From a virus: 34,367 bases of DNA. Positions within the stretch are counted from its first letter, which is position 1, and every line of letters begins with the position of its first letter. The notes below the pieces were generated by a model, which made no database searches, was not told where the DNA came from, and saw only the letters and a program-made list of their open reading frames with translations. The translations under genes were made by a program, and so were the position numbers. Positions 1-34,367 of the stretch are shown here, in pieces. Where the stretch lies: positions 1 through 34,367 of the IMG/VR virus record IMGVR_UViG_3300006919_000196; one strand, written 5' to 3'.

Positions 1-141
1 ACCTGCCGTATTTGGTTGCATTTGCGGGGCTTGGATATCCATCTGCCCCATCTGTTCAGGATATAATCCTGCTTGTTCAATCGGACTTCCTAACCCACGA
101 TAAGGCTGGAATCCTGATGTATAAAATGGATCGTTTTGCAT
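1..141 (-). CDS. Virion-associated protein, N-terminal fragment (runs off left edge)
   Basis: An open frame reads leftward from an ATG at 141 to the window edge, giving 47 residues that begin MQNDPFYTSGFQPY and are rich in Gln, Pro and Met. It starts one base after the stop of the preceding Q-rich gene, so it is the next gene of the same late operon. The composition resembles that gene, which suggests another ejected or internal virion protein. The function is not recognisable from this fragment, and the C-terminus lies outside the window. Confidence 0.6.
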   Translation of the reverse strand, partial: MQNDPFYTSGFQPYRGLGSPIEQAGLYPEQMGQMDIQAPQMQPNTAG

Positions 142-142
142 A

Positions 143-1522
143 TTAATACATTGATGAAAGAAGTCCTAAACCACCGCCAACTGCAGCCCCTACTCCTGTT
201 CCTATCCCCGGCACAACTGATCCAATCGAAGCGCCTGTGGCTGCTCCACCCATCATTGCACCTATTGGATTCGTTCTTTGCTGTGGTCCTGTTGATGTCG
301 TCGTTGTCGTTGTTGGAACATTAGCTCCTAGCATCCCAGTATATGCCCCTAATCTTCTATAAGGATCGTTTTGTTGATTAATATATTGTTGATATTGGAA
401 CATATTCTGAGCGGTTTGAGCATCCATATTGCCTGCGCCCATATTATAAAGGCTGCCAATCGCATTTAATTGCTGTTGTGAACCCATTCCTGCAAGATTG
501 CCCTGTGCCTGATATGCCTGGATCTGTTGTTGTGCTGCCCTTGCTGCATCATCCGCACTCATGCCTTGCTGTTGTAATTGCATCTGAAGCATATTCTGCG
601 CTGACTGAGTATCAAATTTAGCGGCATCCATTGATAAACCTTCGCCCGTTCTTTGATCACCGGCTGCTGCAATGTTTTGCTGTATATTCATCTGATCAGC
701 TTGCAATGCCTGCCCTGATGCTGTTGATGCATCCTGCAAAGATAATCCTTCGCCTGCACGAGTATCAGATGCGGCCGTTCTTGCTCTATCCATTAATAAA
801 CTTTGGACGCGCCCCTGCTCTGCATCCACGGAATCCATTGCTTGCCCAAATCCCTGGCTTCTTAGTCTCGCTGCGGCATCAATAGCCTGCTGATTCGCAG
901 ATTTATTCGTTTCCGCTTCAACCAACCCATGTCTAGAACCACCAAAAGCATTGGCTGCAACAGCTGAAGCTGAATCCATGCTCAATTGTTTTTGCCTTTG
1001 CTCTTCAATATCACGCATCGTCGCCTGAACAACCTGATCTTCATATGGGTCCATCCGGGCCTGAATGCGCTGATTGTAATCATCTGCTGTCATCGTATTA
1101 ATATCCGGTCCTTGAAAGGCATTTTGTTGGATATTAGGCGATTGATAAGACGATGCTACTTGATTCGTCTGCATTGCATTCTGTGCTATTTCTGGAGCCT
1201 GGAATTGTCCTTTGCCATGAAGATCCACAGGCTTGAAATTAGGCCCGATATTTCCTGCAACCATACCAAGATTTGAAACAGCGTTATTAATATTTTTGTT
1301 TCCATGAATAGCCATTCCTTCTGCTAATGATCCAGCTGTGTTCATTTGTTGATTTGGACCTGCGGGCCCTGGACCCGTATAAGCTTGATAAGGAGTATTA
1401 GCTATATTAGAAGCTAGCCCAAACCCTTCTTCCATAAATTGAGAATATCTAGGATCTATTGACGTAGATGATGTTTGTTGTGTTGTCTGTTGGCTTTTAT
1501 TACCCGGTAATAGCTGTCCCAT
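143..1522 (-). CDS. Q/A-rich virion protein with C-terminal glycine zipper (putative ejection/internal protein)
   Basis: 459 residues, strongly enriched in Gln, Ala, Asn and Met. The middle (about 140-380) reads as long helical stretches with repeated AxxAQ-type patterns. The last 40 residues are a Gly/Ala zipper (GAMMGGAATGASIGS and onward) of the kind that inserts into membranes. Podoviral ejection proteins share this build of a long polar helical body plus a glycine-zipper tail, and the gene sits in the late tail block. The role is therefore inferred as a DNA-ejection or internal virion protein. No enzymatic motif is visible. Confidence 0.55.
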   Translation of the reverse strand: MGQLLPGNKSQQTTQQTSSTSIDPRYSQFMEEGFGLASNIANTPYQAYTGPGPAGPNQQMNTAGSLAEGMAIHGNKNINNAVSNLGMVAGNIGPNFKPVDLHGKGQFQAPEIAQNAMQTNQVASSYQSPNIQQNAFQGPDINTMTADDYNQRIQARMDPYEDQVVQATMRDIEEQRQKQLSMDSASAVAANAFGGSRHGLVEAETNKSANQQAIDAAARLRSQGFGQAMDSVDAEQGRVQSLLMDRARTAASDTRAGEGLSLQDASTASGQALQADQMNIQQNIAAAGDQRTGEGLSMDAAKFDTQSAQNMLQMQLQQQGMSADDAARAAQQQIQAYQAQGNLAGMGSQQQLNAIGSLYNMGAGNMDAQTAQNMFQYQQYINQQNDPYRRLGAYTGMLGANVPTTTTTTSTGPQQRTNPIGAMMGGAATGASIGSVVPGIGTGVGAAVGGGLGLLSSMY

Positions 1523-1879
1523 TTAAATCACCTTTGTGAGAATTACGCTTTTGTTTTCAAAATGTGGAAGGGCTTTTTCCCAGCCTTTGCGTCCAAAAAT
1601 CTGCATTTCAGAACATCCAAGTGCATAACCATATTGCGTCAACCTTTCTTCCATTCCTTTTATTTCTTCCAAATCACCACCTGCAAAAACGACGACTAGC
1701 ACCCGTTTCATAGGATGATCGATGATTTCCGTAATTAATGCCGAATTTTCCGTGGACCATAATGCCATTTTTTGGTTTTGAACATTTGTCAAAACATCCC
1801 GCCATTGATAGATCCCAAATCTTTTGATGGCTGGTTCCAGGAAAGGGCGACATCTATTTAATTCAGTTAAAGTGTCGAT
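1523..1879 (-). CDS. Conserved small phage tail-region protein; probable non-AUG start
   Basis: The first usual start codon in this frame is a TTG at 1792, giving 89 residues. The open frame continues upstream and encodes TLTELNRCRPFLEPAIKRFG, followed by a Trp-Arg-Asp-Val stretch. That matches the N-terminus I recall for this roughly 115-residue phage family (LxxCRPxLExA, then VTEI, AGG, GRKGW), here followed by LITEII, FAGGDLEEI and FGRKGWEKAL. The real start is therefore probably an ATC at 1879 or 1885 (or ATT at 1888), preceded by AGGAG inside the end of the upstream gene. Function unknown; the family sits among podoviral tail genes. Confidence 0.6.
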   Translation of the reverse strand: MDTLTELNRCRPFLEPAIKRFGIYQWRDVLTNVQNQKMALWSTENSALITEIIDHPMKRVLVVVFAGGDLEEIKGMEERLTQYGYALGCSEMQIFGRKGWEKALPHFENKSVILTKVI

Positions 1880-2073
1880 GCTGATAATGCTCCTGCGTTG
1901 CTTACTTCAATTTTGTATTTCGTTCCGTTAGGTGATTCCAATATCAACCTTCCTAAACCTAATTCTAAATCTGCATTCGTAGAATGTTTTTCGCGGGCTA
2001 ATCGTTCCATTGAGCTCCTAACAACATCCTGATCACGTGAATCATATTGCGGTGGTGCTTTTGGGAGTTTCAT
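1867..2073 (-). CDS. Small conserved phage structural-region protein
   Basis: 68 residues beginning MKLPKAPPQYDSRDQ. It has a charged helical first half and a C-terminal beta-like segment, GRLILESPNGTKYKIEV. Small proteins with this 'P-YD-RDQ' start and 'L-SPNG-Y-I-V' end recur next to tail genes in podovirus-like phages. The ATG overlaps the stop of the 510-residue gene by four bases (ATGA), and its 3' end carries the AGGAG ribosome site for the next gene. Molecular role unknown. Confidence 0.6.
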   Translation of the reverse strand: MKLPKAPPQYDSRDQDVVRSSMERLAREKHSTNADLELGLGRLILESPNGTKYKIEVSNAGALSASTL

Positions 2074-3602
2074 CGCCTTCCGCCCGGAACTAGATCAAGC
2101 CTGAAATCACCAACGCGCCAGCTATCCGTATCTACACCTTCAATCCGCATTTTAAATTCACGCCCGCCAAATCTTACGCTCGTTGGTTCTGCCAAGCTAT
2201 ATGGCCCATGAGTATTGGCGGAACTTGTGGGATAGGCTTTTGAGTAAAACCGCACTCTGGTATCACCTAGATTTTTTTCATCAGGTATCAATTTCTTGAC
2301 ATGAACATATCGTTCACCTGTTCCTATTTCTATCGGACCGCTTTCAACATAAGGCACGGCATTGGTTGATGCTCCTGCAATATCAGCGTATCCATAACCA
2401 ACTTCATGTTCATAAATTTTTGATGTGTTATTTGAAGCATCATATTGAAGCATTAATGGATATATCGTGATGCCTGAATCCATGCCACAGGATCGATCCA
2501 GATTACCTACTGCCCAGGTATTTTCGCGTGAGTTCCATAACACATAACGATCAACATCGTTGGATGATGCTGATGGATAAAACCACCAGAATTCGCCATA
2601 TGCTGACAAGGCCATGCCGAATATTTTTGCAGATTGCTGCGTATTGATATCGCTGAACACATAGTCATTAACATCTGAAGGCAAGGGCTTGACATAACCG
2701 TCGTAGATGAAGAAGTTTTCTGCACCCATCCATGCCGCTAGAGAATCGCCCACGCACCAGGCTTTTGGTCCAATAATTCCGCAATTCCTTCCAACTTCCT
2801 GAAAGCTGAAAACAAAAGGTGGCCCAATGTATGAAGCAAGATGGGCATCCGTAGAAGTTAGAATCAAACTGCCTTCCTTGACACGTAATCCGGTCATGAT
2901 TTTGCCACCAGTTACGAGCTCAAAATCACCCGCTTGATTTGCAGATGTTGGTAGCCATGCCTGATAATCTTCCTGATCAGACCATTGGATTTTTCTTGGA
3001 TTATTTCCTGCTCCTAATGCGAAAACGAATCTTTCAGCCGTAACCATTACGGCCTTATTTGATGTTGGAACCGTTCCGCTTGTGGCAGTTATTTCGGCTG
3101 CATCTGTAGATGTTGATACACCCCATTGAAGCAGGCGCCCATCACGATCAGAACAGGCAATTAATTTCTGCCCAAATAAATCAAGAGACCAAGTTGTGGC
3201 GTCAAGGATGCCCGTGCTTCCAGTCTGCGTTGATGCAGATCCGTACCCCCATGATCCATTATATTCGCCTGTGCCATAACCCACTAATTCGCTGCTAGTT
3301 CCATATCCTGCTTGCAGATTAGCTGGTGATATATCGTTTAAATTGCCACCTAAATCGGAATGATATAAATGGGTATGGGTGCCAACTACAATTTGAGTTG
3401 ATCCTGCATTATCCTTCCAGACAGCAATAGCAGTTGGATGTCCTGAAAGTGTGCTTGAACCTAATTGGCGCCAACCCTGTATGGGCTGAAGGGCTCCGCC
3501 ATACCATCGTATAAGATCACAATCATGCCATCTTCCACGGCTTTGCCTTTCCGTTCCACTTCTATAAATGCCTGGTGGCAGTTTTATTTCTGCTAATGCC
3601 AT
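2070..3602 (-). CDS. Large tail/hub protein, beta-propeller-like (P22 gp10-type analogue)
   Basis: 510 residues. It opens with KLPPGIYRSGTERQSRGRW and continues with many short beta strands carrying Trp and Asp turns (IAVWKDN, QIVVGTH, FFIYDGYV, VDRYVLWNSRENTW). It closes with a strand-rich segment, EFKMRIEG, then DSWRVGDFRLDLVPGGRR. This pattern is that of the roughly 500-residue podoviral tail proteins that form a propeller or hub at the neck and tail, such as the P22 tail stabilisation protein gp10. The gp10 assignment is by analogy of fold and position, not by a diagnostic motif. Confidence 0.55.
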   Translation of the reverse strand: MALAEIKLPPGIYRSGTERQSRGRWHDCDLIRWYGGALQPIQGWRQLGSSTLSGHPTAIAVWKDNAGSTQIVVGTHTHLYHSDLGGNLNDISPANLQAGYGTSSELVGYGTGEYNGSWGYGSASTQTGSTGILDATTWSLDLFGQKLIACSDRDGRLLQWGVSTSTDAAEITATSGTVPTSNKAVMVTAERFVFALGAGNNPRKIQWSDQEDYQAWLPTSANQAGDFELVTGGKIMTGLRVKEGSLILTSTDAHLASYIGPPFVFSFQEVGRNCGIIGPKAWCVGDSLAAWMGAENFFIYDGYVKPLPSDVNDYVFSDINTQQSAKIFGMALSAYGEFWWFYPSASSNDVDRYVLWNSRENTWAVGNLDRSCGMDSGITIYPLMLQYDASNNTSKIYEHEVGYGYADIAGASTNAVPYVESGPIEIGTGERYVHVKKLIPDEKNLGDTRVRFYSKAYPTSSANTHGPYSLAEPTSVRFGGREFKMRIEGVDTDSWRVGDFRLDLVPGGRR

Positions 3603-4063
3603 TCCGAAATTAAACCTTCTTTGTAAACGACTTTTCCTTCTTCACGCATTGCCGTTAAGACCTGTTTACGATTCGATCCATCATTTTTGTATGATATGTG
3701 ATTCCAGCCATCACGCGGGTCACTACCTGGAAATTCAAGGATGAGCTGATCAAAATCCAAATTTTCAGATGCCCATTTTGCGAGCTCATAATTACTGATC
3801 GATGGCGCTTCAATATCTGCCGCCTGAGCCTTAACATGAGCCGACGAATCGGACGAGCCAATGGCACGGTTCAATTCTAGGCAGCGGAATCCAGAATTAA
3901 TAACCACAGGCCCATGAGCATCACGGATCGGCTGGATACAGGAAGCAACTAAATAAACCAAATTTATTAATTCTTCCTGTCCTAATGTATTATCAATGCC
4001 TTTCCGTAATGCTGTTTGGCTGCGTGTAAATTCACGGATTGAAAAATTAGGCGATATTTTCAA
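3593..4063 (-). CDS. Peptidase M15-type zinc peptidase (putative endolysin)
   Basis: 156 residues of the M15_3 D-Ala-D-Ala carboxypeptidase-like family (Pfam PF08291). Visible features are the N-terminal NFSIREFTRS, INSGFRC (55-61), the zinc motif SAHVKAQAADIE with His76 and Asp83, and WNH with His122 as third ligand. The usual Gly of SxHxxGxAxD is Ala here. M15 enzymes cut the peptide stems of peptidoglycan. Directly upstream in the operon are a small charged protein and two holin-like membrane proteins, so the set looks like a lysis cassette. A tail-associated wall-digesting role cannot be excluded. Confidence 0.8.
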   Translation of the reverse strand: MKISPNFSIREFTRSQTALRKGIDNTLGQEELINLVYLVASCIQPIRDAHGPVVINSGFRCLELNRAIGSSDSSAHVKAQAADIEAPSISNYELAKWASENLDFDQLILEFPGSDPRDGWNHISYKNDGSNRKQVLTAMREEGKVVYKEGLISEWH

Positions 4064-4299
4064 GACAACAGATCCATCAAATTGTTTTTATCATGCCCTT
4101 TGTCATCGTTGATTGCTTTATCTAAAGCTTTTTTTGCATCATCATCCAAATTATCATCGATGGCCCGGAGAATATGTTCCTTGGCTGCTGACTGCATTTT
4201 GTCCGCGGCGATGCTTAACAATGTATTCGCTAACATGGAAAGAATCATGGTGTCTTTCTTTTGAAATAGGTTATAAAAATAATTAATTAGATTTAGCAT
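4060..4299 (-). CDS. Small charged protein in lysis cluster
   Basis: 79 residues. A short hydrophobic start (MLNLINYFYNLF) is followed by helices rich in Ala, Asp and Lys, and the end is very acidic. It overlaps the start of the M15 peptidase by four bases and the end of the holin-like gene by 17. The ATG at 4299 has AAGG just upstream; a second ATG at 4251 is possible but less well placed. No family recognised. Its position suggests an accessory role in lysis. Confidence 0.5.
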   Translation of the reverse strand: MLNLINYFYNLFQKKDTMILSMLANTLLSIAADKMQSAAKEHILRAIDDNLDDDAKKALDKAINDDKGHDKNNLMDLLS

Positions 4300-4618
4300 T
4301 TACCTTTTCTTCCTTTTTTTCTTCATTGTTATCACTGGTATCAGATTTTGGATCTCCATACATAAAGGAGCCAATCTGACTGATTAAGACCGTGAGGGCT
4401 CCGATGACGGAAACCAACAAAGTGCTTGTTTTATCATCCATTTCAATAGGTTGATACATAAGCGAATAGATCGTAAACGCGTAGATACCTAAAATTAGGA
4501 TTGCTAATAAAAACCTAAAATTAGCACGTCTTAAAACTATGCGTTCTGTAACAGTAAAATTTTTTTTATCAGATTTAGGAGGATCACTCCTAGTTATTTT
4601 TTCAATTGTTTCCGCCAT
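4283..4618 (-). CDS. Two-helix membrane protein, holin-like
   Basis: 111 residues. A polar, basic N-terminus (1-33) precedes a membrane segment (about 35-54, FLLAILILGIYAFTIY). A short charged loop (EMDDKT) leads to a second hydrophobic segment (about 65-86), and the tail is strongly charged (DNNEEKKEEK). Size and topology fit a class II holin. It shares one base (TAATG) with the upstream single-helix holin-like gene and precedes the M15 peptidase, which supports a lysis role. No sequence-specific holin signature seen. Confidence 0.55.
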   Translation of the reverse strand: MAETIEKITRSDPPKSDKKNFTVTERIVLRRANFRFLLAILILGIYAFTIYSLMYQPIEMDDKTSTLLVSVIGALTVLISQIGSFMYGDPKSDTSDNNEEKKEEKVNAKSN

Positions 4619-4935
4619 TACTTTCTCTGCATTAATTCTTTGATTGCATTTGTATTAGCATCTAATGCTAATTTTATTTGAAGAATTGCATCACTAGATT
4701 TTTCAATCATATTCAATAGCCTTGCATCATGCTCTTCATCTTTTTTCCAAAATTCTTCGCGTTCTTTGCGTGCTTCAATTGATTGAAAACGTATAAACCA
4801 AAAACTGGCTATGATAACGCAGGCTGGTATGCCTAGATCCATAACCATTTGATAAATAGTATTTACTTCTGGCATAGCTTCCGCCTTTGGGTAGTTATAG
4901 TATTGATCCGCCGGGTTGGGATGGTGACCGCTCAT
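4618..4935 (-). CDS. Single-helix membrane protein with cytoplasmic coiled coil (BhlA/UviB-like holin candidate)
   Basis: 105 residues. A polar head is followed by one membrane segment (about 34-48, LGIPACVIIASFWFI), then a basic-acidic helix (EARKEREEFWKKDEEHDA) and an amphipathic coiled coil to the C-terminus. This architecture, one N-terminal helix and then a charged helical tail, is that of BhlA/UviB-type holins (PF10960). It may also be a holin partner of the two-helix protein downstream. Confidence 0.5.
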   Translation of the reverse strand: MSGHHPNPADQYYNYPKAEAMPEVNTIYQMVMDLGIPACVIIASFWFIRFQSIEARKEREEFWKKDEEHDARLLNMIEKSSDAILQIKLALDANTNAIKELMQRK

Positions 4936-4981
4936 GGCTTCGGATGTGCGTCTTTGATTGCTTTTCTTTTAATTACCTTTT

Positions 4982-5632
4982 TCATCTAACACCTTTAACA
5001 ATAAGTTTTCCAACAGGGTGTGAAGCACCCGTAGCCCAATTCCCACTTGACCAATTAAAACGTAAACCAGTACAACTAACTAATGTTTCATGTGAAAAAT
5101 GTACTTCCCTTACTGCCCATTTTGAAGACTGATTACTTATCTCTGTCCTAAATCCACATTGCATATGCCCTGAAGTGTTATCAACAGAGGAAAAAGGATT
5201 AAAAATAGTCCCTTTAATAAAAGCTCCTCTACTCATATCAGAATCGACATTGTGCATAGGAAACATCGATCCACCAGTGTTTTCACTAATAGTTACTACG
5301 TTTTGATCACCCGAAATGTAATGTATGTCATGGTTCACAAAGTGCAGATCAGCACTTGATGTATTGCCATCGGAAGTTAAAAAATGCATTTGTAGGTCAA
5401 CACCTGTAGTTGTAGCAGGAGAACAAGCTCCTAAATAAAAATCATAAACACTATAACTAGCAGAAAAACAATTATTTAAATCTAGATTTGTTGTACTATT
5501 ATTAGTAACTGAGGTGCTTTTAGTCGCTGAATCTGTTACTGCACTTCCTAGAGTAGCATTATTAATCGTAACCGCCCCATTACCATCGCCTGTTGCGATG
5601 TTGGTCCCTTCTAATTTAAGAACTCCTGGCAT
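4982..5632 (-). CDS. Tail fibre/receptor-binding type protein
   Basis: 216 residues. The N-terminus (MPGVLKLEGTNIATGDGNG, then AVTINNATLGSAV) is a fibre-anchor motif recurring in marine phage fibre proteins. The remainder is a beta-rich globular domain ending WSSGNWATGASHPVGKLIVKG, reminiscent of jellyroll tips. It is the last of the array of separate short fibre-like genes. Receptor unknown; the assignment rests on composition, the N-terminal module and position. Confidence 0.6.
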   Translation of the reverse strand: MPGVLKLEGTNIATGDGNGAVTINNATLGSAVTDSATKSTSVTNNSTTNLDLNNCFSASYSVYDFYLGACSPATTTGVDLQMHFLTSDGNTSSADLHFVNHDIHYISGDQNVVTISENTGGSMFPMHNVDSDMSRGAFIKGTIFNPFSSVDNTSGHMQCGFRTEISNQSSKWAVREVHFSHETLVSCTGLRFNWSSGNWATGASHPVGKLIVKGVR

Positions 5633-5693
5633 TATTCACCTTTTGGAAATTTAGTTTTCACGGCTGCGACTGCAATGGCATTATCTATTCTGG

Positions 5694-5909
5694 TTAAGGC
5701 TCTTTAGGCCAATCAACTTCGACCCATTTACCATCTTCAAATTTAGCAGAAGAATGATTAGGTAAATCTCTTAGTTTTTGCCTATATACTTTCCATTCTT
5801 CTTTTTTGTCATCTGTTAATGGACAATCTGGCAATTGAGTATAATCAGTAACTAATAATTTACTGTCTCGTTTATATTTCAAATCACTATCTTTTATAAT
5901 CATTTTCAA
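5694..5909 (-). CDS. Tail-fibre assembly chaperone-like small protein
   Basis: 71 residues with the pattern LLVTDYTQLPDCPLTDDKK, EEWKVYRQKLRDLP, ending in a Trp-Pro tail. It matches the 'DWTQLPDxPLTDxKKxxWxxYRQxLRD' module of Phage_tail_APC (PF16778), associated with tail-fibre folding or assembly. It overlaps the upstream fibre-like gene by four bases. Strong by motif, although the biochemical role of the family is poorly defined. Confidence 0.75.
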   Translation of the reverse strand: MKMIIKDSDLKYKRDSKLLVTDYTQLPDCPLTDDKKEEWKVYRQKLRDLPNHSSAKFEDGKWVEVDWPKEP

Positions 5910-6430
5910 GTATTCGATACATCTGAAATTGCACCTGAACCAATGTGAAAAACGGTTAAAGCCACAGGGTTAAAAGCGGAAGAAGCCCAATAAACAGTTC
6001 CAGCAGTAGAACTTCCTTCTACTGACCGAGCAACTACATAGCTACTTGCATCTGAACTAATTGTCACAAGTCTTGATATGGCAATAGGAACATTAACAGC
6101 AGGATTTGAATAAAAATCTACGCCACGGAAGGTCGAACCCCCTGCTGTTATACTACACCTGACATTTGATCCAACACCTGAAGTTACAACCATGCCTTGA
6201 CCACCAATCGCAGTTATATACAGAAAATCTCCATTTAAAACACTAGGTATTGTTATTTGATTTGCTGTATCAACTACTTTAGTTGTAGAATTTGCAGTTA
6301 AATCTCCCGTAAAAGTTTTTGAATAAATTTTCTTGATATTTCCAGCAGGAAAAGTAACACCACTGTCCAAAGACAGGACACTCCCCGACTTACTTGCTAG
6401 TGTGCTGCCGCCTAATGTAAGTGTACTCAT
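5906..6430 (-). CDS. Tail fibre-like beta-rich protein
   Basis: 174 residues, rich in Ser, Thr, Gly and Val, with short beta strands throughout. It opens MSTLTLGGSTLASKSGSVLS, a fibre-anchor start, and the rest (from IYSKTFTGDLT) looks like a small globular tip domain. It overlaps both neighbours by four bases, so translation is coupled. No enzymatic motif; the call rests on composition and context. Confidence 0.55.
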   Translation of the reverse strand: MSTLTLGGSTLASKSGSVLSLDSGVTFPAGNIKKIYSKTFTGDLTANSTTKVVDTANQITIPSVLNGDFLYITAIGGQGMVVTSGVGSNVRCSITAGGSTFRGVDFYSNPAVNVPIAISRLVTISSDASSYVVARSVEGSSTAGTVYWASSAFNPVALTVFHIGSGAISDVSNT

Positions 6431-6648
6431 CGTATATCCAAAGTTCCACCCGTTTGTACATTCACCGTACCTCCGTTAATGTTTAGTTCGTGCAGTACAG
6501 TTAAACTTCCTGTCAGGTTAATTGTGCCTGCCGATGTTAATTCAATCGGGCCAACAATCATTGCCCGTTCATTTGCAGATACTCCGACTGTATCGGTGAT
6601 TTGATGGGTATTATGAACCATCCCGTCTTTGAAAGATATTGTTGCCAT
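6427..6648 (-). CDS. Short fibre module protein
   Basis: 73 residues. After MATISFKDGMVHNTHQITD come NERAMIVGPIELTSAGTINL and TGSLTVLHEL. This '(A)MIVGPI-L-S-G-I-L-GSLTV' pattern is the same module that closes the cupredoxin-like protein (AVMHGPISVSSGVTLTIDGS). Here it stands alone as a gene. It is probably a beta-helical shaft or collar element of the tail fibre. Confidence 0.5.
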   Translation of the reverse strand: MATISFKDGMVHNTHQITDTVGVSANERAMIVGPIELTSAGTINLTGSLTVLHELNINGGTVNVQTGGTLDIR

Positions 6649-6669
6649 TATTCAGGTTTGTGGGATTAT

Positions 6670-7242
6670 TTAATCTATAATTTCTTGAAGAGTTAAAACA
6701 TATTTGCCATCACCGGCATTATTAGGATTAACTATAACAGTATTTGTGTTATTACTTTTTACTCCTACATAAATTGTTTTAGTAGTAGATTGAGCTATAT
6801 CGTAAATATGTTGACAACAAACTCTTTCAGCTATTCCACCATCTGTATCCCATAAAGTTGCAAATTGATCAATATCAGAACCACCACTTGATGTGCCGAA
6901 TGTTATATAAAGTTCAGTACTAGAAGATGATGTGTATGCTCTCGCTGTAAAAGTAATTAAAACTTTTGAATTTTGTGATCCAGAAGTAATTGATTCACTA
7001 ATTACATTTACGACTGTACCTTCGGCTGATTTTGCAGAATGGTCCGTATTCATACGGGTTTGCCGAATGAAACCTGAAGGATATACTGTTGTTCCACCAA
7101 TCGTTCCGTTAAACGTCCCTGCACTAACAGTCCCTAAATTATTAGCACTGCCTGCCAGAGTAACATTCCCAGAAGTATCCAGGGTCAGCGCAGTAGTATT
7201 GTTCGTGTGTTTAATCGTATCGACTTTAAGTTCTGATGCCAT
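6670..7242 (-). CDS. Tail fibre protein with MASELKVDTIKH start
   Basis: 190 residues. The N-terminus MASELKVDTIKHTNNTTALT with DTSGNVTLAGSANN is a hallmark start of marine cyanophage and pelagiphage fibre proteins. The rest forms a separate beta-rich domain (about 55-190) ending YVLTLQEIID. Its DxSGNVT module is shared with the fibre gene at 8138-8758. Function inferred as adhesion or fibre structure. Confidence 0.65.
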   Translation of the reverse strand: MASELKVDTIKHTNNTTALTLDTSGNVTLAGSANNLGTVSAGTFNGTIGGTTVYPSGFIRQTRMNTDHSAKSAEGTVVNVISESITSGSQNSKVLITFTARAYTSSSSTELYITFGTSSGGSDIDQFATLWDTDGGIAERVCCQHIYDIAQSTTKTIYVGVKSNNTNTVIVNPNNAGDGKYVLTLQEIID

Positions 7243-7248
7243 GATTGT

Positions 7249-7854
7249 TTATGCTAATGCTGTAATTCCGATTATTGGAGTGGAAATGATATTATTAGAA
7301 CCTTCCTGACCTCCTGCCCAATGATGTGTATAGTGAGCTCTTGCTTCATGACTACTATCATATTCTCTAACTTGTAATTTTAATTCTTTACCACTTGTCC
7401 AGGTAGCTTGTCTTCCAGAAGCATTGTCTGTGCTACCTCCAATGTGAAATGCCCAAACACGATGAACTCTAGTTTCTCCGTATGCACTATTTTGTATAGA
7501 GTGTGTAGTATAAGATTGAGTTACGTTTTCACCACCAATAACAAACTTATCATGCGAAATAAAAGTAGCGTCTGATCTAGCTAAATAATAATTAAATTCA
7601 AAAACTACTGTTTGCGTTCCAGTTGGAGGAGTGTAAGTTATAACTGACCCTGTTAAATCTGCCCAAGAACTTGTAAGAGCTTGTACTGCCGTTACATTTT
7701 GAACAGTATAAGTGCCACTTTGAACTGTTATGGAACTACCATTGCAAGGACTCATAAACTGCTCAATAACTGCCCCTTTCGGTTGAACAGCCGCAGTCAG
7801 TTTCCCACTACTATCAATAATTTCGTTTCCGTTGTATTTGAATACTGAAGGCAT
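7249..7854 (-). CDS. Tail fibre-like protein with beta-rich tip domain
   Basis: 201 residues. A short anchor (MPSVFKYNGNEIIDSSGKLT) precedes a collagen-tip-like beta domain (about 45-200, VITYTPPTGTQTVVFEFNYY). The domain has several His residues in HYTHHWAG and ends IGITALA. That C-terminal build occurs in many small marine fibre proteins. No catalytic motif. It is part of the tandem fibre array. Confidence 0.55.
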   Translation of the reverse strand: MPSVFKYNGNEIIDSSGKLTAAVQPKGAVIEQFMSPCNGSSITVQSGTYTVQNVTAVQALTSSWADLTGSVITYTPPTGTQTVVFEFNYYLARSDATFISHDKFVIGGENVTQSYTTHSIQNSAYGETRVHRVWAFHIGGSTDNASGRQATWTSGKELKLQVREYDSSHEARAHYTHHWAGGQEGSNNIISTPIIGITALA

Positions 7855-7857
7855 GGT

Positions 7858-8136
7858 TTATTCTGGTTCCTGGGACGCTAAAAAAGTTTGGTAGTTTGCT
7901 TTTACTTCGTCAGTCATCACCGCATTAAATTGGGCTAAAACTACTGGATCAGTTATTGCTGAAGTATCTGCGTCTGGTTGAAGAACATACCGATGAAAAC
8001 TTGAAGAAATTTCCTGTGAATTTCCATCACCATCCGTTTCAATTATCTGGATGCGTTCACGCACCTGAATGCAGTAATGGTCTCCTGCATTTAGAGTTTC
8101 TGCTTTATCAACAATTGTTTTTTTGGTAAGTGTCAT
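7858..8136 (-). CDS. Conserved small marine-phage tail protein
   Basis: 92 residues: MTLTKKTIVDKAETLNAGDH, then CIQVRERIQIIETDGDGNSQ and SSSFHRYVLQPD. The core 'IQVRExxxIxExGxEISSSFHRxVLxP' recurs in small proteins placed among tail-fibre genes of marine phages. Its exact role is unknown; it may be a fibre-associated or chaperone-like protein. It lies two bases after the upstream gene. Confidence 0.6.
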   Translation of the reverse strand: MTLTKKTIVDKAETLNAGDHYCIQVRERIQIIETDGDGNSQEISSSFHRYVLQPDADTSAITDPVVLAQFNAVMTDEVKANYQTFLASQEPE

Positions 8137-8137
8137 T

Positions 8138-8758
8138 TTAAAGTTCTGCTATATAATGAAGTGAAAAATAAATTTCTTTGCTTGCTGAAAAATCTTCAAT
8201 ACTAGAACCGCTGTAAAAAAAGAAATTTGTGCCATTGATTGCAGGTAGCACATTTAAAACTGTAGAAATCTCATTGTTAAAACCTCCTGCACCTGATCCT
8301 CTAGCACCTTCATGATTTGCAGTCGAAAAAGGTAATCCCCCAAAAGTCGTGCTTGTTGAAGAATCACTTCTAACTCTTATATAACCCGTGCAAAAAACGC
8401 TATTACCAATTCTGGTATAATAACCTGTATAATTATCTAATGAAGCAGTTCCACCACTTCCAGCAGTATTTGTAATAGTCCAGCTTCCTTGCTCGTATAC
8501 ATCAAGAACTTGACCAGAAGAAGTCGCACTATTTATTAATGCAGGGTTCCCAGTAGTAAAATCTATCCCTTTTCCTGCCGTGCCGATGACTACGTTTCCT
8601 GAATTAATTGTGACATTACCAGAAGAATCTTTTAAAACTACCTCCCTAAAAGCACTACTATCCCGTACCTTTAGTTTGTCTGCCGTGCTGTCATAATAGA
8701 CTTCGCCTTCTACAGGAGAAGCAGGCTGCCCGGATGGAGTTAAAACAATGCTGCTCAT
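8138..8758 (-). CDS. Tail fibre protein with DSSGNVT module and tip domain
   Basis: 206 residues. An anchor segment (SSIVLTPSGQPASPVEGEVY, DSTADKLKVRDSSA) leads into a DSSGNVTINSGNVVIGTAG repeat. A tip domain follows from about 90 (VYEQGSWTITNT, YTRIGNSVFCTGYIRV). 'ExGxWTP...GxYTRIGxxVxxxGxI' is a tip module I recognise from many fibre proteins. It overlaps its neighbour by four bases. Confidence 0.65.
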   Translation of the reverse strand: MSSIVLTPSGQPASPVEGEVYYDSTADKLKVRDSSAFREVVLKDSSGNVTINSGNVVIGTAGKGIDFTTGNPALINSATSSGQVLDVYEQGSWTITNTAGSGGTASLDNYTGYYTRIGNSVFCTGYIRVRSDSSTSTTFGGLPFSTANHEGARGSGAGGFNNEISTVLNVLPAINGTNFFFYSGSSIEDFSASKEIYFSLHYIAEL

Positions 8759-9390
8759 ACGATTTTCATGCTCCCGTCGATGGTTAGCGTCACGCCGCTG
8801 CTGACAGAAATAGGCCCGTGCATTACCGCTGACATCCCGCTGTCAATTGTTGTGTCCCTGGAAATTGATGTTGGGTGCATAAATGCTTTTAGATCCAGTT
8901 CACGCAGCCCCTGGTTTAGATGCGTAGCCCAGACATTTTCAGCGCCTCCAACAACAGGCACCCGGAATCCGTACTGCGGCGTGTCATAATAACTGTTCGC
9001 GGTGGTGTTTAGTTTGCCGCCCATTCCGCTGTGAGCTCCACAATAATAATAAAGGGTCGATGCGGTGCTGTTGGTAACGGAAAGCCTGACTTCAAAGCCC
9101 AGCGTGTAGCTGCCCATGTTTCCGATATTACTGCTGTAGGTGGCGTAATCAGTGCTGTTTCCTCCATAGTAATAAGTCACCCCTGTGGTGTATGCGCTGC
9201 CGCTATTATGCGTTCCATCGCTCGTTGTGGAAAAACGAATTGGATGCCCCTGGTTTGTTGTGCTGTTCTGATTAAAAACATAGGTGTATCCATGCTGCAA
9301 CGTGAGCTCTGCCTGCTGCGTATTATCCACAAAATATTTGTTGCTACTGTCAACTGATGCGACTGTAAAATTAAATGTGTAGTCTGTCAT
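8755..9390 (-). CDS. Tail protein with cupredoxin-like domain
   Basis: 211 residues from the ATG at 9390, chosen because it overlaps the upstream stop as ATGA; a start nine codons earlier is also open. Residues about 1-130 read as a plastocyanin-like fold: LQHGYTYVFNQ, QGHPIRFSTTSDG with His49, and LYYYCGAHSGMGGKL with Cys117, His120 and Met123. These are the four positions that bind type I copper. A C-terminal module (about 160-211, AVMHGPISVSSGVTLTIDG) is fibre shaft-like. Related domains occur in marine phage tail proteins; whether this one binds copper is untested. Confidence 0.65.
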   Translation of the reverse strand: MTDYTFNFTVASVDSSNKYFVDNTQQAELTLQHGYTYVFNQNSTTNQGHPIRFSTTSDGTHNSGSAYTTGVTYYYGGNSTDYATYSSNIGNMGSYTLGFEVRLSVTNSTASTLYYYCGAHSGMGGKLNTTANSYYDTPQYGFRVPVVGGAENVWATHLNQGLRELDLKAFMHPTSISRDTTIDSGMSAVMHGPISVSSGVTLTIDGSMKIV

Positions 9391-10718
9391 GCTATTACGC
9401 TCACTGTTCCGCTCCAATTATATGGTGCTGTGTCAGATTCAATGGTTGCTCCTAACGAATTTTTGTATTTAAAAATATTTCCATCTGGGCCGCCGTGTCC
9501 TCCTGACCAATTAAAAACCATATTTTTCCCAGTAAGATATGACCCTCCATAACCATCTTGCCCATCAGTTGATCGGCATTTTATATACTGTGTTCCTGTT
9601 GCAGTCGCGCCGCCATAATTAGTGCCTGCGAATGTGCTGTACATAACATAGGCCCCAGGAACGCCGCTGTATCTTCCATTTGTATTAGAGCCACTTCTGT
9701 AATAGCCAGATGATGGTAATGGGTATAAACTATGGGATGTCCCATAATTTCCTTCATTATGGAATGGGGCTATATTTAAAGCTTCAGCAAAACGATTTTT
9801 TGTCACATTGTAGACGGCGATATCTGACGCTCCGACTGCGCTGTAGCTGTTATTTGTATGGAAATAACTTGGATACTGCGACCATGTAAAACCGCAAGCA
9901 CCACCTGCACCACCTAACCCCTTGAAAATTTTTGCGTTAGTCCCCTGTGTGAAGTTCCAGGTGACATCATAATCTGCGGCAGATAGATCGAATATCGGGC
10001 CTCCCTTTGCTCCATCTGTTCCGTCTGTTGCTGATGTTGTACCTATTGTTCCTAAAGTTCCACCAGCACCAGCAGTCCCTTGTAAAAACCCGTTCACATT
10101 AATTGTGATTGTGCTGCCGGAAGGAATGGCACCAGAAACAAAATTTGATCTTGTTAATCCAATGCATCGATCCTTTGGGATGTCATATCGGGTGCCACTG
10201 TTACCGCTGCCTGACCATGCTGTTGCGACAGAATTATTATTGTTATAATCCGATGTTGTCATCCAACCACCATAAAAAGCATTAACTAAGCTTCCATCGT
10301 ATTTCCAGGTCCAAACACCATTAGACCAATCATTGCTCGTGTGTGCTGTGTTGATTTCGTTTATTGTAATAGAAGCATTTACAGGAGTGCTTCCATCCCA
10401 TCCCTGGTTCGTTAATTCTGTTGCAAGATTTATAGCTGTCTTAGAAGGTAAAGTGGTATGATCCGTTATATAGACTTCTGGATGTATGCCTGTCGCAACA
10501 GCCGTCATCGCCGCAGATGAATCAAAGGAAAGTGCTGTTGCCTGGAAAATAGAGCTCTTTCCAAGAAAGTCACTAACACATATGTTCCCGCTGGAAGGCA
10601 CCCCAGATGCGGCGCCATAAAAACCAGTTAAGCAATTGCTACTAATGCTGTTGAATTCGGTCTTTATCTCTGAAAGACAAAGTGGATTTGAAGCACTAGC
10701 GGTTGACTGTAACGCCAT
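9387..10718 (-). CDS. Large Gly/Ser/Tyr-rich tail fibre protein
   Basis: About 443 residues from the ATG at 10718, which has AGGA eight bases upstream; a TTG two codons earlier is less likely. The N-terminus carries a conserved fibre module: LCLSEIKTEF, LTGFYGAASGVPSSGNICVSD, FLGKSSIF. The C-terminal half is extremely rich in Gly, Ser, Asn and Tyr (GLGGAGGACGF, GGHGGPDGN), as in long-fibre tips. It overlaps the chaperone-ended fibre gene upstream. Probably the main adhesin or fibre tip. Confidence 0.65.
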   Translation of the reverse strand: MALQSTASASNPLCLSEIKTEFNSISSNCLTGFYGAASGVPSSGNICVSDFLGKSSIFQATALSFDSSAAMTAVATGIHPEVYITDHTTLPSKTAINLATELTNQGWDGSTPVNASITINEINTAHTSNDWSNGVWTWKYDGSLVNAFYGGWMTTSDYNNNNSVATAWSGSGNSGTRYDIPKDRCIGLTRSNFVSGAIPSGSTITINVNGFLQGTAGAGGTLGTIGTTSATDGTDGAKGGPIFDLSAADYDVTWNFTQGTNAKIFKGLGGAGGACGFTWSQYPSYFHTNNSYSAVGASDIAVYNVTKNRFAEALNIAPFHNEGNYGTSHSLYPLPSSGYYRSGSNTNGRYSGVPGAYVMYSTFAGTNYGGATATGTQYIKCRSTDGQDGYGGSYLTGKNMVFNWSGGHGGPDGNIFKYKNSLGATIESDTAPYNWSGTVSVIA

Positions 10719-11715
10719 TTGCAATGTCCTGGAATGCTTGAACTAACACAGAAAAAAGATAATTGTATTTAACGGAAAGTGTTTCGCCTTCTTCAATAGC
10801 TTCGGGCATCACTTGCTGAAGCTCCTGGGCAATCACGCCAATGCCCGGTTTACCAGTTTCTTTCCAATCGAATTTATGGATTTTTACATCCATAATCTTC
10901 AATAATGCTTCACCGGGCCCAAAGGAAGTAATATTTTCCTTCAGCTTTTCATCTGAAGTCGCACAAACGTCTGGTGCTTCGATGTTGTGAGATGCTGTCC
11001 ATTTAGATGATCCAAATGAAAAGGTTCCGCCGCCCGATGATAAGCTTGGTGCTGACGATACGGTTACGGTTCCTGAAGAAATGGAAAGATTGCTTCCTAT
11101 TTTTATACCACCTAGAACGCTGCTTGAAGCTGTTGGCAGGGTATAAACCGAATAGGCAGGCACGGCAAAAGTTCCATCACCACGAAGAAATTTTGTCGTA
11201 TCCGCAACATTGTTTGATGTTGGTAAAGATGGAACTGCTCCTTTACCTGATGTTGATGCGGCTGGTAATTGTGCAGATGCTAATGTTCCAGAATTTACCT
11301 TCGATGCAGGAATGTTTGGGATATCGGCTGCGACTAATGCCCTAAATGAACCAGCGGCTGCCGACGACCCCGTGCCTGGGCCTGCAAAAACTTGATTCGC
11401 GCCTCCATTGCTATTGCTTGCTAATCCATCAACATAGCCTTTTGAAGTTGCATGAGCTGATGCCGTAGGAGTATTGACGGATACGGTTGCATTGCTTGTG
11501 GTTGCGTCCAAAGACCCATCAACATCTAGGGTGCCGCCAACTTTTAAGGTTTTGCCTGCTCCGACTTGCAGGCCAACGGATGTTCCGCTACCCGCTGATG
11601 TGAAGATTCCATCAAGATCCGTAAAATTAGAATTTAGTTTAGTGCCCCATGTTCCGACTGATGCGCCTGATTCTGGAAGCGTTAAACTCAGGTTAGTAGT
11701 TGATCCGTCTGCCAT
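10696..11715 (-). CDS. Tail fibre/spike with C-terminal S74 intramolecular chaperone
   Basis: 339 residues. The anchor MADGSTTNLSLTLPESGASV, with GTWGTKLNSNFTDLD, is a common podoviral fibre start. A low-complexity Ser/Gly/Ala shaft follows (about 50-240). The C-terminus from about 250 is a Peptidase_S74 domain: TSDEKLKENI with Ser254 and Lys259 as the probable self-cleavage dyad, GIGVIAQELQQVMPEAI, and VKYNYLFSVLVQAFQD. S74 domains trimerise fibres and then cut themselves off. Confidence 0.8.
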   Translation of the reverse strand: MADGSTTNLSLTLPESGASVGTWGTKLNSNFTDLDGIFTSAGSGTSVGLQVGAGKTLKVGGTLDVDGSLDATTSNATVSVNTPTASAHATSKGYVDGLASNSNGGANQVFAGPGTGSSAAAGSFRALVAADIPNIPASKVNSGTLASAQLPAASTSGKGAVPSLPTSNNVADTTKFLRGDGTFAVPAYSVYTLPTASSSVLGGIKIGSNLSISSGTVTVSSAPSLSSGGGTFSFGSSKWTASHNIEAPDVCATSDEKLKENITSFGPGEALLKIMDVKIHKFDWKETGKPGIGVIAQELQQVMPEAIEEGETLSVKYNYLFSVLVQAFQDIANGVTVNR

Positions 11716-12302
11716 TATGCCGCCTGTCTAAGTGGTGCTTCATTCCAGGAAACACTGTCCGCTGTTTGTGCAACCCATGAAACGGTTTTTGGGTCTGATT
11801 CTGCTTCCCATTTCTTTCTGGCATTGGATGCAAATGCCGTAAGTGAAATGACATTTGATCCTATGGTCTGGGTGCCTGTTGTGATTTGAGTTATTGATGA
11901 AGTCGCTTCAATCGTTTTACTAATTGAAAGAATTGCCTTCGCATTCGATGAAACAGATGATGTTGCAGTTATTCCTGCTGTGATCTGCGTCGTTCCTGAT
12001 ACTGCACTCGATGACGTAGAAACTGATGCTGATATCGATGCAGAAACCGAAAACTCATGATTTGCGGCAGATGCAACGGATGCAGTCGCAGATATCGATG
12101 ATGCTGCCTGCCTTGTCGCTAATGCGGCAGAAGTCGTAGATGCAGAAGATGATATTGATGCAGCCGCCAGGGCGAGAGGCTGCAAAGCTGATGTAACGCT
12201 GGAAGTTACATCGATAGTGGCTGCTATCGTAAGGCCGGGATTGTTCTTATATAGGCCATTACCATAGTTACCAACGCCGTATTTTGTAACGGCTACGGGC
12301 AT
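11715..12302 (-). CDS. Ser/Ala/Thr-rich virion protein
   Basis: 195 residues. After MPVAVTKYGVGNYGNGLY the protein is almost entirely Ser, Ala, Thr, Ile and Val in an 'xSxSxTSxV' pattern up to about 150. It ends with an ordered segment, ARKKWEAESD, DSVSWNEAPLRQA. The start resembles tail proteins that begin 'YGxGxYGxGxY', and the low-complexity middle may form a fibrous spacer. Its place between tail-tip and fibre genes supports a structural role. Confidence 0.5.
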   Translation of the reverse strand: MPVAVTKYGVGNYGNGLYKNNPGLTIAATIDVTSSVTSALQPLALAAASISSSASTTSAALATRQAASSISATASVASAANHEFSVSASISASVSTSSSAVSGTTQITAGITATSSVSSNAKAILSISKTIEATSSITQITTGTQTIGSNVISLTAFASNARKKWEAESDPKTVSWVAQTADSVSWNEAPLRQAA

Positions 12303-12303
12303 A

Positions 12304-12693
12304 TCAATCTAATGAAATAGTTAACTGTCCTGCATTGATTCTGATGACATCACCGGAATTAACTGTCTTGGAATCAGTCAATGCTGAATACGCCAGCATA
12401 TTTCCAGATGTTGAAGCATCCCAAACGCCGATATGCGTAATCGTGCCCCAGTTTGATGTCGCTGTGTTCCATTCAACGGCTGCTGAAGTTGTAGCCTGGT
12501 TATTCGTTACTGAAAATGCAGCGGTTTGCCTTCCATATCCTGAATTGCTTGTAGATATTTCGCCGCCGCCTGATGCGTCTTCAGTTGGGTTTGCTGTATG
12601 CAACGATAAATAAATCGTGCTTGGAGCCGTGTAAGCATTTCCTGCAAACACATGATCCAGAATTTCTGTTTCTAGAAAGTTCGAAAAACTCAT
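12304..12693 (-). CDS. Conserved phage tail/virion protein (SFSNFLETEILDH family)
   Basis: 129 residues: SFSNFLETEILDHVFAGNAY, then IYLSLHTANPTEDASGGGEI, YGRQTAAFS, ITHIGVWDA, VNSGDVIRINAGQLTISLD. It follows closely a widespread phage structural family with 'LSNYLExxxLDHxxxxxxYTAPxxxYVALHTADPT' and a final 'GDxxxxxAGxLxxxLD'. The family is beta-rich and occurs among tail genes; its exact place in the particle is not settled as far as I know. Confidence 0.7.
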   Translation of the reverse strand: MSFSNFLETEILDHVFAGNAYTAPSTIYLSLHTANPTEDASGGGEISTSNSGYGRQTAAFSVTNNQATTSAAVEWNTATSNWGTITHIGVWDASTSGNMLAYSALTDSKTVNSGDVIRINAGQLTISLD

Positions 12694-12695
12694 AA

Positions 12696-13316
12696 TTAGC
12701 GCCCTGGTGTTGTGAAATTCATCGATAATGCATTGCCGCTTTTCGTTGCTGATTCATTCGATGCGGCGAGTTCTGCAACCTTTTGCAAATACAAATTTTC
12801 CCATACAGGCAATCGTTCATCTTCATGCAGATAAGGACTGGCCTGCCTCAATGTTCCATAAAGGTATAAATCTGGTGCATCTTCTAGGAGCCAGTTTGTC
12901 GTAGCAGATGCTAATGCAGGAATCTTTTGGTAATAAAGCATTTCGACGGTATAGGAAACATCTGGAGCTGGAAGAACCTCAATATAATCATTAATGATAG
13001 TGTAATATCTTGGTTCTGCCGCTGTCCTGTACGAACTACCTAATTCATCGATTCCTTGGGAGGTTTTGTATTCCAGGCTGATAATCGGATCTGTCTGCAA
13101 AGATATTGCTTTCATTTCCAGAAAATCAGCTGGAAGACTGCTATATTGCGAATCAACAGTTGCATTGACGCGCACCAGCATTTTTCTGTTTCTGATCATG
13201 CGCTGAAATCCTGCTTCGGCCATCGTAACGAAATCAGGCACGACAGAAGTTAAATCCGTCCTATCTAGCCAATTTGATACGCTGTCAGTTAGTGCCGAAT
13301 AAGAATTTAGCGCCAT
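12696..13316 (-). CDS. Neck/head-tail adaptor protein (SU10-adaptor-like)
   Basis: 206 residues beginning ALNSYSALTDSVSNWLDRTD, VVPDFVTMAEAGFQRMI, followed by SLPADFLEMKAISL, EPRYYTIINDYIEVLP and VEMLYYQKIPALA. This is the pattern of phage adaptor proteins that sit under the portal in SU10-like podoviruses: an N-terminal helix, then 'LPxDFLExxxxxL' and 'YYxxIPxL' motifs. Its position two genes after the SU10-type capsid fits. Confidence 0.75.
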   Translation of the reverse strand: MALNSYSALTDSVSNWLDRTDLTSVVPDFVTMAEAGFQRMIRNRKMLVRVNATVDSQYSSLPADFLEMKAISLQTDPIISLEYKTSQGIDELGSSYRTAAEPRYYTIINDYIEVLPAPDVSYTVEMLYYQKIPALASATTNWLLEDAPDLYLYGTLRQASPYLHEDERLPVWENLYLQKVAELAASNESATKSGNALSMNFTTPGR

Positions 13317-13319
13317 TGA

Positions 13320-13499
13320 TCATTTCTTTTTTTTTGTTTCGGAATTCTGGCCGGCGAGCATTTCTTCACACATGATTTGCATGATCTTATAAGGAGCCAT
13401 AGCAGCATAATGCTTTGATGCCTTCCCTATGAGTGTGCGATCGAAAGCTTCACCAGTCTTGATGAATCCTTTAACAGCTTCGCGTATTACTTCATCCAT
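13320..13499 (-). CDS. 59-residue helical protein next to capsid genes
   Basis: An ATG at 13499 opens a 59-codon frame beginning MDEVIREAVKGFIKTGEAFD and ending with a Lys run. It overlaps the stop of the 96-residue gene by eight bases and ends three bases before the adaptor start, so it exactly fills the gap in the operon. It is predicted helical and very basic at the C-terminus. No family recognised; probably a small structural or assembly protein. Confidence 0.65.
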   Translation of the reverse strand: MDEVIREAVKGFIKTGEAFDRTLIGKASKHYAAMAPYKIMQIMCEEMLAGQNSETKKKK

Positions 13500-13782
13500 T
13501 GGTTATTTTAAAAACTGGATTATCATCAACCCATTTCCGCCATCGCTTTTTGTCATGAAACCATCCTTCACGCATTGCTGACATGACAACGGTTTCAGGA
13601 ACATTTGCATAAGGCCGAAATGCGCTCTTTCTATTTGGTATGAAGGAATCACGTTCAATTTTCGTTGATTCAATCAACGGCTGAACATCTTCCGTTTCTA
13701 CCAAATGAATTTTTTGATCTGGATCGGCGACGATCCTTTTAAGAACGCCGCCGGTTTGATCATAAATGGTTGTTACAGACAT
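13492..13782 (-). CDS. Conserved small protein downstream of capsid gene
   Basis: 96 residues, MSVTTIYDQTGGVLKRIVAD. The central part (SFIPNRKSAFRPYANVPETV, then MREGWFHDKKRWRKWVDDN) resembles a protein found between capsid and adaptor genes in podoviruses, where the end reads 'LKxVARIPxxVxxxWxxEG'. It overlaps the capsid stop by one base. Probably a head-completion or decoration accessory; the function is unproven. Confidence 0.6.
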   Translation of the reverse strand: MSVTTIYDQTGGVLKRIVADPDQKIHLVETEDVQPLIESTKIERDSFIPNRKSAFRPYANVPETVVMSAMREGWFHDKKRWRKWVDDNPVFKITNG

Positions 13783-14726
13783 TAACTCGTGGAGCGGTCA
13801 AATATTGCAGCGCTAGCTTTTTCGTTGCTTGACTGCAGTCCAAATTCGACAATCAGCTGTTCACGGTCCGCGTCTCCGACTTTCGAAATTTCCTGTCTAG
13901 TGAAAGGCCGCAGGAAGGCGACTTTCCAATATTCGAAATCAAGAAGGAAGACGGTACGATCACGCTGTTTCCTGTTCATCATCACTCGTAAATCACCGAA
14001 ATCAGATGCAAACAAAGTGATGTTTGAGGAAACCGTGTTGACATCAACCATCTGCCTGGTATTGGAGCGACCGGTAAATCCAGAAATTGTCCTCTTCTGG
14101 AACGGTCCTACCATCAAGACATCGGGTTGTGCTCCAGCAGTCCATGCAGTCTGCATCGCTGCTTCAACAGTGTCTTCAGTCAATGCCGCCTGGGTCCCAT
14201 CAGTCATCGCAGCGGTTTCGCCAGTTGCTTGCGCTCCACCGGTTCCACGTGTGTCATTGGTTACAATCCAATGCTCCAATGCACGTGTTTGGCGTGCGGT
14301 TCCTGAAGATCCTGCAATCTTTGGATTAGCAGAAACTAATGCCTTTTCGACATCATTTTTTAGGATTCTAGCAGCCAACATAAGTTGATGGGCGAGCTCA
14401 GAAGTCTTGCCATATTGGGATACAGCAAGTTGAGTTCCTGACACGACCGCGTTCCGTAAACTGATCTGGGTCACATTCGTTACCCTGGCGCTGTCAACCA
14501 TCGTGTCTGCCGCGAAGGCTACTGCTTCTTCGTGCTTATTCGTCGATACTGGATCGGGAAGTGACTCAGTCTGCCATTCGAAGGTGGTATTCTGGACATT
14601 TACTCGTCCAGCGTTATTCATAAAAGGCGTGTCTGTAGGACTGATATCGTAAATGATGTCCTCGACGTTTTCCTTTATGCTTGCGGCGTTATCATAGGTT
14701 TGCCGCGATCCTGATACAATTGCCAT
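13782..14726 (-). CDS. Major capsid protein (SU10/DUF5309 type)
   Basis: 314 residues. It matches the SU10-like major capsid family (PF17236/DUF5309): YDISPTDTPFMNNAGRVNVQ, then FEWQTESLPDP, ISLRNAVVSGTQLAVSQYGK, LAARILKNDVEKALVSAN, a Gly/Thr-rich loop (about 155-180) and QKRTISGFTGR. The fold is HK97-like, and length and motif order are typical. The scaffold gene lies immediately upstream and small head-completion genes follow. Confidence 0.9.
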   Translation of the reverse strand: MAIVSGSRQTYDNAASIKENVEDIIYDISPTDTPFMNNAGRVNVQNTTFEWQTESLPDPVSTNKHEEAVAFAADTMVDSARVTNVTQISLRNAVVSGTQLAVSQYGKTSELAHQLMLAARILKNDVEKALVSANPKIAGSSGTARQTRALEHWIVTNDTRGTGGAQATGETAAMTDGTQAALTEDTVEAAMQTAWTAGAQPDVLMVGPFQKRTISGFTGRSNTRQMVDVNTVSSNITLFASDFGDLRVMMNRKQRDRTVFLLDFEYWKVAFLRPFTRQEISKVGDADREQLIVEFGLQSSNEKASAAIFDRSTS

Positions 14727-14727
14727 A

Positions 14728-15720
14728 CTAGCCTCGTCTTATGAGAAGTTGTTCAAATGCCGCCTGTGCATCAGCTGGTCTTCCAGATTTAGACAGGCGT
14801 TGCTTTGCTTTTGTCAATGCTGTTCGTGATTTCTGGCCCATGGGCTTTCCTGTCCGCGGATTGGTTTTGACAGGTGCAGGCTTTATGTTTGATTTGCGTG
14901 TCTGAAGTTCATCCCACATTGCAGCCTTATGCAGAACCATGACGGCTCGATGGTCTGTAATCTGTGATAATTCTTCATCTGAAAAACCTACGATTTTTCC
15001 AGCATTTTTCATGCGTTGCTTTGCATTGGAAAAAACATTGGGATCAGTCCATTTAGGATTCAATTCCATAAGTTTTTCGTTTTCACGCTTTAGGCTTTCT
15101 TCAGCTTCAAGCATCTTCTGCTCTTGCAGATTTTTTTGCATCTGCTCCTGCTGAAACCTTAAATCATTTTGATATGCCTGCTTTTCACGAAACTCATCAC
15201 GTTCAATCATGTATTGAATTGGATTATCGCTTTTCAAGGCTGCCCAGTATTCATCACCTGGATCTTGAAGTTGCTGCACCATTTCATTCTGGTTTTGCTG
15301 ATAATCAGATAATTGTTTTTCAAGCATTTCGACCTTATTAAGTCGTTCTGCTAATATCCTTTTTGCTTCAGCAATTTCCTGCGTTTTGCGCGTATAATCT
15401 GACTGACGTGAATATGAATTTTTCAGTTCATCCAGGGTGACGTCGATATCTTCGCCATTAGCTCGGACACGATGTGTCTGTTCCTGTTGAAATTCCAATT
15501 CTTCAACAGCATCAACTTCAACTTCTTCAGCTTGGTCTTTTTCGACTTCTTCAGGAATTTCTTCGTTTGATTCTGCTTCTAATTCCGCACTTTCTTCTGG
15601 TTCAACTTCGGCTGGAGCAGGTTCTTCCTGTTCCATAGGTTGATCCATTGCTGCAAAAGCTTTTTCTGCCGCTTCATAGCTGCCCATACGGGTCTGATCA
15701 GCGCTTGTTTCTTCTGCCAT
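14728..15720 (-). CDS. Capsid scaffolding protein
   Basis: 330 residues. The N-terminus is very acidic (25-75, EEPAPAEVEPEESAELEAES). A short conserved module follows, VRANGEDIDVTLDELKNSYS with RQSDYTRKTQEIAEAK, then a long Gln/Glu coiled coil (about 115-225). The C-terminus is basic and ends ALTKAKQRLSKSGRPADAQA. This acidic-coiled-basic layout directly before the capsid gene is typical of podoviral scaffolds, which shape the procapsid and then leave. Confidence 0.85.
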   Translation of the reverse strand: MAEETSADQTRMGSYEAAEKAFAAMDQPMEQEEPAPAEVEPEESAELEAESNEEIPEEVEKDQAEEVEVDAVEELEFQQEQTHRVRANGEDIDVTLDELKNSYSRQSDYTRKTQEIAEAKRILAERLNKVEMLEKQLSDYQQNQNEMVQQLQDPGDEYWAALKSDNPIQYMIERDEFREKQAYQNDLRFQQEQMQKNLQEQKMLEAEESLKRENEKLMELNPKWTDPNVFSNAKQRMKNAGKIVGFSDEELSQITDHRAVMVLHKAAMWDELQTRKSNIKPAPVKTNPRTGKPMGQKSRTALTKAKQRLSKSGRPADAQAAFEQLLIRRG

Positions 15721-15961
15721 TCTTCATTTGTTTGAAGTTGTCATGCCCAAGTTTTTGACCCTGGGCAATTTGGTTAAGATGAACACGGATTTGACTAACG
15801 ACATAAATCGCCTGAAGCATTAACTGCATTTGATCCTTATCGTTTAAATCAGTATTCCGTAATTCATTGACATACTGCTCATCAATCGATTTCATGATCT
15901 GTTCAAACACAGGATCATTTATAATTTCTTGAGCTCTTTGAAGATCGTCGATGTCTTTCAT
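15698..15961 (-). CDS. Small helical protein before scaffold
   Basis: 87 residues: MKDIDDLQRAQEIINDPVFE, then MKSIDEQYVNELRNTDLNDK, and a helix IYVVSQIRVHLNQIAQGQKL with a basic end. Small proteins of this length with 'AxxIxxxPxFxxxxxxL' and 'VxxIRxxL' patterns often precede head genes in podoviruses. It overlaps the scaffold start by 23 bases. Role unknown, presumably in head assembly. Confidence 0.6.
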   Translation of the reverse strand: MKDIDDLQRAQEIINDPVFEQIMKSIDEQYVNELRNTDLNDKDQMQLMLQAIYVVSQIRVHLNQIAQGQKLGHDNFKQMKNGRRNKR

Positions 15962-15994
15962 GGATTTTTGGTTTAATTTTGCGGATTGGTAAGA

Positions 15995-16036
15995 TCACTT
16001 CTTACCTTTTTTTCCTTTTTTGTAATGTCCTGGCAT
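15995..16036 (-). CDS. Possible 13-residue basic microprotein
   Basis: An ATG at 16036 encodes MPGHYKKGKKGKK and a stop, in the gap between the polyvalent protein gene and the small helical gene. GGTGAG lies two bases upstream, a tight but possible ribosome site. I recall tiny basic ORFs with an 'MPGHY/MPKHY' start followed by Lys runs between head genes in other phages, which is why it is listed. It may be a capsid-interior peptide or may be untranslated. Confidence 0.3.
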   Translation of the reverse strand: MPGHYKKGKKGKK

Positions 16037-16104
16037 AGCTCACCATTGATAAAATTTTTGATTATTAAAATTAGAAACAGCTAAGGAGGTAACGCCAAAC
16101 AGAA

Positions 16105-19100
16105 TTATTCCGAAATCAACCCGTTTCTTTCACGTTGGGCTGCGGCGCCTGCTAATGGAATGGCAAGATAGGGAAGACCTTCACGTGCAGTCTTCTTTAA
16201 TTTTTCGGATAACTTGATATTAGGAAAGTTTTCAACAATGCGGGTTTCGCGGTTGAATTCATCCATCGATGGAAATTCAATTTTCCCCAGTTCAACCTTA
16301 TTGCCTTCGCCAAACTGGTTTTCCAATTTCTGAAGATAGGAAGTGAATTTTTTATCATAAATGAAATCAGCTTTATCATAATCCAGACCGTCCCATCGTT
16401 TCGTTTGCCCTTGTGCGCCGACGAACATGATTCTGTCTGCATCATTTTCCGTCGCAACCTGAACAAGTCTTTTGGCTGCAAGGTTGATCCATTCAGGATT
16501 GTTAGGGTCAGAAACGAAGGGTCCTTTTGGAGTTGTGCCTTGACGTGCAAATGCCTTCGCCGCCTTTTGAGCTCCTTTTGACATCTGCCCAGGATCTACG
16601 GCCTTGATCGGTTCAACGAATTTTTTGCGGACTTCAGGAATTTTTTGCGATTGGTAACCAGCGGCATTCCGAATGATATATTCAGGACCATATTTATAAT
16701 TTCTTTGCTGTAAATCATTCAAAATTTGCAACAAAGGAACTTCAATTTCTTCACTTGGTAAATCGGTTGTCATGTTGGATCGGACGATTGGAACTAATTC
16801 TTCCAATAATTGGCGTCTCCTTATCGACCCTGCATCCATAAGTTCGCTGAAATTAAACGTTATAGATCCGCCTCCTGGTGTGGGTTCGCCACTGCCTATC
16901 GCTTCAAAATCTGGAAATGTGCCGCCTAAACCAGTTGTCATTGAACCTGAAGGGCGGATGCCTAAAACTTCAAGAGCTCGCAGATGCATATTTGTTAATT
17001 CATCATCTGCTTTCATATTCTTAATTACATCCTGGGTGGCTGTTCTTCCTTGATGCTCCCATCCTAAAATTCTATTCGGGCTTCCTGCACCATCAAAACC
17101 TATGACAGCAGGTGATTCTGAAAAATTAACAAGTTGGTTTGTTTCCACTAAAGGCGAACGATCCGCTAATTCTATAATTTTGGAATATGCACCTTGCCCG
17201 AATATTTGATCAATTTCTTCAGGATTAGATTCGTGCATATCAACAATATCAGCGGCTAATGTTTCGTAGAGTGTATTTACCTGTGCATCATCTTCTGCAC
17301 CCATATCAATGGCTTGAGCTATTGCATCATCTTCATTTTGCCATGACATCGTATCAGTCTGACCACCTGGAAATCGGATTGTATATTCACCATTGTCTTT
17401 TTGAATTATCGTATAATCTTCAGGAAGGTATTCATAAAACCTGCTTATGGGCTGCAATGGCTCCTGTGAAGCTGGCGCGTCAAATGCTGAATTGTATTTT
17501 CTAACAGCTTCCTGGACATTAGAAATCATCATTTCGGTATCTTCGCCTTCACCAAATTGATCAAAAAGTAACTCTAATTCACCATTACGAATTGATGATT
17601 CTGTAAATTCTACTTCTTCCTGCCCTGGGCCGAAGATTCTAAATGTGCCTTCAAAATCAACGACAGGTTCAATGCCATACATTTCAAATGTATCCGCGAC
17701 GCCAGCTTTTTGAACCTGATAATTGGTTTGCAGACGCTGGATTGCATTTCTTATATCATTTTCTGCACTCGCTAATTGGGCTGGGTTATATTCGAACGGT
17801 TCTAAGTATGAGTTGATTTGATCATGATCATTTGCTTCGTCATACAATAAAAACCTTTGATTATTTTCCGCATCAAACGCGGAAAAAATGAGCCTTCCCG
17901 TTTGTGGATCAACATCCATTTCAATATTATAAATATCATCTAAAGCATTAGTGATGGCACGATTTTCATCAGCAAATTCTCCAAAAAAAGAAACATTGCT
18001 GGCTTGTGTTTCCATCTGGTCCGCGGTTTGAAACTCGCCTTCCATATCCATTTCGCGCTCAAATCTGTCTAATTCTTCACGCGTCGCATAATATCCTGTT
18101 GAACCATCCGGGCCTTTCATTTGTCCACCGGCAGGAACGAAAACGAGGCCTTCATCTTCAAGGATCTGCTTGAATTCAGCCGTTTCATCTGGATAAAGCC
18201 TAAAGCCCTTTGTAACTCCTGCCTTATTCCAGTCTGACTGAATTTCTTCCACGAGCATCGCGCGTTCACCATTCGGCAAGGTTCTGAAACTGTATCGCTG
18301 ATGCGTAAGGATATTTTTTTCAGGATAATGCGATCCCGGTCCTTGGAAATTAGGATCGTATTCAACTCGTTCATCCTTGCCTGTCACAAAGCTTAATTTA
18401 CCCTTTTCAGGCATATACAAGATCATGTCACGATAAGTTTCATCAGGAATTTGGTCTTCACCTATTTCTGTTTTTCCGCGATATCGGAATTGCCCTGGTT
18501 TTTCTGCCCAATGTGGAGTTTTGTATGATTCTGCAATTTCTTTAACCTGCTTATTGACGTATGGGCCTGTATAATCCGCGACTAAATCAACAACATCCGC
18601 GCCCGTATAAGGCCCCATTTCAGGGCCCATTTTTGGTAATGGATTGGTTTTTGCGAGCTCATCTATATCTTGAGCGAATTCCTTCATATCACTAGGGCTG
18701 TGATCATAGCCAATATCATTGTCGCCAACCCTAAAGACGACACCCGCCCCGCTTTTCGTCGTCATCATGTATGGGTCAACATCGATTTCAACATTGTCAC
18801 GCATCCAATCAGCAAGTTCTTCAGGCAACGTTTCATAATAAGCGCCCATTTTTGCTTCAGATGCTATCTGTTCGCCTAATTCGTCAGGAAACGCCACATT
18901 CGGTAAATATTTCTGTCGCTCAATGATTTCCAGCCGATTTTGGCGCATGAAGCCTTCAAGGTCTTCAATGCCAATCTTTTCATTTTGTGGTAATGCATTC
19001 AGATAATCATCGACACCGATGAATGGCATTTCACGGCCCTTGATTTTGGAAAGAACATTCTTCCATGCTCCCGGTGTGCGTGGTGATTTGTCAGGAAGAT

Positions 19101-19548
19101 CCGCGAGTCCTTTTTCCAAAGGCGAATATAAAAGGTTTCCAGGAGAATCGCCCGGATTGCCTGCCACCCGTCTTGTGATGCCTGCCGCTCCCGGTGTTCC
19201 ATCAAGAAACCCAAAAGCCAATCGATTCATCGTTTCTTCAGGCGTATTCGTGGAAGGTCTAAGGACTCCGACATCTTCCAGTTTTTCTTCAATGAATGCA
19301 GAGCCCAGAAAAGGCTTTTGCATGGATTTTCGGAATGTTGGAATTCCTAGAAGATTAGATGCCGATTTAGGAAGGAGGCTTTCTGCACCCTGCGCCAGAT
19401 AATCCAGCCCAAGAGCAGCAACATCGACCACGCCGCCAGGAATATCAGCAAGAATTCCACGCAGCGCACCCTGCTGTCTTTTATAATAGGGATCGTTTCG
19501 TAATTCAGGTTCGCGATCTTCGTCTATTAGGCCGGAAAGCTGACTCAT
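16105..19548 (-). CDS. Large polyvalent virion protein with EIQSDW module (putative ejected protein)
   Basis: 1147 residues. A Gly/Ala-rich hydrophobic segment (about 27-70) may touch membranes. The first part of a recurrent module lies at about 405-450 (LTHQRYSFRTLPNGERAMLV, then EEIQSDWNKAGVTKGF). Its second half is at about 1010-1050 (PEWINLAAKRLVQVATENDA, RIMFVGAQGQTKRWDGL), split by about 550 acidic residues. In other phages 'VEEIQSDWHQ...KRLLxxAxExGxDxIxWTxGxQQ' is found in polyvalent proteins carried in the head. The C-terminus is hydrophobic (LPYLAIPLAGAAAQ). Position after the portal fits an ejected protein; activity unknown. Confidence 0.6.
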   Translation of the reverse strand: MSQLSGLIDEDREPELRNDPYYKRQQGALRGILADIPGGVVDVAALGLDYLAQGAESLLPKSASNLLGIPTFRKSMQKPFLGSAFIEEKLEDVGVLRPSTNTPEETMNRLAFGFLDGTPGAAGITRRVAGNPGDSPGNLLYSPLEKGLADLPDKSPRTPGAWKNVLSKIKGREMPFIGVDDYLNALPQNEKIGIEDLEGFMRQNRLEIIERQKYLPNVAFPDELGEQIASEAKMGAYYETLPEELADWMRDNVEIDVDPYMMTTKSGAGVVFRVGDNDIGYDHSPSDMKEFAQDIDELAKTNPLPKMGPEMGPYTGADVVDLVADYTGPYVNKQVKEIAESYKTPHWAEKPGQFRYRGKTEIGEDQIPDETYRDMILYMPEKGKLSFVTGKDERVEYDPNFQGPGSHYPEKNILTHQRYSFRTLPNGERAMLVEEIQSDWNKAGVTKGFRLYPDETAEFKQILEDEGLVFVPAGGQMKGPDGSTGYYATREELDRFEREMDMEGEFQTADQMETQASNVSFFGEFADENRAITNALDDIYNIEMDVDPQTGRLIFSAFDAENNQRFLLYDEANDHDQINSYLEPFEYNPAQLASAENDIRNAIQRLQTNYQVQKAGVADTFEMYGIEPVVDFEGTFRIFGPGQEEVEFTESSIRNGELELLFDQFGEGEDTEMMISNVQEAVRKYNSAFDAPASQEPLQPISRFYEYLPEDYTIIQKDNGEYTIRFPGGQTDTMSWQNEDDAIAQAIDMGAEDDAQVNTLYETLAADIVDMHESNPEEIDQIFGQGAYSKIIELADRSPLVETNQLVNFSESPAVIGFDGAGSPNRILGWEHQGRTATQDVIKNMKADDELTNMHLRALEVLGIRPSGSMTTGLGGTFPDFEAIGSGEPTPGGGSITFNFSELMDAGSIRRRQLLEELVPIVRSNMTTDLPSEEIEVPLLQILNDLQQRNYKYGPEYIIRNAAGYQSQKIPEVRKKFVEPIKAVDPGQMSKGAQKAAKAFARQGTTPKGPFVSDPNNPEWINLAAKRLVQVATENDADRIMFVGAQGQTKRWDGLDYDKADFIYDKKFTSYLQKLENQFGEGNKVELGKIEFPSMDEFNRETRIVENFPNIKLSEKLKKTAREGLPYLAIPLAGAAAQRERNGLISE

Positions 19549-21632
19549 TTTTCAAGCAAACCCTGGTTCTTTACGAGTGTTTTCTGTTGTTCAATAATTC
19601 CGCGTATTGCCTGGACATCGGTCGCTGTCTGATATTTGGCCTGCATATCGGCCATCTTCAGATTCGCATCCAATTCCATTTCGGATTGTTTCAAGACTGC
19701 ATCAGTCTGATGTTTATCACGCTGAATGGTAAGTTTTGCTTCTTCGACTGCCATCTGCGCCCTGATCTGTTCCATCTGAACCTGGGCCAGCAATTCTTCA
19801 GGTGATGGCTTTTCAGGTGGAGGTTCAGGCGGCGGAACAGTTGCGGGATCCGTAAAGAATTGGGTGCTGTCTCTAAATCCTGCATATTCCGAAATCTTGA
19901 CGAGCGTATTGTAATACTGTCGAAGATTGACAAGTGGATTCTGCATTCCTGCAATCTGAAGGATCTGTTCCTGCGATTGCTTGATCTGCATCAATGCAGC
20001 CAGTTTTGCTTCTTCATCATTCTGCCCAAGACCCACATTGACAGCGACATCCATGCCTTTATCCCAGGTTCGCGGGTCCATTGGTAAAAACTGATTTCTC
20101 AGTCTGATAATTCGTTCTTTTGGCTGATGTTCGCAAACCAGCTTTAGGATGTGAGAAAACATGGGTTTCATCAGCTGTTCGCTGAAAATTCTTGCAATCA
20201 ACTCACATTTCAAGGCTGCCGCTGATATAGTCGCCTGGACGCCGGCACGTGTTGAACTTTGCAGGCTTTCCGGGTCCAAACCTTGCGCTGATTTGGAAAT
20301 GCCGGTTCTGGTATCCTTCAGCCCGTCATAATATTCCAATACGGGGAACGCAGCCTGTCCCACGAAGGGAACCTGCAACGGTTGGATGGCATTGGGCTGC
20401 CGCATTCTTATAAGGCTCCCGACTGCATCACTATCCATTAGGTCTTCCACATTCACGGCGTTTTCTAGGAATGCCATTCGCGGATGGACGCTTAATGCAA
20501 GGGAGTCCAACAAGGATCGCTGGATGCTGGATTTTACTTCTTGTATGTCCTTGACAAGATCATGGAATCCTAATCCTGTCCAGTCATGCGGCTCAGGATC
20601 ACAGGTTGCGCTGAAGATTGGACAACGGGCAACAGGTTCATTCAATAATACTTTTTCGTGCTGGGCCCCCACCATCAGGATGTGACGCAATTCAGCGATG
20701 CCGTCCCCATCGTAATCGATGCGAACCCAGCATTCCGTTACATGAACCTTCCTTTGGCTTTGATGTGCGTGGACTTCTTCGCTGTCCACCATTTCAGGCT
20801 TTCGTACCGTGTATTCTTCATTGAATTGCAGGGCATCATCATTTCCGCCCAACATGTCTTCAAATTCTTCCAGATCATAACCTAATGCGATGAGCTCGCT
20901 TGACGTCATCATCCTTCGATGACCCACCAGATTCGCGCTGTATAGATCCGTGGCGCTCCTAGAAAGAAAGACCTCTTCTGGCGGCAAGCATTCAATGCGT
21001 ATGCGACCCTTGTCCGTCCTGCGTTGAATGACAGCATCATGCATTGCAGGCATCATCATGCCGTTGTCTTCTTCCTGGCGCGTTTCCAATGAAACCAGGC
21101 TCAGCTCAGGATCACCGAGCATCACCCCTAGTTCATTATCATCCAGGTTTTCATACGTGTAAGTTTCAACTTCTATTTCATCCGACCAATATGCCTTCAT
21201 GAATCCATCACGGCGTATCAGCATATCCTTCAGGCATGAGTGCAGGAGCATGAATCCATTATTATCCTGCGAAAAGATGTAACGGACATAATCTGTAGCC
21301 TGATCCGCATACATAACGTCTTCCGGTCCTTTCGGAACGAATTCAACGACGCGCTCGGATGAATGGAATATTTTCAATAAGGAAGGAAGAACGGCCTGCA
21401 CAGCATCGCGCAGATCCATTGAAACATACTGTGAACGGCCTTCAACTTCATTTCCTAGTTTCTGGCCTTGATAAAATTTCGTTGCTTCGGATCTTTCAGG
21501 CGAAACGAAGTCTTCTATGTAGTCAATAGCATCTTCAACCTGCGCTTTAACGAACGCATGAAACTCATCATCATCCATGCTTTCGCTTTCAGGGCCGGCC
21601 GAAAGCTGATCAATATCTTCTAAGAATTCCAT
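19545..21632 (-). CDS. Portal protein (P22/SU10-like)
   Basis: 695 residues of the P22-type portal family. Visible features: VSPERSEATKFYQGQKLGNE, SQYVSMDLRDAVQAVLPSLL, KDMLIRRDGFMKAYW, VTECWVRIDYDGDGIAELRH, FSATCDPEPHDWTGLGFHDL and the stem helix IQEVKSSIQRSLLDSLA. The C-terminal 120 residues form a charged coiled coil after a Pro run, a barrel-like extension. The start at 21632 lacks a recognisable ribosome site. It heads the leftward structural block and is divergent from the rightward cassette. Confidence 0.9.
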   Translation of the reverse strand: MEFLEDIDQLSAGPESESMDDDEFHAFVKAQVEDAIDYIEDFVSPERSEATKFYQGQKLGNEVEGRSQYVSMDLRDAVQAVLPSLLKIFHSSERVVEFVPKGPEDVMYADQATDYVRYIFSQDNNGFMLLHSCLKDMLIRRDGFMKAYWSDEIEVETYTYENLDDNELGVMLGDPELSLVSLETRQEEDNGMMMPAMHDAVIQRRTDKGRIRIECLPPEEVFLSRSATDLYSANLVGHRRMMTSSELIALGYDLEEFEDMLGGNDDALQFNEEYTVRKPEMVDSEEVHAHQSQRKVHVTECWVRIDYDGDGIAELRHILMVGAQHEKVLLNEPVARCPIFSATCDPEPHDWTGLGFHDLVKDIQEVKSSIQRSLLDSLALSVHPRMAFLENAVNVEDLMDSDAVGSLIRMRQPNAIQPLQVPFVGQAAFPVLEYYDGLKDTRTGISKSAQGLDPESLQSSTRAGVQATISAAALKCELIARIFSEQLMKPMFSHILKLVCEHQPKERIIRLRNQFLPMDPRTWDKGMDVAVNVGLGQNDEEAKLAALMQIKQSQEQILQIAGMQNPLVNLRQYYNTLVKISEYAGFRDSTQFFTDPATVPPPEPPPEKPSPEELLAQVQMEQIRAQMAVEEAKLTIQRDKHQTDAVLKQSEMELDANLKMADMQAKYQTATDVQAIRGIIEQQKTLVKNQGLLEK

Positions 21633-21700
21633 ATTTTGATATTAATTTTACTCAGTATGAGGCTCAAACTGATTTTTTCCAAAAAAAACGCACTTATCAT

Positions 21701-21729
21701 TTGACTTGTGTCAATTTCTGACGCATGAT
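21701..21729 (+). promoter_or_regulatory. Rightward promoter of accessory cassette
   Basis: TTGACT (21701-21706), a 17-base spacer and CATGAT (21724-21729) form a good sigma70-type promoter directed at the gene starting at 21790. The -35 box lies in a small inverted repeat, TTGAC-TTGT-GTCAA (21701-21714). The expected start site near 21736 falls inside the palindrome at 21735-21749. Confidence 0.6.
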
Positions 21730-21734
21730 CCATT

Positions 21735-21749
21735 TTATCAGTCTGATAA
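21735..21749. promoter_or_regulatory. Perfect operator palindrome TTATCAGTCTGATAA
   Basis: A perfect 7-1-7 palindrome at the expected transcription start of the rightward cassette. Its first 13 bases recur exactly at 33808-33820 inside the leftward early promoter. A shared operator is the simplest reading, bound either by the XRE regulator at the right end or by the cassette's own HTH protein. Confidence 0.6.
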
Positions 21750-21789
21750 TCATGCTGATGCTTTAATAACCCTTAAATAAGGATTTGAT

Positions 21790-22353
21790 ATGAATAATTA
21801 TGAAAAAGCCCTCAAAACCATCCTAGAAACCTTCCATGCTAAAAAGGTAAAGGAATTTCGTGGCCATGATGGTTACGGATACAATGCAGACATCTATCTA
21901 GGCAAAAACAAGATTGCAGAAGTGGATGAAGATGGATGGGGTGGTGGATTAAGGATTGATTATGTTTCAGATGAAATGAAGCAGAAATCAGATGAAATCA
22001 TCAATAATCTTCCAAAATGCAAATGGTCAGAATGTGATCAAATCCATGTGGATGATGCAGATGATTCCGAATTTAAATGGGATGCACAATTAGCCTTTGA
22101 TCATGTTGCAACCAATGTTTTACGGATGCGTGATTTCAAAAAGCAGATGAAGAAAATTACATTTATTAAAGATGAACAAATCTTGGCATATAAAACCAAA
22201 TCTTCCGAATTAGATGAAATCTTCAGATTCCAAGATGTTGGATATATGACTTTAAGAGCTCATTTGGAATTGAAGCAAAAAAAGGAAGGAATCAAGGTTC
22301 TGAACTTTCTTCCAGAAAATGAAGCATTTGATCTTTATAGAAAACATTCATGA
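21790..22353 (+). CDS. Unknown protein, first gene of rightward cassette
   Basis: 187 residues. The N-terminal part (about 1-75) includes KEFRGHDGYGYNADIYLGKN, IAEVDEDGWGGGLRIDYV, a motif I have seen in uncharacterised phage proteins ('GHDGxGxNAxIYxxGKKIAxVxDDGxGG'). The rest is charged and helical. AAGGA precedes the ATG. It is the promoter-proximal and largest gene of a cassette that ends in converging overlap with the terminase gene. No function can be assigned; an accessory or anti-defence role is only a hypothesis from context. Confidence 0.6.
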   Translation: MNNYEKALKTILETFHAKKVKEFRGHDGYGYNADIYLGKNKIAEVDEDGWGGGLRIDYVSDEMKQKSDEIINNLPKCKWSECDQIHVDDADDSEFKWDAQLAFDHVATNVLRMRDFKKQMKKITFIKDEQILAYKTKSSELDEIFRFQDVGYMTLRAHLELKQKKEGIKVLNFLPENEAFDLYRKHS

Positions 22354-22363
22354 AAGGAATCAT

Positions 22364-22582
22364 ATGAATATGCATGATATGGTCTGGAAAATTGCAAATC
22401 AGACTTCAAAAAACATGAGTTCTATCAATTATGACGCAAAATACATCAAAGATTGCTTGGAATGGATCAAAGATGATATTCCGATCAATGATGATGAAAA
22501 AATTGCACGGTATTTCGAAGTTATGATGGAAAAACTGGATGACATGATGTTGAAATCAGATATTTATAAGGAAATATCATGA
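22364..22582 (+). CDS. Small acidic helical protein
   Basis: 72 residues from the ATG at 22364, which has AGGA upstream; a longer start at 22319 overlaps the previous gene and lacks a site. It reads MNMHDMVWKIANQ, then IKDCLEWIKDDIPINDDEKI and MMEKLDDMMLKSDIY. It is helical and acidic, with no recognised family. It overlaps the next gene by four bases (ATGA), so translation is coupled to the HTH gene. Confidence 0.55.
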   Translation: MNMHDMVWKIANQTSKNMSSINYDAKYIKDCLEWIKDDIPINDDEKIARYFEVMMEKLDDMMLKSDIYKEIS

Positions 22583-22776
22583 CTCCAGAAGACTTCTATT
22601 TATGTCGTGAAGGAATGGAAATGACTCAAAAGGAACTTGCAAAGACCTTGGAAATTTCCACTTCATCTGTAAGGAATTATGAAAATGGAAGAACTAAGAT
22701 TCCATTATCCATTGAATACATCATGAATAAACGTGATGCCATTTATGATTTCATTCAATACAAAGGAACAAGATGA
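22579..22776 (+). CDS. XRE-type HTH regulator (small)
   Basis: 65 residues, nearly all helix-turn-helix: MEMTQKELAKTLEISTSSVR, NYENGRTKIPLSIEYI. The QKELA...S..SVRNYENGR pattern is the Cro/C1-type fold. A single-domain HTH protein late in a cassette of small unknown genes, with inverted repeats at the cassette promoter, is the arrangement expected of an autorepressor and is also seen for Aca proteins in anti-CRISPR loci. The HTH call is firm; the target is inferred. Confidence 0.75.
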   Translation: MTPEDFYLCREGMEMTQKELAKTLEISTSSVRNYENGRTKIPLSIEYIMNKRDAIYDFIQYKGTR

Positions 22777-22976
22777 TTACAAAAGAAATCAGTTATGCTT
22801 TTTATTGTGAAAATGGTGATTGTGGAGAATCAGAATCCTATTTTCTAGGATCTGGTGGTCCAAAGAAAGATGCAATCCAGATGGCAAAAAAAGATGGATG
22901 GAAGATTAGTCATCAAACAGGATTCAAAAGTGGGATTCCTATACCACGGACTGTTCTTTGTCCTAAATGTAGATAG
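22773..22976 (+). CDS. Small zinc-ribbon-like protein
   Basis: 67 residues: ISYAFYCENGDCGESESYFL, then AIQMAKKDGWKISHQTG and RTVLCPKCR at the end. Two cysteine pairs (CENGDC and CPKC) suggest a zinc ribbon. The central 'A...AKKDGWK' is common in small phage zinc-ribbon proteins. It overlaps the HTH gene by four bases. The role may be nucleic-acid or protein binding; not determined. Confidence 0.55.
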   Translation: MITKEISYAFYCENGDCGESESYFLGSGGPKKDAIQMAKKDGWKISHQTGFKSGIPIPRTVLCPKCR

Positions 22977-22988
22977 AAAGGAAACAAT

Positions 22989-23183
22989 ATGAATAAAGAT
23001 TTTCCTGTCATTACGAATGAATTTGAAGCAAATGTCGTTCAGGTTGCAATGGATCACATGATTGAACATCTGACTGATGTTCTTGAAGATGAAGAACCTG
23101 ACACTCCTGAATATAAGGATGTTGAAGAAAGATTGCATTGGTCTAAATGCATCAAAAACAGACTTGAAGGAATGCTTTTATGA
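22989..23183 (+). CDS. Small acidic helical protein
   Basis: 64 residues, MNKDFPVITNEFEANVVQVA, then HMIEHLTDVLEDEEPDTPEY and a final basic helix. GAAAGGA lies upstream of the ATG. Acidic, helical, without recognised motif. It overlaps the last cassette gene by four bases. Its acidity and size fit an inhibitor-like protein, but nothing in the sequence proves this. Confidence 0.5.
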   Translation: MNKDFPVITNEFEANVVQVAMDHMIEHLTDVLEDEEPDTPEYKDVEERLHWSKCIKNRLEGMLL

Positions 23184-23359
23184 CTGAAGAAACCTTAAAA
23201 TGCAGGCATTGTGAACAGGAATTTGCAAAGGATGCAAAACCTCCGAATGCAGTTTATTGCCATCCATGCATCAATGGCGTAAGTCCAGATTATGAATGGA
23301 AGAATTATATACGTGAAAGGTATGCTTTAGGCAAAAGAATGCATCCTGCAATCAATTAA
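23180..23359 (+). CDS. 59-residue zinc-ribbon protein, last gene of cassette
   Basis: An ATG at 23180 overlaps the upstream stop as ATGA and opens 59 codons: MTEETLKCRHCEQEFAKDAK, then VYCHPCING and a basic helix, YIRERYALGKRM. The CxxC-CxxC pairs indicate a zinc-binding fold. Its stop overlaps the stop of the convergent terminase gene by four bases, so there is no space for a bidirectional terminator. Function unknown. Confidence 0.65.
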   Translation: MTEETLKCRHCEQEFAKDAKPPNAVYCHPCINGVSPDYEWKNYIRERYALGKRMHPAIN

Positions 23360-24732
23360 AGTGCAACCCTCCTTTTAAGTGGTTGGTTCCATGGTGCTAT
23401 GGAGCCACCACTTCCATGATCCATCATCGTAAGAACAAAAGAATCTGCTAAATCAGGGCTTTTTAGGCCTCGTTGCTTGATTTCTTCTTTTGCTTCTATT
23501 TTTAATTTTCCACGCGAATTATAAGTATATTTAGGCACGGATAGCTCGGAAATCAGTTTTCTATCATCTGGAATTCTGCAATCACGCTGTTCAAACCATG
23601 ATTTTGCCTTATCCCACAGTTCTGCTCTCATATTCGCGTATTTATCAGAAGATGGAGTTTCTGAAACATTGATACCCCTTACGGGCAAGCCTAATTCCTG
23701 CATTCTGTCCACAACTCCGGCACCCAGGCCAATGCTGTCCACGAAAATCTGATCTGGTTTGTCAGTTTCATGCGTTTCTTCGTATTCATTGACGACATTT
23801 CCTGTCAATTCCATCAGATCGATGCGATTCCAGATTTTGATCTTTTCCAAAACATGATTTTTCTTCCGTTTGCACAAAGCTGATGAATCCTGTCCATATC
23901 TGGCGACATCCAGGCCCCAAACGATCCCGGCATCAGGATTTACTTCAACATCCCTTTCCACGGCTGCGGCGACGAGTTCCGTAGAAATCAGAACATCGTC
24001 TTCCGTCATTGGAAATTCCGCTAAAACACGGGTACGGTAAACATTGCTGTCTTCGCCGTACATTGCAGCCATTTCTTCAGGATAAGTTTTCGCTACCCTG
24101 GAAGAATCAAAGCAGGAAATTTTAAAATTCGTCCAATCGCCTGACAATCGATGAAATGTTTCGTAAAAATATCCTGTTGGGCGAGTTGGATTTCCTAAAA
24201 GCACGGTGCAGGCGTGTTCTGAAGTCATACTGGAGCCTGCTGCTTCATAAACTGGTTCCGCTACGGCTGCTGCTTCGTCCACTACGAGCAGAACATTTTC
24301 GGAATGGATGCCCTGTAAGGCGTCTGGGGTTTCTGCGCGTGCCGTTTTCGCGACGATAAAGCTTTCATGAGGCGATGCTTTAAGAACCACCCTTTCAGAA
24401 GTGTAATCCAGCCAGTTCCTTATCACAGGAGGAAGGCGTTCTATCCAAATTTTCAGTTCTGAAAACAACGAATCGAATAACTGGGTGCTCGTACAGGCAG
24501 TACAAACCGACTTCTGTGGAATCCGGGTCAAAATATGGAACAAAAGCAACCAGCTTGCACAAGCTGTTTTACCCACACCGTGTCCACTACGTATTGAAAT
24601 CTTGCGATCCCCCCTGGCGAACGCCTCCAAAATGAGCCGCTGCCAGGGTTCAGGCCGCACTTCAAGAACATTTTCCACGAAGGCGACCGGATCTTTATAA
24701 TACCGCTCTAAAAATTGGGTGACTTCACTCAA
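23356..24732 (-). CDS. terL: Terminase large subunit
   Basis: 458 residues. ATPase: Walker A SGHGVGKT (49-56), Walker B VLLVVDE (147-153), and a coupling motif in LLGNPTRPTG (178-187). Nuclease (RNase H fold): GLDVARYGQDSSAL with Asp275, FVDSIGLGAG with Asp332, and SPDLADSF with an Asp at 427 or 430. The protein packages DNA and is complete by length. It is the last gene of the leftward block before the inserted rightward cassette. Overlap of four bases with the upstream small gene indicates coupled translation. Confidence 0.95.
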   Translation of the reverse strand: MSEVTQFLERYYKDPVAFVENVLEVRPEPWQRLILEAFARGDRKISIRSGHGVGKTACASWLLLFHILTRIPQKSVCTACTSTQLFDSLFSELKIWIERLPPVIRNWLDYTSERVVLKASPHESFIVAKTARAETPDALQGIHSENVLLVVDEAAAVAEPVYEAAGSSMTSEHACTVLLGNPTRPTGYFYETFHRLSGDWTNFKISCFDSSRVAKTYPEEMAAMYGEDSNVYRTRVLAEFPMTEDDVLISTELVAAAVERDVEVNPDAGIVWGLDVARYGQDSSALCKRKKNHVLEKIKIWNRIDLMELTGNVVNEYEETHETDKPDQIFVDSIGLGAGVVDRMQELGLPVRGINVSETPSSDKYANMRAELWDKAKSWFEQRDCRIPDDRKLISELSVPKYTYNSRGKLKIEAKEEIKQRGLKSPDLADSFVLTMMDHGSGGSIAPWNQPLKRRVAL

Positions 24733-24980
24733 AACGGCATATTGTCAGTAGGTTCTTCAGGCTGTGGATTGGATGCCTGGTATTCTCCAGCATCTTCCTG
24801 CTGTTTCTTAGGTGCCAAGAACACATAAAAATCAGGATCATTCGACCCTTCTTCCTTGTAACCATTCTTAAAGATCAACATTTTGGAAAGCCCGACATTT
24901 CCAGACAAATACATATCGCCCTTTGCTGTCGTATTCCTCCATAATCCTGTCAATTTCACCTTATCATTCTGTTCACTCAT
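24729..24980 (-). CDS. Small beta-type protein with SSB-like acidic tip
   Basis: 83 residues: KVKLTGLWRNTTAKGDMYLS, GNVGLSKMLIFKNGYK, PDFYVFLAPKK, then a disordered Gln/Glu/Pro tail ending PTDNMPF. The 'LTGLWxNxxKxGxxYLSG...LLIFxNxYK...PDYxLYLAP' body is a frequent phage family. The final D-x-M-P-F resembles the C-terminal tip of single-stranded DNA-binding proteins, which recruits replication partners. A ssDNA or replisome-linked role is suggested, not shown. Confidence 0.6.
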   Translation of the reverse strand: MSEQNDKVKLTGLWRNTTAKGDMYLSGNVGLSKMLIFKNGYKEEGSNDPDFYVFLAPKKQQEDAGEYQASNPQPEEPTDNMPF

Positions 24981-25249
24981 ATGATTTTTTCATCAAAAGG
25001 TTCTTCATCTACCATCGCGGAAATTAATCTGCGAACCTTCTCGTAATCTCCTTGAAACATCATTGTCATCCAGGAAATGATCATGCAAAGTTTTGCTTCC
25101 AAAAACTCAATTTGGAGCTCCTTTGGATCGCGAGTAGGATTTTCGTAAATCAGCTCTGTTAACGTGTCACGGTGCCGTTTCATCCACATTTCACAGATGG
25201 CATTCGACTCCATAATCAGTTCATCAAGCTGATCCTTTTTGTCTGACAT
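24977..25249 (-). CDS. Small helical protein upstream of terminase
   Basis: 90 residues, mostly helical and acidic: MSDKKDQLDELIMESNAICE, MWMKRHRDTLTELIYENPTR, then EAKLCMIISWMTMMFQGDYE. It overlaps the next gene by four bases. No family recognised. Its place near terL would suit a packaging accessory, but the recognisable small-terminase domain lies at 27.7-28.2 kb. Confidence 0.5.
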   Translation of the reverse strand: MSDKKDQLDELIMESNAICEMWMKRHRDTLTELIYENPTRDPKELQIEFLEAKLCMIISWMTMMFQGDYEKVRRLISAMVDEEPFDEKII

Positions 25250-25313
25250 TAGGCAGGTCCTTCAGTTCGCAGGAAACTCCATCGCTTTACACGTAATGAA
25301 AGGAGGGATGGCA

Positions 25314-25353
25314 GGGTCTTCCGAAATTGGAGCAAAATCGGCCTGCAAGACCC
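25314..25353. repeat. Imperfect hairpin in intergenic gap
   Basis: GGGTCTT (25314-25320) pairs with AAGACCC (25347-25353), with an inner CCGA/TCGG pair. It lies in the 143-base gap between two leftward genes, the longest gap in this operon. There is no U-run after it, so a classic terminator is unlikely; an attenuator or processing site is possible. Confidence 0.3.
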
Positions 25354-25392
25354 AGAGGAGAAGGGAATAAGGATGCCACCCACGTGCTTAAC

Positions 25393-25785
25393 CTAACTGC
25401 CAGACTTAACCAACATCCGTAAATCATTAATCGTGCGGATTTCTGAACGGAATAAATTTGGTTTGTCAATCATTTCATATAACTTCTTGCAGGTCTGGGG
25501 GGCTAAATTCATCAAAGGCCCACCATTTCCATTGAACCATGTTTTTAACTTCTGCAACGTCGAACCATCGATCCCGGCACGATAAAAACTGTCCTGATCT
25601 AATCCTTCACGCTTCATCAACGTCTTGAATTCCACCCAAAAACTTTCATGGATTGGGTGACGGCGAGCGTTTCTACCATTGGGATTAGGGTGGGTGTTAG
25701 GATGCGGCTCCGGCTCCGATGCAGACACGGCGGCCGGGGGGGCTTTTTCGCTGATTTTGAGTAATTCTTCTGCTGTTTCACTCAT
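25393..25785 (-). CDS. Unknown protein with Pro-rich N-terminus and helical C-terminus
   Basis: 130 residues. A disordered Pro/Ala/Glu/Asn start (about 12-42) precedes a globular helical part: SFWVEFKTLMKREGLDQDSF, YRAGIDGSTLQKLKTWF, then KKLYEMIDKPNLFRSEIRTI. The second half could be a small DNA-binding helical domain ('GLDQDSFYRAGIDGSTLQKLKTW' has a helix-turn-helix rhythm). No family recognised. Confidence 0.5.
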   Translation of the reverse strand: MSETAEELLKISEKAPPAAVSASEPEPHPNTHPNPNGRNARRHPIHESFWVEFKTLMKREGLDQDSFYRAGIDGSTLQKLKTWFNGNGGPLMNLAPQTCKKLYEMIDKPNLFRSEIRTINDLRMLVKSGS

Positions 25786-25853
25786 ATAAATCCATTTATT
25801 AGAGTGTTAAGGGATATATGATCCCGTGCTTCATGCCCAGGATCGCAGTAATA

Positions 25854-26048
25854 TCAAGGACTAAGGAACGGATCGTAATTAGCATCCTTAACTTTGCTAA
25901 TATTACTGTTGCTTTGAGGTTCGGAGTCTGCCCCGCGCGTGAGCTCCTTCGGCTGCCCGTTCAGGCTCCTTTCCCTCATCTTCCTAATCATCGATTCCAG
26001 TTCACCCTTCATGTCCTTCATGGACGAATATTGCTTCTTGTCAGTCAT
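25854..26048 (-). CDS. Small charged helical protein
   Basis: 64 residues, MTDKKQYSSMKDMKGELESM, then IRKMRERSLNGQPKELTRGA and a polar tail. It overlaps the stop of the secreted-protein gene by four bases (ATGA), which supports translation. A basic-acidic helix followed by disorder; no function recognised. Confidence 0.45.
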   Translation of the reverse strand: MTDKKQYSSMKDMKGELESMIRKMRERSLNGQPKELTRGADSEPQSNSNISKVKDANYDPFLSP

Positions 26049-26350
26049 ATCGCATCGTCATTCAATGATTCATTCAATGATAGTAAACATTGCTTCGCAA
26101 ACTCCTGGCTCATCCTATATTGCAATGCTTTAGGAGCATCACGCCATTCAATGAACGTCATGCTTTGGCGTAATTGATCGACGAAGCAATCACAAAGCTT
26201 GAATGCAGTTCGTTGATCATAATCAGGTCGTTCCATCGCCGCATAATGGCAGATCATCCAGATGGTTCTGATTTGTATTGTATCGTAATCACCTTGGTAT
26301 TTACCTGCATACACAGTGAATGGTAACAGTAGAGCGATGATGTATTTCAT
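26045..26350 (-). CDS. Secreted/periplasmic small protein with signal peptide
   Basis: 101 residues from the ATG at 26350, chosen because it overlaps the upstream stop as ATGA. The first residues MKYIIALLLPFTVYAGKYQ are a textbook signal peptide with a likely cut after VYA. The mature part has a Cys pair (CDCF) and aromatic-rich helices (IRTIWMICHYAAMERPDY). An exported protein made from an early phage operon could act at the envelope, for example in superinfection exclusion; this is speculation. Confidence 0.6.
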   Translation of the reverse strand: MKYIIALLLPFTVYAGKYQGDYDTIQIRTIWMICHYAAMERPDYDQRTAFKLCDCFVDQLRQSMTFIEWRDAPKALQYRMSQEFAKQCLLSLNESLNDDAI

Positions 26351-26802
26351 GATGCTTCCCATCTAAATTTCAATTGTCCGTAAATTGGTTGCCAATCTCT
26401 GCCCGGTCTATTCAACCATCCATTTTCATTAGCTTTACTTTCCGCAACGACTTCCCATCCAGCGCCACGCAATGATGCACCACCTTCTTCCTGCAATGTA
26501 TAGGTAATGATCTTTGTATAACCCATTGCCTTTGCAGCCCGCCATGCAGCGCCATAAAGAAAAGAACACGCGTTAGCAATAGGTTTCCAATCATTCACAC
26601 AGCATCTTGTTACTTCCGCTGTGAATCCGTCATCCAGTCTTCTAGCTACAGGTCTTCCCACAATTACGACACCAATGAGTTCTTCACCATCCGATGCACC
26701 AATAGCAAACTTACCTCCTTGCGTTGGTTTATTATGCCTGTGGAAATTAAGCACAAATTCATTCGCTTCCTTTAAGCTGATTGGTACAAGATGCAGCCTG
26801 AT
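26347..26802 (-). CDS. XF1762-like protein (GNAT-like fold suspected); non-AUG start
   Basis: The body matches the XF1762 family: FHRHNKPTQGGKFAIGASDG, VGRPVARRLDDGFTAEVTRC, ACSFLYGAAWRAAKAMGYTK, YTLQEEGGASLRGAGWE, NRPGRDWQP. The first ATG (26754) would remove the conserved N-terminus. Upstream in frame the DNA encodes RLHLVPISLKEANEFVLN, which homologues have right after their initiator. The start is therefore ATC (26802) or CTG (26796), behind TAGGTAGGA. The family occurs in many phages; the fold resembles acetyltransferases and the substrate is unknown. Confidence 0.75.
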   Translation of the reverse strand: MRLHLVPISLKEANEFVLNFHRHNKPTQGGKFAIGASDGEELIGVVIVGRPVARRLDDGFTAEVTRCCVNDWKPIANACSFLYGAAWRAAKAMGYTKIITYTLQEEGGASLRGAGWEVVAESKANENGWLNRPGRDWQPIYGQLKFRWEAS

Positions 26803-26850
26803 GTTTCCTACCTACAATTGATTGAGAGAGCGGCAATCAAATGCCAGCAG

Positions 26851-27129
26851 TCAGACTGCATCCTGTTCCGTAAAGAATGTTGACGCTTGTGTGTCATATC
26901 GCATAAAGAGCGCAAGCAATTCAAATACATCTGCATTCGTCCTTACAAATCCTTTAGGAAGATATTCCTTGATCTTATCCGGGTTATCGATGAGCTCGCG
27001 GATGATGCTGTATTTCACGAATGCCATGTTGTCTCTTGGCAGTTCATAAGCCTGAAGGGATAACAATTGATCACCCTGTTTCATTTTCTTATTCCAAATC
27101 GGATGGGCTTCGTAATTATGCCTGCTCAT
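26851..27129 (-). CDS. Unknown 92-residue protein
   Basis: 92 residues from the ATG at 27129; a longer frame upstream would run through the zinc-ribbon gene and is unlikely. It reads MSRHNYEAHPIWNKKMKQGD, SLQAYELPRDNMAFVKYSII, then helices ending in FFTEQDAV. It overlaps the upstream stop by 14 bases. No family recognised. Charged, probably cytoplasmic. Confidence 0.5.
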   Translation of the reverse strand: MSRHNYEAHPIWNKKMKQGDQLLSLQAYELPRDNMAFVKYSIIRELIDNPDKIKEYLPKGFVRTNADVFELLALFMRYDTQASTFFTEQDAV

Positions 27130-27286
27130 CTGCACAGTCGTAGCAAATGGGTCCGCCTTCATAATAGGCATGATCGTATTCATCAATTTCCGCATCACAA
27201 AGCGTACAAAGCCATGGCCTGTCGTCATTTGGATCAGTCGTCAGATAATAATCTAGCGCTCTTGCCTGTTCTCTTGTGAAACTCAT
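27116..27286 (-). CDS. Small zinc-finger protein
   Basis: 56 residues from the ATG at 27286, which has AGGA eight bases upstream. A short helical start (MSFTREQARALDYYLTTD) leads to WLCTLCDAEIDEYDHAYYEG, then PICYDCADE. The two CxxC pairs 20 residues apart form a treble-clef or ribbon zinc site. It overlaps the upstream gene by 53 bases in another frame. Possibly a DNA- or protein-binding regulator; unknown. Confidence 0.55.
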   Translation of the reverse strand: MSFTREQARALDYYLTTDPNDDRPWLCTLCDAEIDEYDHAYYEGGPICYDCADEQA

Positions 27287-27500
27287 CCTTTGCTTCCTGC
27301 ATGGAGTCAAATGTTCCGTAATTCGTCCAATCATTGCCTTGTCGTATATAAAGATCCGCACGCATTGATACCTGATAATTCACGCGTTTCCTTCGTCCCC
27401 TGTTATGGCAGACGATCTTTCCATCACCGCACAGACTGAAATAGGTTGAATGCTGATACCCACGTCGCCATGGATCTTTCTGTCGTAGTAGATAGCTCAA
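27234..27500 (-). CDS. Unknown basic protein
   Basis: 88 residues starting with TTG at 27500, which overlaps the upstream stop (TTGA) and has AGAAGG upstream. It reads SYLLRQKDPWRRGYQHSTYF, DGKIVCHNRGRRKRVNYQVS, ADLYIRQGNDWTNYGTFDSM. It is basic and aromatic, with a beta-rich pattern. The 'W..YGTF.S...A...F' end resembles small phage proteins of unknown function. Confidence 0.5.
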   Translation of the reverse strand: MSYLLRQKDPWRRGYQHSTYFSLCGDGKIVCHNRGRRKRVNYQVSMRADLYIRQGNDWTNYGTFDSMQEAKDEFHKRTGKSARLLSDD

Positions 27501-27748
27501 TTTAAGGGTCCTTCTGGTATTGGCATTTCCTGAGTGCCATCAGGCGCGAACATGACAAGCACTTCGGTTTCATCTTCATTCAGTAATTGTGATGCTTCTG
27601 TTTCGTAATCCATGATCATCACCGTATCAATCAGCTTACCGTCACATTTGTCATTGATATGCCGGTCATGCCTTACCTGACGATCATCTGGTGAAATCCG
27701 ATGGCAGACTTCACACAGAAGAGTTTTCTGTTTTATTGCGAGCGGCAT
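27497..27748 (-). CDS. Small protein with Cys/His cluster
   Basis: 83 residues: TLLCEVCHRISPDDRQVRHD, RHINDKCDGKLIDTV, then an acidic beta-rich end (NEDETEVLVMFAPDG). CxxCH and a later HxxxxxC could bind zinc. It overlaps the end of the terminase-small-like gene by 38 bases. No known family. Confidence 0.5.
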   Translation of the reverse strand: MPLAIKQKTLLCEVCHRISPDDRQVRHDRHINDKCDGKLIDTVMIMDYETEASQLLNEDETEVLVMFAPDGTQEMPIPEGPLN

Positions 27749-28154
27749 TGATCCTTCTTAATTCTTCTAAATGTTCTGCCGTAAGATCACGCGTTTCCAC
27801 GTGCATGATTTGATGTTCACTGTACTTTGCCGGGTTCTTAACCTTTGCCAACCACCGATAATGCTCCAATACAATCTTCGCCTTATTCGGATTGATGTCT
27901 GTTTCATCATCAGGAAGAAGTCTTGTTAGTAGATCCTGGCTTTTTTCTACTATTGCGTCGGCGCCTTCCTTTATTGCCTGCTGTGTCCTTACCTTCAGAT
28001 CCTTGCTGTACAGTCGTTTCTTTAGTTCCTTGTATGGTATTGACAATGCTTTTGATACCGTCTGGACTGTTGCTCCTGTCGCCAGGCCGTCCAGGACGCT
28101 TTGAACGCCTTCTTCGGTATATAAGACCTCCTGAATTTCCTTTTGTTTTTGCAC
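27711..28154 (-). CDS. terS: Terminase small subunit-like protein
   Basis: The readable domain runs from about 28140 to 27711: TEEGVQSVLDGLATGATVQT, VSKALSIPYKELKKRLYSKD, QAIKEGADAIVEKSQDLLTR, VLEHYRWLAKVKNPAKYSEH. An HTH followed by 'A...AD.......' helices and 'R..LA..KNP.KY' is the Sf6-type small terminase pattern. A GTG at 28154 gives 147 residues, close to the family size, but its ribosome site is poor. The same frame is open further upstream (to 28427), where it looks non-coding. It may instead be fused by frameshift to the overlapping gene upstream. Confidence 0.65.
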   Translation of the reverse strand: MQKQKEIQEVLYTEEGVQSVLDGLATGATVQTVSKALSIPYKELKKRLYSKDLKVRTQQAIKEGADAIVEKSQDLLTRLLPDDETDINPNKAKIVLEHYRWLAKVKNPAKYSEHQIMHVETRDLTAEHLEELRRINAARNKTENSSV

Positions 28155-28431
28155 CTTTCTTGATCCCCGGCGCTGCCTTGTCAAAGTCTGGAATCCGTGA
28201 TCCTTTGTAATCGATGCATCTGAAGATGTTGATGTCTGTTTTTCTGACGATGGTGACGCACCAAAAGACAAATTGATCTTCATATTCGATTGGCTCTGGC
28301 AGGTGCTTTTCAATAAGATCCTTGCCTTCTTTCGCTTGTTCTTCACTTCCGCAGTAGAAAATTCCTGAAATGTTGGCTTGAACGGTATCGCGGAAGAAAT
28401 CTCTGAGTTCCTGCTTGAATTCTTCATTCAC
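27910..28431 (-). CDS. Unknown protein; only N-terminal part looks coding (frame break into terS)
   Basis: It starts with GTG at 28431, overlapping the small membrane gene by eight bases. Residues about 1-95 look like a folded protein: EEFKQELRDFFRDTVQANIS, GIFYCGSEEQAKEGKDLIEK, YEDQFVFWCVTIVRKTD. After about residue 100 the frame becomes a run of Arg, Gly, Ser and Lys (YRRRRSKRPGRPGDRSN). This looks like the shadow of the terminase-small domain one frame over. Either the protein has a long basic tail or the two halves were or are joined by a +1 shift near 28120-28170. Confidence 0.5.
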   Translation of the reverse strand: MNEEFKQELRDFFRDTVQANISGIFYCGSEEQAKEGKDLIEKHLPEPIEYEDQFVFWCVTIVRKTDINIFRCIDYKGSRIPDFDKAAPGIKKGAKTKGNSGGLIYRRRRSKRPGRPGDRSNSPDGIKSIVNTIQGTKETTVQQGSEGKDTAGNKGRRRRNSRKKPGSTNKTSS

Positions 28432-28549
28432 TTCTTACTTCAATTTCCAGATCCTTCAGGATCGTTCTTAAAAACCACATGGCATAAATACACACGCCAA
28501 TCATTGATATGAAATATCCGATGACAACTAACTGAATGATCGTATCCAT
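28424..28549 (-). CDS. 41-residue single-helix membrane protein
   Basis: An ATG at 28549 preceded by GGAGG opens 41 codons: MDTIIQLVVIGYFISMIGVC, then IYAMWFLRTILKDLEIE. One membrane helix (about 5-28) is followed by a short charged end. The ribosome site is the best in this part of the operon. The stop lies inside the start of the next gene. Short phage membrane proteins often modify host envelope or lysis, but nothing specific can be said. Confidence 0.65.
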   Translation of the reverse strand: MDTIIQLVVIGYFISMIGVCIYAMWFLRTILKDLEIEVRSE

Positions 28550-28572
28550 AACGACCTCCATACATTGATTTC

Positions 28573-28902
28573 TCACAATTCAGGCGAAATCAGTTTCGAA
28601 TTGAATGACTTGCCTTCCTTCGTGACAAGGATGAAACGAAACCAGGGAAAACGGGTTGCAGCGACTTTCAACTTCACGTTCGCATCGTCACGCATCCATC
28701 CTTTCGTTTCGTGGAATTCCATGTGTTCTTCCGTGATCACAAAGAAATCCGGTGTATAAAAGGTTTTATTCGCGAGCCTTAACTTCATTCCTTCATACCT
28801 GAAATCCTGAATGACTCCTGTCCGTTTAAGGAACGCCAGATGTTGCCCATAGGCAGTTTCCAGTTTATTCGCCCCTTCGAAATCTCTGATAATTGGCTTC
28901 AA
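28573..28902 (-). CDS. PD-(D/E)XK nuclease, DUF1064-like
   Basis: 109 residues starting with TTG at 28902 inside the end of the methyltransferase gene. It reads NKLETAYGQHLAFLKRTG, RLANKTFYTPDFFVI, MEFHETKGWMRDDANVKLKV, and PWFRFILVTKEGK. Asp52 of YTPDF with Glu65 and Lys67 of HETKG form the nuclease signature, and the arrangement is that of DUF1064 (PF06356). A phage Holliday-junction or recombination nuclease is a reasonable guess. It sits in the replication-modification block. Confidence 0.75.
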   Translation of the reverse strand: MKPIIRDFEGANKLETAYGQHLAFLKRTGVIQDFRYEGMKLRLANKTFYTPDFFVITEEHMEFHETKGWMRDDANVKLKVAATRFPWFRFILVTKEGKSFNSKLISPEL

Positions 28903-30118
28903 GTTCTTTAATCCGCATTAATGGGATACAAGCAACAGCAGGCACGATGGAATTACCGAGCGCTTTGAGCTTGTGGTTCCGTTCTTCTTCATTTACTGTC
29001 ACTCTCGGGATACTAGGTTCTTCTTCCCAGAAACGCGCAAAAGCCAATCTAAGGGATAACCCATCAACCACGTCACCCAGGCCGGAGAAAGTTGGGCTTT
29101 CTTCCCGCTTTTCTTGTGTTCTTCGTTGATCGCGAAATCTACGTTTAAGCTGGCTCCGATTTTTGCTCCAGATGGTCTGGTTTCTCCGCGTTCCTTCCGA
29201 TCCGCTGATGTCGGGTCCAATGGGAACTCCCCCAGCAATGCCGTTGGTGTCGCATAACTCCGGGCTACGGCCTGCGTCAATGGAAAATGCAGATTGATTC
29301 CTTGCTTCGCTTTCTCTTCGTGCCGTTTCTGCCATTTCTCCGGGGGTTCGATAGATGTATCGGCTGCGCAAGGTGTTGGCCAATTCCTTTCCATCTTCTG
29401 GACCGCATTCGGAAGGTTCTGCCCGTCGAATCCTAGACCCTTGTGATCCCTCGCCATGGGAGTCGGCCATCTGTCCTGTTCCTGAATCGCCACCCATCTG
29501 TCCAGAGTCATTTGCATTTTGCCCTGCCTTGTCATTTCCAATGAATGTTCGCCTTTTCCCGCTTGGGAGGCAGTCGGAGTCGGCACAGACGATCCAGATT
29601 CGTTTACGCAGATGAGGTGCTCCCAATTCTTGCGCGGATACAACTCGCCATTCCGCATCATACCCGATGAGGGAAAGCTCTCCAAAAACGGTTCTGGCCC
29701 AATTTCCTCCATCCCCGGTAACGAGGCCTGCGACGTTTTCCATGAGTAGGTATCTGGGTCGAATTTCGCTTGCCAATCGAATGATTTCGCTGAACAAAGA
29801 AGACCTCGATCCCGTGATGCCTGCACGCTTGCCGGCGGATGAGAGATCCTGACATGGAAACCCTCCCGTGATGATGTTGATGTTTCTGCATCCATCCCTG
29901 GCAAGTTGATCTGCTGTGAGTTTTGTAACATCGTCATAAATTGGAATGTCGCCTACATTCTGCTTAATGATTGGGTGAACCCATTTTTCAATATCGCAAG
30001 CGGCGACGGTTTTAAATTGAATTTCTTTTTCATAATTTCTGATGATCTGCATCGCCAAGGCAAAGCCTGCAATGCCGGTAAATAGATCAAGATGATTTAA
30101 GACAGTTTTTTGGATCAT
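28865..30118 (-). CDS. C5 cytosine DNA methyltransferase
   Basis: 417 residues with the ordered C5-MTase motifs: DLFTGIAGF (11-19, SAM binding), GGFPCQDLSSAG (85-96, catalytic Cys89), LLMENVAGL (124-132), QELGAPHLRKRIWIV (163-177) and LKALGNSIVPAVA (384-396). The target-recognition part (about 185-340) has three to four ADSxGxG-like repeats (MADSHGEGSQG, LANTLRSR, CDTNGIAGG). It probably methylates phage DNA against host restriction. A 312-codon frame on the same strand, one base over, lies wholly inside it and reads as a second conserved protein. Confidence 0.9.
   Translation of the reverse strand: MIQKTVLNHLDLFTGIAGFALAMQIIRNYEKEIQFKTVAACDIEKWVHPIIKQNVGDIPIYDDVTKLTADQLARDGCRNINIITGGFPCQDLSSAGKRAGITGSRSSLFSEIIRLASEIRPRYLLMENVAGLVTGDGGNWARTVFGELSLIGYDAEWRVVSAQELGAPHLRKRIWIVCADSDCLPSGKRRTFIGNDKAGQNANDSGQMGGDSGTGQMADSHGEGSQGSRIRRAEPSECGPEDGKELANTLRSRYIYRTPGEMAETARRESEARNQSAFSIDAGRSPELCDTNGIAGGVPIGPDISGSEGTRRNQTIWSKNRSQLKRRFRDQRRTQEKREESPTFSGLGDVVDGLSLRLAFARFWEEEPSIPRVTVNEEERNHKLKALGNSIVPAVACIPLMRIKELEANYQRFRRGE
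28999..29937 (-). CDS. Overprinted second protein nested in the methyltransferase gene (WPTP/WLMG family)
   Basis: 312 codons, same strand, one base out of frame with the methyltransferase. It carries the motifs of a widespread phage family found near C5 methyltransferases: FDPDTYSWKTSQ (59-70), FPSSGMMRNGELY (88-100), VPTPTAS (118-124), WPTPMARDHKG (157-167), WPTPCAAD (186-193), YATPTA (228-233) and LSPAWVTWLMGYPLDW (283-298). The bases that give SGMMRNGEL give GYDAEWR in the methyltransferase, and those that give WPTPMARD give MADSHGE. A translation start at 29937 is plausible but no clear ribosome site is seen. Role unknown, perhaps modification-linked. Confidence 0.55.
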   Translation of the reverse strand: MTMLQNSQQINLPGMDAETSTSSREGFHVRISHPPASVQASRDRGLLCSAKSFDWQAKFDPDTYSWKTSQASLPGMEEIGPEPFLESFPSSGMMRNGELYPRKNWEHLICVNESGSSVPTPTASQAGKGEHSLEMTRQGKMQMTLDRWVAIQEQDRWPTPMARDHKGLGFDGQNLPNAVQKMERNWPTPCAADTSIEPPEKWQKRHEEKAKQGINLHFPLTQAVARSYATPTALLGEFPLDPTSADRKERGETRPSGAKIGASLNVDFAINEEHKKSGKKAQLSPAWVTWLMGYPLDWLLRVSGKKNLVSRE

Positions 30119-30650
30119 TTCCTTCCTTCCATTGTTCCATTAACCATTCCCTATCTGGATACTCCAAACCTTGATCACGGCAATGATGTTGAACAATAAA
30201 ATTGAAGGTCCGAAAATCCTTATATTTTAAATGGTTTTTTGTGTTTTCTTTGTTTTCTTTGTTATTTGTTGTTAGTGCTTTGTTAGCTCTTTGTTGTCTG
30301 TATGTTGATGCTTTGTTACCCGTCTTAGGCAAATCTTGGTAATGTGAGTAATTGCAGACTGTTATGACACTAAAAGCCTTTGTTGCATTTACCTCAATCA
30401 TGCCCACGGCCTGAAGGTTTTTTCTGGCAGTCCGAATGTTCTGAATCGTCAGCCCAGTCGTCTCCATATCCTTTTCCAGACTCGTCATAAATGAACCGCG
30501 ACGGATCATCAAAGCTTCACCATTGACAGGGATTTCATTGTCCTTCCAATTCGCACGAAGACAGCAGTACATGAAGTAATGCCATACATGTGGTTTATTG
30601 AAGACCGGGTTCTGCAAAGCAGATCGATGCAGCACAATGAAACCTTCCAT
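30087..30650 (-). CDS. Replication initiator/organiser-like winged-helix protein
   Basis: 187 residues. MEGFIVLHRSALQNPVFNKP, WHYFMYCCLRANWKDNEI, RRGSFMTSLEKDMETTGLT, IQNIRTARKNLQAVGMIE and FSVITVCNYSHYQ form the winged helix of phage replisome-organiser proteins ('LHRKIL...W.KP..F..W..LL..A......V.RGQF.TS...LA...G.S...VR..L..L...G.I...V.NY..Y'). A polar Asn/Lys linker (about 110-145) follows, with a C-terminal domain for a partner, perhaps a helicase loader. The linker DNA carries short repeats that might mark an origin. Confidence 0.7.
   Translation of the reverse strand: MEGFIVLHRSALQNPVFNKPHVWHYFMYCCLRANWKDNEIPVNGEALMIRRGSFMTSLEKDMETTGLTIQNIRTARKNLQAVGMIEVNATKAFSVITVCNYSHYQDLPKTGNKASTYRQQRANKALTTNNKENKENTKNHLKYKDFRTFNFIVQHHCRDQGLEYPDREWLMEQWKEGNDPKNCLKSS
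30248..30317 (-). repeat. AACAAAG repeats within replication gene (possible origin iterons)
   Basis: Five copies of AACAAAG (plus strand CTTTGTT at 30248, 30257, 30278, 30289 and 30311) and one partial copy near 30265 lie in 70 bases inside the initiator gene. Lambda-type origins lie inside the initiator gene. The repeats also encode an Asn/Lys linker, so they may be only codon repetition. Confidence 0.3.
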
Positions 30651-31123
30651 TATTGATAATGCCCATCCACAAGTTTCTTGCCTTTATTATGAGCCTGGCT
30701 TCTTTGCCTCAAGGAATGCACTTCGCCCTCTAATCCATAATAAATGGCATCAGCCCTTTCAGGCGTGACCATATACCAAGATCCATCTTCACGATATTGA
30801 CGGATCTTTCCTTTATTAGATGCCCAATATCTTTGCCTTTTATAAGACCTTCTATTGTTGTGTTTCATCCGCCCAGAATCGTTCAGCTTCTTCATCCTAA
30901 TGCTCGCAAGTTGGGCATTAAGACATCCACAGGAACGAATCCTTCCTTCCCTAACCAAACGCCTCTGAGCGATATGTTCTTTACCACACGTACATAGAAA
31001 GACATCAAAAGGAACATCCTGGCTTTTGCCTGTAGTTGGTGAAGTGTAATGCTTGAAATGGCTGAATCTGACAAACGATAAACGTTGATCAGTTGTGATA
31101 GATCCGTCGGATTTTCTGGCCAT
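30650..31123 (-). CDS. Zinc-ribbon DNA-binding-like protein
   Basis: 157 residues. After LSFVRFSHFKHYTSPTTG comes FLCTCGKEHIAQRRLVREGR, IRSCGCL. The C-x-CG ... G-x-x-x-SCGCL ribbon is common in phage proteins linked to homing endonucleases and DNA binding. The rest is very basic (NNRRSYKRQRYWASNKGKIR). No endonuclease core (HNH or GIY) is visible. Overlaps the neighbouring gene by 35 bases. Probably binds DNA. Confidence 0.55.
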   Translation of the reverse strand: MARKSDGSITTDQRLSFVRFSHFKHYTSPTTGKSQDVPFDVFLCTCGKEHIAQRRLVREGRIRSCGCLNAQLASIRMKKLNDSGRMKHNNRRSYKRQRYWASNKGKIRQYREDGSWYMVTPERADAIYYGLEGEVHSLRQRSQAHNKGKKLVDGHYQ

Positions 31124-31412
31124 GTAACTTCACATACCAAAGTGTTTTATTTCCATCCATCCGAATGATGACGCGCGGCGGAAAATCATGAAGATGCTCC
31201 GCGGTCTTGCGAAGTTCTTCTTTATTAACGCCTTTCCACCAAATTTTTCTGCGTTCTATTCCTTTTAAATAACCAGAATAAAAACGCTTTAAATCAGCTT
31301 CTAATTGCTCAACATTACGATTGATCATCGCCATCTGAATAGGACCTTCATAAAGAAGAAAACGCATTTCTTCCACTTGATCCCATTTGCCTTTTTCGGA
31401 TCTACCACCCAT
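31089..31412 (-). CDS. Unknown small basic protein
   Basis: 107 residues: MGGRSEKGKWDQVEEMRFLL, QMAMINRNVEQLEADLKRFY, then EHLHDFPPRVIIRMDGNKTL. A helical first half and a beta-rich second half. Overlaps the RecT stop by one base. No family recognised; the recombination-operon setting suggests a DNA-metabolism accessory. Confidence 0.5.
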   Translation of the reverse strand: MGGRSEKGKWDQVEEMRFLLYEGPIQMAMINRNVEQLEADLKRFYSGYLKGIERRKIWWKGVNKEELRKTAEHLHDFPPRVIIRMDGNKTLWYVKLHGQKIRRIYHN

Positions 31413-32140
31413 CAGTTTTCAATCTTTCCTAATGTTTCAGTAATTTGATCATCAACTTCATAATCAGCTTCAATAACATCAGCCATTTCATCTTCATAAA
31501 CTGCTTTCTGAAGTGGTTCGAAATCATGATCCAGAAAATTACAGACCCTTCGTATGACAGTCTTTCTAGCCATAGCAGGGTAATCAGTATTCCAGGGCGA
31601 TGATGGCCTTGAAGATCCGGGTGATTTCTTTTTGACTGATTGAATTTCTTCATCCGTCATATAAAGGAACTCACGTTCCTGATCCTTTTCCTTATAAACA
31701 CAGTAGGTTCCCATGATCTTTCCGCCTTCACTTGCAGGCTTATGGATAAGATATGGTTCCAACCCATAGCCATAAGAAAATTCATCATTTTCATAAACGA
31801 TTTGCGGAATGCTGATCTTAATTCCTGCTTGCCTTGCAAGACGCATCAGACCTTTGTATCCAACGATGAGCTGACAGTCCTGTTTGTAAGGAACCAGATA
31901 TGCGAGTTTGGATATACCTAAAGGATATAAACCTAACTGGGCAGCCGTATTTGCAGCCTGAATGACTGTATCTGTTCTGCATTTAAGGATATCCGCATTC
32001 TTCGCTGCTTCCGTTCTTATGACATTGACGAGTTTGTCAACATCCACCGATCCTGCTTTCTGAAGTTCAGGAGTTATCATTTCCAAAGCAGTTTTTAAAT
32101 TCTGCTTCGTACCAATTACTGCTGGTAATTTAGTAGCCAT
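31412..32140 (-). CDS. recT: RecT-type single-strand annealing protein
   Basis: 242 residues of the RecT family (PF03837): LVNVIRTEAAKNADILKCRT, VIQAANTAAQLGLYPLGISK, LAYLVPYKQDCQLIVGYKGL, MRLARQAGIKISIPQIVYEN and PWNTDYPAMARKTVIRR. The C-terminus is acidic. RecT anneals complementary strands made by its partner exonuclease, whose gene overlaps just upstream. The pair supports recombination-dependent replication or repair. Confidence 0.92.
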   Translation of the reverse strand: MATKLPAVIGTKQNLKTALEMITPELQKAGSVDVDKLVNVIRTEAAKNADILKCRTDTVIQAANTAAQLGLYPLGISKLAYLVPYKQDCQLIVGYKGLMRLARQAGIKISIPQIVYENDEFSYGYGLEPYLIHKPASEGGKIMGTYCVYKEKDQEREFLYMTDEEIQSVKKKSPGSSRPSSPWNTDYPAMARKTVIRRVCNFLDHDFEPLQKAVYEDEMADVIEADYEVDDQITETLGKIEN

Positions 32141-33071
32141 ATTCCTTCAATTGATAATCAAGCCATCGAGGTGGTTTGATATGGTTCACCTTTGTTCCAT
32201 AAGGACGTTTTTTGTCGTCCTTCAAATATGATTTCAGTTTGTCCACAGCCATCTGGACCCTTCGCCATCCTATTTCTATGGTTTCAGGAGTCGCATAATG
32301 AACATGAGTGGTCCAGGGTTCCTTTGTTTCAACAGCAATCCATAACCAGATACCCGGTGTAACTCCGCATTCTTCCAAACCTTTCATATAGAAAGCGGCC
32401 TGAAAGTCGTAACCCAAATCAAAAACTTTCTTTTGAAAAGCTTCTGGTGATGGATCAATATCTGTTTTTAGATCAATTCCGTTTGTTTTGCTGTCTTCCT
32501 TCCATGAAAAATCGAATTGGCATTTCCAAACACGATATTCAAATGGAAGTTCTTCATCCTTGGAATCCCATTGCAGGCATAGATTGTGTTCACTGTGATC
32601 CATGATGATTTGAGCCATTTCATAATTCATCAATGAGTCATACATGAATCTAAGATCAGACCAATCTGATGCCGGTATCAATTCCTTGCCTTTATTCCAT
32701 GCACTTGAATTCAATTGCTTATAGGCTAAAACCCGCCATTCGTTTTCGTTCTGACTACCCTTGTATTTCCATCCATGTTCAATTAGAAAATCCACGTAAT
32801 TGGATTTACCTTTGTTGGATGCTTTATTGATATCTGGAATGATGGCCACGGTTTTCTGGAATTTTTCAATTCCAACTTTAGCCATGGCATCAAACCAGGA
32901 ACCACGTTGCAAAGAATTTGATTTCTTATAAACGGATGCGTGCTTTGGGCTTTTAAGGCAGGCTTTTAAATGAGTCTGTCTTTCACCCACTAAAGCGTTA
33001 TATTCCGCATCCGAAAGATGAAGGACGCGTGGAAGTTCTAAACCTCCTAAAAATGAATCATTTGGACTCAT
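32130..33071 (-). CDS. RecE-like PD-(D/E)XK exonuclease
   Basis: 313 residues. It starts HLSDAEYNALVGERQTHL, typical of RecE/exonuclease VIII-type proteins (PF12684). The nuclease core is KCQFDFSW (Asp187), GIDLKTDIDPS (Asp200, Lys202) and DLGYDFQAAFYMKGL (Tyr-x-x-Gln-Ala helix). It resects double-strand ends to give the single strands RecT uses. Overlaps RecT by 11 bases and the next gene upstream by 14. Confidence 0.85.
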   Translation of the reverse strand: MSPNDSFLGGLELPRVLHLSDAEYNALVGERQTHLKACLKSPKHASVYKKSNSLQRGSWFDAMAKVGIEKFQKTVAIIPDINKASNKGKSNYVDFLIEHGWKYKGSQNENEWRVLAYKQLNSSAWNKGKELIPASDWSDLRFMYDSLMNYEMAQIIMDHSEHNLCLQWDSKDEELPFEYRVWKCQFDFSWKEDSKTNGIDLKTDIDPSPEAFQKKVFDLGYDFQAAFYMKGLEECGVTPGIWLWIAVETKEPWTTHVHYATPETIEIGWRRVQMAVDKLKSYLKDDKKRPYGTKVNHIKPPRWLDYQLKEYGY

Positions 33072-33327
33072 GTATGTTTTCAGTAAAAGGTTCGATCCTT
33101 ATCGCTTTTCCTTCCAGCCATTGGATTTCGTAATATTGCCCATCTGGCATTTGAAAAATTTGATTCTGATATTGCAGTTCATCAGAAAAGGCTGGATCTG
33201 CTCTAATATGCGTGGCTGCATTCGCATAGGTTGTTCCGCGCTTTGCCTGCAATTTCTTGATTTCCAGATCGTAATGCTGGAGCTCATGCAGGTATTCACG
33301 GAGTTTCGCCATGAAAACTTCATTCAT
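33058..33327 (-). CDS. Unknown small helical protein upstream of exonuclease
   Basis: 89 residues from the ATG at 33327, which has AAGG eight bases upstream; an in-frame ATG at 33381 has no site. It reads MNEVFMAKLREYLHELQHYD, LEIKKLQAKRGTTYANA, then DGQYYEIQWLEGKAIRIEPF. A coiled-coil start and a beta-rich end. Overlaps the exonuclease start by 14 bases. Function unknown. Confidence 0.55.
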   Translation of the reverse strand: MNEVFMAKLREYLHELQHYDLEIKKLQAKRGTTYANAATHIRADPAFSDELQYQNQIFQMPDGQYYEIQWLEGKAIRIEPFTENIHESK

Positions 33328-33412
33328 CTTAATTACCTTCTGGACGCCTAGAGAGAGGAGGGTCCGATCCATAGAAGGCATCCATGCCTATGAATGGACC
33401 CAAGACTGCGTT

Positions 33413-33598
33413 CTACAGTCTTATGCCTTTGATGTCCTTCTTGACTTGATCGCGAAGGATCTTTTCTTGATCTGGTTGGCTTAAGTCAACTTCATCCATA
33501 AGTTGATCAATCTTTTGATTCGTCTTCTTCAATTCAGTTCGAACCAATTGGATTTCCTGAACCAACATTTGCAATTCAATGGAGCTCATTGAGTACAT
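33413..33598 (-). CDS. Small coiled-coil protein
   Basis: 61 residues, or 58 if the second ATG at 33589 is used. IELQMLVQEIQLVRTELKKT, NQKIDQLMDEVDLSQPD is a clear heptad coiled coil, and a Lys-rich end follows. It overlaps the end of the excisionase-like gene. A small dimerising protein; no family recognised. Confidence 0.5.
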   Translation of the reverse strand: MYSMSSIELQMLVQEIQLVRTELKKTNQKIDQLMDEVDLSQPDQEKILRDQVKKDIKGIRL

Positions 33599-33755
33599 CC
33601 AAATCTTGTTTCCGATACAGTTTTGGGCCTCCTGGCCAAAGCTGACGAAACGGAAGATCCTTCCAAATCTTTTTGCATCGATTCCGAAATACTGGATAAG
33701 ACAATCCTAAGTACATCGATGCTTCCGTTCCTGTCAGTTCGTTTTTTTCTTCCAT
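33576..33755 (-). CDS. Excisionase-like HTH DNA-binding protein
   Basis: An ATG at 33755 opens 59 codons: NELTGTEASMYLGLSYPVFR, NRCKKIWKDLPFRQLW, then GGPKLYRKQDLDVLNEL. 'LTxxEAxxYLGxSxxxFRR...GxKLYRxxDLDxxL' is the MerR/excisionase-type winged HTH (HTH_17). It is the first gene after the leftward promoter. It could be an excisionase or an early regulator; no integrase is in the window. Confidence 0.7.
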   Translation of the reverse strand: MEEKNELTGTEASMYLGLSYPVFRNRCKKIWKDLPFRQLWPGGPKLYRKQDLDVLNELH

Positions 33756-33766
33756 TAATATGTCGC

Positions 33767-33823
33767 TCTGATAATATAGCGATATGTTGTCTGATTAATC
33801 ATTCGGATTATCAGTCTGATTGT
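33767..33823. promoter_or_regulatory. Operator repeats of the early control region
   Basis: Three TCTGAT-type boxes lie at 33767 (TCTGATAAT), 33790 (TCTGATTAAT) and 33815 (TCTGATTGT), 23-25 bases apart. The last is part of TTATCAGTCTGAT (33808-33820), identical to the operator of the rightward cassette. The boxes cover the leftward promoter. Confidence 0.55.
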
Positions 33824-33826
33824 CAA
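33798..33826 (-). promoter_or_regulatory. Leftward early promoter
   Basis: On the minus strand: consensus TTGACA (33826-33821), a 17-base spacer and AATGAT (33803-33798). The operator TTATCAGTCTGAT fills the spacer. It would start transcription near 33791 and drive the excisionase-like gene and the recombination operon. Confidence 0.65.
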
Positions 33827-33847
33827 CCTTTTTTTATAAGGAAATCA

Positions 33848-33937
33848 ATGGATTGTCTAAAAAAGAAAAGATTATCCCTTGCTCCATCAGGTGTAAATCC
33901 TGCGGGCACAAGGAGTAATTATGGAAATGGAAAATAA
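33848..33937 (+). CDS. 29-residue basic leader peptide candidate
   Basis: ATG at 33848 with AAGGA six bases upstream, 29 codons: MDCLKKKRLSLAPSGVNPAG, then TRSNYGNGK. It overlaps the start of the next rightward gene by 17 bases. It may be a short leader coupled to that gene or a real small basic protein. Confidence 0.4.
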   Translation: MDCLKKKRLSLAPSGVNPAGTRSNYGNGK

Positions 33938-34106
33938 TGCATTAGCTGATTATTTTTCTTTAAACCTTAATGGATTTGATAGATATGAACCGAATTTATG
34001 CAAAGCATTCAAAGAAAAGAAGTCATACTTTCAAGCATCCGCCTCCGTATGGCTTGAAAGATCAAACTGGTTCAATAAACCCAGAATAAAAAAATTATGG
34101 AAATAA
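33921..34106 (+). CDS. Unknown small protein upstream of repressor
   Basis: 61 residues with a good AAGGAG five bases before the ATG: MEMENNALADYFSLNLNGFD, EPNLCKAFKEKKSYFQASA, then WLERSNWFNKPRIKKLWK. Aromatic and basic at the end. It overlaps the XRE gene start by 10 bases, so the two are co-translated. No family recognised. Confidence 0.5.
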   Translation: MEMENNALADYFSLNLNGFDRYEPNLCKAFKEKKSYFQASASVWLERSNWFNKPRIKKLWK

Positions 34107-34367
34107 AAAAGAATCGTACTGCTATGAATCTTTCACAGAAGGATCTTGCAGAAAAATTAGGAGTGCCCACAAACACAGTCTATAAGTGGGAAAAGGGGCT
34201 CCTTAATCCATCAAAGAAGAATCTGGAAAGATTGGAAGCAGTTTTTTCAGGACAGGAATTGGATATTCAGACTGATGTTCAGTCGCTTAAACAACGCATC
34301 AAAGATTTGGAAAGGATTATTGATGCTAAAGATGAATTGATTGATGTCTATAAAAAGGCATTGGAAA
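34097..34367 (+). CDS. XRE-family regulator, N-terminal part (runs off right edge)
   Basis: An ATG at 34097 overlaps the upstream gene. 90 codons are visible: NRTAMNLSQKDLAEKLGVPT, NTVYKWEKGLLNPSKKNLER form a Cro/C1 helix-turn-helix, followed by a coiled coil (VQSLKQRIKDLERIIDAKDE). The HTH plus coiled coil suggests a dimeric repressor. It is divergent from the leftward operon and next to the TCTGAT operators, its probable targets. The C-terminus is outside the window. Confidence 0.75.
   Translation, partial: MEIKKNRTAMNLSQKDLAEKLGVPTNTVYKWEKGLLNPSKKNLERLEAVFSGQELDIQTDVQSLKQRIKDLERIIDAKDELIDVYKKALE

Follow-up and report, generated by a model that had tools for sequence, protein, structure and literature searches.

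Morons of lambdoid and other temperate phages lie between two co-oriented core genes, have an orientation of their own and a deviant GC content, and are absent from relatives. In acr-aca operons, the Aca gene is located downstream of the acr genes and the core promoter contains the inverted repeat, with predicted sites in published operons no more than 150 b from the initiation codon (PMC9410906). Accessory loci of prophages are often antisense to the lytic genes (PMC7067206). In archaeal viruses, anti-defence genes can be recognised by an early regulatory motif that they have in common (PMC11065993), which serves here as an analogy only. We analysed a window of 34,367 nucleotides, namely a single IMG/VR virus record (IMGVR_UViG_3300006919_000196), containing a cassette that resembles phage morons in position, orientation, composition and absence from relatives. 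The cassette differs from them in comprising six genes, in having an operator in common with an early control region, and in that no terminator was found by a simple stem-loop and T-run scan of positions 21500-23500, a type of scan that can miss real terminators.

Six plus-strand ORFs fill positions 21790-23359 between the genes for the portal (19545..21632, minus strand; SU10_portal, E = 1.3e-189) and TerL (23356..24732, minus strand; phrog_2, E = 5e-45). The ORFs overlap or are closely spaced, with 4-b start/stop overlaps between genes 2/3, 3/4 and 5/6, and the stop of gene 6 overlaps that of the convergent terL by 4 b. Each starts with ATG and has a GGA-containing Shine-Dalgarno-like site upstream. 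Chained ORFs with both features cover 1560 b of the cassette, whereas shuffling this sequence 500 times at the dinucleotide level never gave more than 483 b and two ORFs. The six-gene rightward block between portal and terminase, proposed in a sequence-only reading of this DNA, is thus real. Leftward orientation of all surrounding genes, as stated in the same reading, applies with the exception of two rightward ORFs at the right end of the window (starts 33921 and 34097). GC content is 34% in the cassette versus 42% in the window.

Gene 1 (21790..22353) encodes a phrog_17767-type protein of 187 aa with a predicted mixed alpha/beta fold. It is followed by gene 2 (22364..22582; 72 aa), an acidic orphan with an ATGA overlap with gene 3, and by gene 3 itself (22579..22776; 65 aa), a single-domain HTH_3 protein (E = 4e-8) and candidate repressor or autorepressor, which bears out the earlier placement of an HTH protein in third position. 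Gene 4 (22773..22976; 67 aa) has two Cys pairs, zinc-ribbon-like by motif, and a weak phrog_926 match, while gene 5 (22989..23183; 64 aa) is an orphan and gene 6 (23180..23359; 59 aa) carries a CxxC...CxxC motif. The products had been described as mostly acidic or zinc-binding, which is correct only in part. Acidity was found for genes 1, 2, 3 and 5 (pI 5.9, 4.6, 6.2 and 4.4, respectively), whereas genes 4 and 6 have pI values of 8.7 and 7.7 together with their Cys-pair motifs, from which zinc binding is only a guess.

Elsewhere in the window, the gene adjoining that of the portal (16105-19548, minus strand) encodes 1147 aa without a Pfam or PHROG match. Also encoded are a Mom-like DNA modification protein (26347-26754, minus strand; phrog_1384, E = 5e-31) and a C5 cytosine methylase (28865-30118; PF00145, E = 4e-41), and the phage therefore probably uses modification of its own DNA as protection from restriction, a trait that does not depend on the cassette.

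Relatives of TerL and portal were gathered as approximately 150 loci from viral contigs, along with TerL relatives in genome contigs; because some fetched loci come from the same contig, the counts refer to loci and not to independent phages. The aligned relatives are 47-54% identical in TerL and 37-42% in portal. The block as a whole is not conserved among them, as about 110 related loci with TerL and portal lack it, and the only homologue of genes 1-6 detected in TerL/portal relatives was one weak match to gene 1 (L066). Where both genes are present in the same order, the gap between them ranges from 148 b to about 6.9 kb, and its genes almost always share the orientation of terL; those in genome contigs all do, except for one 94-aa call (L204). 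Based on the absence of the cassette from relatives and on a gap that is variable and co-oriented, we interpret the cassette as a moron-like insertion at a variable site. This is in agreement with the sequence-only reading, which put the block forward as a candidate moron, as are its AT-rich composition and own orientation.

Opposite-strand genes directly after terL were found in only five loci (L007, which is phage C72C1, L125, L135, L150 and L156), none of which has a gene in common with the cassette. One of these, L135 (IMGVR_UViG_3300006565_000001), has eleven reversed genes in the gap (L135:3293-8638), encoding ArdC (ArdcN, E = 2e-19; zincin domain, E = 3e-35), Mom (E = 4e-36), a serine resolvase (E = 1e-13) and a weak Tpt1/ART-like protein, among others. 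The L135 block is like the cassette in its site and reversed orientation, and unlike it in gene number and in every gene. Considering the variable gap, the reversed cargo of some loci and ArdC with Mom in L135, this slot has sometimes taken up reversed genes, on one occasion plainly anti-restriction genes. A conserved HTH gene with variable cargo, as expected of an acr-aca locus in the sequence-only reading, was not found: no HTH match occurred among the scanned reversed proteins of relatives, and close relatives of gene 3 were found neither in viral contigs nor in phages.

Phage C72C1, for which we found no literature, also has three separate opposite-strand mini-cassettes among its packaging and head genes (L171, at 8916-9326, 17119-17873 and 20123-20528). 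By eye, the promoters of two of them (17119 and 20123) look alike, both being of the form TTGAC...TATAG. A shared operator between a reversed block and the repressor region of this phage was sought and rejected, with nothing longer than 9-mers in common.

The cassette had been credited with its own promoter and operator, of which the operator is the better founded. Upstream of gene 1, a sigma-70 match (TTGACT-17-CATGAT; 21701..21729, plus strand) marks a possible promoter, but the region holds four such matches compared with 7.9 in shuffles, and since this is not above chance the promoter is a putative one. An inverted repeat, TTGAC-TTGT-GTCAA (21701..21714), of which this is the only copy in the window, lies over the predicted -35, and a putative operator pair, ATCAGTCTGAT and ATCATGCTGAT, follows at 21735..21759. 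These two inverted repeats are no more than 90 b from the start codon of gene 1. Compared with the core-promoter repeat of acr-aca operons, TTGAC-N4-GTCAA covers the predicted -35, whereas ATCAGTCTGAT lies downstream of the predicted -10 and outside the core promoter, the promoter itself being uncertain.

The putative operator is also found in a second control region, where TTATCAGTCTGAT is repeated exactly at 33808 (33808-33820), within the spacer of a predicted early leftward promoter (TTGACA-17-AATGAT; 33798..33826, minus strand; 10/12 match). This region is divergent and separates the early leftward genes from the HTH gene at 34.1 kb, which encodes a second HTH_3 regulator (34097..34366, plus strand), is divergent from the early leftward operon and is cut by the contig end. 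Among 2000 shuffles, 14 gave a word of at least 13 letters common to both control regions. Exact ATCAGNCTGAT has three copies in the window versus 0.07 expected, and ten copies with at most one mismatch versus 1.76 expected; among all fetched loci, the pattern was found in the window only. By these statistics, ATCAGTCTGAT is a real motif and a putative operator, and its recurrence in the divergent control region at 33.8 kb is new here. Based on this recurrence, the cassette is probably part of the early or repressor circuit of the phage rather than a free-standing acr-aca unit, and the palindrome may not be a private Aca site. The portal gene holds one exact copy (19701-19711) and one near copy (20098-20108) of the putative operator. 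Chance is an unlikely source of the exact copy, and the shared-circuit model leaves both unexplained, so the motif may have another role.

Gene 1 matches phrog_17767 (E = 2e-4), a PHROG family without a characterised function, and by tblastn it matches conserved hypothetical proteins of AAT-1, phiH1, Donnerlittchen, and other Pamexvirus and Mesyanzhinovviridae phages. The phrog_17767 proteins of AAT-1, PaMx28, DLP4 and Donnerlittchen are homologous to gene 1 over a core with G-x-G...GG motifs, but they are longer (223-256 aa) and have an extra N-terminal part. Homologues in Pamexvirus and Mesyanzhinovviridae phages sit in a block after the nucleotide-metabolism genes thyA, dCMP deaminase and DHFR, with no HTH neighbour listed, unlike in the cassette. 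A profile scan with gene 1 yielded eleven viral loci. The nearest relative (L172/L173; 38% over the whole length) is located between TerL and portal, with small neighbours, in a phage with a different TerL, and another (L180) opens a rightward cluster divergent from terS/terL and adjoins a methyltransferase-like gene, a reading made by eye with no Pfam match. Roseomonas plasmids encode a further relative (hhalign probability 98%) near genes for a C5 DNA methylase and ssb, as at L264:3941-4435 on plasmid NZ_CP024587.1. Among the whole records of 50 relatives, gene 1 was found in one (L066), in an opposite-strand block before terS. The family was found in 0/369 and 0/385 sampled proteobacterial genomes, and a scan of the genome contigs gave no match; a closely similar profile recovered the copy in L066, which shows that such a search can detect at least one genuine family member. 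Judged from sequence, gene 1 belongs to an uncharacterised mobile-element family of phages and Roseomonas plasmids, whose members appear to lie in early or establishment-type contexts.

The AlphaFold2 model of gene 1 is confident (pLDDT 92), although the structure prediction that the sequence-only reading had proposed led to no clear match among solved structures. Comparison with the PDB gave no significant hit (Foldseek best E = 0.095; VIA-align best Z = 3.7), and AcrF10 (Z = 2.9) and AcrIF24 (Z = 2.7) were rejected as fold matches, lying at noise level among unrelated rows. In the viral library BFVD, the fold matched uncharacterised phage proteins only. A structural or replication role for gene 1 was likewise set aside, as our searches found no match to either function.

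Gene 3 encodes a minimal HTH_3 protein, the nearest natural solved structures of which are CylR2, the 434 repressor and HipB, all of them weak matches. Its NCBIfam and PADLOC matches include no Aca-named entry, although it may yet be related to an Aca family. For the cassette, Pfam, NCBIfam and PADLOC gave no sign of membership in known Acr, Aca, anti-defence or toxin-antitoxin families, returning general HTH matches only. In line with the earlier remark that no protein resembled a familiar inhibitor, none matched a known Acr, Aca or defence inhibitor. Against phages, genes 2, 5 and 6 had no match or only matches with E > 0.1. Since genes 2, 4, 5 and 6 are orphans or near-orphans, the operon is untraceable as a unit.

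Building on the observed operon structure, the insertion status and the operator sequence common to both control regions, we lean, by a little more than an even chance, towards a horizontally acquired early operon of moron type that was inserted into the variable gap between TerL and portal in this tailed phage and is convergent to terL. It is probably best read as an accessory early operon under repression by an HTH protein. Under this model, a host-polymerase promoter within 21633-21789 would become active upon infection, at the same time as the leftward early promoter at 33.8 kb. An HTH protein (that of gene 3, that at 34.1 kb, or both) would subsequently bind ATCAGTCTGAT at both sites and shut both promoters off, which would restrict antisense transcription running into terL and portal. 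More tentatively, the products, that of gene 1 in particular, may act early on the host cell in host takeover or counter-defence. An anti-defence role, which had been put forward for the cassette, is plausible by context only: one distant relative has ArdC and Mom at the same site, also reversed, and genes for DNA methyltransferases are located close to two relatives of gene 1.

A more specific proposal is an operon of acr-aca type in which genes 1 and 2, or all the small genes, inhibit CRISPR-Cas or another defence, with gene 3 as an Aca-like autorepressor of its own that acts on the inverted repeats of the cassette promoter. Short orphan genes, a small single-domain HTH gene, two inverted repeats within the distance reported for published operons, and ArdC and Mom at the equivalent locus of L135 are all consistent with it. 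However, the HTH gene is third of six rather than last after a short acr run, no Acr or Aca annotation was matched, guilt by association is unavailable for a gene 3 that has no close relative in viral contigs, and the palindrome occurs again at another phage promoter. Gene 1, moreover, is larger than a short inhibitor and comes from a broad phage and plasmid family. The layout described in the sequence-only reading is therefore a weak one, and we consider an acr-aca operon improbable.

The common operator could also fit two other readings. The cassette might be a lysogenic-conversion moron, expressed from a prophage for the benefit of the host or for superinfection exclusion, its level being set through the operator by the phage repressor. 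Its orientation within lytic genes fits the antisense accessory loci of prophages, the operator is shared with a repressor-type control region, and some TerL relatives reside in bacterial genome contigs. Lysogeny is only a possibility here, though, as no integrase was found among the scanned window proteins (the contig is possibly incomplete) and the zero counts for the gene-1 family in proteobacterial genomes argue against a common prophage gene; we regard lysogenic conversion as doubtful. Alternatively, gene 3 might be a Cro-like switch that turns the early leftward promoter off, with antisense across terL delaying the packaging genes and the remaining genes as hitch-hikers. The 4-b convergent overlap with terL, the operator in both control regions and an HTH protein in the 434/CylR2 size class agree with such a switch. 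Nonetheless, nothing about five of the six genes suggests a regulatory role, and the late genes of almost all relatives are ordered although no such block is present, which leaves a primarily regulatory function very improbable.

Returning to the moron-type early operon, its broadest extension would be that gene 1 is a counter-defence or DNA-protection protein common to unrelated phages and plasmids, with a fold lacking a clear PDB match, and at the same time that anti-defence cassettes under control of the early repressor circuit have repeatedly landed in the TerL-portal gap of this phage group. We consider this combination unlikely. The novelty of the locus is modest: the cassette is a new one of moron type, and one of its genes belongs to an interesting, widespread family. 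The cassette draws attention to a site of variable insertions in a large group of uncultured phages, and gene 1 represents an uncharacterised, widespread mobile-element protein family with a confident predicted fold. The shared operator offers a direct handle, as an early-promoter motif could be used to list the anti-host genes of such phages, as in archaeal viruses (PMC11065993).

Follow-up and report, generated by a model that had tools for sequence, protein, structure and literature searches.

A +1 frame nested in a viral C5-cytosine methyltransferase gene is predicted to encode the TRD and motif IX subunit of a two-subunit enzyme

How can one stretch of viral DNA carry two conserved protein families on the same strand, and what would the second contribute to the first? 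The question is posed by a locus in the window (the whole stretch of DNA analysed, 34,367 nucleotides of an IMG/VR virus record), where a minus-strand ORF at 28865-30118 encodes a C5-cytosine DNA methyltransferase of 417 aa with motifs I-VIII and X (referred to hereafter as alpha). Entirely within it, also on the minus strand, lies an ORF of 312 codons with an ATG start (28999-29937, referred to hereafter as beta); the ORF coordinates place the beta start 181 nt past that of alpha, i.e., in the +1 frame. An earlier note, made from the letters of this DNA alone, had drawn attention to such a frame inside the methyltransferase, giving the right coordinates, and the peptides it quoted are all present in the two translations. 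Alpha matches Pfam DNA_methylase PF00145 (4.1e-41), TIGR00675 (2.7e-36) and phrog_363 (4.6e-54); beta matches phrog_1008 (E 1.6e-26, residues 21-299 against profile positions 39-279 of 329), with no domain recognised in a Pfam search. These matches agree with the note's observation of family signatures at the same bases, in that the PTP motifs of beta map directly onto methyltransferase peptides: VPTPTASQA (beta) and CADSDCLPS (alpha) share 29560-29586, WPTPMARDH and MADSHGEGS share 29443-29469, WPTPCAADT and LANTLRSRY share 29356-29382, and YATPTALLG and LCDTNGIAG share 29230-29256. The ADS/LANT/CDT repeats of alpha are hence the PTP repeats of beta out of step by one base, and the overlap geometry is such that alpha codon position 3 is beta position 2, and alpha position 1 is beta position 3.

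One account of this arrangement is that the beta frame is untranslated: conservation of the methyltransferase, together with codon bias, would generate the likeness to phrog_1008 as a by-product, and phrog_1008 would itself be an annotation artefact. Alpha-preserving shuffles, in which synonymous codons were permuted within alpha with its amino acids and codon usage retained (100 shuffles, the +1 frame of each scored against a beta profile built from other loci alone), bear on this account from both sides. The conservation of alpha motifs does force some beta likeness (shuffles retain ~44 bits over the whole frame and ~67 bits over the N-terminal conserved part of the window beta), and for this reason raw beta profile matches taken alone would mislead. 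The observed scores are nevertheless well above these levels: the window beta scores 168.8 bits versus 44.6±9.1 in shuffles (maximum 67.6), placing it 13.7 s.d. above, and for the whole nested frame the real sequence exceeds all 100 shuffles at 80/80 test loci. The window beta core contains no stops, compared to a mean of 4.8 and a minimum of 2 per shuffle. The N-terminal part, facing alpha motifs IV-VIII, gives 114.7 bits in the window when tested alone versus 67.1±9.0, and this part lies above all shuffles in 72/85 loci. Control methyltransferases that have no beta (E. coli dcm, and those of a Klebsiella phage and a Staphylococcus phage) score no higher than their own shuffles, with two single-chain Streptococcus phage methyltransferases (L257 1204-2337 and L260 1150-2232) slightly high, in the N-terminal part only (~2.5 s.d. 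above shuffles). Both of the latter genes have an open +1 frame of 142-160 codons across motifs IV-VIII that weakly resembles the beta N-terminal part.

Substitution patterns inform on which frame is constrained at which point of the locus. Using differences pooled over 19 close pairs (some loci shared between pairs, phylogeny not corrected for), alpha positions 1/2/3 differ at fractions of.082/.048/.279 before the overlap, as in ordinary alpha coding, and of.095/.050/.196 over motifs IV-VIII within the overlap, where alpha-synonymous changes are reduced. In the TRD zone (motif VIII to the beta end) the same fractions are.307/.141/.123, and past the beta stop.148/.118/.247. The fastest codon position in the TRD zone thus flips to the third position of beta, identifying beta as the constrained frame there, and the beta protein is conserved at places where the alpha protein is not; both observations oppose the by-product account. 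Changes in this zone that are nonsynonymous in alpha and synonymous in beta occur at.114, matching the.105 at which synonymous changes arise in alpha's own region, such that the alpha frame drifts at the neutral rate and is merely kept open.

That openness is itself improbable by chance, since just 5% of shuffles that preserve beta leave alpha free of stops through the TRD zone (154 loci, picked as nested; nested loci are 156 of 168 overall); in the window, 0/100 beta-preserving shuffles of the alpha bridge are open, with 6.2 stops expected. We take a frame that is open over a drifting stretch to be one that is read through in order to reach motif X, its content being irrelevant to alpha. The locus is best described as a coding relay, in which motifs I-VIII and X belong to frame 0, and the nested frame is the constrained one between VIII and X. 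Shuffle scores, position flip, N-terminal part and open-frame tests together led us to reject the by-product account, which we consider barely credible.

The earlier note had left two readings side by side, a real dual-coding gene or a nested family arising as an annotation by-product. The former is borne out by the shuffle tests, the substitution patterns and the layout of relatives gathered by reverse sampling from the alpha alignment alone, where beta lies in +1 at 80/80 loci (several contigs being common to the beta-sampled set); the latter is contradicted by the shuffle scores and the codon-position flip. The same 80 relatives, and the strong constraint on the nested frame, differ from what the note had named as telling against dual coding, i.e., homologues with nested-frame stops and no extra constraint. 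Its further suggestion, of a link between the two families through frame-shifted reading, holds in part: the alpha ADS repeats are WPTP repeats read one base off, and the alpha frame is unconstrained there.

Which parts of an enzyme does each frame supply? In alpha, motifs I, IV (PCQ), VI (ENV), VIII (QxRxR-like) and X (GN) are present in order, and the aligned motifs are invariant. Motif IV (GGFPCQDLS, residues 85-93, containing the catalytic Cys) falls within the overlap at 29840-29866 (minus), with P88 and C89 invariant in 70 homologues, and motif X (RNHKLKALGNSIVP, residues 380-393, with G388, N389 and V392 invariant) is found directly past the beta stop at 28940-28981 (minus). Between them, residues ~190-376 (28991-29551, minus) constitute the unconstrained bridge, the stretch of frame-0 read-through that displays the position flip. 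An AlphaFold model of alpha (70 homologues) reaches pLDDT ~90 over residues 1-190 and about 390-417 and leaves the bridge disordered (pLDDT mostly 34-60); the folded part has M.HhaI (2uyc) as its best PDB match (E 7.6e-16, rmsd 1.9 over 180 columns). The stretch in which a single chain would carry TRD and motif IX, between motifs VIII and X, is therefore unconstrained and disordered in alpha. Given the absence of a constrained TRD from alpha, and the presence of a motif IX equivalent in beta, alpha by itself falls short of a complete classical enzyme.

Beta has an N-terminal conserved part (FDPDTYSWKTSQ ... GMMRNGELYPR, 29635-29769, minus), encoded opposite alpha motifs VI-VIII. Four PTP modules follow on the minus strand: VPTPTASQ... 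(39 aa, 29470-29586), WPTPMARD... (29 aa, 29383-29469), WPTPCAADTSIEPPEKWQKRHEEKAKQGINLHF... (42 aa, 29257-29382; a similar module comes first in loci L006-L008) and YATPTALLG... (59 aa, 29080-29256). After the array comes WVTWLMGYPLDW (29044-29079, minus; M292 and G293 invariant in 87 sequences), the putative equivalent of C5-methyltransferase motif IX. This segment is the most conserved of beta (LNPxWVEWLMGxPxGWT; the window form includes WLMGYP), and its likely identity is suggested by relatives in which it has changed frame. In L117 the beta-type segment sits in the alpha chain, directly preceding motif X, and can be aligned in register, at a weak score, with motifs IX-X of M.HhaI (RECARVMGYPDSY...GNSVV and LHPRECARVMGYPDSY...YKQFGNSVV); assignment of the WLMGYP segment to motif IX draws on this weak in-register alignment and on the single chains of L005 and L117.

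Across the family, the region between N-terminal part and motif IX usually holds two to four modules that start with WPTPxAxD and end L..AV (range 0-6 by simple pattern count), with a median module length of 39 aa (475 modules); TRDs of the multispecific Bacillus phage methyltransferases are ~40 aa long. Modules are shuffled, 1667 of 2429 similar cross-locus module pairs occupying different ordinal positions, and the difference between L007 and L008 is exactly one whole 117-nt module. Modelled alone, beta gives a poor AlphaFold prediction (pLDDT 61, pTM 0.32), which might be expected if beta folds on its partner, and there was no PDB match by sequence or by a fold search with this poor model as query.

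The surrounding family is both broad and uniform in layout. A tblastn search with beta returned phage-genome matches mostly within genes annotated as DNA methyltransferase, and scanning with the beta alignment brought in 80 loci from viral contigs and 80 from genomes, with numerous bacterial phyla and a small number of archaeal bins represented. Both parts are recognisable in 168 loci, with beta fully nested in +1 at 156; the other 12 comprise 10 with beta in +1 but outrunning alpha, one fusion (L005) and one odd layout (L145). No standalone beta was seen among the loci examined (L039 is a contig edge, L145 the odd layout), and in the complete loci beta always overlaps alpha in +1 or is fused into it, which gives no support to the earlier note's view of the nested family as separate phage proteins near methyltransferases. 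Both genes are already listed in some records; in Paenibacillus phage Leyra, beta is listed as its own gene (LEYRA_62) located inside LEYRA_61, and in many actinophages two adjacent or overlapping "DNA methylase" genes are listed. Among individual members, Microcystis phage Mel-JY01 (L266 1-2219) has an S-adenosylmethionine synthase gene shortly upstream of the pair; in Gordonia phage Hans (L263 537-2793) a LAGLIDADG endonuclease interrupts the alpha region, with beta parts across several ORFs; and an E. coli chromosomal copy (L171 1500-2261) adjoins an integrase and is annotated as a pseudogene with an internal stop. A phi3T-hybrid locus gave no nested-family match.

Layout variants reveal how the parts of the two frames relate. 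In eight loci (L002, L019, L045, L078, L087, L092, L107, L139) alpha stops after motif VIII and beta continues through TRD, IX and X; in L117 and L152 motif IX has shifted into the alpha frame; and L005 is a single chain with motifs I-VIII, PTP modules, IX and X. The short-alpha forms, the L005 fusion and the L117 alignment lead us to view the nested frame as the TRD and motif IX half of the enzyme. Beta could instead be a genuine overprinted protein that acts apart from the methyltransferase (in anti-restriction, or as a regulator), a possibility to which the lack of a PDB fold match and of a recognised Pfam domain would lend themselves. This we judge highly improbable: neither a constrained TRD nor motif IX is present in alpha, the motif IX equivalent is in beta (with motif X too in variants), and the single-chain and frame-swapped forms unite the same parts in one enzyme.

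The short-alpha loci and the known single-chain fusion also invite a reading in which a programmed +1 frameshift fuses the alpha part with motifs I-VIII to the TRD/IX region of beta, yielding one long methyltransferase and no second subunit; in several phages motif X lies in the beta frame, alpha having ended shortly past motif VIII, such that the frameshift product would be a complete enzyme. We regard this as quite improbable, because the beta frame is conserved upstream, opposite motifs VI-VIII, in a region that a junction frameshift would leave untranslated, and because alpha is open to a frame-0 motif X in the 156 nested loci, needlessly so under frameshifting. We favor translation of beta from its own internal start. 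Strong Shine-Dalgarno sequences precede beta in some loci (L006, L149, L169); no clear one was found ahead of the window's beta ATG at 29937 (the first in frame), and family-wide enrichment is absent (SD>=5 at 7% of beta-frame starts versus 10% in a control frame).

Computation thus establishes that both frames are conserved and constrained, that the I-VIII / TRD-IX / X order is split over two frames, and that modules are shuffled. From these features the locus very probably encodes a two-subunit C5-cytosine methyltransferase from one DNA stretch, with beta the TRD and motif IX subunit. Alpha would provide the catalytic, AdoMet-binding large domain (motifs I-VIII, the long unconstrained bridge and motif X), and beta the predicted DNA-recognising small domain (N-terminal part, tandem PTP modules as TRDs, motif IX); beta would bind alpha, the two associating into one active enzyme. 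The predicted enzyme may methylate the phage's own DNA and so evade host restriction. We think it rather likely that the PTP modules confer several specificities, about one sequence per module, in which case, by analogy, the four modules of the window could correspond to several methylated sequences.

Two-polypeptide C5-methyltransferases are an established precedent (M.EcoHK31I, M.AquI), and M.EaeI, like M.EcoHK31I, is of this kind. Lee et al. are said to have reported in 1995 (NAR 23:103) that the M.EcoHK31I small subunit is encoded within the gene of the large subunit in another frame. In M.EcoHK31I (YGGCCR) the larger polypeptide has motifs I-VIII and X and the smaller has motif IX, with the predicted TRD placed in the larger subunit (PMC3404938). 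The window pair is alike in that alpha holds I-VIII and X and beta IX (a likeness of described motif division), but its selection map and structure put the TRD in beta, and beta has several TRD-like modules. In M.AquI (CYCGRG), also a split enzyme, motifs IX-X are on the small subunit along with the distal variable region (PMC3404938). This subunit division is shared by L019, L045, L087, L092 and L107, whereas the window alpha retains motif X and the bridge, and its subunits overlap over hundreds of bases. C5-methyltransferases of Bacillus phages (SPR, phi3T, rho11, H2) carry tandem TRDs that give several specificities (PMC8936443, PMC12707154). The modules of the window family resemble these in arrangement and length (tandem, shuffled, median 39 aa), a likeness by analogy, but the Bacillus phage enzymes are single-chain and the window's array is in a separate overprinted subunit. 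The phrog_1008 profile ("DNA methyltransferase") fits beta, but its label is silent on the overlap with a second methyltransferase gene.

We found no literature account of such overlap as a general phenomenon, in a search made mostly without subscription papers, so that this absence means little; as far as the literature searched extends, what is new is the overlap's breadth, a selection map that locates the TRD in the beta frame, and the shuffling of TRD modules. Long overlaps between genes of one strand are considered rare in prokaryotes. Here, an overlap of about 165-280 codons is found in almost all members of a common clade of methyltransferases (phages, bacteria, archaeal bins), where annotation often shows just one gene. 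On balance we lean towards a large, ancient phage/bacterial clade that is obligately dual-coded, with a swappable multi-TRD beta and a functionless, obligatorily open alpha bridge, in which gain, loss and shuffling of ~117-nt modules changes the methylated set with neither frame disturbed. The locus offers a natural system in which the contribution of each frame is measurable, and calls for annotation correction, many such "DNA methyltransferases" being listed without their recognition half. Specificity, possibly several per enzyme, is predicted to be read from the hidden beta gene; recoding alpha for cloning alone would destroy beta, which could make expression or methylome studies of these enzymes fail.

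A search for close relatives of the window gave distant ones only, and methyltransferase peptide patterns gave none. Next to alpha, a small minus-strand gene at 28573-28902 resembles phage Holliday junction resolvase/endonuclease families (phrog_190, 3e-15), its TTG start overlapping the alpha end. A second same-strand overlap in different frames occurs at 27711-28427 (238 aa, terminase-small-like) and 27910-28431 (173 aa), both minus; each ORF is protein-like in a different half, so these are probably two adjacent genes with frames running on. An SU10-type portal protein is encoded at 19545-21632 (minus; Pfam SU10_portal, 1e-189), which, together with RecT, exonuclease VIII-like and DnaD-like genes, suggests a podovirus-like phage.
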